Shown here piece after piece: positions 1 to 64,000 of a stretch of DNA of 64,000 nucleotides (position 1 is the stretch's first letter; every line of letters starts with the position of its first letter). The notes beneath the pieces were generated by a model, which was given only the letters and a program-made list of their open reading frames with translations, did no database searches and was not told the origin of the DNA. The DNA comes from Planctomycetaceae bacterium (GTDB lineage Bacteria; Planctomycetota; Planctomycetia; Planctomycetales; Planctomycetaceae): positions 1 to 64,000 of the forward strand of contig JAKFVC010000001.1 of the NCBI GenBank assembly GCA_021732415.1, given 5' to 3'. The position numbers and the translations under genes are program-made.

Positions 1-120
1 CCTTCGCACATCATCTTGCTCCATGCATTTAAGGCAGAACACTTCTGTCTTAAATGCTGGCGCAAATCTCGTGCCGCTGGGGGGCGGCTCCCCAGAAAAC
101 TTGACGTACTTGTGTATAAC

Positions 121-300
121 CAACAGGGTTGAGCGCAGCGACACCACCGGTTCGTGGCGTTACGTGTTTTCGACCCTGAAGGGGTCGCAGAGCAACGTTT
201 CTGCGACCCCTTCAGGGTCGAAATTCATCCGCCTGTCTGTTCCGGTGGTGTCGCTGCGCTCAACCACCGGCTACCTTCTGTGACCCCTCCGGGGTCAATC
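121..300. repeat. compound palindrome, family A, divergent copy 1
   Basis: The outer arms at 127-150 and 242-265 are perfect reverse complements (24 bp). Inside them a second perfect 20 bp hairpin pairs 171-190 with 201-220. This is the divergent member of the family also found at 3909-4147, 22997-23237 and 52609-52848. Its outer core reads GAGCGCAGCGAC where the others read GAGGAGCGGAGCGACGAC, and both arms changed together so pairing is kept. I see no gene in 1-402. Confidence 0.85.
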
Positions 301-402
301 AATCGCATCTCAACGATTATTCGAATCAATTTCTGAATTTCGGGTCGCCTCTCACGTGATACGGCTAAAAAGCTACAAGCTTTGCTGGAAAAGCGAGCAA
401 AC

Positions 403-654
403 TCACTCGGCTCGCTGTTGAGAAAAAAGACCTGCGATCAAAGCCCTCTGCTCCGAATCGTCCTCACGTTGCAGGATGTAAAGCTGAATGATTTCGGCAT
501 CGCTGCACTGAGGGTGCTGTGTTCGTAATTCTTGAAGGGCCTGCTCCTTGGCCAGTTCCGAGAGTTCAATGGCTTTCAGCAGCCGCTGCTCAGGCGTCAT
601 TCTTCGGAGAACTTCTAGATACCGTTGGTGATTCGGTTGCGGCTTAGGCCCCAT
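403..654 (-). CDS. small hypothetical protein overlapping larE
   Basis: An 83-residue acidic, helical-looking protein of unknown function. The ATG at 654 is preceded by AAGGGG about 8 bases upstream and overlaps the last 11 bases of larE, so the two are probably translationally coupled; a TTG at 660 is the alternative start. The middle carries TPEQRLLKAIELSELAKE, which resembles a class of short planctomycete proteins often placed next to another small gene. That resemblance is from memory and not a firm family assignment. No signal peptide or membrane segment is visible. Confidence 0.6.
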   Translation of the reverse strand: MGPKPQPNHQRYLEVLRRMTPEQRLLKAIELSELAKEQALQELRTQHPQCSDAEIIQLYILQREDDSEQRALIAGLFSQQRAE

Positions 655-1513
655 AATCAAACCCCTTTGCCTCCAAGGTTACCAAGGGCAGGGCGGCATT
701 CAAGCTGCCGGAACGGAAACCGTCTAGATCGATCGTGACAAACCGGAAGCCCAGACTTCGCAGATGGTCCGTGATTTCTGCTCGAACATCAGGCGCCACC
801 AATCGCGGCAGCTCTTCAATCGCAACTTCAATCCGGGCGAGATCGTGAGCTTCATGGCGTACTCGCAACTCACGAATTTCCAGTCGTTGACGCAAAAACT
901 GCTCGGCGGCGTCGACTCGCCGCACGCGTTCGGGAGTCACTTCCAATCCGTAGGCAATGCGGCTCGAGAGGCAGGGGCTGGCAGGTTTGTCCCAGACGGG
1001 AAGTCCCCAGTGCCGCGCGAGCTCGCGGACTTCGGCTTTGGTCAGCCCCACTTCGATCAACGGACTGCGGACGGTGTGTTCTTTGGCGGCCTGCATTCCG
1101 GGCCGGTAATCCCCCTGGTCGTCGACGTTCGCGCCGTTGACGATGACATCAACACCCAGTCGTGCGGTCATCCCTTCCAACTGGGTGTAAAGCTCCGTTT
1201 TGCAGTGATAGCAACGATCGCCCGAATTCCGTAGATAGTCGGGGTTGGAGAATTCTGTGGTGTGGAGAATCTCGTGACGAATGCCGATGCGTTGGGCGAG
1301 TTCCCGGGCCTCTTCCAGCTCGCCCGCGGCGAGGCTGTCGCTCACCGCAGTCGCCGCGATGGCCGCGTCTCCACAAGCCAGTTGGGCTGCCTGAGCCACC
1401 ACCGTACTGTCGACTCCGGCCGAGAACGCGACAGCCACGCGTCCGTAGCTCGCCAGAAGCTGCAGCAGGGCATCGCGTTTCAAGACAAGAGAGTCGGGCA
1501 GTGTAGTTGACAT
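644..1513 (-). CDS. larE: LarE-like ATP-dependent sulfur transferase
   Basis: A 289-residue PP-loop protein of the LarE/ExsB class. LarE adenylates and sulfurates the pyridinium dicarboxylate precursor of the nickel-pincer cofactor of lactate racemase. The PP-loop motif SAGVDS lies near residue 31, a CxxC pair (RCYHCKTE) near residues 101-104, and PCLSSR with a third cysteine near residue 181. Length fits the family. Having three cysteines rather than one is the pattern of LarE proteins proposed to carry a [4Fe-4S] cluster as sulfur carrier instead of sacrificing a cysteine. The ATG at 1513 is used; a GTG at 1525 is possible. No larB, larC or larA is in the window, so the client enzyme is unknown. 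Confidence 0.85.
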   Translation of the reverse strand: MSTTLPDSLVLKRDALLQLLASYGRVAVAFSAGVDSTVVAQAAQLACGDAAIAATAVSDSLAAGELEEARELAQRIGIRHEILHTTEFSNPDYLRNSGDRCYHCKTELYTQLEGMTARLGVDVIVNGANVDDQGDYRPGMQAAKEHTVRSPLIEVGLTKAEVRELARHWGLPVWDKPASPCLSSRIAYGLEVTPERVRRVDAAEQFLRQRLEIRELRVRHEAHDLARIEVAIEELPRLVAPDVRAEITDHLRSLGFRFVTIDLDGFRSGSLNAALPLVTLEAKGFDYGA

Positions 1514-1950
1514 TGATTTCGACACAACCTATTTAAATCAAGCACTTTACGGCACTTAGATACAGCCGAACTGTGCGAGAACCGACAGCGGCTGGAAACT
1601 CGCGGGCAGTTCAACTTTGCGGGATGTTCTTCATTCGACCTTTGCTGTGAGCTCTTCCACAGCTTATATTATCAGGATCTCGTGTCATTGATGCAGATTA
1701 CGTCGAATCTTCCAGGCTGCCGCAGGGTTAAACATCGAAGCGACTCGGCTGGGTGTTCCGGCCAGAGATGTTTCGTCGTGCTTGCTGACGACGATGGCTC
1801 CATCGAATGACCTGATAAAAACGACTCGCTCCACGAATTGTCGCGGTTTCTCGCGCGGTCCTCGCAAAGGGCGGTCCGCAGACCAGTGCGACAACCGAGA
1901 TCATCACCGATATCATCGTAGTGTATGGCCAGAATACAGGGAAATGTCCC
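1514..1950. other. intergenic region between divergent larE and cytochrome gene
   Basis: This 437 bp gap separates two divergently transcribed genes and must hold both promoters. I see no convincing gene, palindromic repeat or clear promoter motif in it. Confidence 0.5.
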
Positions 1951-3858
1951 ATGCGTAAGTTGACGTGGCTCAGTCTTGTTTGGCTGTTGGCGTTCGGAAT
2001 GTTGTGGAGCGGAGCCGCACTACCCGTCGGCGCCGCCATTACTCCCGATCAACGGAAAGAACTGGGCGAAGTCCGCAAGGAAGTCGCCAAAGTTGCAGGA
2101 CACCTCGCGAAGAAGGAATTCGAGGAAGCTCGAAAAATCCTGAACGACGCTCAGGAAAAGATTTCCAAGATCGCCAGCGACGCCAAGGTGATGGAATCCG
2201 ACAAGACATTGGCCCCGATTCTGCTGCAGATTGAAAAGCAGCGGGCCGCGTTGGACAAGAAAGCGGGCGGAGCAGGGGAGGGAGGGATCAACTTCGATAA
2301 AGAAGTCGCCCCCATCCTGGCGGCCAAATGTGCCAATTGTCACAACGAAGAGCGCTCCTCGGGTGGACTGAAACTCGATACCTTTGCGGGTCTGGAAGCG
2401 GGCGGGACGAACAACCCCTTGCTGGTCCCCGGCCAGGGTGCCCGCAGCCTGCTGGTTGCCCGGCTGACGGCCAACGGTCCCGCGCGGATGCCCAAGGCTC
2501 CGGCGCCCGCCCTGTCGGCCGCGGAAATTGCCACCATTACCTCCTGGGTGAATCAGGGAGCGAAATACGAAGGGGACAAAGCGAAGAAATTCCAGGCCGC
2601 GGCCGCCGGTGGTGCAGCGCGTGGCAACAATCTTCCGGTCCCCGCCATCGTCCGTGCCGCTGGCAATGAAAAGGTTTCCTTCACGAAGGATATCGCTCCG
2701 TTCATGGTCAATTTGTGCGTCGGCTGTCATAGCGGGAACAATCCCCGCGGTGGCCTGAATTTGACGACGTTCGAGGGTCTGATGAAGGGTGGGCAGAGCG
2801 GTCGCGTCATTCTGCCTGGCAACATGGAAGGCAGCCGCCTGTTCCGCCTGGTGGGTGGATTGGAGCTCCCCCGCATGCCGCAAGGGCAGGCCCGGATCAC
2901 CCGTACCAACTATGAAAACTTGAAAACCTGGTTCGAAGAAGGCAACAAGTTCGACGGCCCCGATCCCAAGCGCCCGTTACGCGAAATCGTTCCGACCGAA
3001 GCCGAAATCATCGCTTCCAAGCTTGCGAAACTCTCTCCGGAAGAGTTCAACGCGATGCGGAAGGAAAAGTCTGAAGATCAGTGGAAACGCTCGAATTCCA
3101 AGGAAACGGCCTTCACGGTCGAAAGCGCCGACTATCTGGTCATGGGCAATGCCAGCGAAGACCGTTTGAAGGAAGTCCTGGGCTGGGCTGACGAGCACGC
3201 GAAGACTCTTCGCGCCGCGTTCGGTGCCAAGACCAACGAAATCTGGAAGGGCAAGCTGGCGATCTTCGTCTTCAAGGATCGCTTCAGTTTCGAAGAATTC
3301 CCACGCGTGATCGATTCGGCCGAAGTCCCCCGCGAAACCATCGGTCTGTCCAAGGTCTCCCCCAGCTTTGACGAGGCCTATGTCTGCGTCGAAGACATCG
3401 GGGACCAAGTGACCTCCGAATCACCGGGGATGAAACTCAGCGTCATCGACCAGATCACCGGTGCCTACCTGAAGCGATCGGGCGACAAGATCCCCGAGTG
3501 GCTAATCCGTGGCTTGGGTTTGGCGTTGGCTTCCAAGGACGACAAAAAGAACGAGTTCATCCTGGCCCAGCCAGCGATGGCCGTGCAGTCTCTCCAAGGC
3601 CTGGAAAGCCCCGAGCAAGTTTTTGAAAAGGGAAAGTTCTCATCAGCCGATTTGGGGCCGGTAGGCTTCACGCTGGTCCAGCACATGATGGCTGCGGGCG
3701 GACCTGCCAAGCTGGGGATGCTGATCGACAAACTCCAAGGGGGTGCCGAACTGGCAGCGGCCTTGAAAGACGTCTACAACGCCGATTTGAAGACGCTGGG
3801 GATGTCCTATGGGAATATGCTGGGGAATCGCAAGCCGGGCAAGGTCAAGAAGAAATAG
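1951..3858 (+). CDS. secreted double-haem planctomycete cytochrome with degenerate peptidase-like C-terminus
   Basis: A 635-residue exported protein. The ATG at 1951 begins a clear signal peptide; a GTG at 1921 would put extra residues before it. After a helical stretch come two PSCyt1-like haem modules, each with CxxCH: CANCH at residues 127-131 and CVGCH at 256-260, each followed by a GGL-L-TF segment. The last ~250 residues resemble a gluzincin (peptidase MA-like) domain: LAIFVFKD, then IPEWLIRGLGLALAS where active enzymes have a WL-EG helix. I find no HExxH, so it is probably not a protease. Likely a periplasmic electron-transfer or binding protein. It is a single gene with no DUF1549/DUF1553 partner beside it. 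Confidence 0.8.
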   Translation: MRKLTWLSLVWLLAFGMLWSGAALPVGAAITPDQRKELGEVRKEVAKVAGHLAKKEFEEARKILNDAQEKISKIASDAKVMESDKTLAPILLQIEKQRAALDKKAGGAGEGGINFDKEVAPILAAKCANCHNEERSSGGLKLDTFAGLEAGGTNNPLLVPGQGARSLLVARLTANGPARMPKAPAPALSAAEIATITSWVNQGAKYEGDKAKKFQAAAAGGAARGNNLPVPAIVRAAGNEKVSFTKDIAPFMVNLCVGCHSGNNPRGGLNLTTFEGLMKGGQSGRVILPGNMEGSRLFRLVGGLELPRMPQGQARITRTNYENLKTWFEEGNKFDGPDPKRPLREIVPTEAEIIASKLAKLSPEEFNAMRKEKSEDQWKRSNSKETAFTVESADYLVMGNASEDRLKEVLGWADEHAKTLRAAFGAKTNEIWKGKLAIFVFKDRFSFEEFPRVIDSAEVPRETIGLSKVSPSFDEAYVCVEDIGDQVTSESPGMKLSVIDQITGAYLKRSGDKIPEWLIRGLGLALASKDDKKNEFILAQPAMAVQSLQGLESPEQVFEKGKFSSADLGPVGFTLVQHMMAAGGPAKLGMLIDKLQGGAELAAALKDVYNADLKTLGMSYGNMLGNRKPGKVKKK

Positions 3859-3908
3859 AGAATCGTGTATCACTATAGTTGAATAGTGTGAGATCGAGTA
3901 TTCGCACC

Positions 3909-4147
3909 TATCCCGGAGGGATTAAAGAGAGTAGCCGGTGGTTGAGGAGCGGAGCGACGACACCACCGGATAATGTCCCACCGCCTTTCCGATCCTGAAG
4001 GGATCGCAGAGGGTTACCAACTCGGTCGATCGTCACTTTACTCCTTCTGGCATCCCTTCAGGATGCGTTCATACGGGGGGGCTGACCGGTGGTGTCGTCG
4101 CTCCGCTCCTCAACCACCGGCTACCCTCTGCGACCCCTCCGGGGTCA
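3909..4147. repeat. compound palindrome, family A, copy 2
   Basis: The outer arms, 3933-3969 and 4086-4122, are perfect 37 bp reverse complements. The inner arms, 3992-4004 and 4052-4064, also pair perfectly. The left edge reads TATCCCGGAGGGATTAAAGAG and the right edge carries a small GACCCCTCCGGGGTC hairpin. It fills most of the gap between the cytochrome gene and thiO. Confidence 0.9.
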
Positions 4148-4267
4148 AGCGCCTCCACGCCGGGCACGGACAATTTCGTTCCAAGATATGATGTCCGGGG
4201 CCTCACGGCACCCGGCGCGCCTAATTCATCTTGAAGTCGTGTCTCAGAGTATTAGGAAATCATCAAC

Positions 4268-5395
4268 GTGTCAGCCGAGTCCGTTCCCGATGTCGTGGTG
4301 GTAGGTGGTGGAGTCATCGGGTTGTCGATCGCCTATTTCCTGTCGCAGCGCGGCGCGGCGGTGACCGTTCTCGACCAAGGCCAGCCGGGGCAGGAAGCGT
4401 CGTGGGCCGGTGCCGGAATGTTGCCCCCCGGCAATCTGGAACGCGCCCAGGGTGGAGCGGCTCAACTGCGAGCCTTCAGCCATCAACGCTGGAAATCCTT
4501 CAGCACAGAACTCCGCGAACTCACCGGAATCGACAACGGCTATCTGGAATCGGCCGGATTGGAACTGGGCTTCAGCGGGGAAGGGGACCGGCTGCGAGAA
4601 GAGACCGAGGGGTGGATCTCCGAAGGCGTGGCACTCGAGCGATTGACTCCGCTGGATCTGCAGCATCTCGAGCCGGCACTGAGCCCTGAAATCCGGCATG
4701 CCTATCGCCTGCCCGCGTTTGCTCAAGTGCGCAACCCGCGGCACCTGAAGGCACTGATTCTGGCGTGCGAGCTGCAAAAGATCCGCATTGTCGCCGGCGC
4801 CCCGGTCATGCAGTTTGATACGGAATCTAACTCCGAAGGTTCCGGTCGGATTCTGGCGGCGCGATCGGCTAACGAACGTTTTCCGGCCGGCCAGTTCGTG
4901 ATCGCTGGTGGTGCCTGGACAGGGGGCCTCACCCGGCAACTTCAAGTGGAGATCCCGGTACGACCGGTGCGCGGTCAGATCGTCCTGTTGTCGGCTGTCC
5001 CGCTGCCGTTTAAGCATATCTTAAACAACGGCGCCCGCTATCTCGTGCCGCGAGCAGACGGGAAGATCTTGATCGGGGCGACGGAAGAAGAAGCTGGATT
5101 CGACAAACGCAACACTGTTGAAGGAGTCGCTGGCCTGCTGCAATTCGCCCAGCGGTTGGTTCCCGAACTGGCTCAAGCAAAACTGGAGCGAACCTGGTCC
5201 GGATTGCGTCCGGGATCTCCGAACGGCAATCCGTTCTTGTCGCGTTTGCCGAAGCACGCGAACGGCTATGTCGCGGCTGGCCATTTCCGGGCGGGATTGC
5301 AACTATCGGTGGCGACAGGCGAACTGATGGCCCAGTTGATCACAACCGGAACGACGGCGATCGATCTGGAAGAGTTTCGAGTGAAGATGTCGTAG
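4268..5395 (+). CDS. thiO: glycine oxidase ThiO (FAD-dependent)
   Basis: A 375-residue FAD-dependent amine oxidase of the DAO family. ThiO oxidises glycine to iminoglycine, the source of the C2-N3 unit of the thiamine thiazole ring. The N-terminus has the Rossmann motif VVGGGVIGLSIAYFLSQRG followed by an acidic residue (VLDQG), then GQEASWAGAGMLPP, typical of ThiO. The C-terminus has RPGSPNGNPFL and the GHFRAGLQLS flavin-site segment. It starts at GTG 4268. The stop codon TAG is part of the palindrome at 5392. No other thiazole gene is adjacent. Other small amine oxidases of the family are possible but less likely. Confidence 0.88.
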   Translation: MSAESVPDVVVVGGGVIGLSIAYFLSQRGAAVTVLDQGQPGQEASWAGAGMLPPGNLERAQGGAAQLRAFSHQRWKSFSTELRELTGIDNGYLESAGLELGFSGEGDRLREETEGWISEGVALERLTPLDLQHLEPALSPEIRHAYRLPAFAQVRNPRHLKALILACELQKIRIVAGAPVMQFDTESNSEGSGRILAARSANERFPAGQFVIAGGAWTGGLTRQLQVEIPVRPVRGQIVLLSAVPLPFKHILNNGARYLVPRADGKILIGATEEEAGFDKRNTVEGVAGLLQFAQRLVPELAQAKLERTWSGLRPGSPNGNPFLSRLPKHANGYVAAGHFRAGLQLSVATGELMAQLITTGTTAIDLEEFRVKMS

Positions 5396-5462
5396 CCCGA
5401 CTCTCTGAGTCGGGAGTATTTTTTTCTCTTCAGCAGACACCCGACTCAGAGAGTCGGGCTAC
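5392..5462. repeat. GTAGC-type palindrome pair, CCGACTC core
   Basis: Two inverted copies of a unit that starts GTAGC and has the palindromic core CCGACTCTCTGAGTCGG lie at 5392-5414 and 5440-5462, separated by a T-rich spacer. The first copy supplies the thiO stop codon. The whole can fold as one long hairpin and could end thiO transcription. Confidence 0.85.
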
Positions 5463-5480
5463 GATAAGAAGGATCCCATC

Positions 5481-5930
5481 GTGCGAGCTGTCGTCCAGCG
5501 AGTCTCCCGGGCCAAAGTGACCGTGGACGGGGAAATCACCGGCGAGATCGCACGCGGTTATGTGGTCTTGCTGGGAGTCGCGGAAGGGGATACTCAGGCA
5601 GATGTCATCTACATGGCCCAAAAGATCGTCGGCTTGCGGATCTTCGAAGATGGCGACGGCAAGATGAACCTCGGCCTGGCGGACATCGGGGGTGGCATGC
5701 TGGTGGTGAGTCAGTTCACGCTGCTCGGAGATACTCGCAAAGGACGCCGGCCGAGTTTCATCGCCGCCGCCCGTCCAGAAATCGCCGATGCGCTGTACCG
5801 CAGCTTCATCGCCGAAGTTCAAGGGCAGGGGATCAACGTCGCGACGGGCCGCTTCCAGACGCACATGGATGTCGAACTGGTGAATGACGGCCCGGTGACC
5901 TTGCTGATCGATAGTCGCAAAGACTTTTGA
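5481..5930 (+). CDS. dtd: D-aminoacyl-tRNA deacylase
   Basis: A 149-residue Dtd homologue of full family length. It hydrolyses the ester of D-aminoacyl-tRNA (and Gly-tRNA-Ala) and so proofreads translation in the cytoplasm. Diagnostic elements are the N-terminal [17 protein letters not shown], the catalytic-site [17 protein letters not shown] near residue 78 and the C-terminal [10 protein letters not shown], which carries the cross-subunit proline motif. It starts at GTG 5481, soon after the palindrome that separates it from thiO. Confidence 0.95.
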
Positions 5931-5981
5931 TCTATCTGGGCGCCGGTCTACGGAGAGACCATTTCATAAGAGCTTTTTTTG

Positions 5982-6069
5982 AGCCACAGAATGACACAGA
6001 AGAAACACAGAATCAGAAAGTGAAGATTTTTCTCATTTTTCTGTGTTTCTTCTGTGGCATTCTGTGGCA
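5982..6069. repeat. iterated-word inverted repeat (CACAGA type)
   Basis: The arms at 5983-6012 and 6039-6068 are nearly perfect reverse complements. Each arm repeats the word CACAGA roughly every 11 bases (CCACAGAATGACACAGAAG...). The same element with the same arms is at 37165-37249, and a half copy lies at about 52889-52919. Confidence 0.8.
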
Positions 6070-6270
6070 AAACGCCCTCTTCCTAAACCTCCGTGCTCTC
6101 CGCTTCTTCATGGTGAAATCTCCTGGCGGATGATTCACCAAACACGGCCCAGCCTGCCCATTTCTACGGCCCTGCGTTTCGCCAACGAAAACTGGTCTTC
6201 ATCCCGGCAGGGCAGAAACGGTATATTTCCGGCACTCAAGTCGGAACTTGTTTCAACAGGCAGGGATGCC

Positions 6271-7665
6271 ATGATGGCGTTTGATATCTTCATTTGCGTG
6301 ATCTTGCTCTTCACGACAATTCGCGGAGCGGCGAAGGGTGTCGCCTGGCAATTGGCCGGCATCGGAGCCCTCGTCCTCTGTTTTCTCTTCGCGACGCCGC
6401 TCTCGTTGACGCTCGCTCCGATGATCAAACTGGCCCCGCCGCTCAACCGCTGGGTGGCCATGCTGGGGATCTATCTCGTCTTCTCGTTCGGCACATTCGC
6501 CATCGCCCGCGGTTTTCGCGAAGCATTGGAGAAGGCAAAGTTCGTGGAATTCGACCGCCACATGGGAGCCTTGTTCGGTCTGTTCAAAGGGGCTCTCCTC
6601 TCGCTGGTGATTACGTTCTTCGCAGTCGCCATGTCGCAGCAAGCACGTGAGTACATTCTCAAGACCTATACCGGCTACACAGCCGCCCACATCATGAATG
6701 CTCTCGATCCGGTGATGCCCAAGGAATTGCACGCCGTTCTGGAACCCTACATCCACGAACTCGATGCCGTCGATCCCGGGCTCGAGCGCGATCGCGATGC
6801 CTTTCACGATGAACTGGGAATTGATCCCAATGCGGATCCACAGACCAATCCCCGTAACTCCGGTGTTGGCTATCGTCCTGCCACGGGTGACAGCGAAAAC
6901 GGCTTACCCGACGATCCCTTTCAAGCGGATTCGGGCCAGGAAGGCCCGCCGGGATTGAACGATCCCAATCAACCACCGGCTGCGGCCCCCACTTTCATGG
7001 AGGAAGCTGAGCAACTCCTGAAGCGGATTCCCAGCCTGGCATCCAAAGTCGCGCCCGCCGTCAAACAGCAAGTCGTGAAGGCGATGCAGAATACGCTTAG
7101 CGAACATCGGGACGAATTCATCGATCAACTCAGCCAGGCCAAATCCCCAGAGCAAGTCAGCAGTTTGGCGCGAACTTGGCAGAACGGTCGACCAACACGT
7201 CAACCACCAAACGACCAGGCGGGTAATGAAGAGGCTCCATTCGAGGGCTTCAACAACCGCCCGATCAACAACAATCGTCCAATCGCGGGCCGCCCGCAGC
7301 CCCAGATTCCGGGACGACGCCTGAACTCGCCCGAGGGAATTGTCGACGACGAAAACCTGCAGCCACAGCGTCAGCAATTGCTGCAAAGCATCGCCCGCAT
7401 CTTCTCGAGCCAACCCAGCCAACAGGCCCGCAAGATGACCGAAATCGAAACCGTGATGCTCGGGTTGCCCGATCCCATCGCGGTGGGAGCCCTCAGCGAC
7501 TGGCTGTCCGATCTGCGTGGCGAAGACCCCGATCCCGATCCGCAAACGGATGTCTCCACGCTGTTGAATGTCCGCATCGCGCGACAGATCGAGGCTCAAA
7601 ACATCCCCCGCAACCGACTGCCGATCGAATGGCAGACGCGACTGGAACGCTTCCTGCGAAACTGA
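6271..7665 (+). CDS. CvpA family inner-membrane protein with long disordered tail
   Basis: A 464-residue protein with four hydrophobic segments in the first ~135 residues, in the arrangement of the CvpA/colicin V production family (MAFDIFICVILLFTTIRG start, GALFGLFKGALLSLVI later). The remaining ~330 residues are hydrophilic and rich in Pro, Asn, Gln and Asp, with no domain I recognise. The reading frame is open upstream to 6043, but that part overlaps the repeat at 5982-6069. The ATG at 6271 or 6274, just before the first membrane segment, is therefore chosen. The long tail is far beyond the usual 160-230 residues of CvpA. Its role is unknown; family members influence envelope stress and secretion. 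Confidence 0.75.
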   Translation: MMAFDIFICVILLFTTIRGAAKGVAWQLAGIGALVLCFLFATPLSLTLAPMIKLAPPLNRWVAMLGIYLVFSFGTFAIARGFREALEKAKFVEFDRHMGALFGLFKGALLSLVITFFAVAMSQQAREYILKTYTGYTAAHIMNALDPVMPKELHAVLEPYIHELDAVDPGLERDRDAFHDELGIDPNADPQTNPRNSGVGYRPATGDSENGLPDDPFQADSGQEGPPGLNDPNQPPAAAPTFMEEAEQLLKRIPSLASKVAPAVKQQVVKAMQNTLSEHRDEFIDQLSQAKSPEQVSSLARTWQNGRPTRQPPNDQAGNEEAPFEGFNNRPINNNRPIAGRPQPQIPGRRLNSPEGIVDDENLQPQRQQLLQSIARIFSSQPSQQARKMTEIETVMLGLPDPIAVGALSDWLSDLRGEDPDPDPQTDVSTLLNVRIARQIEAQNIPRNRLPIEWQTRLERFLRN

Positions 7666-7685
7666 TTCGACCTCAACGGATTGGT

Positions 7686-7757
7686 GTAGCGGAACCTCGT
7701 AAGAGTTCCGCTTCAAAGTCGGGAGACGACCGCGGAACTCTTACGTGGTTCCGCTAC
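7686..7757. repeat. GTAGC-type palindrome pair, GGAACCTCGT core
   Basis: The arms at 7686-7711 and 7732-7757 are near-perfect reverse complements that begin GTAGCGGAACC and end GGTTCCGCTAC. The element lies directly behind the CvpA gene and belongs to the GTAGC...GCTAC class. Confidence 0.85.
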
Positions 7758-7782
7758 AGACATTGGCGTCTGGAGGCGACTG

Positions 7783-8013
7783 ATGGTTCGAGTCGCGTTT
7801 CTGATTGAATCCCTGAGCGTCGTTGTCGGACTGCCGTGGTGCGTGTCGTGTGCGTTGATGTGGGCCGGCTGCCAGGCACACGAGCTCTCAGCCCGCGACC
7901 GTGCCGTGCATGAAGCGATAGAGATCTGCGCGCAGAAGAAGCTCGCCAGCCAGCAACTGAGCGAGCAGCAAGCCAAACAGCACCCAATGACGCAGATCTT
8001 GAAAACTCGCTGA
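7783..8013 (+). CDS. small membrane or lipoprotein-like hypothetical
   Basis: A 76-residue frame with the ribosome-binding sequence GGAGG about 7 bases before the ATG. It has a hydrophobic N-terminal segment ending in LMWAGC, an imperfect lipobox, followed by a charged helical segment. I do not recognise a family. The good ribosome-binding site and signal-like N-terminus support it; its short length and isolated position, with repeats on both sides, keep this tentative. Confidence 0.45.
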   Translation: MVRVAFLIESLSVVVGLPWCVSCALMWAGCQAHELSARDRAVHEAIEICAQKKLASQQLSEQQAKQHPMTQILKTR

Positions 8014-8161
8014 ATTCCAGGCAATCTGGATATCGAATTAAACATAACAGACATTATCGGACGTTGTGTAGCGGTCGGTTTTAGGCTCGTAGGACGGATC
8101 TCCTAACCAGTCCACGCATCTCAAGATGAATGCTGACTGCTTTGAACGAGAACCTTCAAAG

Positions 8162-8239
8162 CCCCGTGGCGGACGCTGCTAGCGTCCGTGTCAGCTACGA
8201 CTGCGACCGACTCGGACGGGGCCTGGAGACCCGTCCTAC
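8162..8239. repeat. GGACGCT palindrome plus family B element
   Basis: The segment 8162-8192 contains GGCGGACGCTGCTAGCGTCC and is repeated in inverse orientation, base for base, at 25652-25682. Next to it, 8213-8239 is a single family B element (GGGGCCTGGAGACCCGTCC), related to those at 9413, 26446, 43567, 54110 and 58750. Confidence 0.75.
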
Positions 8240-8262
8240 TTGTTGGCCAGTCTCTCTCGCAA

Positions 8263-9261
8263 TTACGCGGGCTTGGCAACCAGCTCCGTGGCGGCCTGCT
8301 CTTCGAAGACGCCCATCTTCCGGAACTTGTTGTATCGTCGATCGAGCAATTCGTTCGGCTTCAATCCGGAGAGCGACTTGAAGCCGCGGACCAGGAATGA
8401 TTTCAAAGTTGCGGCCATCGATCGATGATCGCGATGAGCGGCCCCGAGCGGTTCCTGGATCACGTCGTCGATGACTCCCAGCTTGAGCAAATCTTTGCTC
8501 GTGAACTTCAAAGCCTTGGCCGCGAGGTTGGCATACTTGGAATGCTTCCACAGAATGCCGGCACAACCTTCCGGACTGATCACCGAATAATAGGTGTGCT
8601 GCAACATGGCGATATGGTCGCCGATTCCAATTCCCAGAGCACCGCCCGAACCGCCCTCGCCGATCACCACGCAGATGATCGGAGTCGGAATGCGCGACAT
8701 CTCACGCAGGTTCAAAGCAATGTTGTAAGCCTGGCCGCGTTCCTCCGCACCGATCCCCGGATGAGCCCCAGGGGTATCAATAAAACAGATGACCGGCAGT
8801 TTGAATTTCGCCGCCATCTGCATTTTCGCCAAGGCCTTCCGATAGCCTTCCGGATGCGGGCAGCCGTAAAAACACTCGGCCCGTTCCTTCAGCGTTTTGC
8901 CTTTCTGCTGGCCAATAAACATGACCTTGCGATCTTCGATTTTCGCGAATCCGGTTCGAATCGCCCGGTCGTCGCCAAACGATTTATCGCCGTGCAATTC
9001 GACGAATTCGTCGAACACCAATTCCAGATAATCGTCGGTCTGCGGCCGTTCCGCATGACGAGCCACCTGGACCGTTTCCCAAGCATCGAGATTGTCGAAA
9101 ATATCTCGTTTGAGGCGATTGATTTCCAACCGCAGATTGCGAATTTCTTCCCGAACTTCCGGCGTGGGAACATCGGCCCGCCATTGGTTTTCGAGGGTTT
9201 GCAATTTTTCTTCGAGATCGTAAATCGGCCGTTCGAACGGCAGACGATGCGTGATCGCCAT
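8263..9261 (-). CDS. accA: acetyl-CoA carboxylase carboxyltransferase subunit alpha
   Basis: A 332-residue AccA, close to the usual ~320. With AccD it transfers CO2 from carboxybiotin to acetyl-CoA, making malonyl-CoA for fatty-acid synthesis. It has the N-terminal helical segment LPFERPIYDLEEKLQTLE and the crotonase-fold signatures GDRAIRTGFAKI (as FGDDRAIRTG), GQQKGK, GCPHPEGYRKA, FIDTPGAHPGIGAEERGQ and GEGGSGGALGIG. The ATG at 9261 immediately precedes AITHRLPFERP; an in-frame start at 9294 would add 11 residues. The biotin carrier and carboxylase genes are 36 kb away at 45.4-47.3 kb. accD is not in the window. Confidence 0.95.
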   Translation of the reverse strand: MAITHRLPFERPIYDLEEKLQTLENQWRADVPTPEVREEIRNLRLEINRLKRDIFDNLDAWETVQVARHAERPQTDDYLELVFDEFVELHGDKSFGDDRAIRTGFAKIEDRKVMFIGQQKGKTLKERAECFYGCPHPEGYRKALAKMQMAAKFKLPVICFIDTPGAHPGIGAEERGQAYNIALNLREMSRIPTPIICVVIGEGGSGGALGIGIGDHIAMLQHTYYSVISPEGCAGILWKHSKYANLAAKALKFTSKDLLKLGVIDDVIQEPLGAAHRDHRSMAATLKSFLVRGFKSLSGLKPNELLDRRYNKFRKMGVFEEQAATELVAKPA

Positions 9262-9412
9262 AGTGGATCCAACTTTCCAGCGGGACTTCAGCACCGGTTA
9301 CGAAGTTGACGTAAACCGGACGTTTTTTATGGATTGTGGGCGAATCGCGAATTGTAGCAAATCCCCATTTCGGTGGGGAGTGCGTTTGATTTCCGGGACA
9401 ACGAAAAAGCAT

Positions 9413-9604
9413 CGTGGGACGGGTCTCCAGGCCCGTCCGTCATCCGAAACGAGAACCGACAATCGATAAAACCCAAGGATTTTCGCGAACCGGAAAACTT
9501 CGCCAACGGAAAGAGAAGGGCTTTCGATTCGAGCTCTCAAAAGCTGCAAAGTATGTTGAAAACTCAACTTACAGGGACGGACGGGCCAGGAGACCCGTCC
9601 CACG
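9413..9604. repeat. inverted pair of family B elements
   Basis: 9413-9441 reads GTGGGACGGGTCTCCAGG and onwards; 9573-9604 is its reverse complement with two small changes. They enclose 131 bp. Each element also contains its own short hairpin (GACGGG...CCCGTC). The pair fills much of the gap between accA and the WD40 gene. Confidence 0.85.
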
Positions 9605-9688
9605 GAGGCCGTCAATCTCGCCGTCAGTTCGCCCGATCGCTATAAATGACATCAAACAACCTTGATGGATTATCGAGAGGAACTTGTG

Positions 9689-11311
9689 ATGCCAGTCCGT
9701 TTGTCCGTCACCGCGGCCGCACTTTATCTGGGAATCCTGGCGAGTTTGGGGGCCGATGCGCCCCCTGCTCCGCAGCTTCTCGTCCATTATCCGTTCGACA
9801 AAGATTTCAACGATGCCGTGGGCAAGCCGACATCGCAAATGCCCGCCGGCGGAATCGCGTTGAAAGAGGGATCAGCGGTCTTCGACGGCACCGACGATCT
9901 GGTCGAAGTCGTCCAGAATCTACCCGAAACGGACCTCACGATTGCCATCCGTTTCAAAACGGCCAATCCCAATTGCGGCTTGTTTGCCGTCCATGCGGGA
10001 GCATTGGGAGTGAGTGGTAACGACCGCCATATGTATCTCAAAGAAGGCAAGCCGCAGCAACGAGTTTGGAACAACGAAACGATCGGAGCGACCGAAGGAA
10101 ACGCCGCCGATGGGCAGTTCCATACGTGGATGCAAGTCTTGAAAATGGGAGGCGGCCAGCAGATTTTTCTCGATGGCAAACTGGTCGTATCAGGCCAAAA
10201 AGGAGCCAGCGATTTTAGTACAGAGCAGGGGTTTCTGATCGGCTATTCCAACGACGCGGGCCACCCGTATTTCCAAGGCGAAATCGATGATTTGAAGATC
10301 TGGAATCGTCCGCTCACCGAAGCTCAGATCGCCTCGGTCATAAAAGGTGAGCCGCTGGACGGAGGCCTCAATTTGGTGGCCCTCCCCCTGCCCTCCAATC
10401 GGCCGCCGATCAATCCGGCCAACGCCAAATTGCTGCCGCCATTGGCAGGGCTCACTGCGACCGGTTCCAGTATCGCCTTCAGTCCGAATGGCCAGCAAGT
10501 CGCCGCCGGGTACTTCAATAATGCGCTGCGAGTCTGGAATCTGGCGGACGGAAAGCCGACTGATGCCACCGCTCATAAAGGCGGAATCACGGCAGTCCGA
10601 TTCAATCCCGCGGGCGACCAGATCGCCACTGCGGGCATGGATAACGCCATCCTGGTCTGGGCCAATCCACCCGCCGCGATGCCAGCCAAAACACTCGCCG
10701 GACATACTCGCTGGGTGCGAGATCTGGCCTATACGCCGGATGGAACGCGACTCGTCAGCGTCAGCGATGATCGGTCCGTCCGAGTCTGGAATCTGGCGGA
10801 TGGCAAAGCGCTACATACGCTCACCGGACATACGGATTGGATGATGGCCTTGGCCATTCGAGCAGACGGTCGATACGCCGCCACGGCCAGCTACGACCAA
10901 ACAATTCGCCTGTGGGATCTGGACCGCGGAGCCGAAGTCAAACAGTTTTCGACCAAGGGACAAATCGTCACGGATCTCGCCTGGACCGCGGACGGGATGG
11001 CATTGGTGTCGGTCGGCCTGGATCGGATGGTCCGCATCTGGAATCCGCTCGACGGGCAACAAATCCGCGAACTGGCCGGGCACACAGATCAACTCCACTG
11101 CCTGGCCGTGCATCCCGGAGGCCAGTTGCTGGCGACAGCCGGCGCTGATCGTATCGTGCAATTGTGGAACCCGACTACCGGTGAGAAGCTGAAGCCACTG
11201 GATGGCCCGACAACCTGGGTCCACGGCTTGGCCTGGTCTGCAGATGGAACCAAACTCGGGTCGATTGGAGTCGATCAAGTGGTTCGTTTGTGGGAGTTCC
11301 CAGCGAATTAA
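9689..11311 (+). CDS. secreted LamG-like plus seven-bladed WD40 protein
   Basis: A 540-residue exported protein. The ATG at 9689 has GAGAGGAA 7 bases upstream and opens a signal peptide ending near ADA; in-frame starts at 9662 and 9665 would bury it. Residues ~30-230 look like a concanavalin A/LamG-type jelly roll (LLVHYPFDKDFNDAVG, later DDLKIWNRPLTEAQI). Residues ~265-540 hold seven WD40 repeats, each ending in a VW/LW-type strand, enough for a complete propeller. Probably a cell-surface or periplasmic binding scaffold. Nothing catalytic is visible. Confidence 0.8.
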   Translation: MPVRLSVTAAALYLGILASLGADAPPAPQLLVHYPFDKDFNDAVGKPTSQMPAGGIALKEGSAVFDGTDDLVEVVQNLPETDLTIAIRFKTANPNCGLFAVHAGALGVSGNDRHMYLKEGKPQQRVWNNETIGATEGNAADGQFHTWMQVLKMGGGQQIFLDGKLVVSGQKGASDFSTEQGFLIGYSNDAGHPYFQGEIDDLKIWNRPLTEAQIASVIKGEPLDGGLNLVALPLPSNRPPINPANAKLLPPLAGLTATGSSIAFSPNGQQVAAGYFNNALRVWNLADGKPTDATAHKGGITAVRFNPAGDQIATAGMDNAILVWANPPAAMPAKTLAGHTRWVRDLAYTPDGTRLVSVSDDRSVRVWNLADGKALHTLTGHTDWMMALAIRADGRYAATASYDQTIRLWDLDRGAEVKQFSTKGQIVTDLAWTADGMALVSVGLDRMVRIWNPLDGQQIRELAGHTDQLHCLAVHPGGQLLATAGADRIVQLWNPTTGEKLKPLDGPTTWVHGLAWSADGTKLGSIGVDQVVRLWEFPAN

Positions 11312-11344
11312 TGATTCAGCGACAGAACAAAAGAAGAGTTTTCA

Positions 11345-11647
11345 GCCACAGATCGACACAGATTGAACACAGATTGGGTCACCGTATTCGAGATCTTTCG
11401 GCAAACGCCAAGCTGATGTTCCAACAAGATTTGGGAACGCTAATCTTCACTGATCAACACTAATCCAGACATTTCAGAAAGAGCTCTGATAACAGAGCTC
11501 CCGGTTCGTTATTGATCTCGTATTGATCAGTGTTGATTAGCGTAGATCAGTGTTCCAAAAAGCTCTTCGTTCCCTTCCATTTCCGAACAACGAGCCAGCT
11601 TACTTTTCTCTGTCTTAATCCGTGTTTAATCTGTGTCAATCCGTGGC
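11345..11647. repeat. nested iterated-word inverted repeats
   Basis: The outer arms, 11345-11375 (CCACAGATCGACACAGATTG...) and 11617-11647, are reverse complements with few mismatches. Between them a second, different pair lies at 11434-11464 (GGAACGCTAATCTTCACTG...) and 11522-11556. Two unrelated word families are therefore stacked one inside the other in the gap behind the WD40 gene. Confidence 0.75.
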
Positions 11648-11684
11648 AAAAAACTCTTCGTAATTGTTTCCCAGCCAGATAAAC

Positions 11685-11720
11685 AAAAACAGCCAGCCCT
11701 GTTTTCAGGACTGGCTGTTT
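11685..11720 (-). terminator. rho-independent terminator for the coiled-coil gene
   Basis: AAACAGCCAG and CTGGCTGTTT form a perfect 10 bp stem. Read on the minus strand, the stem is followed by a T tract. It lies 32 bases past the stop of the gene ending at 11753. Confidence 0.85.
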
Positions 11721-11752
11721 GATCGTCGTTTATTGGAAAGCGAGTGAACCGA

Positions 11753-12484
11753 TTACTCGGTCTTCTCCGCAGGCTTCTCGTCGCCGTCCTTGCTTTCGCC
11801 GTCTTTTTCTTCCTTCACGGTGGGCTCAGCTGGGGTCGGTGCAGCCTCTTTCTTTTCTTCTTTCTTCTCTTCCTTCTCCTTGGAAGCCAGCAGATCCGCT
11901 TCGCTCTTGGCGAGCTTTTCTTCCGTCGCGACCAGCTTGTCTTTCGAAGCGGCCAATTCGGCGGTCAAGGCGGCCTTCTCATCAGTCAACGTCTTGTTGG
12001 CGGCTTCGGCCTTCTTGGCGGTCTCTTCCGCAGCGGCCAGTTTCGCAGTGCTCTCTTCTTGAGCCTTCTTCAACGCGGCTTCCGCGGCAGCCTTGCCCTT
12101 GCCTGCGACATCGGCGACCTTCTTCAAGTCGGCAGCCACAGCGGCTTGCTTCTTGGCTTCGGCATCAGCCGCTTCGGTTGCGGTCTTAGCCTTGGCGACT
12201 TCAGTGGCCATGTCGGCCTTCAGCTTGGCGACTTCGGCCAGCAGTTTGGTTCGTTCGTCGGTCAGGCTGGTGACGGCCGCTTCGGCTTGCGAAGCGTCTT
12301 CAGCACGACTGAGAGCAATGTGGTAGGGCAGAATGGAATACTGGGAATCCACACTGCTCGTGTAGGCCCCGGCCGTAGGAGTCGGCATTGCGGGACCGCA
12401 ATACCGGCCCTTGCCTGCTTCAACCTGGCCAACCATCGTCGTGACACCCGCTGCCAACAACCAAGACATCATCCGCTTGTTCAT
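11753..12484 (-). CDS. secreted Ala/Lys/Glu-rich coiled-coil protein
   Basis: A 243-residue protein with a signal peptide (NKRMMSWLLAAGV... cleaved near VEA). A short Pro/Thr/Tyr segment follows, then ~150 residues of continuous Ala/Lys/Glu coiled coil with heptad spacing, and a highly charged C-terminus rich in KEE and PAE. The ATG at 12484 has GAGGAA 9 bases upstream; the frame is open further upstream without a better start. No known domain. The composition suggests a periplasmic structural or scaffold role. It has its own terminator, and a possible attenuator lies in front of it. Confidence 0.7.
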   Translation of the reverse strand: MNKRMMSWLLAAGVTTMVGQVEAGKGRYCGPAMPTPTAGAYTSSVDSQYSILPYHIALSRAEDASQAEAAVTSLTDERTKLLAEVAKLKADMATEVAKAKTATEAADAEAKKQAAVAADLKKVADVAGKGKAAAEAALKKAQEESTAKLAAAEETAKKAEAANKTLTDEKAALTAELAASKDKLVATEEKLAKSEADLLASKEKEEKKEEKKEAAPTPAEPTVKEEKDGESKDGDEKPAEKTE

Positions 12485-12538
12485 AGTGAAATTCCTCAGC
12501 ACATCGTTCAGGAAGTTGCCTGACACAGCCGCCCATCA

Positions 12539-12567
12539 TAAAAAAACGCACGCTCCTCAAGCCGTGC
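12539..12567 (-). terminator. terminator-like hairpin in front of the coiled-coil gene
   Basis: On the minus strand GCACG, a 10-base loop, and CGTGC are followed by G and seven T. It ends about 55 bases before the start at 12484. It could be a leader attenuator, or the end of a short transcript coming from 12570-13130. Confidence 0.45.
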
Positions 12568-12569
12568 CC

Positions 12570-13133
12570 GGGGCGTCTACGGGGCAGTCTCAAGGATCTG
12601 ATTCGGAGTGTTTTATCGGTATTTGGTCGCGTACGATGCGCCCTGGCGGGAGCAATCGACGACCAAATTAACTGCGGTGGGTCCAACCCAAATCTGGCGG
12701 GCCATTGCGGGGTGAGGCTCGGATATCGCCGGGCAAAACGCTGTTTTCACAGTGCTAAGCACTCCACGAATCGAGCACACTTCTTCAGATGGCGGGAACT
12801 GCAACGAATATCCGAATCGGTTGCATTCGGGAAAACTTGATCGTTTGAGGGCATCTTGCGGAATACTACAAATACAACAATGAAAAACCGTTGGCAAGTC
12901 AAATGACACCCAACGCACTGGTCGACAGATTTTTCCCTGGTGGTGGCAGACACTGGTGCCACCCTGAATCGCATGACACAACGCGCGATAAGAAACATCT
13001 CGGCAAATTCGCATGTGTCCGTTGCTGCTCCCGCCGAAAACCGTCAAAATAGTCGGTTTCCCCACGCCGATTACGCCAATTGAATTCAGCGTTCTGATGT
13101 TGCCGAATTTGCGGCAAATGGATTCCACTCGCC
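12570..13133. other. intergenic region, no supported gene
   Basis: Frames run through this 564 bp gap on both strands, but their products are Cys/Arg/Ser-rich with no recognisable domain and no good ribosome-binding site. The AT-richer composition around 12800-12900 suggests promoters for the divergent neighbours. Confidence 0.4.
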
Positions 13134-13967
13134 ATGCCCCTTGTATTACGCCTCAAGCAGCCGACGTCCATTCCCATTGAGGTCGACTCCGTTCGCATGG
13201 AAACAATTCGCACGCAAACATTAGAGGAAGTGCGAGCCACCCCCATTCATTACGGCAACAAGACCCCTGCCCTGTCGGACTTCTTTGACGTCACCGGGTC
13301 CGCATCTGATGACGCGGAGCTCGTCTACGAAGGGGATTGCTCGAAGATCAAGTTGATCGGAGCTGGCCTGACTGATGGGCGGATCGTTGTACGCGGCAAT
13401 GCCGGCATGCATGTCGGTGCGGAAATGCGCGGCGGCGAAATCATCGTCCACGGCAATACGGCCGACTGGCTGGGGGCCGAGATGCATGGTGGGCGGATCC
13501 GTGTGCATGGAGATGCCGGGCATCTGGTCGGTGCTGTCTACCGCGGCGGCCGCAAAGGGATGACGGCCGGAGAAATCCTGATCGATGGCAATGCCGGCAA
13601 TGAGATTGGCAACTCGATGCGCCGCGGACTGATCGCCATTGGCGGCACGGCGGGCGACGCGATCGGCTATAACCTGATTGCCGGGACCATTTTGATATTT
13701 GGCGGCATCGGTATTCGCCCCGGAGCCGGCATGCGCCGCGGAACGATCGGCCTGCTCGGCCCTGCCGCCTCAGCCAGTCCCACGATGTTGCCGACTTTCA
13801 AATCGGCAGGGCCCTCGCGGCCTGTCTATCTGCAGATCTATTTACGACATCTGCGACAACAAGGATTTGCGGTTCCGGACGAATGTTTTTCCAGCGCCTA
13901 CGAACGGCATTGCGGGGATTTTCTGGAATACGGCAAGGGTGAGATCCTGGTGCGGGCGAGTTGCTAA
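13134..13967 (+). CDS. fhcC: formylmethanofuran dehydrogenase subunit C homologue
   Basis: A 277-residue protein with the FwdC/FhcC/GltS-C-type parallel beta-helix. A run of glycine-rich turns (GRIVVRGNAGMHVGAEMRGG, then similar units GGEIIVHGNTADWLGAEMHGG, GGRIRVHGDAGHLVGA, GEILIDGNAGNEIGNSM) occupies residues ~85-215. In methylotrophs and planctomycetes FhcC is the structural subunit of the formyltransferase/hydrolase complex, which releases formate from formyl-tetrahydromethanopterin. FhcA, B and D are not adjacent, so this may be part of a scattered H4MPT-linked C1 pathway or a stand-alone paralogue. A second in-frame ATG at 13197 is possible. Confidence 0.85.
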   Translation: MPLVLRLKQPTSIPIEVDSVRMETIRTQTLEEVRATPIHYGNKTPALSDFFDVTGSASDDAELVYEGDCSKIKLIGAGLTDGRIVVRGNAGMHVGAEMRGGEIIVHGNTADWLGAEMHGGRIRVHGDAGHLVGAVYRGGRKGMTAGEILIDGNAGNEIGNSMRRGLIAIGGTAGDAIGYNLIAGTILIFGGIGIRPGAGMRRGTIGLLGPAASASPTMLPTFKSAGPSRPVYLQIYLRHLRQQGFAVPDECFSSAYERHCGDFLEYGKGEILVRASC

Positions 13968-14067
13968 GTCGCCCGCTGGAGATCATGATTCAGGCGCGCC
14001 CAGCGGCGTGAAGGCTGGGATTGTTCGCTCCCTCTATTTGAATCTCGGTTTGGCAACGAAGAAATTC

Positions 14068-14133
14068 AAACACAGAGGCACAGAGGAAACAGAGTTGTTG
14101 TATTCCTCTGTTTTCTCTGTGCCTCTGTGTTTC
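14068..14133. repeat. iterated-word hairpin (CACAGAGG type)
   Basis: The arms at 14068-14094 and 14106-14132 (AAACACAGAGGCACAGAGG...) pair around an 11-base loop. It lies between fhcC and oleC. Confidence 0.8.
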
Positions 14134-14222
14134 CAAATCTGAATGAATGCAGAATCCGGGGCTCACCCCACCCGGCTCACCAGCGTCGCATTGTAGTACT
14201 CCCCGTTTGGCAGTTCGTCACT

Positions 14223-15983
14223 ATGTTTCCCACCAAACTTCTCCCGGCCTCCTCTGTCAATATCGCCGAGAAACTCCGGGAATCGGCCGCTACCGCTCCT
14301 TATCAGCGTGCCGTCGTCTTCCCTGTCGGTCGCGACTCGCAAGGCCGTGTGACCTATTCGCACCTGACCTTTCAACAGCTCGATCGCGAATCGGATCGGC
14401 TGGCTCGGGGACTGCGATTGCTGGGTGTCGTACCGGGAACTCGACTGGTCCTGATGGTTCGCCCGAGCCTCGAGTTCATCGCTCTGACTTTCGCCCTCTT
14501 CAAGGCGGGCGCGGTCGTGGTGCTGATCGATCCCGGCATGGGGCGGACCAGCATTTTCCGTTGCCTGGATCAAGTCGAACCGCAAGGCTTCATTGCGATC
14601 CCCATCGTGCAGGCCATTCGCGTGTGTTTGGGCTCGCGCTTCAAATCCGCGCGTCTGAACGTCACCGTCGGCGGCCGTCGCTGGTTCTGGAAGGGGCCAG
14701 ATTATAACGAACTACTCGGCACCGATTGGGAACCCTTCGAGACGACTCCGACTTCAGCGACCGACCCTGCCGCCATCATTTTTACGAGTGGCAGTACGGG
14801 CCCACCCAAGGGTGTCCTGTACGAACACGGTATGTTCGCCGCGCAAGTCGAACTGTTGCGCGAGTTCTATCAGATTCAGCCCGGCGAAGTTGACCTCCCT
14901 GGATTTCCGTTGTTTGCTCTGTTCAATTCGGCAATGGGAGTGACGACCATCATTCCCGATATGGACCCCACGCGTCCGGCGCAGGTGGATCCTCGAAAAA
15001 TCCTCGAGGCAGTCGAAAACCACGGCGTGACACAAGCATTCGGCTCCCCCGCAATCTGGAACCGCGTTGGGCGTTACTGCGAGCAACATCACCGGACCAT
15101 CCCCCGACTCAGTCGCGTGCTGTCGGCCGGGGCGCCGGTTCCGATCCCAGTGATCGAACGCATGCTGAAGGCCCTGGACGACTCGCCCTCCCCTGCCCTG
15201 CACTCGTCGAACGCAACTGAGCGGACCACTGCTGATCCCGCGGAAGCAGATCGGCTGCCTGACATTCACACTCCCTATGGAGCAACGGAATCATTGCCAG
15301 TCTGTTCGATTTCCGGTCGAGAAATCATCCGTGAAACGGCCGCCAAGACGCGCACCGGTGCCGGTACTTGTGTCGGCAGACCCTTTCCACGAATGGAACT
15401 CAAGATCATCGAGATCACTCACGGACCGATCCAGCACTTGGAACGCATCCGGGAACTGCAGCCCTATGAAATCGGCGAGATTCTGGTGAGCGGCCCGGTG
15501 GTGACCCGCGAATACTATCGCCAGCCCGAGGCCACGCTGCTCGCCAAAATTCCGGACGGCGATCGCTTCTGGCATCGCATGGGAGACGTCGGCTATCGCG
15601 ACATGGAGGGCCGCCTGTGGTTCTGTGGACGCAAGGCCCAAGTGGTTGAGACCGAGCGCGGCCGCATGTTTACCATCTGCTGTGAAGCCATCTTCAATCA
15701 GCATCCGCGGATTTTCCGCAGCGCATTGGTCGGCGTTGGCGAGAAGCCCCAACAGCGACCGGTGATCATCGTCGAACCCGAAGCGGGACAATTTCCCAAC
15801 TCGGCCGAAGATCAGCGGCAACTGCAAGCCGAACTACGTCAACTCGGGCTGTCCAATCCGCTGACCGAGCACATCGAAACGATCCTGTTTCACCCTTCCC
15901 TGCCGGTCGATATTCGCCACAATGTGAAAATCTTCCGCGAGAAGCTGGCTCCCTGGGCCGAGCAACAGTTGAGGAAGAACTAG
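14223..15983 (+). CDS. oleC: OleC-type AMP-binding enzyme (beta-lactone synthetase)
   Basis: A 586-residue member of the ANL superfamily. OleC uses ATP to close a 2-alkyl-3-hydroxy acid into a beta-lactone during long-chain olefin synthesis. The adenylation motif [18 protein letters not shown] lies near residue 180, the A5-type motif TPYGATES near residue 345, and [25 protein letters not shown] near the C-terminal hinge. The Pro-Pro in the P-loop and the SLPVCS that follows fit OleC better than acyl-CoA ligases. The ATG at 14223 is used; the frame is open from 14127. Its neighbour oleD supports the call. oleA and oleB are absent here. Confidence 0.82.
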
Positions 15984-16005
15984 CAGCCAGAATTTACGCT
16001 ACGCT

Positions 16006-16169
16006 GGGAGTGTGAGAGTACCAGAGTGTGAGGGTATCCGGGTAACGCGGGGTCCAATGATATTCAGATCGCACAACCACTCCGTTACTCTCACACACTC
16101 ATACTCTCATACCTTCCGTCGAAACCGTTCCAATCTACGAGGGATACCCGCCTCAGAGAGTCGGGCTAC
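16006..16169. repeat. GTGTGAGAG word repeat plus half GTAGC element
   Basis: The arms at 16006-16036 (GTGTGAGAGTACCAGAGTGTG...) and 16084-16113 pair. Just before oleD, 16146-16169 is a single half of the CCGACTC/GCTAC palindrome seen at 5440-5462. The same GTGTGAGAG family is at 27743-27840. Confidence 0.75.
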
Positions 16170-16174
16170 ATCAC

Positions 16175-17173
16175 ATGCGTGTCTTAGTCACCGGCGGCGG
16201 CGGATTTCTCGGGCTCTACATTACCGAACAACTGGTAGCGCGCGGTGAGCAAGTCCGCGTGCTGTGCCGGGGCAATTATCCGCGCCTCAATGAACTGGGC
16301 GTCGAAACCATCCGCGGCGACGTGCGCGACGCGGCGATCGTCGCCGGGGCTTGCACCGGCATGGACGTCGTCTTCCATACTGCTGCTGTGCCGGGCATCT
16401 GGGGTCCGTGGGAGCACTACCACAGCATCAACACGGTGGGGACTCAGCATGTACTCGATGCGTGCCTGGCCGCAGGCGTGCGTAAGCTGATCTACACCAG
16501 CAGTCCCAGTGTGATTTATGACGGCCTGGATCATCACGGAATCAATGAAACACACCCCTTCCCTGCCAGCTATCTGTGCCACTACCCTCACAGCAAAGCG
16601 ATCGCCGAACGAGCGGTATTGGCTGCCAACGGCAAGAACGGGCTGGCAACCGCGGCCTTACGACCGCACCTGATCTGGGGACCGCGCGACAATCATCTGA
16701 TCCCACGGCTCATCCAACGCGCCCGCAGTGGCCGATTGCGCCGCGTTGGCGATGGTACAAATCTGATCTCGATGAGCTATGTGGAGAATGCAGCCAACGC
16801 ACATCTGCAGGCCATGGATCGACTCGAACTGGGTTCCCGTGTCGCGGGACAAGCATATTTCATCAACGAACCAGAACCGGTCAATCTCTGGAACTGGGTC
16901 GATGAAATTCTAACCCTAGCGGGCGAGCCACCCCTGAAAAAGCGGATCTCCGCCAGTGCAGCCTACGCGATTGGAGTCACCTGTGAAGCGACATACTCCA
17001 CCCTGCGTCTGACATCAGAACCACCCATGACTCGGTTCCTGGCCCTGCAACTCGGCGGAACGCACTACTACTCAGTCGCTAAAGCACAACAGGATTTCGG
17101 CTATCAATGTCCCGTCAGCGTCTCCGAGGGCATGCGGCGAATGGCTGCGGATTGGAAAGATGTCGCAAAGTAG
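16175..17173 (+). CDS. oleD: OleD-type 2-alkyl-3-oxoalkanoate reductase
   Basis: A 332-residue extended short-chain dehydrogenase. In olefin synthesis OleD reduces the 2-alkyl-3-ketoacid from OleA to the hydroxy acid used by OleC. The nucleotide-binding motif TGGGGFLG lies at residues 7-14, the acidic/[21 protein letters not shown] region near residue 75, and the catalytic YPHSK (Y-x3-K) near residue 130. [10 protein letters not shown] fits 3-beta-HSD-like OleD. The ATG at 16175 starts within a few bases of a repeat. It is co-directional with oleC with a 191 bp gap, so shared transcription is possible but interrupted by palindromes. Confidence 0.82.
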
Positions 17174-17193
17174 ACGGTAAAATATTGAAGAAG

Positions 17194-17535
17194 GCGAGCC
17201 CCGTCCCGTTAGGGCGGGGGTAGGGTAACGACTCGCGCTGCCAGACCGGTGTGGGATATTGGCTTGAGGAACTTCGATTATTGTAAATTTGTATTCTAAT
17301 ACGCCAGATGCCACTTTATGGTCCTGATCTGGCAATGGGAATCGTTTCCCTACCCCCGCCCTAACGGGGCTGTTGATTTAATCGGCATGTAAACATGATT
17401 GCAGTATACTTAATGTGAACGGTGATCCGGTTTAAGCGTTCAAACCTATGTTCAACGGGTAGCAACTGCCGCGAAAACGAAAATACGCGATTGGGACTTG
17501 ATTAAATCAACTAGCCCTAACGGGACGGGGCTCGC
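17194..17535. repeat. three-arm inverted repeat (AGCCCCGTCCCGTTAGGG type)
   Basis: The left arm 17194-17225 pairs with 17513-17535 at its outer part and with 17348-17370 at its inner part. A TGATTTAATC word at 17374-17383 pairs with GATTAAATCA at 17500-17509. The element therefore has alternative foldings. It occupies the gap between convergent oleD and gcvPB and may serve both as a terminator. Confidence 0.7.
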
Positions 17536-17550
17536 CAGATTCATTGTGGA

Positions 17551-19020
17551 CTAAGCCTTCGCCACCCACTTCAACACCGGATTGCGTCCTGCCTTCAGAT
17601 CGTCCGGACGTGACGCTGGCCCGGTAAATGGTGCCTGGTGCAATCGCTCGGGATCTTCCGTGATGATCTGTTCGATGGCCGCAGCGAATGCGTCGAGTGT
17701 TTCTTTCGACTCGGTTTCGGTCGGCTCCATCATCAAGGCTTCCGGCACCACGAGCGGGAAATAAACCGTCGGGGCATGGAAACCATAATCGAGTAACCGC
17801 TTGGCGATATCCATCGCGGAGATCCCTTTCTCCGTCTTCAGCTTCTGAGCCGAAGCAACGAACTCGTGCATGCAACGTTCCCCCTGTGGGACCGGCAACA
17901 CGTGCTTCAATTTCTGCAGCAGATAGTTGGCGTTCAGCACGGCGTTGTCCGAGACCGCCTTCACCCCTTCCGCACCCAGCGTCTTCAGGTAGCAGTAACC
18001 ACGTAGCAGGATTCCGACATTACCGAAGAACGTACGCATCCGACCGATCGTCTTGGACGGAGTCTTCAGGCCATAGACCACAGTACCGTCCGGCTGTTGC
18101 TCCTTGGTGACAATCGGACCCGGCAAATAGTCCGCGAGGAAGTCGCGCACTGCGATCGGCCCCGAACCCGGCCCCCCTGCCCCGTGCGGACCGGTGAATG
18201 TCTTGTGCACGTTGTAATGCATCATGTCGCCGCCAAAGTCACCGGGACGGGTAATCCCCAGAATGGCATTCATATTGGCGCCGTCAATGTACACTAACCC
18301 ACCGACGTCATGAACCATCTTGGCGATCGTCTGAATCCGTCGCTCAAATAGTCCCAGCGTGCTGGGGTTGGTAATCATGAAGACCGCAGTCTGATCGTTT
18401 AATTGGGACTGCAATTCCGGGAGACTGACGTAGCCTCCTTCGCTCTGATTGAGTTGCACGCATTCAAATCCGGCAATCGCCGCACTCGCGGGATTGGTAC
18501 CGTGCGCACTGTTCGGAAAAATCACCTTGGTCCGATGTTCGCCCCGATCGCGGAAATACTGAGCCGCCACCAGCAGTGCGGTCAGTTCTCCCTGTGCCCC
18601 CGCGGCCGGCTGCATCGAGACACCCGGCAAGCCTGCGATTTCCGCCAGCATCTGCTGCATTTCATAGAGAAATTGCAGCATTCCCTGCGATGCGGCAGGA
18701 GTCTGATACGGATGCAGATCGACCAGCCCCGGCAGGCTGGCGAGACGCTCGTGGCGCTTGGGGTTGTACTTCATCGTACAACTTCCCAACGGATAGAAGT
18801 GTGTATCGACCGACATGTTCAACGTCGACAGATTGACGAAGTGCCGGATGACATCGGGCTCGGTCACCTCGGGCAGCGGCGGCAGCGCCGTCGCCAGTTG
18901 AGCTTCCGGGATCAAGTCGGTCAACGGCCGATCGGGTACATCAGCCATCGGATACCGGGCCGCTCGACGGCCGGGCTTGGACAATTCGAACAGCAATTGA
19001 GTGGCTTGTTGATTCCGCAT
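17551..19020 (-). CDS. gcvPB: glycine dehydrogenase (decarboxylating) subunit 2
   Basis: A 489-residue P-protein subunit 2. With GcvPA it decarboxylates glycine and loads the aminomethyl group on lipoyl-GcvH. It has STLNMSVDTHFYPLGSCTMKYNP near residue 70 and the PLP-lysine segment MMHYNVHKTFTGPHGAGGPGSGP in the middle of the chain. The ATG at 19020 gives the usual MRNQQATQLLFELSKPGRR start; a frame extension to 19080 runs into the gap after gcvPA. It is the last gene of the minus-strand gcvH-PA-PB cluster, 78 bp behind gcvPA. Confidence 0.95.
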   Translation of the reverse strand: MRNQQATQLLFELSKPGRRAARYPMADVPDRPLTDLIPEAQLATALPPLPEVTEPDVIRHFVNLSTLNMSVDTHFYPLGSCTMKYNPKRHERLASLPGLVDLHPYQTPAASQGMLQFLYEMQQMLAEIAGLPGVSMQPAAGAQGELTALLVAAQYFRDRGEHRTKVIFPNSAHGTNPASAAIAGFECVQLNQSEGGYVSLPELQSQLNDQTAVFMITNPSTLGLFERRIQTIAKMVHDVGGLVYIDGANMNAILGITRPGDFGGDMMHYNVHKTFTGPHGAGGPGSGPIAVRDFLADYLPGPIVTKEQQPDGTVVYGLKTPSKTIGRMRTFFGNVGILLRGYCYLKTLGAEGVKAVSDNAVLNANYLLQKLKHVLPVPQGERCMHEFVASAQKLKTEKGISAMDIAKRLLDYGFHAPTVYFPLVVPEALMMEPTETESKETLDAFAAAIEQIITEDPERLHQAPFTGPASRPDDLKAGRNPVLKWVAKA

Positions 19021-19098
19021 CAGAGTGATTTCTATTCGATCGAATTTGGTGAACAGCAAGGAATTGAGAGTACGCGACAACCGAAGATCAAGGCCGTA

Positions 19099-20457
19099 TC
19101 AGGTCTTCATCTTCAGCGACTCCACCAATCGATCGATATCTGCTCGCGTCCGCTTTTCTGTGACAGCAATCAACAAGCCTTCCGAAAGTTTGTCACCGTC
19201 AGACCAGGTAAAGCGGCTGAGTTCCGGCCCCACATCGAATCCCGCAGCAGCGGCTTGCTTGAGGACTCGGTCTACCCCTCCCTTGCAGCGCACCGTGAAC
19301 TCTTTGAAGAACGGCTGGGGGAACATCAATTCCAGCCCCGCCACTTTCGCGAGTTGATCCGCGGCGTAGTGAGCTTTCCGGCACGCCAACTCAGAGACCT
19401 CACGCAAACCGTGCGGGCCAAGCAACGACATGTAAACAGTCGCTCGCAATGCGAGCAAACCCTGGTTCGTGCAAATATTGCTGGTCGCTTTATCCCGTTT
19501 GATATGCTGCTCGCGCGCCTGCAGATTCAACACGAAACAGCGCTTGCCAAGACGATCGGTTGTTTCGCCAATCAACCGACCGGGCATCTTGCGCATCAGG
19601 GCTTCGCGACACGTCAGAATGCCGAGATACGGGCCACCATATTGCAACGGAGTTCCGAGGGACTGCCCTTCCGCCACCGCGATATCGGCACCGTAATCAC
19701 CAGGGCGCTGTAGTAGTCCGAGGCTCAGCGGGTCGAAGGAGACGATGCCTAACGCACCGGCCTGCTTGGCGGCGGCCATCAGTTCCGCAGCCGATTCGAG
19801 GCAGCCGAAGAAGTTGGGTTGCTGCACGACCAGGCATGCGGTCTGATCATTTAACGCGGCTTTGACCTGGGCCACATCTGCGACGCCGGCGGGTGTCGGA
19901 ATCGTCACCAGTTCGCAATTGAGATGCTGCAGGTGAGTGACCAGAATCTCGCGATATTCGGGATGCACTGACCCCAGAACGACGACCCGGCGGCGACCGT
20001 TCAGGCTGCGGAGCGCCATGCTGACGGCTTCAGTGACGCTGGTGCCGCCTTCGTACAGGCTGGCGTTGGAGACTTCCATGCCGGTGAGCTGACAGATCAG
20101 CGTTTGATATTCGAAGAAGGCCTGTAGAGTGCCTTGGCTCGCTTCGGCCTGATACGGCGTGTAGGCCGTGTAGAATTCGCTGCGGGTGGCGATCGTGTCG
20201 ACGGCGGCCGGGATGAAGTGGTCGTAAGCGCCGCCACCGAGGAAACAGGTTCGCGTGGAAGCTCCCCCGTTCTGGTGGGCGAGGGCCGTGAGTTCCGCTT
20301 CGAGTTCCAGCTCGGACAACGGAGGGGGCATCTCCAGAGGTCGATTCAATCGCAGATCCGCAGGGACCTGATCCGAGAACAGCGTCTCGATGGAATCCAC
20401 CCCGCACACCCGCAGCATTTCCTGCTGTTGTTCGGGCGTGTTGAATAAGTAGCTCAC
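19099..20457 (-). CDS. gcvPA: glycine dehydrogenase (decarboxylating) subunit 1
   Basis: A 452-residue P-protein subunit 1, full length (family ~445-450). It starts at GTG 20457 with AAAGG 7 bases upstream. The N-terminus MSYLFNTPEQQQEML is typical, followed by FLGGGAYDHFIPAAVD and FYTAYTPYQAEASQGTLQ. It works as a heterodimer with GcvPB. It lies between gcvH (272 bp upstream, with a palindrome in the gap) and gcvPB. Confidence 0.95.
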   Translation of the reverse strand: MSYLFNTPEQQQEMLRVCGVDSIETLFSDQVPADLRLNRPLEMPPPLSELELEAELTALAHQNGGASTRTCFLGGGAYDHFIPAAVDTIATRSEFYTAYTPYQAEASQGTLQAFFEYQTLICQLTGMEVSNASLYEGGTSVTEAVSMALRSLNGRRRVVVLGSVHPEYREILVTHLQHLNCELVTIPTPAGVADVAQVKAALNDQTACLVVQQPNFFGCLESAAELMAAAKQAGALGIVSFDPLSLGLLQRPGDYGADIAVAEGQSLGTPLQYGGPYLGILTCREALMRKMPGRLIGETTDRLGKRCFVLNLQAREQHIKRDKATSNICTNQGLLALRATVYMSLLGPHGLREVSELACRKAHYAADQLAKVAGLELMFPQPFFKEFTVRCKGGVDRVLKQAAAAGFDVGPELSRFTWSDGDKLSEGLLIAVTEKRTRADIDRLVESLKMKT

Positions 20458-20653
20458 ATCAAACCTTTCTGTCGGGCCTCAATTCGTGAGGCTCAGTCAG
20501 GGCAGAACTTCAGCGCGTCGAGTCAGCGTGCTCGAAATTCCAAAAGCGGAACGCCAGGGACATTCCCTGATGATCGCCAGCCAGCCTTGTCAAAGATCTT
20601 GGGTGCACACCGCGCCGCCGGAACGGAGAAGTGCGACCAATTGTTTTGTTGTC

Positions 20654-20724
20654 GTAGCCGAAATTCGCCAGAATTCGGGTCGTCAATCGTCAGTGCTACC
20701 CCGAAGTCTGGCGACTTCGGCTAC
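20654..20724. repeat. GTAGC-type palindrome pair, CCGAAgTCGCC core
   Basis: The arms at 20654-20679 and 20700-20724 begin GTAGCCGAA and end TTCGGCTAC. The element sits inside the gcv cluster between gcvH and gcvPA and could lower read-through. A half copy is at about 45128-45147. Confidence 0.75.
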
Positions 20725-20729
20725 AGGAA

Positions 20730-21116
20730 TCAATGAGCCCGTGTGTCCCAGTAGGCCGCGTAGCCTTTCGCGTCCATCAAGTGGTCGAGGGTCGTTCCCG
20801 GAGCCACCTTGAACTTGACGATCCAGCCTTTGCCAAACGCGTCCGCCGACAACCAGTCGAGATTGTTCGGCAAGTCTTCGTTCACGGCAATCACTTCGCC
20901 CGTGACGGGCGCATACAGGTCGCTCGCCGCCTTGACGCTTTCGACTTCGCCGAACGGGGTTCCGGCTTTGTACTGCTTACCGACGGTCGGCAGGGCCAGA
21001 TAGACCAAGTCCGTCAAGGCCTCGACGGCCACGTCGGTAATCCCGACCGTGGCGACGTCGCCTTCCAGAGCCAGCCATTCGTCCGTCTTCGCAAACTTCA
21101 GTTGAGACCGATCCAT
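20730..21116 (-). CDS. gcvH: glycine cleavage system H protein
   Basis: A 128-residue lipoyl carrier protein of normal length. The lipoylated lysine is in GEVESVKAASDLYAPVTGEV; TVGITDVAVEALTDLVYLALP and FGKGWIVKFKV match the family. It shuttles the aminomethyl group between P, T and L proteins. It starts at ATG 21116. First gene of the gcv cluster. gcvT, often found directly upstream in planctomycetes, is replaced here by a glycosyltransferase gene. Confidence 0.95.
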   Translation of the reverse strand: MDRSQLKFAKTDEWLALEGDVATVGITDVAVEALTDLVYLALPTVGKQYKAGTPFGEVESVKAASDLYAPVTGEVIAVNEDLPNNLDWLSADAFGKGWIVKFKVAPGTTLDHLMDAKGYAAYWDTRAH

Positions 21117-21210
21117 CCGAAAAAATCCTCAACAAGGTTGAGTGAGCCGAAAACCTGTCACAGGGGGCCATCGTAACCGTCTGGACTGGAGACGAAAAGT
21201 GATCACCCCG

Positions 21211-22857
21211 TCATTTGGCTTTCTCATACAACCCAGCAAGTACCGTCCCCTGCCGAACAATCTCGACAATCGGCGTATATCCCGACGGACTGGCCTTCCA
21301 ATTCGACGGCAAATAATCGCGGCGGTCATAAACCAGGAGGTACTGTCCGGGGGCCGTACCATCGAATGGTCTCAGTTTGACGTTTCGCCCACGCAATGGC
21401 GGGCATTGAGATTCCCACGCGGTCAACTGAAACGGATGCAGGACGGGAGCGACATCGATCGTGGAATCAGCGGGAACTCGCTGAGCCGTCTGGATCAACA
21501 ACTCGCGGGTCACACTGTCTCCCCAATACGTGACTTGGAAGCCCAGCTTGTTGGCTCCCGATAGCCCTCCGACAGTCGCATTGAAGTAACTCAACCAGCA
21601 GGGAGCAAGCTGCCACAGCCCGACTCCTTGGGCTGCCAGGAAAAGCCCCAGCAGACTCGCGAGGGACCATTGAGGCAGGCGTTGTCCTGGACGATTCCAA
21701 ACGGCGGACACTCCGCGTCCGATGAAGAATGCCCACAGAGGAAATACGATGAGAAACAGCCGTTCGCCGTCATACACAGCCACGCCGGGCAAGCTGAAGA
21801 CACACAGTGGAAACAGGACGTTCGCCAACAGGAACCACTCCACAGCGATCTTGGGTGGGTTCGCCTCCGGCGGCGGCAATCTCGCAAATACTCCGACGAG
21901 GCCCAGCAGATGCAACCCGATCGGCACAGTGGTCGCGAAGAGCACCCACGGGTAGTGCCAGGGCACATCGCGATCGGCAAACATCTGGCCGCAGTACCAG
22001 ACTTGAATCACCGACCGCTCACTGGCATGGCCGAGATATTTCAGCACATGCCCGATGGGATCGAGCCATAACCACGGCCAGCCGCAGACAAACACGACCA
22101 GACCCGTCACGCCCCACACGAGCAGCGGCACGAGGGCCTTCTGTCTCCAGTTGACGATCACCCAGATCACCACGGGAATCGGGATGAAGATAGCCTGAAT
22201 CTTGGTCAACAACGCCAGCCCCAGCCAGAGCCCGCTCAGCAGCGCCGCGCGAATCGATGGAGCGGTCGGCTGCGACCAAGTTTGGGCGACGCTGATCACT
22301 GCCGCGACATACGTCAGATTGAGGACCGTCTCGAGGGCTGCCAGATGCGCATGGCCGAAGACCCGCGGCATCAAGAGCAATCCCACGGCCGCCCCCCACC
22401 CTGCCGGATTTCCAAACCAGCGAGCGGCCGTAAACCCGACGAGCCAGACCAAAATGCCAAATGCCACCGCAGACCCAAACCGAGCGGCCGCGACGACCAG
22501 CACGGCATGCTCCCCACGCGGCGGTACGATCAATCGCACCATCTCATGAAAGAGCCCCAACCATAATCGTGCGAGCGGTGGATGATCTGGCAAGGTCTGG
22601 CCGGCGCGAATGACTCCGGGCAAATCACCCGTTAAAAGTCCATCGGCGAGCATCGCCCCCAGATCCACATTGAAGATTTCATCCACCGTCAACCCGGGAC
22701 CCTCAGACCGAGCGGGATAATCCCCAGCAGGATCGAGTGCCAGCGACACCACCAGCGTGGCCAGGACTCCCAGGCACAGCGGGCCGAACCACGGGAGGCC
22801 CAAGAGCAGGTTGAATCGGGCCCGAAAGTCGCTCAACAGTGATCTCCATTTATCCAC
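21211..22857 (-). CDS. GT39/ArnT-like membrane glycosyltransferase
   Basis: A ~548-residue polytopic protein with about ten membrane segments. Features of the GT-C fold: an acidic DEIFN in the first loop (near residue 60), TLPDHPPLARLWLG in the second part of the loop, and a C-terminal soluble part with YWGDSVTRELL. Such enzymes transfer sugars from polyprenyl phosphates to protein or lipid. The GTG start at 22857 lies inside a palindromic repeat (22852-22921), so a start a few codons later (TTG or CTG near 22836) is possible. The acceptor is not predictable from context. Confidence 0.8.
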   Translation of the reverse strand: MDKWRSLLSDFRARFNLLLGLPWFGPLCLGVLATLVVSLALDPAGDYPARSEGPGLTVDEIFNVDLGAMLADGLLTGDLPGVIRAGQTLPDHPPLARLWLGLFHEMVRLIVPPRGEHAVLVVAAARFGSAVAFGILVWLVGFTAARWFGNPAGWGAAVGLLLMPRVFGHAHLAALETVLNLTYVAAVISVAQTWSQPTAPSIRAALLSGLWLGLALLTKIQAIFIPIPVVIWVIVNWRQKALVPLLVWGVTGLVVFVCGWPWLWLDPIGHVLKYLGHASERSVIQVWYCGQMFADRDVPWHYPWVLFATTVPIGLHLLGLVGVFARLPPPEANPPKIAVEWFLLANVLFPLCVFSLPGVAVYDGERLFLIVFPLWAFFIGRGVSAVWNRPGQRLPQWSLASLLGLFLAAQGVGLWQLAPCWLSYFNATVGGLSGANKLGFQVTYWGDSVTRELLIQTAQRVPADSTIDVAPVLHPFQLTAWESQCPPLRGRNVKLRPFDGTAPGQYLLVYDRRDYLPSNWKASPSGYTPIVEIVRQGTVLAGLYEKAK

Positions 22858-22921
22858 AGATTTCGCAGATGACGCAGATTAAGACCGAATTCAATCTGCG
22901 TCATCTGCGAACTCTGTGGAT
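22852..22921. repeat. iterated-word hairpin (CGCAGAT type)
   Basis: The arms at 22852-22880 and 22893-22921 (CCACAGATTTCGCAGATGACG...) pair with one or two mismatches around a 12-base loop. It reaches the first codons of the glycosyltransferase gene. Confidence 0.8.
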
Positions 22922-22996
22922 GATACTTCTTTGAATTCTGGAATTGGCATTTCAGTAATACCTTAACGGAATAGCGTGAGGTCGCGAATTCGCGCC

Positions 22997-23237
22997 TATC
23001 CCGGAGGGATTAAAGAGAGTAGCCGGTGGTTGAGGAGCGGAGCGACGACACCACCGGATATCGTCCCATCGCGTCCCCGATCCTGAAGGGATCGCAGAGC
23101 GTTGATAACTCGGTCGATCGTCATTTCGTTCCCTCTGGCATCCCTTCAGGATGCCACCATATTAGGGAGTCTGACCGGTGGTGTCGTCGCTCCGCTCCTC
23201 AACCACCGGCTACTTTCTGCGACCCTTTCAGGGTCAA
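22997..23237. repeat. compound palindrome, family A, copy 3
   Basis: The outer arms at 23021-23057 and 23175-23211 form a perfect 37 bp pairing; the inner arms at 23080-23092 and 23140-23152 pair perfectly. It is nearly identical to copy 2 (3909-4147), including the upstream GCGAATTCGCGCCTATCCCGG region. Confidence 0.9.
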
Positions 23238-23424
23238 ATTCAGACAAACTCTCGCGTCACAATCCGCCTGATTGGTTGATTCTTTTTAAGAGTCAAATCT
23301 TTCCCAATCGTTATTCCCGGAATTTCCCTCAACCTTCAACCGGATGTTGGACGATTGATTCGACGAACACGCGCTGTTCTTCGTGCTCGTACGTAGATGA
23401 TCCGTCTGTTAGGAGGTCAATGGA

Positions 23425-25635
23425 ATGACCATCACCCGTTACATTCTTTTGACTGCGATCACATTTGCTCCACTAACCGCGTGGGCACAAGTCTTTACGT
23501 CGTCCCCGCCCGGAATGATTGACGGCCCGGGAAACCGCTTCCCAGCGAGATCGTACTCGGGGGAATTCGCCGATCCGGGATTTTCGGATCGCTCAGGCTT
23601 CAACGCTCAGACGGATGCCGAAGTCCTGCAGATGCAAGGAGTGGCCCCCGGACCCCAGTCAGAACTTATTTCCCAGCAACCACTTCCGCCAGGACTGCCA
23701 TCCAGGGCTGCGCGACATTACAACACGTCCCCGGTTTGGCAAACATCAGCTAAGGGGGGCTATTTTGGAATTATGGGAGCGATTGCTCAGCCTGGGGTCT
23801 ATTACTCGGCCGAGCGACGCATCACATTGGGCGAGCTCGCCAAATTGGCAGGGGGAACAGCTCCCGCGGCCAGTGGTGGCGTCCGAATTGTGCGGCAAGG
23901 TCGTGGCGGCCTGCAAGCATTTCTGACCCCCGATTCCAAGTATGAGGTCATGAGTGGGGATGTGGTCCTGCTGGAATCTCAGCGGGCACAGGGTAAGACG
24001 GGGGTGCGCGACTATCGAACCCAACCTTCAAACGGGGACGCTGCAGCGGCTTCGAGCCCGGCTGCCCCCGCCGCTAAAGGACCGCAACTGGCCTACCTGG
24101 CGTTTGTGAATCTCTCGCCGCAGCCAATCGTCGTTCCCGTACCAGGCGATCAAGCCACATTGGCCGCAGTCATGAAATGGCTGCATCAAGATGAGAATTC
24201 TCCGCCGTTTGTGCGAGTCATCTCCCCGAGTCCTGTTCTGAGGCAGAATTCCGGCCTGCCCCCCGATCAACAGGTGCTCGAAAACGGTTCTGTCCTGGTG
24301 TTTGATCCCTCAACGATCAAGGCCGAGCGATTGCCGCCGTTTCCCCCCGTGATTGGACAAGTCCCAGCAGCGGAAACTGCACCAGTGGTCGTTCGGCCGG
24401 GGGCAGCCGCCCCACCGGCAGTCAAGAGCGAGGCGGTTCAGACTCCCGCACCGGCGAATCGCCAACAACATCCTGCCCCCACAGTGAAGCCACTGCGTGC
24501 CCCCACGCCTCCTACCTCGCAACGAGATCCCCGTGCGGGTGAGGTTCAACATTTCGAACAGACACGGTCGGCAGGCGTGCCGAGCGATACGATCAACGAA
24601 GCCCACCACCAGGGTGGCACTCAATCCGGTGGCCCCCTCTTGATGATGCCGCAAACGAATCGTCCCCCACGTTCGCAAGCGACGATTCCGGATTCCAAAT
24701 CGCGACCGGTGTTACCGCCAAAACGCCTGCAATCTCAGCGGGCTGACGAAGCAACCCCGGCCAAATACGTAGGCCAAACGATGTCCTGGCAGTCGCGTCC
24801 GCCGGTTCACGCGAATGCAGGTGAGCCCGAGGTCGAAGAGGACCAGGGTGTCGTCCAGGCACATGTCGAAGAAGATCGCCCTGACGACGAGTTCGCCGGG
24901 CCAGCCTTGGAACTTCCCAACCCCGTCCCGAACCTGGTCGAGCCCGAGCCCATCGTAGCCTCGCAGCCGGCAGCCGAACCGACGGTCGCCCCAGCACCCA
25001 AGTTTGTCCCATCAACCTTCAGCATGCAAATCGTCTGGTTCAGTGTGGGATCCATGGTCCTGCTGATGGCCGTGTTGTGGTTTGTGGCACGCTGGGATGG
25101 ACCACGTCCCGTCCGAGCCGCCCTCACTGCCGGCCATACGAGCCGCTTCCGAACATCTGCCCCATCAAGTCCTGCAACGGCGACTCCCCAACCTGCCCTT
25201 CGAATCCTCAAGCCCATCCAGAAGACAGTGGCGGAGGCCCCGTTGCCGATGCCCCCGATCGCTCCACCAGTCGTCCCGGAACCCGCACGGGCCAGACCTT
25301 CAGCACCGGCGACCACCCCTGGACCGACGCGAACGATCTCGCTGGAAGAACAACGCCTGCGAGCTCATTTCCGCGAAGCACGCCAGGCACGCGTCACGGC
25401 GACTCCGGAGCCCGCCGAGTCCCCTGCCCCGCCCGTTCCCTTCGTGGCGCCGCCAAGTTCTGCGGTCACTCGCGAAGAGTTACGCCATTTGACCGGGCGT
25501 GCGGCCGGTTCGAACGAAAAGATCCTGGCCCAGGTTCCCACCGTGAAAAAGCCGAATCCCTCCCCCGAACGGGCTCCTTCCACCGCCTCGGGGAACTTGC
25601 TGGACCGCGTCCTGCGTGCACAGCAGAAACGATAA
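23425..25635 (+). CDS. secreted SLBB-like protein with internal membrane anchor
   Basis: A 736-residue protein. The ATG at 23425 has AGGAGG 9 bases upstream and starts a signal peptide ending near AWA. Residues ~112-180 resemble an SLBB domain (GAIAQPGVYYSAERRITLGELAKLAGG...), found in polysaccharide-export and competence proteins. A long Pro/Ala-rich disordered part follows, then one membrane segment at about 533-555 (IVWFSVGSMVLLMAVLWFVA), and a Pro/Arg-rich C-terminus. No polysaccharide-export motif is visible before the SLBB part, and no Wza/Wzc genes are near. Its topology suggests an envelope-spanning adaptor. I do not recognise a named family. Confidence 0.65.
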   Translation: MTITRYILLTAITFAPLTAWAQVFTSSPPGMIDGPGNRFPARSYSGEFADPGFSDRSGFNAQTDAEVLQMQGVAPGPQSELISQQPLPPGLPSRAARHYNTSPVWQTSAKGGYFGIMGAIAQPGVYYSAERRITLGELAKLAGGTAPAASGGVRIVRQGRGGLQAFLTPDSKYEVMSGDVVLLESQRAQGKTGVRDYRTQPSNGDAAAASSPAAPAAKGPQLAYLAFVNLSPQPIVVPVPGDQATLAAVMKWLHQDENSPPFVRVISPSPVLRQNSGLPPDQQVLENGSVLVFDPSTIKAERLPPFPPVIGQVPAAETAPVVVRPGAAAPPAVKSEAVQTPAPANRQQHPAPTVKPLRAPTPPTSQRDPRAGEVQHFEQTRSAGVPSDTINEAHHQGGTQSGGPLLMMPQTNRPPRSQATIPDSKSRPVLPPKRLQSQRADEATPAKYVGQTMSWQSRPPVHANAGEPEVEEDQGVVQAHVEEDRPDDEFAGPALELPNPVPNLVEPEPIVASQPAAEPTVAPAPKFVPSTFSMQIVWFSVGSMVLLMAVLWFVARWDGPRPVRAALTAGHTSRFRTSAPSSPATATPQPALRILKPIQKTVAEAPLPMPPIAPPVVPEPARARPSAPATTPGPTRTISLEEQRLRAHFREARQARVTATPEPAESPAPPVPFVAPPSSAVTREELRHLTGRAAGSNEKILAQVPTVKKPNPSPERAPSTASGNLLDRVLRAQQKR

Positions 25636-25651
25636 GCTTTGGAAAACCGGA

Positions 25652-25682
25652 GACACGGACGCTAGCAGCGTCCGCCACGGGG
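25652..25682. repeat. GGACGCTAGCAGCGTCC palindrome, inverse copy
   Basis: 31 bases that match 8162-8192 exactly in the opposite orientation. The element starts 17 bases after the stop of the SLBB-like gene and could act as its terminator. Confidence 0.75.
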
Positions 25683-26060
25683 GCTGAATCTCATCTCTGC
25701 CCAATATTTCAGTCGCGACACGCTCCCGCCGCCGACAGCGTTAAACTCTGCCAAGATTGCAGGAATTTGTTACAACGCGTGCAAGTAATCTGCCAGGCGT
25801 CTTCGGCAGGCTGACAGTACCGCACCTCCCCAATCTCTGCGAGCTTGCCTGGTCTGATGGGAAGGACCCGTCTGTTCCGATTGACCGCATTTCCATTTCA
25901 CCACGCAGCTTGCCCGGTCCGTCCCTCTCGACGACCGATCCACCGCATTGCGTCCACGATTTGACGTCAGACGACATCATTCGGACGACATTCCGGACGC
26001 AACGATTCGCGCGGTCATCGGCATTTTCTGCCATTTGACGGTCTGTTTCGGATCTTCAAC
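25683..26060. other. intergenic region, no supported gene
   Basis: Open frames exist on both strands, but none has a recognisable product or a good ribosome-binding site. It precedes the sigma-54-type promoter and could hold upstream activator sites. An activator-like palindrome is not obvious by eye. Confidence 0.4.
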
Positions 26061-26062
26061 TT

Positions 26063-26079
26063 TTGGCACGACTCCTGCA
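26063..26079 (+). promoter_or_regulatory. sigma-54 (RpoN) type -24/-12 promoter
   Basis: TTGGCACGACTCCTGCA matches the RpoN consensus TGGCACG-N4-TTGC with one mismatch. The invariant GG is at 26065-26066 and GC at 26077-26078, exactly 10 bases apart. The predicted start of transcription is near 26090. The only gene downstream on this strand is the mini-lipoprotein at 26143. Confidence 0.75.
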
Positions 26080-26142
26080 AATTAGGTTTGATCGTTGCCG
26101 CAGGAACGGCAGCAGGAACTCAAGCCCCAGGAAAGGAGCATC

Positions 26143-26274
26143 ATGTTCAACCGTATCGCATGGACGCTGTTGCTGCTCACCGTGTTCGTCGCCGGCTGCG
26201 TGTCAGTTGGCAGAACCGATGGCATCTACAGCCCCGGCTATCACATCGGGGGACTCTCGATGACGGGACATTAA
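26143..26274 (+). CDS. 43-residue lipoprotein under a sigma-54-type promoter
   Basis: A very small gene that length cut-offs will miss. The ATG at 26143 is preceded by AGGAAAGGAG with ideal spacing. The product has a signal peptide (MFNRIAWTLLLLTVF) and a perfect lipobox VAGC with Cys at residue 19, leaving a mature peptide of about 25 residues rich in Gly, Ser and Tyr. It resembles short entericidin-like lipoproteins in layout but not clearly in sequence. Promoter, leader and hairpins downstream make a self-contained unit. The function is unknown; regulation by sigma-54 suggests production on a specific signal. Confidence 0.8.
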   Translation: MFNRIAWTLLLLTVFVAGCVSVGRTDGIYSPGYHIGGLSMTGH

Positions 26275-26401
26275 TTCCGTTTGCCACATCCGTTTGCCTG
26301 TGGGCCACGCGGGCCTTTTTTGTACCCAGCCGGAGCGCTGTTGTCGGGCATACGCCAACAGCCTCAGAGAACTCCGATCAAATAGATTCGAATGCCGGGC
26401 C

Positions 26402-26431
26402 CGAGCCTGATCTGCACGCAGATCAGGCTCG
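26402..26431 (+). terminator. strong hairpin downstream of the mini-lipoprotein
   Basis: CGAGCCTGATCTG and CAGATCAGGCTCG form a perfect 13 bp stem with a 4-base CACG loop, followed by GTTGTGTTTC. A weaker GGCC...GGCC hairpin with six T lies earlier, at about 26303-26322. Either could end the lipoprotein transcript. Confidence 0.6.
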
Positions 26432-26445
26432 TTGTGTTTCCGTAT

Positions 26446-26674
26446 CGTGGGACGGGTCTCCAGGCCCGTCCGTCTCCGTAGCTTGACTCTCCAGAGTCGA
26501 GCGAATTCCGAGCGACGCGAGCAGCGATGAAGACGCTCCTGCGGTCGACGTGACGAATTTGTCGGTCGTTGTTTTGCGCGGGTAACTCAACTCTGGACAG
26601 TCAAGCTACAGGGACGGACGGGCCTGGAGACCCGTCCCACGATTGCATTCGCCCGACTCTGGAGAGTCAGGCTA
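26446..26674. repeat. inverted family B pair with nested GTAGC elements
   Basis: Family B elements at 26446-26474 and 26611-26641 are inverted. Just inside them, 26477 onwards reads GTAGCTTGACTCTCCAGAG, and its partner before 26611 reads CTCTGGACAGTCAAGCTAC. A further GCCCGACTC...GGCTAC half element follows at 26650-26674. Confidence 0.75.
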
Positions 26675-26681
26675 CAGTGCT

Positions 26682-27608
26682 CTACTTCTTCAATTCCTTG
26701 AACACAAACTCGATGTTCTCCACATTCTCCTTGGCTGGCACCCCGGTCCATTCCGTGTAGAACGGCAAATCAATCTCCTTCTTGATGACATCGAGCCCCA
26801 TCCCCTTGTCGATCGCCGCCTGAATGTATTGCCGCAATTCGACAAAATACCGCCGCTGAGTCGCCAGCAACGATTTGTCGGTCGATTCCCCATGCCCGGG
26901 GCAGATCAACTTGATCGGCAGCTTCTCGAGTTCCGTCAGCACGGCAATCCAACTCGCCGTGTTGCTGTCGCCGGTGTAGTTGAATTGACCGTTCACGCAC
27001 GCGTCGCCGGTAAAGAGAATCCCGTGCTTCGGCAACCAGGCGACCGCGTCACCGGCCGTATGAGCATGTCCGACGTGCAACAACTCGACACGCTGTGTCC
27101 CGTCATCGATCACCAGCTTCTTCGGGAAATAGAGCGCCGGTTTGCCATACTCGAGCTTTCCGTGACCGAACTCATCAGGGTTCGTCTTCTTGGTGTTTTC
27201 AAACCCCTTGATGCCATTCGTGTCGAACAACGCCAGGCTGTTCTCGCTCGCGATGGCTGTCGCCCCGATCTTCTGATACACGATGTTGCCATCGGCGTGA
27301 TCGCCGTGATAGTGCGTGTCGAAGACATAGCGAATCGGTTTATCGGTGGTCTTGCGGACTTCCTTGATGACCTCTTCCGCCTGCTTGGGGAAGTTGGCCT
27401 CAATGACCAGGACGAAATCCTTGAAGACGACCCAGCCGTTGTTGCAGCCGATGAACTTCGGCTTGGTCAGCGTCTTGCGAAAGAAGACACCGGGAGCGAC
27501 TTCCGTGATGACCGTTTCTTCCGGTTTGAACCAGCCGGAAGTCCAGCCGCTCAAGCCCAGCAAAATACAAAAAGTGAGTGCTGCAATCACGGGACGACGA
27601 CGAGCCAT
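26682..27608 (-). CDS. exported metallo-beta-lactamase-fold hydrolase
   Basis: A 308-residue protein with an N-terminal signal or membrane segment (RRRPVIAALTFCILLGLSG). The zinc motifs are complete: THYHGDHADGN near residue 99, GHAHTAGD near residue 180, FTGDA near residue 200 and CPGHG near residue 237. It resembles the QuiP/PqqB-neighbour type of periplasmic MBL hydrolases rather than a true beta-lactamase. Substrate unknown. It starts at ATG 27608 with AAGGA about 11 bases before it. It stands alone between repeats. Confidence 0.8.
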   Translation of the reverse strand: MARRRPVIAALTFCILLGLSGWTSGWFKPEETVITEVAPGVFFRKTLTKPKFIGCNNGWVVFKDFVLVIEANFPKQAEEVIKEVRKTTDKPIRYVFDTHYHGDHADGNIVYQKIGATAIASENSLALFDTNGIKGFENTKKTNPDEFGHGKLEYGKPALYFPKKLVIDDGTQRVELLHVGHAHTAGDAVAWLPKHGILFTGDACVNGQFNYTGDSNTASWIAVLTELEKLPIKLICPGHGESTDKSLLATQRRYFVELRQYIQAAIDKGMGLDVIKKEIDLPFYTEWTGVPAKENVENIEFVFKELKK

Positions 27609-27742
27609 AGCGGCAATCCTTCTGGTCAGGAGAATTCAAGGCACATTCGAGCAGCGTTTCCGATTCGACATAGATATAGCAATTCGCTCGCCGGCTGTGG
27701 AGTGGATCGCCTGAAACTGATTGACGTTTCTGATGCGAAATT

Positions 27743-27840
27743 CGTGTGAGAGTATGAGGGTGTGAGAGTCACGGAGAACAGTGGAACTTCGAAACGCACC
27801 CTCTTCCCCCGTCACTCTCATACCCTCATACTCTCACACG
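27743..27840. repeat. GTGTGAGAG word inverted repeat
   Basis: The arms at 27743-27774 and 27809-27840 are perfect 32 bp reverse complements (CGTGTGAGAGTATGAGGG...). Related to 16006-16113. It lies between divergent genes, so it is not a simple terminator. Confidence 0.85.
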
Positions 27841-27994
27841 ACGCCACTTGGATTGAAACCCGGCAACACCCCCGAGGTGCGTTTCCCTCCGAGCTTGGGT
27901 TATACTCCGCGTCATTGCGATCACACGTACGGACGAATCTCATTCACAGGTCGGCGTTCGTTCGTGGTCGCTCGATCTGGGGGGCCACCGCACG

Positions 27995-29683
27995 ATGTCC
28001 GCATTCTTCGCCAAAGAAGCGATCTACGCGCTACCGGGATTCAATCGGTGGCGAGTTCCTCCGGCATCGATTGCCATCCACTTGTGCATTGGCTCACTGT
28101 ATTCGTGGAGCAGTTTTAACTCGCCTCTCACGTGCGTGCTGGGAGTCGTAACGCCGGCCGCCGATGATTGGACACTGTCGAATGTCGTGGCGATCTTCAC
28201 AGTGGCCATCGTCTGCCTGGGGCTGATGGCCGCCGTCGCGGGGAGCTGGCTGGAAAAGGTCGGCCCGCGGACCGTCGGGTTAGTGGCCGCCGTCTGCTGG
28301 GGCGGTGGATTTCTGGTAGGTGGCATCGGGATTCTGTGGCACCAGTTGTGGTTGCTCTACCTGGGCTATGGAGTCGTGGGCGGATGCGGACTGGGACTAG
28401 GATACGTCTCACCTGTCAGCACTCTTATCCGCTGGTTTCCCGACCGTCGCGGCATGGCGACCGGAATGGCCATTATGGGCTTTGGTGGAGGAGCTATCAT
28501 CGGTGCGCCTCTGCAAGAGGAACTGATTCGTCGGTACTACCAGCCACCCCAATACCTGGGGCCGACGGCCGACGTCCCGCTGACGACCAACGCCGGCCGC
28601 CGGTATGCCGATGTCTCCGGCAAATCGACCGAGGTCGTCGTCGTCAATGAAAAAGACGTCTCACAGATGATCGTACGTGGCCAACCCGGCGTGTACGTAG
28701 TCGGCACCGGATCGACGGGAGTTGCCGCGGCATTCTTCACGCTCGGTGGACTGTATTTCGTGGTGATGGTCCTCGCGGCCCTCTCTTTTCGCATTCCTGC
28801 GCCAGGCTGGCAGCCTGCGGGTTGGACTCCGCCTGATCCGCAACTCGCGGCCCGCAAGATGGTGACCCACTCGCATGTAGAACTCAACACGGCAATGTGT
28901 ACGCCCCAGTTCTATCTGCTGTGGATCGTACTCTGTTTCAACGTGACGGCGGGCATTGGCGTGTTGGGAGTCGCCAAGACAATCATGACCGATCTCTTCA
29001 GCCCCGCCCTGCCCCAGTTGGTAACCAGTGACTTTGCCAAGATGTATGTCGTCATGATCAGCATCTTCAATCTGCTGGGCCGCTTCTTCTGGGCGAGTGC
29101 CTCGGACTACATCGGCCGCAAGACAACCTACGCCATCTTCCTGGTCCTGGGGACACTGCTGTATTCGTCGATACCGTTTATCGCTCAGCAAATGAGTGTC
29201 TCGCCATCAGTCACCTGGCTGGTCATTTTTTATGCAGTGACCATGCTCATCTTCACGATGTACGGCGGCGGCTTCGCGACGATCCCGGCGTATCTTGCAG
29301 ATATGTTCGGAACCCGTTTCGTCGGCGCCATCCACGGCCGACTGTTGACCGCATGGAGCGCAGCCGGAGTATTGGGCCCGATGGTCTTAGCGGCATTGCG
29401 CGAGCGAACACTCCAACAGACACTCAAAGATTTAACCGCCCAAGCCGACCCGACTGCATTTCTCCAGAAATTCGGAGCCCCGACATCCGACCTGTCGCAA
29501 CTGATCCAGTCGAAGACCGTCACGATCAGCAAGCTATTAGAAATCTGCCCCCCCGGAACCAGCGATCCCTCCAGTACGCTGTATAACACAACCATGTACT
29601 TCATGGCCGGCTTACTGGCGACAGCCGCCATCGCGAACGCCTGCATCCACCCGGTTCACGAACGGCACGCCGCGAAGGATTGA
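27995..29683 (+). CDS. OFA-family MFS transporter (oxalate/formate antiporter-like)
   Basis: A 562-residue polytopic carrier. The first segments (HLCIGSLYSWSSFNSPL), GWxLE/GPR loop (SWLEKVGPRTVG), GLGYVSPVSTLIRWFPDRRGMATG and the C-terminal half (TMYGGGFATIPAYLADMFGTRFVGAIHGRLLTAWSAAG) match the OFA subfamily of the major facilitator superfamily. An extra loop of ~75 residues lies between membrane segments 6 and 7. It probably moves a small carboxylate such as oxalate or formate; no metabolic gene for these is next to it. It starts at ATG 27995 behind a G-rich stretch. Confidence 0.85.
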   Translation: MSAFFAKEAIYALPGFNRWRVPPASIAIHLCIGSLYSWSSFNSPLTCVLGVVTPAADDWTLSNVVAIFTVAIVCLGLMAAVAGSWLEKVGPRTVGLVAAVCWGGGFLVGGIGILWHQLWLLYLGYGVVGGCGLGLGYVSPVSTLIRWFPDRRGMATGMAIMGFGGGAIIGAPLQEELIRRYYQPPQYLGPTADVPLTTNAGRRYADVSGKSTEVVVVNEKDVSQMIVRGQPGVYVVGTGSTGVAAAFFTLGGLYFVVMVLAALSFRIPAPGWQPAGWTPPDPQLAARKMVTHSHVELNTAMCTPQFYLLWIVLCFNVTAGIGVLGVAKTIMTDLFSPALPQLVTSDFAKMYVVMISIFNLLGRFFWASASDYIGRKTTYAIFLVLGTLLYSSIPFIAQQMSVSPSVTWLVIFYAVTMLIFTMYGGGFATIPAYLADMFGTRFVGAIHGRLLTAWSAAGVLGPMVLAALRERTLQQTLKDLTAQADPTAFLQKFGAPTSDLSQLIQSKTVTISKLLEICPPGTSDPSSTLYNTTMYFMAGLLATAAIANACIHPVHERHAAKD

Positions 29684-29786
29684 CAGGAGCCGGGTCGGGA
29701 GTACGAGTGCTGAAGATTGGATATCCACAGTTGAAATGGAGTCATGTGAGTTCGGTCGTTTTGTTTCGTCAACAAGCTGCCTCTTA

Positions 29787-29981
29787 AGCCCCAACGGGGC
29801 GCGCTAGGCCAGCCCAGGGCATCGCCCTGGGTACAGGTCCAGATCACAAAAAGGAAGCCCTGAATGGGCGCGCTAGCTGAATCACAATCCAGGCTAGCGC
29901 GCCCATTCAGGGCTTCGAATACTTTCCGGTCAGATTCCCAGGGCGATGCCCTGGGCTGGCCTAGGGCGCCCCGTTGGGGCT
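29787..29981. repeat. two-tier palindrome (45 bp outer and 24 bp inner arms)
   Basis: The outer arms, 29787-29831 and 29937-29981, pair over 45 bp with few mismatches. The inner arms, 29854-29877 and 29893-29916, are perfect 24 bp complements. It lies between the convergent OFA carrier and nfo genes. Confidence 0.9.
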
Positions 29982-30006
29982 GAATACTGACGATCTCGCC
30001 AACCTC

Positions 30007-30888
30007 TCACTTCGCTCCGCGCTTCTTAGCCGGCGCCTGAATCAGGCTCTGCAGCGTCCGCAGATTGATGGCATCCAACTGTTCGCCATCCTCCTCACCC
30101 TTGGGAGTCTCCAGGTACATCGGGACCTTGGCGAACCGCGGGTCATTCAACAAATGTCGAAACGGCTCCAACCCCAGTGAACCGCGGCCAATATGCGCAT
30201 GCCGGTCAACTCGACTGGCAAACGGCTTCAAGCTGTCGTTGAGATGAAACGCCTTGATCCGAGACACCCCGATCAACCGATCGAACTCAGCAAACGTCGC
30301 GGCATAGTCGGCCGCTTCAATCAGCGGATAGCCCGCAGAGAAGATGTGGCAAGTATCCACGCACACTCCCAACCGTTCGGGGGTCGCCGAGTGATCAATA
30401 ATCCAAGCCAGCTCCTCAAACCGCGCCCCCAGCGTCGAGCCCTGCCCCGCGGTCGTTTCCAGCAACGTCAAAGTCTGATATCCGGCAGTCGCAGCATGGA
30501 TGTCATCCAGCGCTTCCACAATCCGCTGCAACCCCGCTTCGGGACTCGACGACACATACGCCCCCGGATGCATCACGACCCCAATCAACCCGAGCGCCTC
30601 CGCCCGCTCCAACTCATGCTTGAAGGCTTCAATGGACTTCTTCCACAAATCGTCATTGGGACTGGCCAAGTTGATCAAGTAACTATCATGCGCGACCGGC
30701 TGAGTGATTCCAGTCTGCTTCAAACAGGTCTTGAAATCATCGAGATCCTGAGTCGACAGCGGCTTGGCATTCCACTGATTGTTGTTCTTCGTGAAGAGTT
30801 GCACGCAGTTCATACCAAACGATGAAGCGGCCTCGACGGCTTTGTAATAGCCGCCGGAGATTGACATGTGCGCTCCTAGAATATGCAT
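30007..30888 (-). CDS. nfo: endonuclease IV (AP endonuclease)
   Basis: A 293-residue TIM-barrel DNA-repair enzyme that cleaves 5' of abasic sites. Full length. Zn-site segments are visible: HDSYLINLASPN, VMHPGAY, ETTAGQG, VDTCHIFSAGY, HLNDS, SRVDRHAHIGRGSLG and YLETPKG. It starts at ATG 30888. It is the last G+C-rich gene before the AT-richer pair on the other strand. Confidence 0.95.
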   Translation of the reverse strand: MHILGAHMSISGGYYKAVEAASSFGMNCVQLFTKNNNQWNAKPLSTQDLDDFKTCLKQTGITQPVAHDSYLINLASPNDDLWKKSIEAFKHELERAEALGLIGVVMHPGAYVSSSPEAGLQRIVEALDDIHAATAGYQTLTLLETTAGQGSTLGARFEELAWIIDHSATPERLGVCVDTCHIFSAGYPLIEAADYAATFAEFDRLIGVSRIKAFHLNDSLKPFASRVDRHAHIGRGSLGLEPFRHLLNDPRFAKVPMYLETPKGEEDGEQLDAINLRTLQSLIQAPAKKRGAK

Positions 30889-31032
30889 TTTTCCCTATTT
30901 CCCTGCTCTGTCCTACGATTATCGGAATCTGGTTGCCATATTCACTGAATCTCAACAAATTTGCGAGTTAACGGCACCATTGATGAACCAATAGCCCGAT
31001 TTGTCCGTTCTGCTGACAAGGAGCGACTCCAA

Positions 31033-31530
31033 ATGAAACTTACGAGTCTCGACAAGAGTGTCTTAGAATTGATTTGGTCCAGTTACGAAGTCCTTTTCGA
31101 CGCTAAACAGACCAACGTCGCCATAGGCGAAATGCCATTGCTGTCCAAAGAAGAGATCATTCACCACTTCACGATGAAGGAAATTAATCGAGAGGACGTA
31201 GAAGCCTCACTGAGTACCCTCCTTGGATTTCAATTGATCGCTCCAAAGATGTTGCTTCACTCAAGCATGATCAGCGACCAGCTTCACGGATCAAGCAAGA
31301 TTCGGCTCGTTACCATGCCCCTGTTCGACGGTGATCGACCTCCTCAAGAGTGCTTCCAAGTGACCGAACGTGGTAAATCAGAACTTGATCGATTCTTCAG
31401 GAATATGTTTCGAGTCGCGTGCCGAGAAGGTTCGGTAAAAGCGGCACAGGAATTAGCAATCAAGGTTTTCTTGATCACCGCTGCATTCATTCTGGGCACG
31501 GCCGGTTTGGCTTGGGTAGTTCGAGATTGA
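31033..31530 (+). CDS. winged-helix-like protein with C-terminal membrane anchor
   Basis: 165 residues from the ATG at 31033, with AAGGAG 9 bases upstream (a TTG at 30961 would add 24). The N-terminal half is helical and resembles a winged helix (TSLDKSVLELIWSSYEVL... EVTERGKSELDRFF-type ending as VTERGKSELDRFF near residue 115). A single hydrophobic segment at about 141-161 (VFLITAAFILGTAGLAWVV) is followed by only two or three residues, i.e. a tail anchor. No named family. The base composition is visibly AT-richer than the flanks, as in the FRG gene 180 bp downstream on the same strand. Together they look like an acquired two-gene module. Confidence 0.65.
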   Translation: MKLTSLDKSVLELIWSSYEVLFDAKQTNVAIGEMPLLSKEEIIHHFTMKEINREDVEASLSTLLGFQLIAPKMLLHSSMISDQLHGSSKIRLVTMPLFDGDRPPQECFQVTERGKSELDRFFRNMFRVACREGSVKAAQELAIKVFLITAAFILGTAGLAWVVRD

Positions 31531-31710
31531 TGCTTTGCTTCGCTCACCCAGATTCGAGAACCTAGGCTACCCGGTAAATGAGAGTATTGCCGATGGGGAA
31601 ACAAATGCGGTGCACTTTATTTTTTTCGAACAGTTGAAATTCCCTTTTTGTGGTGATGACACTCAGTCTGGCTGAGTAAATTGGTAAGTCAATCTTCGAT
31701 CGGAGCAATC

Positions 31711-32640
31711 GTGTCGGCAAAACAAGTTAACCATGATCTCACACCCAACGGATATAACGTCGGCATTGTCGAAAGCATTGATGATCTACTGTGGTTTTGT
31801 CGAAATCTCCAAGATCCGTTCAGGTTTGTTTTCCGAGGACAATCCGACGCCGAGTGGAAACTTGAAACACGCGTCGAGAGGAATATTCCCGATTTCTATC
31901 GTAAAAGGATTCGGTTAGAGAATCGCGAATTGGAGATGCTCGAACGGTTCAAGCGACGTGCTCATCATTACCTTACTCCGACTGACATTCCAACCGGAGA
32001 TCTTGAATGGCTCGCACTGATTCAGCACTACGGCGGACCAACTCGGCTTCTGGACTTCACTCGGTCGCTGTTAATCGCGGCTTACTTTGCTGTCGGAACA
32101 TTTCATGAGAAACCCACATCCGCGATATGGGCTGTCAACTGGCAGTATATGCGGTTTTTTCTCGACTATGTTCTTCGGGACAGTCAAACTCAAATCGAAT
32201 CGGCAATGAACAAGTATCAGTTACATGGGGTCCCATTTGGGTGCGATGAATGGATTCGAGTGATCTTTATGGAAAAACTCGAGATCTGCGGGGCCTTCGC
32301 GACAGATCCATTTCGCCAGAACAAACGCCTAATGGCACAACAGGGAGTTTTCATTATGCCGATTGATATCAGTCGGCCATTCATTGAAAATCTAGCGGCA
32401 ATGTTTGAGCCCAAACTGGACCTAGCGAAGAAAGACCATGAGGCTGTCCCACTTCAGAAAATTGGTCTGCTTGATGAATCTGCCATCATCAAGATGATCA
32501 TTCCGCAAGCCTGTCAAGCGAAAATGAGAACGGAACTTCGCAGGATGAATATTATTACAGAGACACTGTTTCCGGATTTGGTTGGAGAAGCTACTGCGTT
32601 GGCCGACATCATCACGGCTCATGTTCACGTTCCAAAATAG
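31711..32640 (+). CDS. FRG-domain protein
   Basis: 309 residues from GTG 31711, with GGAG 7 bases upstream; a TTG at 31681 is the alternative. It has the FRG-domain hallmarks: FRGQSDAEWKL from residue 41, and LIQHYGGPTRLLDFTRSLLIAAYFA from about residue 103. A later RLMAQQGVFIMP and a C-terminal alpha/beta part follow. FRG domains are common in mobile and defence islands; their chemistry is not settled as far as I know. No signal peptide or membrane segment. It is AT-richer than its surroundings and follows the tail-anchored gene, suggesting a shared role in defence or toxin biology. That role is inference. Confidence 0.85.
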   Translation: MSAKQVNHDLTPNGYNVGIVESIDDLLWFCRNLQDPFRFVFRGQSDAEWKLETRVERNIPDFYRKRIRLENRELEMLERFKRRAHHYLTPTDIPTGDLEWLALIQHYGGPTRLLDFTRSLLIAAYFAVGTFHEKPTSAIWAVNWQYMRFFLDYVLRDSQTQIESAMNKYQLHGVPFGCDEWIRVIFMEKLEICGAFATDPFRQNKRLMAQQGVFIMPIDISRPFIENLAAMFEPKLDLAKKDHEAVPLQKIGLLDESAIIKMIIPQACQAKMRTELRRMNIITETLFPDLVGEATALADIITAHVHVPK

Positions 32641-32681
32641 CTGTCACCCCCGCCGGGATCAAAAATTGATTCGCGGCAAAG

Positions 32682-32719
32682 AAAAAAGAACCCCCTGCTA
32701 TTTGAATAGCAGGGGGTTC
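32682..32719. terminator. bidirectional terminator between FRG and Gly/Tyr-rich genes
   Basis: GAACCCCCTGCTAT and its complement form a perfect 14 bp stem around TTGA. On the minus strand it is followed by six T, so it chiefly serves the gene ending at 32851. On the plus strand it lies 42 bases after the FRG stop but has no T tract. Confidence 0.85.
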
Positions 32720-32850
32720 CTCGTTGTGTCGGCCAGCCTTCGTGTCCTTTGTGTGCTTCTGTTCGAATCTTCGTTTTGAACAGAAGCCCTCAAACTACAC
32801 AAAGCGACTAGGCGATTCCGGTTCACCGAAATCACGTCAAAGCGTCAGGC

Positions 32851-33174
32851 TTACCAACCATAATAGTTGTTGTAATACCCGCCACCATACGGCCGGTAAA
32901 ATCCACCGGGTTGCACATAGACTCCCGCGCGACCGTAGCCGTTGTAGTAACCGCGACCATAGCCGGCGCCGTAGCCGTACGGGCCGTTGCCGTAACCAGA
33001 GTAGACGCGAACTCCGGGGCCATAGCCGCCGCCGTAATATCCGCGGCCGTAACCGTTGTAGATGCCCACGCCGCCGCGACCGATTGAGATCCCTTGAGCA
33101 TTCGCGGTACCGCTGGGGTTCACCGCTGAAAACAGCCCGACAGCCAGGGCTGCCAATAACAGTTTTCGTATCAT
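32851..33174 (-). CDS. small secreted Gly/Tyr-rich protein
   Basis: A 107-residue protein with a clear signal peptide (MIRKLLLAALAVGLFSAV..., cleaved near ANA). The mature part is almost wholly Gly, Tyr, Arg, Asn and Pro, with YGRGYYGGGYGPG-like repeats. The ATG at 33174 has AAAGGAA 7 bases upstream, and a strong terminator follows. The composition suggests a self-associating, adhesive or wall-like surface protein. No family can be named. Confidence 0.8.
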   Translation of the reverse strand: MIRKLLLAALAVGLFSAVNPSGTANAQGISIGRGGVGIYNGYGRGYYGGGYGPGVRVYSGYGNGPYGYGAGYGRGYYNGYGRAGVYVQPGGFYRPYGGGYYNNYYGW

Positions 33175-33274
33175 GATTAGTTCCTTTTCAGTGTATGAGA
33201 AGCGAAATCGACTTCACTCGCCCGACATCGCACGCGGCACCCGAAGGTGCTCGATGCAGCGGACGCTGGGAGGT

Positions 33275-33976
33275 CTATTCGGCCTTTTTCGGTTCGCTAT
33301 CGTTATTCGACAATTTCAAGGCGGCCGGAGCCATCTCGCGGTTCTTTTTCAGTTCGGCGAGTTGCTCCTTGGTCAGTACCTTTTCGATCTGGACCAGCTT
33401 CTCGGATTCCAGGGCCAACAGGCGGGCATGCAGTCCCTGAATTTCATGGTGCAAGGATTCCAGGTTGGCGTGATACTTTTCTTGAATCTTGTCCGACGCG
33501 GCGGCCTGTTGAGCGGTCAGCACGACGCCGTCGTGAGCCAATTCCTTCTCGGCCGGAGTCGCGGGCTTGGCGGCGGTGGTCGTTGTCGTGACCATCTTCC
33601 GGCCGTGATGAGCGGTCCGTTGACGGTGAGTCCGCACTTGCATCAATTGCGGTTCGGTGAGGTGGTCTTCAATCGCCGACAGCATCAGAGCTTCGGCCTT
33701 AATCATTTGTGTGTAGCGATCGCTGAATTCTCCCCACACCTGGGTGAGGCTTGCATCGGTCTTGCTGACGATGTCTTTCACCTGCTGCTGTTGTTCAGTA
33801 GTCAATTTGAGCTTGGCCAGACATTCAGGAATCGCGGCTTCGGTAGCGGCGGCCTTGGGATCCGCCTTGTCTTCCGCAGCGGCAGGATTCCTGGCCAAAA
33901 CTGGCGCCAGGGCCAACACGCCGGCAACGGCCAACAGGCTGAATACTTTCGGGAACCGCGTCATTGAACTGAGCAT
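33275..33976 (-). CDS. periplasmic LTxxQ (Spy/CpxP-like) protein
   Basis: 233 residues from the ATG at 33976 with GGAG 9 bases upstream; the frame is open to 34078. A signal peptide is followed by an all-helical body with two LTxxQ motifs: LTTEQQQQVKDIV near residue 57 and LTKEQLAELKKNRE near residue 203, a His/Arg-rich stretch (RTHRQRTAHHGR), and LTEPQLMQVR. Spy/CpxP-type proteins are chaperone or metal-responsive sensors in the periplasm. It is 100 bp upstream of, and co-directional with, the Gly/Tyr-rich gene. Confidence 0.7.
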   Translation of the reverse strand: MLSSMTRFPKVFSLLAVAGVLALAPVLARNPAAAEDKADPKAAATEAAIPECLAKLKLTTEQQQQVKDIVSKTDASLTQVWGEFSDRYTQMIKAEALMLSAIEDHLTEPQLMQVRTHRQRTAHHGRKMVTTTTTAAKPATPAEKELAHDGVVLTAQQAAASDKIQEKYHANLESLHHEIQGLHARLLALESEKLVQIEKVLTKEQLAELKKNREMAPAALKLSNNDSEPKKAE

Positions 33977-34812
33977 CGTGATTATCTCCATACGTTTTAG
34001 GTCTATCAGATTCCCGGCAGACACTCCGCCGGCGAATTCTGGCAACTTCCGTGTGGCACTAAAAAATCTCCGCGACACGTCTGCACGACGTCAACGCGGA
34101 CTGAATTGCACGGTCGATTGAACAAATGGCAGCAGCATCTGAAAAAATTACTTCCACAGGTGCAGCGACTTGTCTTCGCCTTCAAATGTCCTTCTCTGCG
34201 GGGCATTGGGCACAAGTCTCTCGGTATCAAGCGAAAGCGCAGTCACCCACATTTACTGAGAAATTCCTGCCCGAAAGAGAGACTGCTGCGGCATGATGAT
34301 TGATCCGAAACGGCGAGTTTCGAATCGACACACCTCGAACCACTATGCCGATCTTCATTGCCCCGGTCCGAGTGGCTCACAGCTAAGCACGAATCGTGCC
34401 GTCGTTGCTCGGAGGACAGACAATGGACCATTTCGCTGATGATTCTGGTGCGACGAAATGCAGCCAGCGAAAGCTCAACAACGCTCGCTAGAGATGCTGA
34501 GGAGTTGCCCTAAGTCTTGTGGGAGTCTCGCTTGTACGCCGTGTGGGCGGATCTCTCCAGCCGATCATCCGGCATAGTCCGGTGGCCGATAACAACAATA
34601 TAAAAGACTATCGCGACAGGCTCGATACCCTCATGCGATGTGTCCGCTCTCGATGCGCGTGGATCGCTCATGATGAGTTCCCGCGTGCCATTCTCAATTG
34701 GCGCAGCAGTTTATCGTCCAGCGATTTCGGCGAAGAATACCGTTAGAAGAGCTTGGAGTGTCGGCTAGAAAATGCGTGATCCGTAAGGTGGGCACTTCAA
34801 AGTTTGCCCAGC
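33977..34812. other. intergenic region, no supported gene
   Basis: An 836 bp gap upstream of the LTxxQ gene and downstream of the TPR gene. I find no recognisable product on either strand, no strong palindrome and no repeat family member. It must hold the LTxxQ promoter. It could hold a small RNA or a decayed gene. Confidence 0.4.
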
Positions 34813-36813
34813 CTATTGAAACTCTTCATCCTCTTCGTCATCAACCGGCTCGATGTCCTCGCTCAACTGCGCCGGCGGACGGAAGATGGGCCGCGACGGA
34901 CGGACGCCGATCAGCGGCTTGGTCGGTTCCGCTGGCTTCTCGGGTTTTTCGGCTTTCGGCTTCGCTTCGGGTTTGACCTTCTCCTGAACCAGTGGAGCAA
35001 TCGGTGTCACGCTTTCGATGGTGACGGGGGCGACCTTTGAAGCACCGTGGGCCTGTCCCGGACCGGGTTGAGGTTTGGCCTTTTGTTGATCGACCAGCAG
35101 TTGTTGATGCTCGGGGTCGACGGACTCGCGGCGATCCCAGAGGGCCACCTTCTTCTCGCCAAACTCGGCTTCGGCGACGACAAAGCTCGCTCGGCGGCGC
35201 GTGGCGGCGAAGATCGGTAGCAGGTCGCGGACCTCGCCGGCGCGGCCGGCTTGACGTTCGACATGATCGAGCATGTCCTGGGACCAGGCACCGCGGCGCA
35301 GATGGAGACGAATCGGTTGCGATTCGGGATAGCGAATTTCCATCACTAGTTCGGGTTCACCACTCGCGGCAATCTGGACTCCTTGTGAGCTGAAATAAAG
35401 CTGAGTCTGGCCGCGGGAAGAGACGCCTCGAGTCTCGGGGGATTCCGGGTGATTCCCGATCATGACTGTTTCGGCCCGGTCCAGATTCCAGGCGGGAGAC
35501 GCGACGCACACCAATTGCGTGCGGCCTCCAAATGCGGATTGATCGTAGGCGTACAGCGACGTGACAAGCTGTTGCATCGCGAGCGGTGGCATCTTGCGGA
35601 CGCCCAGCGTCGCCACCGATTGTAGCAATGCGGTCGCGGGTAATTCCGTCAACGTTTGGGGATCGCTGAGTGTCGTAATCAGCTTGGCTTCGTTGCCCGA
35701 CTTCTGGTACAGCGCAACCAGGCTGGCCAGACTTTGCGGGCGTTCCAGATCGACGTCGAGATTCCGCAGGATGGCCTCTTCGGCCTCTGTCGACTGGTTG
35801 GCTTCCTGCAGAATTCGTGCACAGACTAAGTTGGCCTGCCAGGCGCCCGTCGAATATTCCAGCGCGCGGCGAGCCGTCTGCGGTGCCTCGGGGTTCTTCA
35901 AGTAGGCCTGGATTGCAGCCAGGTTCGCCAATCCGGCGGCCAGCATTTCGTCTTTGCGAAAATGACCGTGCCCCAGCTTGGCGAGTTTCTCGTAAGTCAC
36001 CTCGGCATTGGCCCACTGACCTTGCGCCTGCTGAGTTCGCGCCACATGGTAATAGTAGGGGGGATAGCACGTCATAAAACGTTCCATCCGCTGTAACACG
36101 CGCAGCCGCGTTTCAGCATTGGTCTCGGCTAGGGCAGCATCGAGCTTATCGAGATCATCACCTCGCACCAGCCAGTTGTCGGCGATGTTCTTCTTCTGCG
36201 CCATCTTCCAGAAGGTATCGAGGAACTTCGATGACTTATCGTTGACCTCGGTCATGCGCGTCTTTTCGACCTTCCACAGATCGAGCTCGCGGTTGTTCGC
36301 CGTCGTGCGATAATCCCACCAACTGTTGGCCCCGGTCTTAACAGCGTTCACATATTGGAAAGTCGTGACCTCGGCACCGAGGATAAATGCATTCGACAAG
36401 ACCTGTCGTCGCACCTGGTGTTTGTAACTTTGTTTGAGAACATAGCGCTCTTTGTCCGCGATCCGCTCTTTGCCGATTTCGTCCAGCGTCGCCGTATAAA
36501 GAGTGATGACTTCCTGATCGCCAATCTCATTCAGATTGAGATTATTCAGGATGTGATGCTGCTCTTCGGAGAGGACTCGCTTCGAAGGATTCTGGCGCAT
36601 CCGATGGAACGAAGCACGGCAGTAATTCAACGCCACTGCGGTGGAACGTGCGGCCTTCTCATCAGTTACGACGACTGGCGCAGTTCCCTCGGCAGACTTT
36701 TCGCTCGTCGCGTGGGCCTTCTCCTGGTCGGCAATGGCCAAGTCCGTACCGGTTAACAAGCCAGCCGGCAGCAGCAACCAGCAGTACCAGAACGAACGCG
36801 AATTCACAGTCAT
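34813..36813 (-). CDS. large secreted TPR-type hypothetical protein
   Basis: A 666-residue protein with a signal peptide (NSRSFWYCWLLLPAGLLTG). The ATG at 36813 has GGGGAG 7 bases upstream. The middle (about 230-400) is all helical with TPR-like repeats (AQGQWANAEVTYEKLAKLGHGHF..., AAIQAYLKNPEAPQTARRALEYS). A beta-rich part follows at ~430-560, then a Pro/Lys-rich linker and an acidic end (EPVDDEEDEEFQ). No enzyme motif is visible. Probably a periplasmic scaffold. Confidence 0.6.
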   Translation of the reverse strand: MTVNSRSFWYCWLLLPAGLLTGTDLAIADQEKAHATSEKSAEGTAPVVVTDEKAARSTAVALNYCRASFHRMRQNPSKRVLSEEQHHILNNLNLNEIGDQEVITLYTATLDEIGKERIADKERYVLKQSYKHQVRRQVLSNAFILGAEVTTFQYVNAVKTGANSWWDYRTTANNRELDLWKVEKTRMTEVNDKSSKFLDTFWKMAQKKNIADNWLVRGDDLDKLDAALAETNAETRLRVLQRMERFMTCYPPYYYHVARTQQAQGQWANAEVTYEKLAKLGHGHFRKDEMLAAGLANLAAIQAYLKNPEAPQTARRALEYSTGAWQANLVCARILQEANQSTEAEEAILRNLDVDLERPQSLASLVALYQKSGNEAKLITTLSDPQTLTELPATALLQSVATLGVRKMPPLAMQQLVTSLYAYDQSAFGGRTQLVCVASPAWNLDRAETVMIGNHPESPETRGVSSRGQTQLYFSSQGVQIAASGEPELVMEIRYPESQPIRLHLRRGAWSQDMLDHVERQAGRAGEVRDLLPIFAATRRRASFVVAEAEFGEKKVALWDRRESVDPEHQQLLVDQQKAKPQPGPGQAHGASKVAPVTIESVTPIAPLVQEKVKPEAKPKAEKPEKPAEPTKPLIGVRPSRPIFRPPAQLSEDIEPVDDEEDEEFQ

Positions 36814-37082
36814 GAAATCTCCCCTCAGGCACCCCCGTGGCAGGGCGCTGTGCTGACAAGTATGGCTCGCAGCCGGCGCCCGTTAGACGTTAAGCAAATG
36901 CCGTGCGCAAAGTTTTGGCCGACTCTGGCCTGTCCCAAGGATTAGGGAAAGTTTGCGGTCAGGAGAAGATCGGAGAGGGATGGCGAAATCACCCGTTCGA
37001 TCCGAAATGCTTACCTAATCGAAAATGTCGTCGGACGAGTCGCCGGGCCGGTGAGGTTCGGTGTCGACTGATGGGCAGAATG

Positions 37083-37384
37083 ATCTCACGCAAAGGCGCC
37101 AAGGCGCAAAGTGGGGATCAGATTCGCCACGGAGAACGTAAAGATTTAAGAAGAGAGAGTTATTGCCACAGAATGACACAGAAGAAACACAGAAGCAGAA
37201 GAGGAATCATTTTTCTATTTTCTGTGTTTCTTCTGTGTCATTCTGTGGCTCAAAAAGCTGTACGAAAAGACTTCTCCATAGTCTCCATGATGAATGATTT
37301 CCTGGTTTGTTCAAGTAATTGATTCACCAAACACGGCCTAGAAAAGCATTCTCAATCTTTGCGTCTTAGCGCCTTTGCGTGAGA
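37083..37384. repeat. two repeat families nested
   Basis: The outer arms at 37083-37111 (CTCACGCAAAGGCGCCAAGG...) and 37356-37384 pair imperfectly. Inside, 37165-37194 and 37220-37249 are the CACAGA-type arms also found at 5983-6068. The outer family is the one at 48639-48736. The rest of 36814-37541 has no supported gene. Confidence 0.8.
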
Positions 37385-37541
37385 CAATTCTTCGGAATGT
37401 TGAAAAGCTCACCACCTCGCCCCTCACGTTGGTAGGCTGAATCATGAAAGATCTGATAGAACCGCTGCGTGGGATGGCTACCCTTCTTGAATTCGGATAG
37501 CGTACATCGAGAAATTTCGGCACTCGAATGGGGGGCGGCGC

Positions 37542-38204
37542 GTGGAGAGCGTCAAAGTTGAAGACTATCTGAAGGCGATCTACCAGATCTGCGCCGCTGT
37601 CGGCACCGATACGGCCGCAACGGGTGAGGTCGCGGAGCGCCTGCAGGTGACTCCCGGCAGCGTCACCACGATGCTGCAGCGACTGGCCGAATCCGGGCTG
37701 GTGAAGTATCAGTCGCACCGCGGGGCGAAGCTGACCGAGGCCGGCCAGAAGGTCGCGCTCAATGTGTTACGCCGGCATCGTCTCGTCGAACTCTTTCTGA
37801 CCAAGACGCTTGGGATGTCGTGGGATGAAATCCATGCCGAGGCCGAAAACCTGGAACATGCCGTTTCAGAACGTCTGATCGATCGGATCGACCAGCACCT
37901 GGGATATCCCGACCGGGACCCGCATGGCGATCCAATCCCCAACGGCGACGGCTCGCTGCGCAGTGCACCGGGCGAACCACTCGCCGATTGTGCGGCGGGA
38001 ACGAATTTCGTTCTGGAACGAGTCCTCGATCAGACCCCGGAGTTTTTACGCTATCTGCGAGACGGCAGTTTGATTCCCGGCTGCACGGCATCAGTCATCC
38101 AGAATCTCCCCTCGGCGGGGATCATGACCCTGCAGGCCGGCGACCATCAGGTCAGCCTGAGTCGCGACGCGGCGTCTAAGCTGTTGGTCAAGATTGTAGA
38201 TTGA
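37542..38204 (+). CDS. DtxR/MntR-family metal-dependent regulator
   Basis: A 220-residue regulator of iron or manganese homeostasis. The N-terminal winged helix is clear (VEDYLKAIYQIC, TGEVAERLQVTPGSVTTMLQRLAESGLV, HRGAKLTEAGQKVALNVLRRHRLVELFL). It is followed by the helical dimerisation/metal domain (WDEIHAEAENLEHAVSERLIDRID, LGYPDRDPHGDPIP) and a FeoA/SH3-like C-terminal part. It starts at GTG 37542. No transporter or sod gene is next to it, so its targets lie elsewhere. Confidence 0.92.
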   Translation: MESVKVEDYLKAIYQICAAVGTDTAATGEVAERLQVTPGSVTTMLQRLAESGLVKYQSHRGAKLTEAGQKVALNVLRRHRLVELFLTKTLGMSWDEIHAEAENLEHAVSERLIDRIDQHLGYPDRDPHGDPIPNGDGSLRSAPGEPLADCAAGTNFVLERVLDQTPEFLRYLRDGSLIPGCTASVIQNLPSAGIMTLQAGDHQVSLSRDAASKLLVKIVD

Positions 38205-38239
38205 CCCCCTTCCATCCGTTCGCAGTACCTGACGGAGCG

Positions 38240-38430
38240 TAGCGACATTGGCTCCCCTCGCCCTGGTACCCCGGGGAGAGGGGATGGGGGTGAGGGGCAC
38301 GATCAACCAGCGACTCAGGCTCCAGAATATCGACAAAAAAGTCGGCTTTGAACATCCCTTTGAGCGACACTCGCTAATGCCCCTCACCCCTCACCCCGGA
38401 GTACCAGGGCGAGGGGAGCCACTGTCGCTT
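38240..38430. repeat. long inverted repeat (CTCCCCTCGCCCTGGTACC type)
   Basis: The arms at 38240-38275 and 38397-38430 pair over ~35 bp with few mismatches. Secondary pairing of GGGGGTGAGGGGC and GCCCCTCACCCC lies inside. It sits between the convergent DtxR and dnaB genes. Confidence 0.8.
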
Positions 38431-38456
38431 CGCTCCTTTGAATCACCGACACTCGC

Positions 38457-39893
38457 CTAAATCGGATCGAACGAATCATTCGCTCCGAAGTAGCCCCCCT
38501 CCGGTTCGGCCAAATTGCTGAAGTCCACAAAGCGCATGGACTCGCGCTGCCAGGTGAGATTCACGATGCCGGTCGGACCACTACGGTGCTTGGCGATCAC
38601 GATTTCTGCCAGTCCAGGCTGATCCTCGGGGTCGTAGGCGTCGGGGCGATGCAGGAACATAACCATGTCGGCGTCCTGTTCGATGGCACCACTCTCGCGC
38701 AGGTCGGCCAACCGCGGACGCTTGTCATCACGCAGTTCCACGCCGCGGTTCAATTGCGAGAGCGCGATGACCGGGACCTCCATTTCCTTCGCGAGAAACT
38801 TCAACCGCCGCGCAATCTGAGCGATCTGCTGTTCGCGCGGGGCTCGCTTGTCTTCGGGTTCAATCAGTTGGAGATAGTCGATGATCACCAGCCCCAGGTT
38901 GTCGCGGCGCTTCAACCGGCGGGCGATGGCACCAATCTGAGCCATCGTGCGGCCGGGTGCGTCGTCGATGAAGATCGGCAGTTCGCTCAGTGCGGCTGAG
39001 GCCTGCATCAGACGGTCCCGCTCTTCTTCGTTCATGTCGCCTTTGCGGAGCCGATGTCCGTCCAGGCGCCCGTGAATGCACAACAAGCGTTCGGCCAGTT
39101 CCAGCTTGGATTGTTCCAGGCTGAACAGCAACACGCCCTTATTTGCGATCCGGGCGACACCTTCCGCAATGTTGATCACGAACGCCGTCTTACCCATCGC
39201 GGGACGGGCGGCCAAAATCACCAGTTCGGTGGGATGTAACCCGTTCGTCTTGGCGTCCAGATCGGCAAAGCCCGTCGGCAGACCGCTGATTTCGCCGTCA
39301 CGCTCCAACCGCTCGTTGATGCGGTCGAACGTCTTCATCAGGATCTCACGCAGCTCAATGCGGTCGGTGTTTTCCTGTTGTTCCAGGATCTGAAAGATCC
39401 CGTGTTCCGCCTCGCGCAGCAGATCTTCCGTCTCCTTCGAGTCCTCATACGCATCACGCAGGATCTCGGTGCAGGTGTAGATCAGGCTGCGCTGGATGTA
39501 TTTGTCGCGTACGATCCCGGCGTAGTACTTCGCGTGGGCCGCATGCGGGACCGACTCCAGGACCTTGATCAGATAATGATCGCCACCGACCGCTTCCAGG
39601 CTGCCCTTTTTTTCCAGTTCATTCGAGACCGTCACGGCGTCGATGCCACGAATCCCGTTTTCGTGGAGCTGCCAGATGGCCTTGAAAATCAACTGATGGG
39701 CATCAAGATAAAAGTGGCTGGCCGTAATGATGTCGACGACATCATCGATGACGTCATTAAAGAGCAGAATGCTGCCCAGGACGCCGCGTTCCGCATCCAG
39801 ATCCTGGGGAGGCAGCTTATTGAACGGATTGGAGGCGCCAGGCTTGTTCTTGTCGTTGCCGGGCTTATCTTTGTCAGGAAAATTGGATGCCAT
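38457..39893 (-). CDS. dnaB: replicative DNA helicase DnaB
   Basis: A 478-residue hexameric replication-fork helicase of standard length. It has the N-terminal domain (PPQDLDAERGVLGSILLF), the RecA-like C-terminal domain with Walker A ARPAMGKTAF near residue 235, Walker B LVIIDYLQLI, ALSQLNRGVE and the arginine-rich AKHRSGPTGIV. Residues 1-25 form a charged Asp/Lys/Asn tail. Start at ATG 39893. No intein or insertion is seen. Not linked to other replication genes here. Confidence 0.96.
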   Translation of the reverse strand: MASNFPDKDKPGNDKNKPGASNPFNKLPPQDLDAERGVLGSILLFNDVIDDVVDIITASHFYLDAHQLIFKAIWQLHENGIRGIDAVTVSNELEKKGSLEAVGGDHYLIKVLESVPHAAHAKYYAGIVRDKYIQRSLIYTCTEILRDAYEDSKETEDLLREAEHGIFQILEQQENTDRIELREILMKTFDRINERLERDGEISGLPTGFADLDAKTNGLHPTELVILAARPAMGKTAFVINIAEGVARIANKGVLLFSLEQSKLELAERLLCIHGRLDGHRLRKGDMNEEERDRLMQASAALSELPIFIDDAPGRTMAQIGAIARRLKRRDNLGLVIIDYLQLIEPEDKRAPREQQIAQIARRLKFLAKEMEVPVIALSQLNRGVELRDDKRPRLADLRESGAIEQDADMVMFLHRPDAYDPEDQPGLAEIVIAKHRSGPTGIVNLTWQRESMRFVDFSNLAEPEGGYFGANDSFDPI

Positions 39894-40133
39894 GAGGGTC
39901 GACTAACGGATTGCGGCGTGGCAAAGAACGGCGATTTTTGATTTCCAACGAATGGATCGCCAAACCGGGATTGTACCGACTTCGAAGCCGCCGCGGCATG
40001 GGTCCCAGCAGATCGTCACAAATCCTGAGATAGCAATACGATCTGGCATCAATTTCTAAGCAGGGATGCCGGATTAAACTGCACAACCACATAGAACGGC
40101 CAACAATACATCCGGCTGCTCAGAAGAGCGTGA

Positions 40134-40233
40134 ACCACGAATCACACAAATGACACGAATAAGAATTCGAAGAACTGTCGCGAAGGACTGATAATCTATC
40201 TGCCCAATTCGTGTCATTCGAGTTATTCGTGGT
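40134..40233. repeat. iterated-word inverted repeat (CACGAAT type)
   Basis: The arms at 40134-40160 (ACCACGAATCACACAAATG...) and 40207-40233 pair with a few mismatches. A second copy is at 43716-43818. The rest of the 39894-40335 gap shows nothing recognisable. Confidence 0.75.
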
Positions 40234-40335
40234 AAGAAAAATACCTACCCTGACTTCATCGACGATCAGTCAAGAGTCCCTGGTTTTGACAGGGTTCTTA
40301 GTTTTTTTCAAAAACGAAAGGCGCCAGAGAGAACA

Positions 40336-41472
40336 TTACTTACGAACCAGTCGCCCGCGCACGAAGAGATCCCCTTCGACATTCGTAACCTGCAGGTTGG
40401 CCAACCGCTTCGCGATTTCTGGTGAGTCCAATCCCTGGCCTCCCAAAGGGCTGTTGGCGCCTTGCCCGCCGATCAAGATGGGCGCAATAAAGACCTGCAC
40501 TTCGTCGATCAGTTGGCGGTCAAAGAATTCGCCCAGGACGGCGCTTCCGCCTTCCACCAGGATATTCGTCAGACGTCTGCGTCCCAATTCCTTTAGACAT
40601 TCCGCGATGTCCGGATGCTGACGTGCGTCGGCCGTGACGGACATGACTTCGACCCCCGCCGCCTGTAGCGCGGCAACTCGTCCAATGGGTGCCGCCGGCG
40701 TCACGAAAACCAGGACCGGTGTCCGCTCCGCCGTTCTCACCAAGTGCGAAAGCAACGGCAGCCGAGCGTGGCTGTCGAGCACGATCCGCGTCGCCATCCG
40801 CGGGCCCGCGGGGCGCGCCGTCAACAACGGAGCGTCGGCCAGCACCGTACCAATCCCGACCAGGATTCCGTCCACTCGTCCTCGCAGTTGATGCACGAAC
40901 CCCCTGGAGGCCGCATTCGAAATCCATCTGGAGATTCTCGTATGAGCGGCCATCTTTCCATCCAGCGACATCGCCCATTTGGCGATCACAAATGGCCGGT
41001 GATGTTCTATCAAAGTGCGAAACGGAGCCGTTAATTGGACGGCTTCCGCTTGCAGCAAACCAGTCTCGACAATGACTCCAGCGGCCCGCAATTGAGCCAC
41101 CCCCTGCCCTGACACCGCGGGAAACGGATCCAAGGCCGCCACGTAGACGCGTTTGATTCCAGCCGACAGGACCGCCGCAGTACAAGGCGGCGTTTTCCCT
41201 TGATGACAACAGGGTTCCAACGTCACATACAGGGTCGCTCCCCGAGCACGTTCGCCCGCCTGCCGTAACGCGTGGACTTCGGCATGCGGCCCACCAAAAC
41301 GCTCGTGATAGCCTTCCCCCAGCAACTGGAGATTGTCATCCACCACAACGGCCCCGACCATGGGGTTTGGTTCGACAAAACCCGCGCCCTGCGCTGCCAA
41401 TTCCAGGGCGCGCCGCATGATAGATTCAGGCGCTTCGAAAACGGGTGGCATCATGGGAAATACGTTTGACAT
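40336..41472 (-). CDS. ribD: bifunctional riboflavin biosynthesis protein RibD
   Basis: 378 residues from the ATG at 41472; the frame runs on to 41607, but that part lies in a palindromic repeat (41500-41579), so it is not likely coding. The deaminase domain (1-150) has the zinc motifs HAEVHAL and PCCHQGKTPPC. The reductase domain (150-378) has KWAMSLDGKMA, DGILVGIGTVLADAPLLT and VEGGSAVLGEFF. It deaminates and reduces the pyrimidine precursor in riboflavin synthesis. Other rib genes are not adjacent, and I see no FMN riboswitch upstream. Confidence 0.94.
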   Translation of the reverse strand: MSNVFPMMPPVFEAPESIMRRALELAAQGAGFVEPNPMVGAVVVDDNLQLLGEGYHERFGGPHAEVHALRQAGERARGATLYVTLEPCCHQGKTPPCTAAVLSAGIKRVYVAALDPFPAVSGQGVAQLRAAGVIVETGLLQAEAVQLTAPFRTLIEHHRPFVIAKWAMSLDGKMAAHTRISRWISNAASRGFVHQLRGRVDGILVGIGTVLADAPLLTARPAGPRMATRIVLDSHARLPLLSHLVRTAERTPVLVFVTPAAPIGRVAALQAAGVEVMSVTADARQHPDIAECLKELGRRRLTNILVEGGSAVLGEFFDRQLIDEVQVFIAPILIGGQGANSPLGGQGLDSPEIAKRLANLQVTNVEGDLFVRGRLVRK

Positions 41473-41499
41473 TGATCGGGTGGTAACAGCAACTTCGTT

Positions 41500-41579
41500 C
41501 ATAAGTCCCATCCGTCCCATGCATTTCTTGGGAATTCGATGGGACTTATGGGACGGATGGGACCAATGGGACTTATGGG
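41500..41579. repeat. GGGACTTATGGGAC word repeat
   Basis: 41500-41520 (CATAAGTCCCATCCGTCCCAT) pairs with 41539-41559, and the word ATGGGACTTATGGG is repeated to 41579. The same family is at 57849-57890. It lies between ribD and the phosphodiesterase-like gene. Confidence 0.75.
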
Positions 41580-41634
41580 AGGACAGAATACATCCTACCG
41601 GCCACATTGATAACGGTCAGCCGACGGACGATAT

Positions 41635-42405
41635 TCAAAACTGGTACTCAACCCCGGTTAGCCCGATTTCGATATTCGGGAGTCCCAATGCCAGCAGTTG
41701 GTCGACAACCGGCTCGTACCACGCGGGTTTGATGTGAATGGCAATCACGCGTACCGACGCGGGCAACGATTGAATCTCGGCCGCGAAACTCTTCGGGATC
41801 AAGTGCAGTGCCTTATCCGCCAGCCAATCGAGCTGGTCGGGGAAACTGCACTCCAGCAAGACCGCTTTCAAATTCGGAACCCGTGCGAGGTGCTGCCAGA
41901 CTCCCGAACTGTGGTGAGTATCCGAAATGATGGCGACCGCCGACGTCGCATCTTCAATCAGAAAGCCAAACACTGGCACCACGTGAATCAACGGTAGCGG
42001 CGTAACGAGCATCTCCCCCACGGGAACCGGCTGCAGCGCGGTCAGCTCATTCAGTTTCAGGAAGGCACTATCTGGAGTCGACAGTGAAATAAAATCGGGC
42101 CACAGCCGGTCGTTGAGAATGTCCTGCTGCAACACGGAGAGCGTCTCGTCACTGCCGTGTACGATCACGCATTCCGGACCTTGTTCGAAGACGTTGTCGA
42201 GGAAAATCGGCAGTGTCGCTACGTGGTCCAGGTGGCAATGCGACAGAAACAGATCGGTGACCAACTTCTGAGTCGCCAGCGGGCATCCAAACCCGAGGCA
42301 GCCGGCATCCACCGCAATGCGATCATTCACGACATACGACACCAGGTATTGGTAGCGTGTCTCGCCCAGCATGCCAGAAGGAATGATTTGAAGTTTCACT
42401 ACCAA
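41635..42405 (-). CDS. class II cyclic-nucleotide phosphodiesterase-like hydrolase
   Basis: 256 residues of metallo-beta-lactamase fold. The core motif LSHCHLDHVATLPIF near residue 55, then VHGSDET, ISDTHHSSGVWQHL and LECSFPDQL match class II (PDE1/CpdP-type) phosphodiesterases, which hydrolyse cAMP or cGMP. TTG 42405 and GTG 42399 are the possible starts; neither has a clear ribosome-binding site. No cyclase is nearby. A general MBL hydrolase remains possible. Confidence 0.75.
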   Translation of the reverse strand: MVVKLQIIPSGMLGETRYQYLVSYVVNDRIAVDAGCLGFGCPLATQKLVTDLFLSHCHLDHVATLPIFLDNVFEQGPECVIVHGSDETLSVLQQDILNDRLWPDFISLSTPDSAFLKLNELTALQPVPVGEMLVTPLPLIHVVPVFGFLIEDATSAVAIISDTHHSSGVWQHLARVPNLKAVLLECSFPDQLDWLADKALHLIPKSFAAEIQSLPASVRVIAIHIKPAWYEPVVDQLLALGLPNIEIGLTGVEYQF

Positions 42406-42724
42406 CGGTCTCGATCAAGTGACAGGCCGGGTAAAAGGTGCCGTCAATAGGCCCCTCAAGATTATGAGCTCCGGACGCACGATAACAAATGAGGAATTGG
42501 CAAGTTCTATTGTTTATGCAGATTAGACCGAAAACGCCGTGAGATTGCCGGGGCACTCTGCTCTGATGTGCTGGAGATCAATGAAACAGGGACTGCTCTT
42601 CTAGTATCTGTCGGCTGAGATCCGTGATTTCTTGCGTATGCCTGTCTAGATCGTGGTGGATGCGGCCAGCATCGGGATGCTGACGCGGGAAGCGTCGGTC
42701 ACGAAGACTATTCTGCACCATTCC
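42406..42724. other. intergenic region, nothing recognised
   Basis: A 319 bp gap between two minus-strand genes. I see no palindrome, repeat or gene of note. Confidence 0.4.
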
Positions 42725-43459
42725 TTACTTCCCGACTTTGACACCCCCAGAGATCGTGACCTCAATCTTGCCGGTGTTTTTGTTTTCCGGTGGCGCATTC
42801 ACTCGAATAAAGAGTACTCCATCTTTTTGCGACGTGTAGTCGCAACCCTCGCCAATCAGAAAGGGCTTGTCCTTTTTCTTTTCGTCCTGCTGCACGGTCG
42901 TGGGAATCACGATCCCGATCAAGGCTCCGATTGGCAGATCACTCACCAAATCCTGCGGGGTCGGCGTCGCTGACTTCGCGGTAAATCCGTTGGGGGTTAA
43001 TTGCGAGCTCACCACGAACTTGTAGTTGCCAACCGCCTTGATGCGAATGGGCTTGCCAGCTCCAACCATGACCGCAGTCGTATCCCAGCCGCGGCTGGAA
43101 GTCACTTCCATTTCAATTTCGTTCGAACCGATCAGATCGTCGTCCAGCTTCTTCAGCTTGGCATCCAAATTCGGCCGATTCGGATCGAGCGCCTGGATCG
43201 ATTTCAACAACGTCCGTGCCTTGTCGTATTCTTTCAGGTCGTAGTACTCGGCCGCCAACTCCTCGGCGCTCTTCATGAAACCGTCTTGAATCTCGTTCGC
43301 CTTCACATCGAGAACCGACGTGCTGCCCTTCTTTTTCGAGGCCTTCGATTTGCTTTTCTCCTGGCCGGAAACCGTGCCTGTGGGCATGACCAACCAGATT
43401 TGAGCAGCAAACCAACAGCCACCGAGTAAGCAAATCAACGCGAGCATGGGCTTGCGCAT
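42725..43459 (-). CDS. secreted PA-IL-lectin-like protein with helical repeat
   Basis: A 244-residue protein. The ATG at 43459 is preceded by GAGGAACC and starts a signal peptide (or a membrane anchor). A Lys/Ser-rich linker follows, then a TPR-like hairpin (AAEYYDLKEYDKARTLLKSIQAL, ~68-90). A C-terminal beta-sandwich (about 120-244) resembles the PA-I galactophilic lectin fold: VTSSRGWDTTAVMVGAGKPIRIKA, IGALIGIV, FLIGEGCDYTSQKDGVLFIRVN. Probably binds sugar or acts as a surface module. The lectin resemblance is moderate. Confidence 0.65.
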   Translation of the reverse strand: MRKPMLALICLLGGCWFAAQIWLVMPTGTVSGQEKSKSKASKKKGSTSVLDVKANEIQDGFMKSAEELAAEYYDLKEYDKARTLLKSIQALDPNRPNLDAKLKKLDDDLIGSNEIEMEVTSSRGWDTTAVMVGAGKPIRIKAVGNYKFVVSSQLTPNGFTAKSATPTPQDLVSDLPIGALIGIVIPTTVQQDEKKKDKPFLIGEGCDYTSQKDGVLFIRVNAPPENKNTGKIEVTISGGVKVGK

Positions 43460-43566
43460 GAGGGTTCCTCAACAGAGATCTAGAGCGAGCGGGCACCAGA
43501 ATAGGTCAACACGAATTCCATAACAGCATATTTCAACGGCAGATTCGAAGGAAGGACCAAATTTTG

Positions 43567-43890
43567 CAGGATGGGTCTCCAGGCCCGTCAGTCAGCCTCT
43601 TCCAGCCTCATAAACGTGATCGCGAATGTACCGTCAACAGTATTACCACAGTCCCCTTCGTGTCCTTCGTGACCTTCTGTTCAAAATAGAGATCCATGGG
43701 GGAGTGTCTATTTTTAACCACGAATTTTACGAATGACACGAATATCGAAGAGGGATCGGAGTTCGTTCGGATGCAATTTCCTGAATTTCGATTCGTGTCA
43801 TCTGTGTGATTCGTGGTTCAAAACCTTCCTCACTCAATTGGTGGCCTTATTGATGAAACTGGACTGACGGGCCTGGAGACCCGTCCCACG
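43567..43890. repeat. inverted family B pair enclosing CACGAAT hairpin
   Basis: Family B elements at 43567-43593 and 43863-43890 face each other. Inside them, 43716-43743 and 43791-43818 pair (ACCACGAATTTTACGAATG...) and belong to the family at 40134. This is again one family nested in another. Confidence 0.75.
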
Positions 43891-44006
43891 GCCGACTTGG
43901 CCTTCACTTCCGCATTGGCACATCTTCGCTATGATGCCTCCTTCTTAAAAAACTTTGCTTCCACCAAACTTGATGTTCCCCCTCCGAGTTGAGGAAAGGT
44001 CCTCAC

Positions 44007-45107
44007 ATGGCCAGTGATCGCTATCCGTCTCGACGTCAGAAACTCCTGGCGGAAGTGCGCAAACAGAATCTGGCGTCGCTGCTGATTACGAACGAAACCA
44101 ATGTCCGCTACTTGACGGGATTCACTGGAGATTCGACGTATCTACTTTTAACGCAAGAACATGCGATCCTGATCAGCGACAGCCGCTATACCACGCAGAT
44201 CTCCGAGGAATGCTCTGGGTTAGAGGTCGTGATTCGGCCTCACACTCAGAAAATGCACGAAGCCACCGCCAAAGTGATCAAGAAGGCCAAACTGGCCCAG
44301 GTCGGGTTTGAATCGGGCGTGGTCACGGTCGAAATGTTCGAATCGTGGCAGAAGGAATCCCCGACTACCGACTTTGTGTCTTGCCCGGGTTTGGTCGAAG
44401 ACCTGCGGATGTTCAAAGATGCGGATGAAATTGCGGAGATCCGAACTGCCGTCCGTTTGGCCGAGAAAGGGTTCGCGACTTTGCGTGCCACGCTGCGTCC
44501 CGATTTGACGGAACTGGAAGTGGCGCATGATCTTGAACACGCGATGCGGAAATTTGGCTCACCTGGGGTGAGTTTTCCGCCGATTGTGGGTGTAGGACCT
44601 CGTGGAGCCCTGCCGCACGGACGGCCTTCGTCGATGCGGATTTCCGAGGCGGACTCGGTGCTGATCGATTGGGGTGCCAACAGTCCGGGCGGGTATAAGA
44701 GTGACTTGACGCGAATTTTGGTCACCGGTAAAGTTTCCGCGAAACTTGAGAAGGTATATGGAGTTGTGTTGACAGCCCAGCGTCTGGGGATAGCCGCTAT
44801 CCGGCCTGGCGTCAAAGGTTGCGAGGTTGATGCCGTCGCTCGTCAGCACATTGAACAGGCGGGTTTCGGCAAATTTTTCGGTCATTCACTCGGGCATGGG
44901 ATTGGATTAAACATCCATGAAGGGCCTCGTTTAGCCGCGATTTCCGAAACCGTACTGAAGCCGGGAATGGTCGTGACCGTCGAACCGGGAATTTATCTTC
45001 CCAACGTGCTGGGTGTCCGGATCGAAGATGACATCCTTGTCACGAAAGATGGTTGCGAAGTCCTGACTTCCGTGCCGAAAGAATTGGATCAGATGATTGT
45101 GAATTGA
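44007..45107 (+). CDS. Xaa-Pro dipeptidase/aminopeptidase (M24B)
   Basis: A 366-residue cytoplasmic peptidase with the creatinase-type N-terminal domain ([18 protein letters not shown]) and the pita-bread metallopeptidase domain. Metal-binding residues: D in [20 protein letters not shown] in [16 protein letters not shown] in VVTVEPGIY and E in GVRIEDD. It releases amino acids N-terminal to proline. The ATG at 44007 has GAGGAAAGG upstream; TTG 43989 is possible. In many bacteria this gene, efp, accB and accC are adjacent. Here accB and accC follow, but efp is missing. Confidence 0.92.
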
Positions 45108-45372
45108 AGCCGGTCAAAAGTGGCCGGTATCCGAAGTCGCCAGACTTCGCCCGTGGCCGACGCTGCCAGCGTCGGAAGAGTTACGGATCAACAGTGATTG
45201 GTGGTGAAAGCCGCCAAACTTCGGGAGATGACCGCCATCTCAGTCTGAACCCGAGCGAGTTCTGCGACAAGTTCATACATATGTCCCACCACTGGTGCGG
45301 ACTACCCCCATAGAAAATACACTTGGCTGCCCCCGAGTCAGTCAGTACTAACCAGCGGAAAGACAAACGCTT

Positions 45373-45882
45373 ATGGCCGAAGGCAAATCAGCGGGCGTGC
45401 CGTTAGACCTGGAACGGCTGCGCGAACTTATCGCCCTCATGGAACAGCATGACATCAGCGAGGTCGACCTGCAAAATGGCGAACAGCGCTGCCGTCTGCG
45501 ACGTGGTCCACAGAACGTGCAGGTCATGGCCGCACCGCAAGGGTATGCGCCACAGCCGCAAATGTACGCGCCGCCCCAGGCACCCGCGATCACTCCAGGC
45601 GGCGCCAGTGCTCCGGCAGCACCCGCTGCTCCGGTGAATGACGGTTCGATTGTCATCAAGAGTCCGACCGTAGGCACGTTCTACGCGTCACCCTCGCCGG
45701 ATGATCCTCCGTTCCTGAAGATCGGGACCACGGTCAAACCGGATACGGTCGTCTGTCTGATCGAGGCCATGAAGGTCTACAATCAGATTACCGCCGATGT
45801 GTCGGGAACCGTGACCGAGATTCTGGTTAACAACGCGGACGCCGTCGAATTTGGTCAGCCGTTGTTCCGCGTGAAGCCCTAG
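45373..45882 (+). CDS. accB: acetyl-CoA carboxylase biotin carboxyl carrier protein
   Basis: A 169-residue AccB. The N-terminal helical part (DLERLRELIALMEQHDISEVDL) is followed by an Ala/Pro linker (residues ~55-95) and the biotinyl domain. The biotinylated lysine is in CLIEAMKVYNQI near residue 135. It carries CO2 between AccC and AccA/AccD. It starts at ATG 45373, 59 bp upstream of accC, which is probably co-transcribed. Confidence 0.95.
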   Translation: MAEGKSAGVPLDLERLRELIALMEQHDISEVDLQNGEQRCRLRRGPQNVQVMAAPQGYAPQPQMYAPPQAPAITPGGASAPAAPAAPVNDGSIVIKSPTVGTFYASPSPDDPPFLKIGTTVKPDTVVCLIEAMKVYNQITADVSGTVTEILVNNADAVEFGQPLFRVKP

Positions 45883-45941
45883 TCGCGAAGACGTAGCCGC
45901 GCTCCCTGCAAATACTCGAGAAACCTCGAAAACACTCGAAA

Positions 45942-47300
45942 ATGTTTCAACGCATCCTGGTTGCTAACCGTGGCGAAATCGCGCTGCGGGTGATTCGTGC
46001 CTGCCGAGATATGGGGATTGAGACGGTTGCCGTTTTCAGTCAGGCCGACCGGGGAGCTCACTATCTCTCGCTGGCCACCGAAGCCATCTGCATCGGACCG
46101 CCAGCCGCCGTCGACAGCTACCTGATGATCAATCGGATCATCAGCGCGGCCGAGGTCGGGAACGTGCAGGCCATCCACCCCGGCTACGGTTTTCTGTCGG
46201 AAAACGCGCATTTCGCCGAGGTCTGCCGCACGTGCAAGATCGAGTTCATCGGCCCTTCGCACGAGGCCATGGCGAAGCTGGGCGACAAGGTCAGCGCGAA
46301 GCTGATTGCTCGTGAAGCCAAGGTCCCCACGGTCCCCGGCAGTGATGGCTTGCTGACCGACGAGGGTGAAGCAATCCGAGTGGCCGCGCAGATTGGTTAT
46401 CCGGTCCTCATCAAGGCCACGGCAGGTGGCGGTGGTAAGGGGATGCGAGTTGCCACCGATGAAGCCAGCTTGAAATCCGGCTTGAAATCGGCCTCCATCG
46501 AAGCCGAAAGTGCGTTCAAGAACGGTGGCGTGTATCTCGAGAAATTCATCTCGAAACCCCGTCACGTCGAAGTGCAAATCATCGCCGATCATCATGGCAA
46601 CGCGGTCCACCTGTGGGAACGTGACTGCAGCTTGCAACGACGGCATCAGAAATTGGTCGAAGAAAGCCCTGCCCCGAATTTGCCGCTGGCCGTTCGTGAA
46701 GAGATGTGCAAAGCGGCCGTCCGATTGGTTAAGACTGCGGGCTACACGAACGCGGGGACCGTCGAATTTCTGGTCGATGCCGACCACAACTTCTACTTTA
46801 TTGAAGTCAACGCCCGCATCCAGGTCGAACACCCCGTTTCCGAATTGGTCTCGGGAACGGACTTAGTCCAACAGCAGATTCGCGTCGCCGCCGGAGAAGT
46901 CCTGCCGTGGAAGCAGAAGAATATCCCCTGCAACGGTTCGGCCATCGAAGTCCGCATAAACGCAGAAGACCCGGCCAATAACTTCCGCGGCTCGCCCGGC
47001 AAAATCACCAAGCTGCGAGTTCCCGGCGGTCCCGGTGTTCGCTGGGATTCGCACGTCTACGAAGGCTATACGGTCCCGCCGTATTACGATTCGTTGATCG
47101 GCAAGCTGATCATCCATCGCCCGACTCGCGAAGAGTCCTTCGCCACGATGCGCCGGGCCCTCGCCGAATTCACGATCGAAGGGATCAAGACGACGATTCC
47201 ATTGCTGAAAGAGATCTTCGAAAACGCCGACTTCGCCGCGGGCAACGTGGACACGACTTACATCGAACGGACGTGGTCGTTTACAGGCGGGGCGAAATAG
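45942..47300 (+). CDS. accC: acetyl-CoA carboxylase biotin carboxylase
   Basis: A 452-residue ATP-grasp enzyme of normal length that carboxylates biotin on AccB. It has the N-terminal [33 protein letters not shown], the glycine-rich loop [23 protein letters not shown] and [16 protein letters not shown], all with the known catalytic residues. It starts at ATG 45942, directly after accB. Pyruvate or propionyl carboxylase subunits are less likely, given the accB neighbour. Confidence 0.96.
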
Positions 47301-47362
47301 TCGAAAATCGGGCAGGGATCAGCGATATACCTACTGCTTCGTCAGCGCTAAGTCTTCGGGTT

Positions 47363-47436
47363 GTAGCCACGCTCGCCAGAGCGTGGGCTGCTCACAAATA
47401 GCAACCGATTGCCCACGGTCTGGCGACCGTGGCTAC
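47363..47436. repeat. GTAGC-type palindrome pair, CACGCTCGCC core
   Basis: The arms at 47363-47388 and 47411-47436 start GTAGCCACGCTCGCC and end GTGGCTAC, with several compensating or wobble-type differences. It lies between accC and the phosphofructokinase gene. Confidence 0.8.
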
Positions 47437-47489
47437 GCGATAATTCAGCGTTGACAGCGCACTACACAAATCAAGCTTAGAGAAACACT

Positions 47490-48524
47490 ATGAAAGTTGC
47501 ATTACTCACCGGCGGCGGCGACTGCCCCGGTCTGAACCCCGTCATCCGCGGCGCCGTTCAAACCCTGACCAATGCTGGTCACGAATGCGTTGGACTCCTG
47601 GAGGGCTGGAAGGGTGCCATTGAAGGGACTTCGATTCCCCTGAGCCCTGCTGTCACGGACAGCATCATCGACAAGGGTGGGACCATCCTGTTCTCATCGC
47701 GTACCAACCTCTTCAAAGACGACGCCACCGAAGCGAAGAACGTCCCGCAATTGCAGGCGTCTTTCAAGCGCCTGGGCATCGATGCCCTGATCGCCATCGG
47801 CGGCGACGACACTCTCGGCGTGGCCCGCAAGCTCCATGAAAAATACCAGTTGAAGACCGTCGGCTGCCCCAAGACGATCGACAACGACCTGTGTGCGACC
47901 GACTACACGTTCGGTTTCGACACGGCCCTCAACATCTGCATGGAGGCGATTGACCGCTGCCGCACAACGGCGGAATCGCATCGCCGCATCATCGTGGTGG
48001 AAACGATGGGGCGCCATGCGGGCTGGATTGCCGCCTTCGCCGGAATCGCTGGTGGAGCCGACTACATCCTGGTCCCCGAAGAAAAGGTTGACATCGAAAA
48101 GATGTGCGACGTCCTGAAGAAGCGTCGCGCTGCTGGCAAGATGTGGGGCATCGTCGTCGTGAGCGAAGGGATCGAGCTCCCCGAAGGCATGGTCAAGAAG
48201 TCGGGCGAAGTCGATTCGTTCGGCCACGTGCAACTCGGTGGGGTTGGTGACACGGTTGCCGAGATCATCAAGCAGAAGACCGACATCCCCACGCGTGCGG
48301 TAATCCTCGGTCACATGCAACGCGGCGGTTCACCGACAGCCTTCGATCGCGTGCTGGGAACCCGCTTGGGAATCCACGCGGGCCGCTTGGTTGTCGAGCA
48401 AAAATGGGGTCAGATGGTGGCTCTGCGAGGGATGAACATCGTCAACGTATCGCTGGCCGAAGCGACTGGCGAGAACCGCACGCTGTACCCCGAAATCATG
48501 GCAGAAGCCCACGAATTCTTCTAA
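47490..48524 (+). CDS. phosphofructokinase of the PPi-dependent type
   Basis: A 344-residue PfkA-superfamily enzyme acting on fructose 6-phosphate in glycolysis. It has [16 protein letters not shown] at the N-terminus, GGDDTLG at residues 104-110, [20 protein letters not shown] near 128, GRHAGWIA, and [17 protein letters not shown] enzymes have Gly after GGD and Gly before TIDND. Here these are Asp and Lys, the pattern of PPi-dependent enzymes. The overall match is to the Amycolatopsis-type mixed group. PPi as phosphoryl donor is therefore likely but not proven, and the reaction may be reversible. The gene stands alone, with its own terminator. Confidence 0.88.
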
Positions 48525-48553
48525 GAACTTCGAGTCGAAAATCATTCGAATCG

Positions 48554-48590
48554 CAGCCCGGCTATTCGCAGTAGCCGGGCTGTTTATATT
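48554..48590 (+). terminator. rho-independent terminator of the phosphofructokinase gene
   Basis: CAGCCCGGCTA and TAGCCGGGCTG form a perfect 11 bp stem around TTCGCAG, followed by TTTATATT, 30 bases after the stop codon. Confidence 0.85.
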
Positions 48591-48638
48591 GATGGATCTT
48601 GGCAATTTGATGACGTTTCAAGCGACAAGGCCATTCAG

Positions 48639-48736
48639 AATAATCTCACGCAAAGGCGCCAAGGCGCAAAGATAAAGAATGGCTACTCGGTTGACCTTCG
48701 GAACTTTGCGCCTTGGCGCCTTTGCGTGAGATTATT
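48639..48736. repeat. GCGCCAAGGCGC word inverted repeat
   Basis: The arms at 48639-48671 (AATAATCTCACGCAAAGGCGC...) and 48704-48736 are perfect 33 bp complements. The same family forms the outer arms at 37083-37384. Confidence 0.85.
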
Positions 48737-48867
48737 CCTAAATCCTGTCTGTAGCCTTTCCAGCTGGCTCCCACAAGCCGCCGGGAAATATCGCTATTGA
48801 TTGATGCGTTTTCCCGATATGATATTGGAACGCTCGCAGTTCGGATCCCTGTACCCTGCCGTGTGTG

Positions 48868-50352
48868 ATGTTGCTTATGACTCAAAAATCGTTCGGCATA
48901 CCGCGACGTGCATTCCTGGCCGATGTCGGCATGGGCTTCACTGGCTTGGCCTTGGGAACGTTGCTGCACCAACAGGGAATCGCCCGAGCGGAATCCACCG
49001 CACTCTGGACGCCACCGACCGGGCAGCCACACTTTCCCGCCAAGGCCAAGAACGTCATCTGGATCTTCCTCGTCGGCGGCATGAGCCAGATGGAGAGTTT
49101 TGATCCGAAGCCCGCCCTCAACGAGCATGCCGGGAAGACCATTCAAGAGTCACCGTTTGCCTCCACGCTGGAATCGCCGCTGGTCAAGAAGAACCTGCGT
49201 GAAGTCATCGAGGGTCTCCACAAGGTCCACCCGAAACTCTTCCCGTTGCAGGTCGGATTCAAGAAGCACGGCCAGAGCGGCCTGGAAATCAGCGACTGGT
49301 GGTCTCATCTGGGAGACTGGTGCGCCGATGATCTGGCACTCGTCCGCGGGATGTGGACCACCGACAACAACCACGGGGCCCAGCTTCAATTTCACACCGG
49401 CCGGCATTCGCTTGAGGGGAATTTCCCGACGATCGGCTCGTGGATCCACTATGGGCTGGGAACTCTCAACGAGAATTTGCCGCAGTTCATCGTCATGGGA
49501 ACCCCGATTGCCGATTGCTGCGGCGGAGTCGGCGGCCACGGAGCAAACTACCTCGGGCCGGAACACAACGGCGTGCAGCTGGAGGTTGACCCCAATAATC
49601 CTCTGCCCTTCGCCTTGCCCGGCCGAGAAGTCTTCCGCGAAGAACAAGCCGCCGAATTCGATCTGTTGGGAAAACTCAACAACATCTCGGCGGTCGAATA
49701 TCCCGACGATCAGGCGATGCGGGCGCGAATTAAGTCGTACGAGTTAGCCTTCCGGATGCAGACCGCCGTTCCCGAGGTCGTCAATTTTTCATCCGAATCG
49801 GCCGAGACACTTGGGATGTACGGCACCGACAAGGGACCGACACAGACGTTCGGCCGCCAATGTCTGGCCGCGAGGCGTCTCGTTGAACGCGGTGTGCGGT
49901 TCATTCAACTGTTCCACGGCAGCAACGGTGGAGCCGGTGCCTGGGATGCTCACGGCGGACTGAAAGCGGGTCACTCGTCCCTCTGCGGGCAGGTTGATCA
50001 GCCGATCGCCGCATTGATCAAAGATCTGAAGCAGCGCGGCCTGCTCGACGAAACCCTGGTCGTCATTGGCACCGAGTTCGGCCGTACTCCGGGAGCCCAA
50101 GGCGGCGATGGCCGCGACCATCATCCCTATGGTTTTTCCGTAGCGCTGGCGGGAGGCGGGATCAAGGGAGGCATCGCCCACGGCAAGACCGACGACATCG
50201 GTTTCCATGCAGTGGAAGGCCGGCACTATGTGACCGATCTGCACGCGACGGTCCTGCATCAACTCGGACTGGATTCGCATCGCCTGGAAATCCCCGGCCG
50301 CAAGCGGCTGGAGATCGACCACGGGCAGCCGATTCGCGAGATCATTAAGTGA
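48868..50352 (+). CDS. DUF1501 secreted protein, Tat-type N-terminus
   Basis: A ~494-residue DUF1501 (sulfatase-like fold) protein. The N-terminus has an RRAFLADVG Tat-like signal. The core has [77 protein letters not shown] and [20 protein letters not shown], matching the family's conserved blocks. Starts at 48868 or 48877 are both possible. DUF1501 genes normally pair with a DUF1549/DUF1553 cytochrome gene, and none is adjacent here. The family is thought to act in the periplasm on sulfated polymers, but its chemistry is not established. Confidence 0.88.
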
Positions 50353-50356
50353 TGTC

Positions 50357-50421
50357 GTAGCCCGACTCTCCGAGTCGGGTCTCTTCCTCTCCAATACACC
50401 CGACTCAGAGAGTCAGGCTAC
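50357..50421. repeat. GTAGC-type palindrome pair, CCGACTC core
   Basis: Inverted copies at 50357-50379 and 50399-50421 of the same unit as at 5392-5462, with a one-base change in each core. It starts 5 bases after the DUF1501 stop codon. Confidence 0.85.
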
Positions 50422-50454
50422 AAAAAAGCAGCCACGGCGAAATTACCGTGGCTG
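50422..50454 (-). terminator. rho-independent terminator of the MFS gene
   Basis: CAGCCACGG and CCGTGGCTG form a perfect 9 bp stem; on the minus strand it is followed by a run of six T. It lies 24 bases after the stop of the gene ending at 50478. Confidence 0.85.
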
Positions 50455-50477
50455 TTGAATTCTGTTATTTGCTCGCT

Positions 50478-51920
50478 TCAGTTCGCCAATGCACTCTGCG
50501 GTTCGGGTTTACGTCCCCGCGAATCTTCCGCATAGACGGCAACCGCACGACGTTCGACGGCCAACGCCGCGGGAACTCGTTCGGGAATCGACGCTGAGGC
50601 AGGCGGGACCACTTCCGGAAGCCGGTCGGGTCGCAACTTCGGCAGCAAGAACAGCAAGCCGACGGTCGAGAATCGCAGCACCGAAGAGATTCCGAACACC
50701 AACAAGTAGCTCTCGGCCGACTTGTCCATGAAATTGATGATCAAGCCGCCCGCGATGGAACCGAGCACCATCGACAGAGCGTTCGCCGCGTTGTACATCG
50801 TCATCAATGCGGTCCGCTCGTCGCGTCGCAGGGATTCGAAGAACAACAGTAACATGGCCAGTTCATAAGCCGCCCAAGCCACGCCACCCACAAGTTGCAA
50901 GGCGAACAGAAACGGCAGCGAATTGGAAACCATCCACAAACCGGAGACCGGCACGATCCCAATCCCACCAATCCACAGCAATTTTTGCGGGCCGGATCGC
51001 TGAGCCACAATGCCCCACAGAGGCAAGGCCAGCATCTTGGCCAGGAAGCACGTACCGATCAACATGACGTATGTCGAATACGACAACTGCATGTGTCGCA
51101 GCATGTAAGGATTGAAGTACGGTCCCGAGAAGTAGACGGCAAATTGCGTCGCCACGAGGTACAGCAGGAAGCGTTCGCTGCCACCATTCCACAGACGACG
51201 TCCCAACTCGAGGAAGCTCACTGACTTCTGATCATCATGCTTGGGTGCCGTTTCACTTTGAGCCGACAGCGCCCAGGCCGAAACCAGCCGACAGACCGCC
51301 GCCACGCCAAACAGCACGGCGAAGGCCTGCAGCAAAAATCCGCCGTTCTTGGCGTATTGCAGACTGAACCCACCGACCACAAAGCCCAGCAGCGTGCCGG
51401 CCTGTGTAAATCGGGTACGTCGAGCAAAGTAATTTGAGCGGACCAGCTTGGGTACGAGCATCTCGGCCCAACTGCCCCAGGCCGCGGCCGACGCCATCCC
51501 GAATCCCCAATAACAGGAGACCAACAGGAAGACCATGCCGAGAGAAATGCCTCCACGACAGGCAGCAATCGCCAAGGGGACGAAGCACAACGCTTGCAGT
51601 GCGGCACTGGTAACAACCCACAGACGGGGCGAACCCAGCCATTTCACGCCGCGCGGCGCCAGCAACTGCAGTACGGCACCTGCCAGCAAAGGCAAGGTCG
51701 TAATCAAGCCAGCGGCGACTTCGCCTAAGCCGGCAGCCAGTACGAAGGCAGGAAGATAGGTTTCACCTATCCCGACCATCACGCTGAAAAAGACGCCGTC
51801 CCGGGTCATAGACCGCAGGTCGCGACGGGTGGACTGATCGGAGGGAACGGAGATCGCGGTGCTATGTCCCGCGTCAACTCGCCATTCCGGAGCTTCGACC
51901 GGTCCGGTACACCCAGACAT
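50478..51920 (-). CDS. MFS transporter
   Basis: A 480-residue polytopic carrier with about twelve membrane segments, a hydrophilic N-terminal ~40 residues and a C-terminal ~50-residue tail. MTRDGVFFSVMVGIGETYLPAFVLAAGLGEVAAGLI and the mid-loop region (KLVRSNYFARRTRFTQAGTLLG) fit a general MFS permease. The substrate cannot be inferred. It starts at ATG 51920 without a good ribosome-binding site. It is convergent with the DUF1501 gene and shares the palindrome/terminator region. Confidence 0.8.
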   Translation of the reverse strand: MSGCTGPVEAPEWRVDAGHSTAISVPSDQSTRRDLRSMTRDGVFFSVMVGIGETYLPAFVLAAGLGEVAAGLITTLPLLAGAVLQLLAPRGVKWLGSPRLWVVTSAALQALCFVPLAIAACRGGISLGMVFLLVSCYWGFGMASAAAWGSWAEMLVPKLVRSNYFARRTRFTQAGTLLGFVVGGFSLQYAKNGGFLLQAFAVLFGVAAVCRLVSAWALSAQSETAPKHDDQKSVSFLELGRRLWNGGSERFLLYLVATQFAVYFSGPYFNPYMLRHMQLSYSTYVMLIGTCFLAKMLALPLWGIVAQRSGPQKLLWIGGIGIVPVSGLWMVSNSLPFLFALQLVGGVAWAAYELAMLLLFFESLRRDERTALMTMYNAANALSMVLGSIAGGLIINFMDKSAESYLLVFGISSVLRFSTVGLLFLLPKLRPDRLPEVVPPASASIPERVPAALAVERRAVAVYAEDSRGRKPEPQSALAN

Positions 51921-52608
51921 TTCAGGAGTTCCGAATTGTGAAATTACTCTTCAACAGCCCCTGAACACAGAGGTGCCGAAAAGTCAGGGGAATGATAACA
52001 AATCGTGCTCGTGAAGAGAACCCCTTCGCGAGGACACCTTCTAAGGCGGGACCAACTTGCAGCGTACCTTGCCATACTGACAGCAATGCACAAAAACCAA
52101 CTCTCAAATACTGCGCTCGCCCCCCCGGAAGCGTGTTGCCAAAAGGCATCACGTTTCAAACCTAGCATACGCTGAGCCGTGCTGCCGATTTTTCATCTGA
52201 ATTCGCATCAGTTCGGCGGCCAGGCGTCAGTGGGACACGGGAAACCGGCTGGATGTTCTCGGCAAGTCCAAAGAATCTTCCCGGCCAGATTTTCACGTCC
52301 GGTGAGCGGCACAAGACATTATCGACCAACACCCGTTGCTTTCGCCAAAGAAATCGGTTGTGCCGACTATTCCCAAAAAGAGGAATCTCCTGCCTAGTTT
52401 TGCGGCATAACGACCGCAGGATAGGCATCCTGCCTGTCCATCACGATGCGACAGCGGATGAACCAAGTGGATGCGCAAATCAGCCAGCAATGACAAACGC
52501 GTTTCAGAGACTGGTAAGAAATCAGCCAATCTTGCGAGGACGGGGACGGGACCACGATTGGGGAATTGAACGCGTTGGCGGTACGGCGCGAGATCGCACA
52601 TTGGTTTT
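51921..52608. other. intergenic region before copy 4 of family A, no supported gene
   Basis: Frames are open on both strands but their products show no known domain or good ribosome-binding site. It precedes the family A palindrome. With that element, the gap from 51921 to 53045 is the longest non-coding stretch in the window. Confidence 0.4.
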
Positions 52609-52848
52609 TATCCCGGAGGGATTAACGAGAGTAGCCGGTGGTTGAGGAGCGGAGCGACGACACCACCGGATATCGTCTCCCAGCGTCCTCGATCCTGGAG
52701 GGATCGCAGAGGATTTGAATTCGTGACATGCTACGGTGCGTCCCTCTGGCATCCCTCCAGGATGCGAACCCAATGACGACCGAACCGGTGGTGTCGTCGC
52801 TCCGCTCCTCAACCACCGGCTACTCTCTGTGACCCCATCCGGGGTCAG
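52609..52848. repeat. compound palindrome, family A, copy 4
   Basis: The outer arms at 52633-52669 and 52785-52821 pair perfectly over 37 bp. The inner arms, 52692-52704 (ATCCTGGAGGGAT) and 52751-52763 (ATCCCTCCAGGAT), differ from copies 2 and 3 by one base in each arm that keeps the pair. Confidence 0.9.
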
Positions 52849-53045
52849 ATCTCGACTTGACCTGGAATTAAGGAATCTTGCCTGCCGGTTCTGTGTTTCT
52901 TTTGTGTCCTTCTGTGGCTATGAACTAATCCGCCCTGTCCACCGCCACCCCTCGATCAATGCGATTGCCCGATCTTGCCCGGACTTGATATGCTATCCGT
53001 AACAGCTTTTCGAGCAAGGACTTCCGCACCTCTGGGAACCATTTC

Positions 53046-54089
53046 ATGCGTCTGCGAGCCATTGCGTTGACCGTCTGCCTGATCGCCTGGGTTGCGTTCG
53101 CTGTGGGTGAGGAACCGCTCCAGCCCAGTCCGACTCATGCCGAGATTCCAGTGACGGGCATGGTCGACTTCAAGATCACTTCCGACGAACCGCTAGTCGC
53201 CGAGCGGTTTCGGATGCAGAACCATCAGTTTTCTTACACCACAAAGCTCGAACGAATGAGTGGCGAAGTACAAGTGACGAGGGTCACATATCCCTCGCCG
53301 GTGAAGACGGAATTTGAAGAAAACAACACCGTTCACGGGTTGTACTTTCAACCAGCCGGCAAAGGACCGTTTCCTGGCGTTGTCGTGCTGCACATCCTGG
53401 GAGGCGATTTCATCCTGTCGCAAACCATCGCCAATGCCTTGGCGAGAAACGGAGTGGCAGCGCTCGCCATCAAGATGCCGTACTACGCTGAACGACGCCG
53501 GCCGGGCCATCCGCGCCGGTTACTCTCGCGAAACCTGGAAGAATCGATCGCCGGCATGACACAGGCGGTACTCGATATCCGTCAGTCGGTGGCATGGATT
53601 CGTGACCGGCCGGAAGTGGGCGATGACGATCTGGGGATTACTGGAATCAGCCTGGGCGGGTTGATGTCGGCCCTCAGTGCCGCCGCGGAACCTCGCGTCC
53701 GGAAAGTCGGCATCCAGCTCGCGGGTGGCGACCTGGCGCAATCCATTTGGGATCAAGAACGGAAGGAAACCGCGGGGTTCCGCGAGGACTGGCTGGCCAA
53801 GGGGGGCACGCGTGAAACATTCATTAAGGCCGTGTCTCCGGTCGAGCCCACGACGTACGGTCATCTGCTGAAAGGCCGCAAGGTCTTGATGCTGGCGGCT
53901 CGAAATGACGAGATTTTCCCCGTTTCCAGCACGATCGCATTATGGAAATCGATCGGCGAAGAGCCCGAACTGATCTGGCTGGAGGACACTGGCCACTACA
54001 CGGCCCTGCTCTATATCATGCGGGAAACAGAACGCCTCAGTCAGTTTATGAAGCAACCTCTGCCGGAGCGGCGATCAGCAGCCAAGTAA
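53046..54089 (+). CDS. exported alpha/beta hydrolase
   Basis: A 347-residue protein with a signal peptide (RLRAIALTVCLIAWVAFAVG). The catalytic triad candidates are Ser in GISLGG near residue 200, Asp in ARNDEIFP near residue 284 and His in DTGHYTA near residue 314. It resembles dienelactone-hydrolase or acetyl-xylan-esterase-type enzymes. The substrate is likely an ester in the periplasm. It starts at ATG 53046. It is followed by a family B element and an epimerase gene on the same strand. Confidence 0.75.
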   Translation: MRLRAIALTVCLIAWVAFAVGEEPLQPSPTHAEIPVTGMVDFKITSDEPLVAERFRMQNHQFSYTTKLERMSGEVQVTRVTYPSPVKTEFEENNTVHGLYFQPAGKGPFPGVVVLHILGGDFILSQTIANALARNGVAALAIKMPYYAERRRPGHPRRLLSRNLEESIAGMTQAVLDIRQSVAWIRDRPEVGDDDLGITGISLGGLMSALSAAAEPRVRKVGIQLAGGDLAQSIWDQERKETAGFREDWLAKGGTRETFIKAVSPVEPTTYGHLLKGRKVLMLAARNDEIFPVSSTIALWKSIGEEPELIWLEDTGHYTALLYIMRETERLSQFMKQPLPERRSAAK

Positions 54090-54109
54090 CCGAGAGATCG
54101 CCAAACACC

Positions 54110-54138
54110 GACGGACGGGCCTGGAGACCCGTCCCACG
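54110..54138. repeat. single family B element
   Basis: GACGGACGGGCCTGGAGACC and onwards, between the hydrolase and epimerase genes. No inverted partner is nearby. Confidence 0.75.
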
Positions 54139-54170
54139 ACGCCTTCACCTCGCATCACCCACAGGACGGC

Positions 54171-55184
54171 ATGACACGTTATCTGGTCACCGGAGCCGCT
54201 GGATTTATCGGCTTTCACGTGAGCCAGAAACTGCTCGCGCGCGACGCGACGGTCGTCGGCGTCGACAGCCTCAATGCGTACTACGACGTCGGCTTGAAAC
54301 AAGCCCGACTCGATCGGTTGAAGGTCGCCCCTGGGTTCTCGTTCCACAAGCTGGATCTCTCACAACGAGCCGACGCCGAGAAGCTGTTTGCGGAGACGTC
54401 GCCCGATGTGGTGATTCATCTTGCCGCCCAGGCTGGTGTGAGGTATTCGCTCACCAACCCGCAAGCTTACATCGACAGCAACCTGCACGGTTTTTCCAAC
54501 GTGCTGGAAGGCTGCCGCCAACGGCAGGTGAAACATCTGGTTTACGCTTCGTCCAGTTCCGTGTACGGCGCGAATGCCACCCTGCCCTTTTCGGTCCATC
54601 ACAACGTTGATCACCCGCTGAGTCTCTACGCGGCGACGAAGAAGGCCAACGAATTAATGGCCCACACCTACGCGCATCTTTATCGGCTGCCGGTCACGGG
54701 ACTGCGGTTCTTCACGGTCTATGGCCCGTGGGGCCGACCCGACATGGCGCTGTTCCTCTTCACGAAGGCGATTCTCGAAAACCGTCCCATCGATGTTTTC
54801 AACAACGGCCAGATGCGTCGCGATTTCACCTACGTCGAGGACATCGCCGAGGGCGTGGTGCGACTGGCTGACAAACCCGCGTTGCCCAACCCCGACTGGG
54901 ATGCGACGAAGCCCGATCCGGCCACGAGCCTGGCCCCGTATCGGCTCTACAATATCGGCCACCACGAACCGGTCCAGTTGCTGTATCTGATTGAGTTACT
55001 CGAACAGAACCTCGGGCGCCAGGCGATCAAGAATCTGTTACCGATGCAACCGGGGGATGTTCCGGCGACGTATGCGGATATCGATGATCTCGTTCGAGAT
55101 GCGAACTTTCACCCCTCGACATCAATCGAAGAAGGGGTGCGACGGTTCGTCGATTGGTATAAAGAGTTTTATGCTGTAGCCTGA
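54171..55184 (+). CDS. UDP-glucuronate 4-epimerase-like NAD-dependent epimerase
   Basis: A 337-residue extended SDR. The nucleotide site TGAAGFIG is at residues 7-14, [17 protein letters not shown] matches UDP-glucuronate/UDP-galacturonate epimerases, then YASSSSVYG, the catalytic YAATKKANE (Y-x3-K) near residue 150, and [16 protein letters not shown]. It makes UDP-galacturonate for surface polysaccharides. It starts at ATG 54171. Its last codons (GCT GTA GCC TGA) lie in the palindrome at 55176. No other sugar-nucleotide gene is adjacent. Confidence 0.88.
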
Positions 55185-55244
55185 CTCTCCAGAGTCGGGC
55201 TCATTCGGCATCGCAAATAGGCCCGACTCAGAGGGTCGGGCTAC
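55176..55244. repeat. GTAGC-type palindrome pair over the epimerase stop
   Basis: The units at 55176-55199 and 55221-55244 (GTAGCCTGACTCTCC... / ...GGGTCGGGCTAC) are inverted. The first contains the TGA stop codon of the epimerase gene. Confidence 0.8.
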
Positions 55245-55271
55245 AACCAGACACAAGGAATTGTTGAAAAC

Positions 55272-56087
55272 ATGTCGACACGACATATCGGATTCATTGG
55301 CGCCGGCAAGATGGCCACGGCCCTGGCCAAAGGGTTTATCAGTGCCGGTTGTTGCACAGCAGAGCACATCATCGCCAGCGATGTTGTGCCGGCCGCGCGA
55401 GAATACTTCACGGCCGAAACGCATTCGCCCGGAGTCATTGCCAATGCGGACGTGGTCTCACACTCCGAGATCCTGTTCCTCGCCGTAAAGCCCCAAAACA
55501 TGGCGGCAGTCCTGGCCGAGTTGAAGCCGCTGTTGAAGCCCGAGCATCTGGTGATTTCCATCGCCGCTGGGATTACTCTGGCAACTCTGGAAGCGGGACT
55601 CGGCAACGGACGACGCGTCATTCGCGTGATGCCCAACACCCCGTGCCTGGTGAATGCGTCGGCGTCCGGCTATGCCTTGGGATCTTCGGCCACTGCAGAA
55701 GACGCTCAAACGGTCGAGCGGCTGCTGTCTTCTGTGGGCCTGGCATTCAAGGTTCAAGAACATCTGTTGAACGCGGTCACTGGCCTCTCGGGCAGCGGTC
55801 CCGCGTTCGTCTACCTGATGATCGAAGCCCTCAGCGACGGCGGCGTGCGAATGGGCCTGCCACGCGACGTGGCCATGCGACTGGCAGCTCAAACCTTATT
55901 GGGTTCAGCCAAGATGGTCCTGGAAACGGGTCTGCATCCGGGCGAACTGAAGGACGCCGTGACGAGCCCCGGCGGAACCACGATCGCCGGCCTGCACGCC
56001 CTCGAACGCGGCGGCCTGCGGGCCAGCCTGATGAACGCTGTGGAAGCGGCGACTTTGAGAGCGATTGAACTTGGGAAGAGTTCGTGA
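55272..56087 (+). CDS. proC: pyrroline-5-carboxylate reductase
   Basis: A 271-residue ProC of normal length, the last step of proline synthesis. It has the NADPH-binding IGFIGAGKMATALAKGF, FLAVKPQNMAAVL, SIAAGITLATLE, VRVMPNTPCLV, and the C-terminal GLSGSGPAFVYLMIEAL and SPGGTTIAGLHALE signatures. It starts at ATG 55272. A terminator hairpin follows at 56120. Confidence 0.96.
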   Translation: MSTRHIGFIGAGKMATALAKGFISAGCCTAEHIIASDVVPAAREYFTAETHSPGVIANADVVSHSEILFLAVKPQNMAAVLAELKPLLKPEHLVISIAAGITLATLEAGLGNGRRVIRVMPNTPCLVNASASGYALGSSATAEDAQTVERLLSSVGLAFKVQEHLLNAVTGLSGSGPAFVYLMIEALSDGGVRMGLPRDVAMRLAAQTLLGSAKMVLETGLHPGELKDAVTSPGGTTIAGLHALERGGLRASLMNAVEAATLRAIELGKSS

Positions 56088-56119
56088 AAGAAGATTTACG
56101 GCTCTGAATTTAAACGAAC

Positions 56120-56160
56120 AAACGCCGGTCGAAATCGCTTTCGGCCGGCGTTTGATATTT
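56120..56160. terminator. terminator between convergent proC and DUF1501 genes
   Basis: AAACGCCGG and CCGGCGTTT form a 9 bp stem around a 15-base loop, followed by a TTTGATATTT tail. It can serve both genes. Confidence 0.75.
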
Positions 56161-56190
56161 CGTGAAAACTAGCAGATCGTCGTAGATCGC

Positions 56191-57651
56191 CTACGACAGA
56201 ATCCCCACCACCGCATCACCCTTGACGAGATCGCGTGGTTGGTTCAAGTGGTTGAAGACGATCGTTCGCGGGTCGATTCCCACGCTGTGGTATATCGTCG
56301 CGAGCAGATCGCACGGATGGACCGGGGTTTCGACCGGGGCCGAACCCGTGAGGTCCGACTTGCCGTAGACGAAGCCGCGCTTCACTCCGGCACCGGCGAT
56401 CACGCATGAGTAACAGTACGGCCAGTGATCGCGACCGTCGTCCGAATTGCTGTTGCCTGAGGTGCTGACGCCGCGCTTCGGGCTACGGCCGAATTCGCCG
56501 ACAGCGATCACCAGCGTTTCGTCCAACAGTCCGCGTTGATCCAGATCAGCAATCAGGGCCGACAAACCGGAATCAAGCATCGGGGCCGACTGCTTCTTCA
56601 TCCGGTCGGACAATCCGCTGTGGACGTCCCACGAATGATTGTCGCTGTTGGCGACCTTCGGCCAGTTGACTTCGACGAACCGCGTACCGGCTTCGACCAA
56701 GCGGCGAGCCAGCAAGCAGCTCTGGCCGAACGGGTTCTTGCCGTAGGCATCGCGGGTTTCGGTCGATTCCTTCGACAGGTCGAATGCATCACGTGCCCGG
56801 CCTGACAGAACCAAGCCTAAGGCCTTACCGTAGTATTCGTTCAACGCGTACTTCGACACGGCGCGATCGAGTTCCGGCATGCCGGCGTTGATTTGCTCAC
56901 GCAGCTTGGCTCGGCGTTCCATGCGGACGTTGGTGATGTCGGCCCGCAATTGCAGGTCGTCGACACGGATCTTGTCCATCTTGGTCAAGTCCATATCGTC
57001 CCCGGGCGGATACAGGTAGTACGGATCGTACGCCCGTCCCAGGAAGCCCGCGGTGCCTGCCTTGCCGATGACGTTGCTCTCTTGCAGAGGACGCGGCAGC
57101 ATGACGAACGGCAGCATGGGCTTGTCGATCGGCTTCAAACGGATGATGTTCGAGCCGACATTTGGAAAATCGTTGGGGCTAGGAGGCTCCAACTGGCCCG
57201 AGGGACTGACCTTGTCAGCGGTGTAGCCAGTCAACATCTGGTAGATGGCGGCCGTGTGGTTGAACAGGCCGATCGGTGTGTAGCTGACCGAACGGATCTG
57301 GGTGAACTTGTCATTCACCTGAGCCAGCTTCGGCAGCAATTCCGTGAATTGGTAGCCGGCGACCTTGGTGTCGATCGGTTTGAACACGCTCTTCACGTTA
57401 TCGGGAACGTCGGTCTTCGGATCCCACAAGTCGAGGTGACTGGGGCCACCCTGCAGATAGCAGAGAATGACGCTTTTCGCCTTGCCGAAACCGATGCCGC
57501 CGTACTTGCCTTCTTCAGCGGTCGCCTTCTGCATTTGCAGCATATTCGCGAGGCTGATACCGAACGCGGCCGAACCGCCGACTCGGAGCATTTCACGGCG
57601 GGTTACGCCATCACATGTGTCTTTACCGACGCCGCCTGGAATCACCAGCAT
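56191..57651 (-). CDS. DUF1501 secreted protein, second copy
   Basis: A 486-residue DUF1501 protein of a subfamily different from the one at 48868. The N-terminus has [22 protein letters not shown], a Tat-like signal. Core blocks: [92 protein letters not shown] and [11 protein letters not shown]. The ATG at 57651 has AGGGAACAC before it. No DUF1549 partner is adjacent. Presumed exported, catalytic role unknown. Confidence 0.88.
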
Positions 57652-57846
57652 GAGTGTTCCCTTTCAAGTTGCGATCTCATCCCGCCCTGCACGGAGCGCA
57701 CAAATTCAGAATGCGACTCATATCAACAACCGTAGATGCTGCATTCTATCGACGTCTGCCGTTACGTTTCAATACAAACATTGGTTTTTGAACAGGCGTT
57801 CGGTATTTCTGTCTTGGAAACGTCTGATCCCATCGGTCCTATTTGT

Positions 57847-57890
57847 CCCATTCCCAATTCATGGGACTTATGGGACCTATGGGAGGGGAG
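57847..57890. repeat. GGGACTTATGGGAC word repeat, second copy
   Basis: TGTCCCATTCCCAATTCATGGGAC folds as a hairpin and is followed by TTATGGGACCTATGGGAGG. Same family as 41500-41579. The rest of 57652-58036 shows nothing else recognisable. Confidence 0.65.
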
Positions 57891-58036
57891 GCCGGACAAC
57901 TGCGATAACCCGCGGAGTTTCGCCAATCAGGAATGATTCCGGGATCGTTCGCCACGTAATGATCCGTTTTTTGTTCGCCCTCTGGGGTGACCTTCGCCTC
58001 GGGAAAGGTTGCAATCCAGGTCGATACTGGAAGCGT

Positions 58037-58726
58037 ATGGAGACACCGCCCCCCACTTCCGAGTCCGCTCCCTCAGCCGGCATTCTTCCGGCTTGGTCTC
58101 TCCGTACGCGGTGGATTGTGTCGCTGTTGTTGTTGTGGCACCTCTCGGCGGTTGTCGTGGGGCCGGCAGCAGTCGCTCCTACTTCGGGGCTGATGGCCAG
58201 TCTCTGGGATTGGTACCAGCCTTATCTGGATGCGCTCTACTTAAACCACGGATACCACTTCTTTGCTCCGGAACCTGGACCGAGCCATTTAATCCGCTAC
58301 GAACTGGGCTTTGCGGACGGAACAGAGAAAAGTGGACTCTTTCCCCACAAGACTCAGCATCAACCGCGGTTGCTGTATCATCGACACTTCATGCTCAGCG
58401 AACACCTGAGCCAATTCGCCGAACCGGGGACGCCACCTGAGTACCTACTGGCTTTCAGCCGGTCCTATGCGTCCCATTTGCTGGTGGAACATCACGCCCA
58501 ACAGGTGAAACTGATCCTGGTCCGCCACTTGATCCCGCGGCCGGAGCAAGTCCTGGCCGGAATGACACTGACTGACAAAAGCCTGTATTTCGAGCGGCCC
58601 CTGGGGACTTTTAGAGCAGACGGAACGGCCGATTTGCCTAAGCAGATTACACCTGCGAACGATTCACCGACGATTCCCGATCAAACAGCAGAAAGACTGC
58701 CAGAACGAGCCCCCAATCGGCGATAA
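58037..58726 (+). CDS. membrane-anchored hypothetical next to HTTM gene
   Basis: 229 residues from the ATG at 58037; the frame is open far upstream but overlaps the divergent DUF1501 gene. One membrane segment lies at about residues 26-46 (WIVSLLLLWHLSAVVVG). A soluble part of beta/alpha character follows, with YLNHGYHFFAPEPGPSHLIRYEL, which is shared, in my recollection, by partners of HTTM-domain proteins in planctomycetes. The C-terminus is Pro/Thr-rich. Likely functions with the HTTM protein downstream. The biochemical role is unknown. Confidence 0.65.
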   Translation: METPPPTSESAPSAGILPAWSLRTRWIVSLLLLWHLSAVVVGPAAVAPTSGLMASLWDWYQPYLDALYLNHGYHFFAPEPGPSHLIRYELGFADGTEKSGLFPHKTQHQPRLLYHRHFMLSEHLSQFAEPGTPPEYLLAFSRSYASHLLVEHHAQQVKLILVRHLIPRPEQVLAGMTLTDKSLYFERPLGTFRADGTADLPKQITPANDSPTIPDQTAERLPERAPNRR

Positions 58727-58749
58727 GACGATTTAAGGACGCACGGTAT

Positions 58750-58889
58750 CGTGGGACGGGTCTCCAGGCCCGTCCGTCCCGCCGGTGGCCGGAAATCACA
58801 AATATCAGAGGTCCGCAACTACCCCAGGAGAAAGCCCACTTTTCCTCGGATAACCGACTGGACGGACGGGCCGGGAGACCCGTCCCACG
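58750..58889. repeat. inverted family B pair
   Basis: The elements at 58750-58778 and 58861-58889 are reverse complements with one mismatch. They sit between the two co-directional HTTM-locus genes. Confidence 0.85.
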
Positions 58890-58928
58890 GTTTCATCCAC
58901 CTGATCCTAACGCTTCCGGAAGACCGAC

Positions 58929-59960
58929 ATGCAGTTGCTTCGAGATTACTTCCGCGACTTGATCCAGACGACCTCTGCCAACTGGGATCGTTTCTGGTTC
59001 ACTCCGGCCGATCCCGCGACGATTGGGTTGTTGCGGATTCTGGTCGGCGGGATGATTCTCTATACGCACGCCGTCTGGTCACTCAATCTCAACGCGTTTT
59101 TTGGGCCCCACGCGTGGCTCAACCGCGACGTTGTTGGACTGATGCAGCGCGACGGCTATCAATGGAGCTACCTCTGGCTGTGTGAATCACCGGCCGCCCT
59201 CTGGACCGTGCATGGACTGGCCCTGGCAGTTTGCTTGCTGTTCATGCTGGGTGTGTGGACGCGAGTGACCTCGATTCTGACGTGCCTCATTACGCTCAGC
59301 TACGCTCATCGCGCACCGGAGGCGATGTACGGTCTCGATCAGATCAACGGGTTTCTTTCGCTTTATCTGGCAGTGGCCTATCTCGGCATCGAACCTCGCG
59401 GAAGTGCGTATTCTCTCGATCGCTGGATGACTTCCAGAAACCTGCCGCGACCGCTCCCCGCCACTTCACCGAGCATCACCGCCAACATTGCCACGCGGTT
59501 GATTCAGGTGCATATGTGCGTGCTGTACTTGTTTGCAGGACTGTCGAAACTCCAGGGCGAAGCCTGGTGGGATGGCACCGCAATCTGGGGTGCTTTCGCG
59601 AATCTGGAATATCAGTCGCTCGATATGCTGTGGCTGGTCCATCAGCCTTGGCTAATCAACCTGATGACCCATGTCACGGTGGTCTGGGAGATCACGTACA
59701 TCGCCCTGATCTGGGGTCGTCTGACGCGTCCCATCGTGCTGGCGCTGGCGATTCCCGTCCATTTGGGAATCTGCTGTTTCCTGGGAATGATGACGTTCGG
59801 GTCGATCATGTTGATTGCCAACCTGGCGTTCGTATCACCGGCCCTGATCCGAGGTCTTCTGGATCGCAATACCACGCGAAAGTTTGGCCATGCGCTCAGC
59901 GGCCCCAAGTGGTTGCAAAGTTCGCGGAAGCAGAACGCTGGCAGCAAGACCAGCCGGTAG
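58929..59960 (+). CDS. HTTM-domain membrane protein (gamma-carboxylase-like)
   Basis: A 343-residue polytopic protein. The first part (DPATIGLLRILVGGMILYTHAVW, FFGPHAWLNRD) and the segments with LIQVHMCVLYLFAGLSKLQGEAWWDGTAIWGAF match the HTTM domain, related to vitamin K-dependent gamma-glutamyl carboxylase. Conserved Lys in LSKLQG and the H in the membrane are as expected. Bacterial HTTM proteins have unknown substrates. The gene upstream (58037) is a probable partner. It starts at ATG 58929. Confidence 0.85.
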   Translation: MQLLRDYFRDLIQTTSANWDRFWFTPADPATIGLLRILVGGMILYTHAVWSLNLNAFFGPHAWLNRDVVGLMQRDGYQWSYLWLCESPAALWTVHGLALAVCLLFMLGVWTRVTSILTCLITLSYAHRAPEAMYGLDQINGFLSLYLAVAYLGIEPRGSAYSLDRWMTSRNLPRPLPATSPSITANIATRLIQVHMCVLYLFAGLSKLQGEAWWDGTAIWGAFANLEYQSLDMLWLVHQPWLINLMTHVTVVWEITYIALIWGRLTRPIVLALAIPVHLGICCFLGMMTFGSIMLIANLAFVSPALIRGLLDRNTTRKFGHALSGPKWLQSSRKQNAGSKTSR

Positions 59961-60080
59961 CGAGAATTCCTCGACAATGTTACAGTCGCCGCTCAGGACA
60001 ACGCCGTGAAGGATTTTGGGGCGCCGAAATTCCGAGTTGCCGGGAGGGCGCAGGCTGTTCTCAAGGGGGAATGGTGATTT

Positions 60081-62081
60081 GTGAATGACACTGGCCCACT
60101 TCGACGGCCCCTCGTCGCAGCAACCGCTCGTAATGAAATCATCGCTTGCGTGCTGCTCATCGCTTTGACCGGAATCGCTTACGCGGGCGTTCTGACAAAT
60201 GGATTTGTGAATTTTGATGACAACGTCTATGTGACATCCAACCCCTCGGTCCAACAGGGACTGACCCCCGCAGGCATCAAATATGCCTGGACGACGTTCG
60301 ATAGCGGCAATTACCACCCCCTGACGTGGCTGTCGCTGGAGGCGGACTACAGTCTTTACCGATTGAAGCCGGCCGGATTCCACGCGACGAATCTGCTGCT
60401 GCACCTTGTTAACTCTGTGTTGCTGCTGTTACTGTTGCGGCGAATGAGCGGCATGCTCGTGCCCAGCGCCACTGTGGCTCTGCTGTTCGCATTGCATCCG
60501 CTGCACGTCGAATCGGTCGCCTGGGTGTCTGAACGTAAGGACGTGCTCAGCACATTTTTCCTGATCCTGGCGGTGTGGGCATACCAGTGGTACGCGGCCC
60601 AACCGGCGATCGGCCGGCATCTCGTCGTGGGCGCGCTGATGCTGCTCGGTTTGCTGTCCAAATCGATGCTCGTGAGCCTGCCGCTGCTATTGCTATTGCT
60701 GGATGTCTGGCCGCTAAAGCGCTTGTCTCTGCCATGGGCTCCGGCGTCTTCCGCTGGAGACGACGCAGGGATCGGAACAAAACCCGCACCCAGTGATTCA
60801 GAACTCGGCGTCTCCGCCCTGGTCTACGAAAAGCTCCCCTGGTTCGGGCTGACCGCTGTGTGGATCGTTCTCACGATCGTATCGCAAGGCTCGGCAGGCT
60901 CATTTGATTCCCTGAGGCGCGTTTCGCCGCTGATTCGTATCGGTAACGCATTCAATGCCTATGCCTGGTATCTGGGTAAGACGTTCTGGCCGACGGGGCT
61001 CACGGTCTTTTATCCGCATCCTGAATCGTCATTGACGCTGCTGATGGTCGGGATCGGGATTGCCACGCTGATTGGAGTTTCGTTACTGATTGCCGTGCTG
61101 CCCCGCGGTCGCGCCCCGGCGGCGGTCGGCTGGTTGTGGTTTCTGGTGTCGCTCGTCCCGGTGATTGGAATCGTGCAAGTGGGATCGCAGGCTTATGCCG
61201 ATCGCTACGCGTATGTGCCGCACATCGGTCTGTTTATCATGCTCGTATTTGGCGTCTCTCAGTCTGTCGCCTGGCGAGGCGTCGCCCGCGGGATGGGCGG
61301 GTTGGCGGTGGCGATCGTCCTGCTCGGATGCGTGGTGTTGACACGGACGCAAGTGACTTATTGGCGGGACAGCGAGGCCTTGTGGCAACACGCTCTCGCG
61401 GTCAATCCGAACCACTTTGTGGCCTGCCTCAAGCTGGGGAATATCCGCCTGGAACGACGCCAGTTCGACGGGGCCGCGGTTTATTTTGGCAAGGCCGTGC
61501 GATTGAAACCGAAAGTGGCGGATGCCCATGCCAATCTCGGCGCGGCTTTACAGGGGCTGAGGCGCATTTCGGAGGCCGAACAAGAGTACCTGACGGCTCT
61601 GCGGCTCAGTCCACGACACGAAGTAGCCCTCAAAAATCTGGCAGCGTTGCTCAAGGCACGAGGAGATCTGCGGGGCGCGCGACCACTCTTAGCCACACTG
61701 GTCGAAGTGCAGCCGAAGATTCCAGAACTTCGCAGCCAATATGGCCTCGTCCTGGGTCGCTTGGGCGAGTTCGACGAAGCAGCCAATCAGTTCTCGATTG
61801 TGTTGCGGCAAAACCCTAAATCGCCTGATGCCGAGAACAACTTGGGCATGACGTTAATGCAACTCGGTCGCGACGCCGATGCGAAACCGCACATTGAGCG
61901 TGCCCTGCAGTTGGCCCCGAAATTTACCAGTGCCCATTTCAATCTGGCCGAGTTGCTGGAGCGGGAAAAAGACTTTGCCGGGGCCCAGGAGCACTTTGCA
62001 GAGGTGTTGCGCCTGAGTCCGAATGACGCGGAAGCCCGGCAACGTCTGCAAAAGCTCGAGCAGCGTGGGAAGTCCCGGTAG
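60081..62081 (+). CDS. TMTC-like membrane glycosyltransferase with TPR domain
   Basis: A 666-residue protein. The N-terminal ~430 residues are polytopic with GT-C features: FVNFDDNVYVTSNPSV in the first loop (an Asp-Asp motif near residue 45), YHPLTWLSLEADY, and ALHPLHVESVAWVSERKDVLS. The C-terminal ~220 residues are about six TPR repeats (KLGNIRLERRQFDGAAVYFGKAVRLKPKVADAHANLG...). The arrangement resembles eukaryotic TMTC O-mannosyltransferases and their bacterial relatives. It starts at GTG 60081. Transfer to protein is inferred from the family. Confidence 0.8.
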   Translation: MNDTGPLRRPLVAATARNEIIACVLLIALTGIAYAGVLTNGFVNFDDNVYVTSNPSVQQGLTPAGIKYAWTTFDSGNYHPLTWLSLEADYSLYRLKPAGFHATNLLLHLVNSVLLLLLLRRMSGMLVPSATVALLFALHPLHVESVAWVSERKDVLSTFFLILAVWAYQWYAAQPAIGRHLVVGALMLLGLLSKSMLVSLPLLLLLLDVWPLKRLSLPWAPASSAGDDAGIGTKPAPSDSELGVSALVYEKLPWFGLTAVWIVLTIVSQGSAGSFDSLRRVSPLIRIGNAFNAYAWYLGKTFWPTGLTVFYPHPESSLTLLMVGIGIATLIGVSLLIAVLPRGRAPAAVGWLWFLVSLVPVIGIVQVGSQAYADRYAYVPHIGLFIMLVFGVSQSVAWRGVARGMGGLAVAIVLLGCVVLTRTQVTYWRDSEALWQHALAVNPNHFVACLKLGNIRLERRQFDGAAVYFGKAVRLKPKVADAHANLGAALQGLRRISEAEQEYLTALRLSPRHEVALKNLAALLKARGDLRGARPLLATLVEVQPKIPELRSQYGLVLGRLGEFDEAANQFSIVLRQNPKSPDAENNLGMTLMQLGRDADAKPHIERALQLAPKFTSAHFNLAELLEREKDFAGAQEHFAEVLRLSPNDAEARQRLQKLEQRGKSR

Positions 62082-62299
62082 GCCATCGGCGGGGTATGCT
62101 TCTGGGATCTTCTGCGGAAATCGATACTCAGAACCAGTGGCTAGCGCCAATCCACTCACAAAGTCGTCTTGAACCCTCGCCCTCACCGGTCCTTAACCTG
62201 CCCGAGACTTGAAGAACTGCTCCTGACGCATAAGATAGGCGTAGCCGCGCTTTGCGGATTCTGCGTAACAGCTTAACGCACGCCCCTCGGGAACCCACC

Positions 62300-63373
62300 A
62301 TGCCTCGCCGCCTTGGCTCTGCCCTTGCTCTCCGTTGGAAGAACGTTTTCGTCGGTACGAGTGCCGCTTTGGGTCTGCTCGGACTCGCCCTTTCGGTCGG
62401 AATGGACTCGACTGCAGCCGCCGACAAACCCGCCGCTAAGATCAAAACGCCGTCCGGACTGCCCGATGTTCTGCATCCGGAAGACAATCCGCATCTGGCG
62501 GAAAAGGTCGCTCTGGGAGCCCAACTTTACTTCGACCCCCGTCTCTCCGCCGACAGCACGGTTTCGTGTGCCTCGTGCCACGACCCTGAAAAAGGCTGGA
62601 GCAACGGTGAGGCTGTCGCCACGGGCGTCGGTGGTCAAAAAGGGGGCCGCGGTGCCCCGACGATCATCAACACAGCCTTCCAAACCTTGCAGTTCTGGGA
62701 TGGCCGTGCTGGAACCCTGGAAGAACAGGCACTCGGCCCGATTCAAAATCCCATTGAAATGAACATGACGCTGCCGGAAGTCGTCAAACGCTTGAACGGA
62801 ATTGCCGGCTACAAAAAACAGTTCAAAGAAATCTATGGCACCGATGTGACGTCAGAGGGCATTGCCAAGGCCATTGCGGCCTTCGAACGAACGGTTCTGT
62901 CCGGAGATGCCCCGTATGACCGGTTCACCGCGGGTGATGCCAAGGCCTTGACGCCTGCAGCACAACGTGGCCGAGCGCTGTTCTTCGGGGCAGCTCGTTG
63001 TAGCTCGTGCCACAGCGGACCCAACTTTACCGACAACGCCTTCCATAACATCGGCGTCGGGATGCAACACGAGAAGCCCGATGTGGGCCGTTTTGCTCTC
63101 AGCAAGATCGAAGGCGACACCGGCAGTTTCAAGACGCCGACTCTGCGTGAGATCGCGAAGACCGCCCCCTACATGCACGACGGCCACCTGAAGACGCTGG
63201 AAGATGTTGTCGCCTATTACAACAAGGGCGGCACCGAAAACCCGTACCTCGACGAAGAAATTTTTCCACTGAAGCTGACCAAGGAACAGATCGCTGACCT
63301 GGTGGTCTTCCTGAAAGAGGGTTTGAGCAGCAGTTCGTATCCGCTGGTCAAAGCCCCGAAGTTGCCCGAGTAA
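62300..63373 (+). CDS. di-haem cytochrome c peroxidase (MauG/CcpA family)
   Basis: 357 residues from the ATG at 62300, with a signal peptide. Two CxxCH motifs: CASCH at residues 90-94 and CSSCH at 234-238. It has GRGAPTIINTAFQTLQFWDGRAGTLEEQALGPIQNPIEM and FKTPTLREIAKTAPYMHDGHLKTLEDVVAYYN, diagnostic of the family. A periplasmic enzyme that reduces hydrogen peroxide, or a MauG-like oxidase. Upstream of, and co-directional with, the protein at 63494. Confidence 0.92.
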   Translation: MPRRLGSALALRWKNVFVGTSAALGLLGLALSVGMDSTAAADKPAAKIKTPSGLPDVLHPEDNPHLAEKVALGAQLYFDPRLSADSTVSCASCHDPEKGWSNGEAVATGVGGQKGGRGAPTIINTAFQTLQFWDGRAGTLEEQALGPIQNPIEMNMTLPEVVKRLNGIAGYKKQFKEIYGTDVTSEGIAKAIAAFERTVLSGDAPYDRFTAGDAKALTPAAQRGRALFFGAARCSSCHSGPNFTDNAFHNIGVGMQHEKPDVGRFALSKIEGDTGSFKTPTLREIAKTAPYMHDGHLKTLEDVVAYYNKGGTENPYLDEEIFPLKLTKEQIADLVVFLKEGLSSSSYPLVKAPKLPE

Positions 63374-63493
63374 TCCGTCTGAATTCGACACAGGGAGCTG
63401 GCCGCTCGTTGGCCTGCGTCCTGTGTCTGTGATAAAACCCACACTGTCAACGACGTTCATTCACGTAACACACACCAGAAAGCGAGACTTTCG

Positions 63494-64000
63494 ATGATTG
63501 GCAAACACGCGTGGCTCTTGGGCTTGAGCGTATCGTTCATGGGCGTGGCCGCCTTCGCCGCGGACCCGAAGACGACTGTCGTGGCAACGGGCATCGATAA
63601 TCCCTCGGGATTGGCACTCCAGACGACAACGGGTGATCTGTTTGTCGCCGCGCGTTCGGGTGTCCATCGCTTGACGTTGGGCGAGAAGCCCGCCTTAACC
63701 GTGGAAATTAACGGCTTTAATACAGACATCTACGGCAAAGGTCCCAAATACAACATCGGCCCGCTAGGCGTGGCGATGATCAACGAAAACTTTCTGGTTG
63801 TTGCCGACGGTGGCAATCCCGATGAAAAGGAAGTAGTTCTGGTGATGGAAGTCGGTAATAAAGCACCGAAAACCCCATCCACTCCCAAGGATGCTGATAA
63901 GGTGCTGGGGCCGATCAAGGCGGGCAAGGAGTCGGCCAAGGGTGAAGGCAACTACTACGGTGTGGCGATCAGCAGTGATGCCATTTTCGTGACTTGCAAT
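63494..64000 (+). CDS. secreted beta-propeller-like protein, cut by window end
   Basis: Open for 169 codons from ATG 63494 to the last base, with no stop. A signal peptide (GKHAWLLGLSVSFMGVAAFA) is followed by repeated motifs of NHL/propeller character: TGIDNPSGLALQTTTGDLFVAARSGVHRL and YNIGPLGVAMINENFLVVADGG. It probably continues as a multi-blade propeller. It follows the cytochrome c peroxidase gene with a 120 bp gap and may be functionally linked. Confidence 0.7.
   Translation, partial: MIGKHAWLLGLSVSFMGVAAFAADPKTTVVATGIDNPSGLALQTTTGDLFVAARSGVHRLTLGEKPALTVEINGFNTDIYGKGPKYNIGPLGVAMINENFLVVADGGNPDEKEVVLVMEVGNKAPKTPSTPKDADKVLGPIKAGKESAKGEGNYYGVAISSDAIFVTCN

What the first reader, a model, noticed from the sequence alone, without database searches (positions are those of the whole stretch)
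26063..26274. Sigma-54-type promoter driving a 43-residue lipoprotein
TTGGCACGACTCCTGCA has the exact GG-N10-GC spacing of an RpoN promoter. It is followed by a leader, AGGAAAGGAG, and a mini-gene with a perfect VAGC lipobox. Such a small gene escapes gene callers. A tightly switched tiny lipoprotein in a planctomycete is unusual and could be a stress, surface or toxin-like factor.
Basis: partly seen in the sequence, partly recalled or inferred. Interest (0 to 1): 0.72.

Follow-up and report, generated by a model that had tools for sequence, protein, structure and literature searches.

The report
Sigma-54-controlled tiny lipoprotein gene
A planctomycete genome carries a real, evolutionarily conserved 43-residue lipoprotein gene behind a conserved sigma-54 (on-demand) promoter, one of several exported-protein genes placed behind such promoters in this genome; what the little protein does is unknown.

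Summary
TTGGCACGACTCCTGCA (26063-26079) has exact GG-N10-GC spacing, and ATG 26143-26274 encodes MFNRIAWTLLLLTVFVAGCVSVGRTDGIYSPGYHIGGLSMTGH with SD AGGAAAGGAG and a VAGC lipobox. The motif alone proves little: the genome has 71 TGGCACN6TGCW sites against 64 for the reversed pattern. Comparison decides. Three other genomes of the genus have the gene (93, 93, 66% identity). Where flanks are kept, 13 synonymous versus 3 non-synonymous changes show selection on the protein. In the most diverged genome the cassette sits among other genes and surrounding DNA is 43% identical, yet promoter core (14/14), SD/start region (18/18) and a 16-nt dyad-bearing element centred near -64 (16/16) are identical, while all four spacer bases differ. 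rpoN and about 27 strong activator domains are present. Genome-wide, exported-protein-like frames follow such sites 11:1 over the opposite direction. Best reading: monocistronic, activator-dependent sigma-54 gene for a small envelope lipoprotein, genus-restricted, function unknown. "Toxin-like" has no support; the activator is unidentified. New member of a known kind. In passing: a covarying, sigma-54-preceded small-RNA family across Planctomycetaceae, without an Rfam match, deserves its own study.

The parts
26017..26032 (+). ATCGGCATTTTCTGCC, conserved upstream element with imperfect dyad CGGCA-N5-TGCC(G/A), centred near -64; candidate activator binding site (UAS)
   Evidence: 16/16 identical in the most diverged relative G001, where the DNA just upstream is 43% identical; no second copy next to a TTGGCACG in any of 170 family genomes. 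The role as activator site is inferred.
26033..26062 (+). spacer between the upstream element and the -24 box
   Evidence: 24/29 aligned columns identical to G001
26063..26079 (+). sigma-54 promoter TTGGCACG-ACTC-CTGCA (-24 GG 26065-26066, -12 GC 26077-26078)
   Evidence: exact GG-N10-GC; in an 18-base block from 26062, 14/14 core bases kept in G001 while all 4 spacer bases changed; 18/18 in G002 and G003
26090..26142 (+). predicted 5' leader (start about 26090), with possible 5' stem-loop at about 26094-26113 and SD AGGAAAGGAG 26129-26138
   Evidence: 12 bases downstream of the -12 C; CCCCAGGAAAGGAGCATC is identical in all four genomes, 18/18. Stem-loop appears in the centroid fold only; the whole transcript is not more stable than shuffles (z 0.33).
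26143..26274 (+). 43-aa lipoprotein: signal peptide 1-18, lipobox V16-A17-G18-C19, predicted mature 25-residue lipopeptide CVSVGRTDGIYSPGYHIGGLSMTGH
   Evidence: homologues in G002 and G003 (93%) and G001 (66%); 13 synonymous: 3 non-synonymous against G003; invariant GRTDGI.SPGY.IGG
26296..26321 (+). intrinsic-terminator-like hairpin plus T-run closing the monocistronic unit
   Evidence: stem 26296-26314, tail CTTTTTTGTA
26402..26431 (.). 13-bp perfect hairpin between the convergent lipoprotein and MBL genes, probable bidirectional terminator
   Evidence: also present in G002 and G003

Best explanation
This is a monocistronic gene for a small lipoprotein, transcribed by sigma-54 RNA polymerase when an enhancer-binding AAA+ activator is switched on. 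The activator probably binds the conserved 16-base element centred near -64 and remodels the holoenzyme at the -24/-12 site, giving a transcript of about 230 bases from about 26090 to the terminator near 26320. The product is exported, lipidated on Cys19 and cut to a 25-residue peptide anchored in the envelope, where its GRTDGI(Y/F)SPGY(H/R)IGG tail acts as an accessory surface or periplasm-facing factor under a specific condition. Shown here by sequence comparison: gene, frame, SD, promoter core, upstream element, terminator-like sequence. Inferred: dependence on sigma-54, activator binding, lipidation, envelope role. Not known: which activator, which signal, which partner.
For: Exact -24/-12 site and ORF. 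Homologues in 3 congeneric genomes with synonymous-biased change: 13:3 and 11:3 against G000, 5:0 between G002 and G003; third-position bias P about 0.0008 for G000 versus G003. In G001, with about 43% identity upstream of the element and 44% after the stop, the upstream element is 16/16, promoter core 14/14, spacer 0/4 and SD/start region 18/18. The cassette lies among different genes in G001, while G001's copies of MBL, MFS and endonuclease IV are elsewhere, so conservation is not passive synteny. One rpoN and 30 activator-domain matches, about 27 of them strong. No sigma-70-type promoter was found in 25600-26700. Signal-peptide-like frames follow TGGCACN6TGCW sites 11 times in the sense and once in the opposite direction (P about 0.003).
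Against: No transcript or peptide data. The motif alone is at chance frequency. Only four genomes have the gene and three of them are close, so conservation of the control region rests largely on one informative comparison (G001). The upstream element is near for an activator site (usually -80 to -150, own knowledge) and could be another protein's site. The signal-peptide test used an ad hoc hydrophobicity rule.
Confidence: 0.75

Rival explanations
1. The small frame is real but transcribed by another sigma factor or from an undetected promoter; the -24/-12 match is a chance site or an overlapping, repressive sigma-54 site.
For: The motif by itself is not enriched in the genome (71 against 64 reversed); sigma-54 can also repress at overlapping promoters in E. 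coli (PMC4551910).
Against: Core bases 14/14 kept with 0/4 spacer bases kept in a diverged homologue at another locus; no sigma-70-type match nearby.
Confidence: 0.12
2. The conserved unit is mainly a sigma-54-dependent small regulatory RNA, and the 43-codon frame is incidental or secondary.
For: Short monocistronic unit with terminator; the genome does have apparent sigma-54-preceded small RNAs elsewhere.
Against: Changes fall on synonymous third positions, a perfect SD is conserved, predicted RNA structure is no more stable than shuffles (z 0.33), and the 5' leader is 74 nt longer in G001.
Confidence: 0.05
3. A hydrophobic toxin-like peptide (type I toxin or bacteriocin-like) under tight control.
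For: Size and one hydrophobic segment.
Against: Conserved lipobox and a polar, glycine-rich conserved tail rather than a bare transmembrane helix; no immunity gene or second gene in the unit; no Pfam, NCBIfam or convincing PHROG match. An antitoxin RNA was not specifically searched for.
Confidence: 0.04

Closest known systems
Sigma-54 regulon of Chlamydia trachomatis (CtcC-activated; same superphylum by own knowledge; PMC7482065)
   Same: sigma-54 promoters in front of envelope and exported protein genes; a putative lipoprotein is among the affected genes
   Different: different genes; one activator there against about 27-30 activator-domain matches here; no sequence relation tested
PEP-CTERM genes under PrsK/PrsR (PMC1569441)
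   Same: single-gene units for exported proteins with an upstream activator motif plus sigma-54 -24/-12, mean 71 nt from the second motif to the start codon (here 63 nt)
   Different: no PEP-CTERM tail; the product is a 43-aa lipoprotein
Entericidins and other tiny bacterial lipoproteins (own knowledge)
   Same: about 40-50 residues, signal peptide plus lipobox, short mature peptide
   Different: no match to any Pfam family
Predicted sigma-54 promoters in planctomycetes (Pirellula sp. strain 1, cited in PMC12316311)
   Same: sigma-54 promoters are expected and used for varied genes in this phylum
   Different: this lipoprotein family was not met in the papers searched here

Membership tests
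sigma-54 (RpoN) dependent promoter | -24 GG and -12 GC with 10 bases between, TGGCACG-N4-TTGCW-like | tested here: met
   TGGCACG-ACTC-CTGCA, one mismatch to TTGCW; spacing exact
sigma-54 (RpoN) dependent promoter | rpoN and enhancer-binding activators in the genome | tested here: met
   one rpoN, 30 PF00158 matches
sigma-54 (RpoN) dependent promoter | motif under selection | tested here: met
   14/14 core and 0/4 spacer bases kept in G001
sigma-54 (RpoN) dependent promoter | upstream activator site | tested here: inconclusive
   a conserved 16-nt element exists; the binding protein is unknown
sigma-54 (RpoN) dependent promoter | transcription depends on RpoN and an activator | not testable with these tools
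   needs a mutant and RNA data
bacterial lipoprotein | n-region charge, h-region, lipobox [LVI][ASTVI][GAS]C | tested here: met
   MFNR-IAWTLLLLTVFV-AGC (lipobox VAGC); in G001 LSGC
bacterial lipoprotein | lipid attached at Cys | not testable with these tools
   needs labelling or mass spectrometry
entericidin (PF08085) | match to the family profile | tested here: not met
   no Pfam family at E <= 1
PEP-CTERM / Prs system | PEP-CTERM sorting tail | tested here: not met
   C-terminus GGLSMTGH has no PEP-TM-basic tail (by eye)

The most novel reading that the evidence does not exclude
The 16-base element, the sigma-54 promoter and the lipoprotein form a self-contained regulatory cassette that has moved as a unit between genomic sites within one planctomycete genus and has its own dedicated activator (in G001 an NtrC-type activator gene lies about 3 kb away), reporting or answering a genus-specific envelope signal.
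Probability: 0.12. Interest if true: 0.5.

Novelty: new member of a known kind. Interest (0 to 1): 0.36.

Why it matters
It gives a compact, testable sigma-54 target in a phylum where sigma-54 regulation is hardly studied by experiment, and points to a wider pattern: sigma-54 sites in this genome are found in front of exported-protein genes. The gene itself is an orphan limited to one genus, so its general importance is modest.

Tried and rejected
Homologues outside the genus: none convincing in 170 family genomes (weak E 6e-4 to 6e-3 hits lie in long unrelated frames) or in 392 genomes drawn from the phylum, and only the same three records in genome contigs. Pfam and NCBIfam found nothing; PHROGs weak matches only. 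A regulon defined by the upstream element: near-copies in G001 and G003 have no sigma-54 site next to them, and the pair element-plus-TTGGCACG is unique to this gene in the family. The activator near the G001 copy: its orthologue (C57 in G000) is present in all four genomes, with LexA nearby, and is not linked to the lipoprotein in G000, so the link may be chance, about 3%. RNA structure in the transcript: not better than shuffles. A start at TTG 26095 (59 aa): rejected, since the SD and ATG at 26143 are what is conserved. Structure prediction of a 25-residue mature peptide was judged uninformative and not run.

Full report
Observation. The sequence at 26063-26079 is TTGGCACGACTCCTGCA, GG (26065-26066) and GC (26077-26078) separated by exactly ten bases. 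It is followed 63 bases after the element by an ATG (26143) with AGGAAAGGAG in front, opening a 43-codon frame with a VAGC lipobox. As a motif it is not remarkable: relaxed matches in the window equal expectation (32 against 31.7), and in the whole 9.87-Mb genome TGGCACN6TGCW occurs 71 times against 64 for the reversed pattern. The case must therefore rest on comparison.

Conservation of the protein. A search of relatives found the gene in three other genomes of the genus (93, 93 and 66% identity) and nowhere else with conviction. In genome contigs the records are a MAG called Planctomicrobium piriforme and two Planctomycetaceae MAGs. Substitutions between G000 and G003 are 13 synonymous and 3 non-synonymous, with 12 of 16 at third positions (P about 0.0008); between G002 and G003 all five are synonymous. 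The diverged G001 protein is MFFRRLGWTLLIFGSLTLVSGLSGCVSPGRTDGIFSPGYRIGGAPIHNP: the signal peptide and extreme C-terminus vary, while the lipobox Cys and GRTDGI.SPGY.IGG stay. The frame is coding and under purifying selection.

Conservation of the control region. G002 and G003 keep the neighbours (SLBB-like protein, MBL-fold hydrolase, MFS transporter); G001 does not: there the cassette lies between a DUF2007-like gene and an alpha/beta hydrolase (names given by eye), and the MBL-MFS-endonuclease IV block is elsewhere in G001. Against G001, DNA upstream of the control region is 60/138 identical and DNA after the stop 54/124, but ATCGGCATTTTCTGCC is 16/16, the stretch to the promoter 24/29, the promoter core 14/14, the four-base spacer 0/4, and the SD/start region 18/18. 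A core kept with the spacer replaced is the pattern expected of a used sigma-54 promoter. The 16-base element holds an imperfect CGGCA-N5-TGCCG dyad centred near -64, a candidate activator site; no other gene in 170 family genomes has it next to TTGGCACG.

Machinery and context. The genome has one rpoN and 30 activator-domain matches, about 27 of them strong, none in the window's contig. A terminator-like hairpin ends the unit at 26296-26321, a second, perfect one separates it from the convergent MBL gene, and no sigma-70-type promoter was found. To ask what such sites serve, I read about 300 bases either side of all 71 sites: an SD-led, signal-peptide-like frame starts 30-200 bases downstream in 11 cases in the sense direction and in 1 case in the opposite direction (binomial P about 0.003). 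The set includes glycine/tyrosine-rich exported proteins, a pilin-like DUF1559-type protein and a PRC-barrel-like protein (identified by eye). This agrees with published links of sigma-54 to the cell envelope (PMC4551910), to membrane and exported proteins in Chlamydia (PMC7482065), and with the enrichment of COG2165 in Planctomycetia (PMC12316311).

Mechanism. Most likely an activator bound at the -64 element opens sigma-54 polymerase at -24/-12, producing a transcript of about 230 bases for a 25-residue mature lipopeptide. The parts and their conservation are shown; activator binding, RpoN dependence, lipidation and function are inferred. The NtrC-type activator lying about 3 kb from the G001 copy is a weak lead (chance about 3% by my estimate), as its orthologue in G000 is not linked to the lipoprotein.

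Comparison with the known. It works like other single-gene sigma-54 units for exported proteins, such as PEP-CTERM genes under PrsR (PMC1569441), but lacks the PEP-CTERM tail. It resembles entericidin-sized lipoproteins in build but matches no Pfam or NCBIfam family. I file it as a new, genus-restricted member of a known kind: a sigma-54-dependent small lipoprotein gene.

In passing, a separate and probably more interesting thing turned up outside the window: a family of about 100-nt units with the invariant loop word GGCGTTGGCCCGCACT in 34 of 170 Planctomycetaceae genomes (one hit for the reversed pattern), of which 29 of 33 copies read have a sigma-54 -24/-12 element 23-31 bases upstream (by a relaxed pattern) and most have a terminator hairpin; 22 of 29 predicted pairs show at least one double compensatory change. 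Rfam gave no credible match for the two G000 loci tested.

Noticed in passing
outside the window: G000:C129:17417-18440 (L084, three tandem copies), G000:C233 (L096), and L136-L165 in other Planctomycetaceae: A family of about 100-nt sigma-54-preceded units, apparently small RNAs: invariant loop word GGCGTTGGCCCGCACT closed by a covarying stem, then a covarying terminator hairpin. Word in 34 of 170 family genomes (20 of 58 genera among the good-quality ones), reversed control 1; 29 of 33 copies have a -24/-12 element 23-31 nt upstream; 22 of 29 pairs with compensatory double changes; no credible Rfam match for L084 and L096. Tandem copies recall Vibrio Qrr RNAs in arrangement only.
   Followed up: partly
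L052, L070, L076, L077, L083, L089, L095, L097, L101 (G000): Sigma-54-like sites followed by exported-protein-like genes (Gly/Tyr-rich, pilin-like DUF1559-type, PRC-barrel-like), 11 sense against 1 antisense when the window gene and one doubtful frame are included.
   Followed up: partly
26444-26675, and copies at 9414-9603, 43865-43889, 54113-54137, 58751-58888: Dispersed palindromic element with 58-nt inverted arms (GTGGGACGGGTCTCCAGGCCCGTCC...), eight matches in the window where none is expected; it is not in the aligned G002 and G003 sequence at this site, so it looks like a MITE- or REP-like insertion behind the lipoprotein gene.
   Followed up: partly
23425-25635: 736-aa secreted protein with a weak SLBB-like match, evolving fast (57-75% identity to relatives whose neighbouring MBL and MFS genes are 86-97% identical).
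   Followed up: no
26682-27608: MBL-fold hydrolase related to the SoxH/PQQ-relay type (TIGR04559 below cut-off), found in 54 of 170 family genomes, most of which lack the lipoprotein.
   Followed up: no
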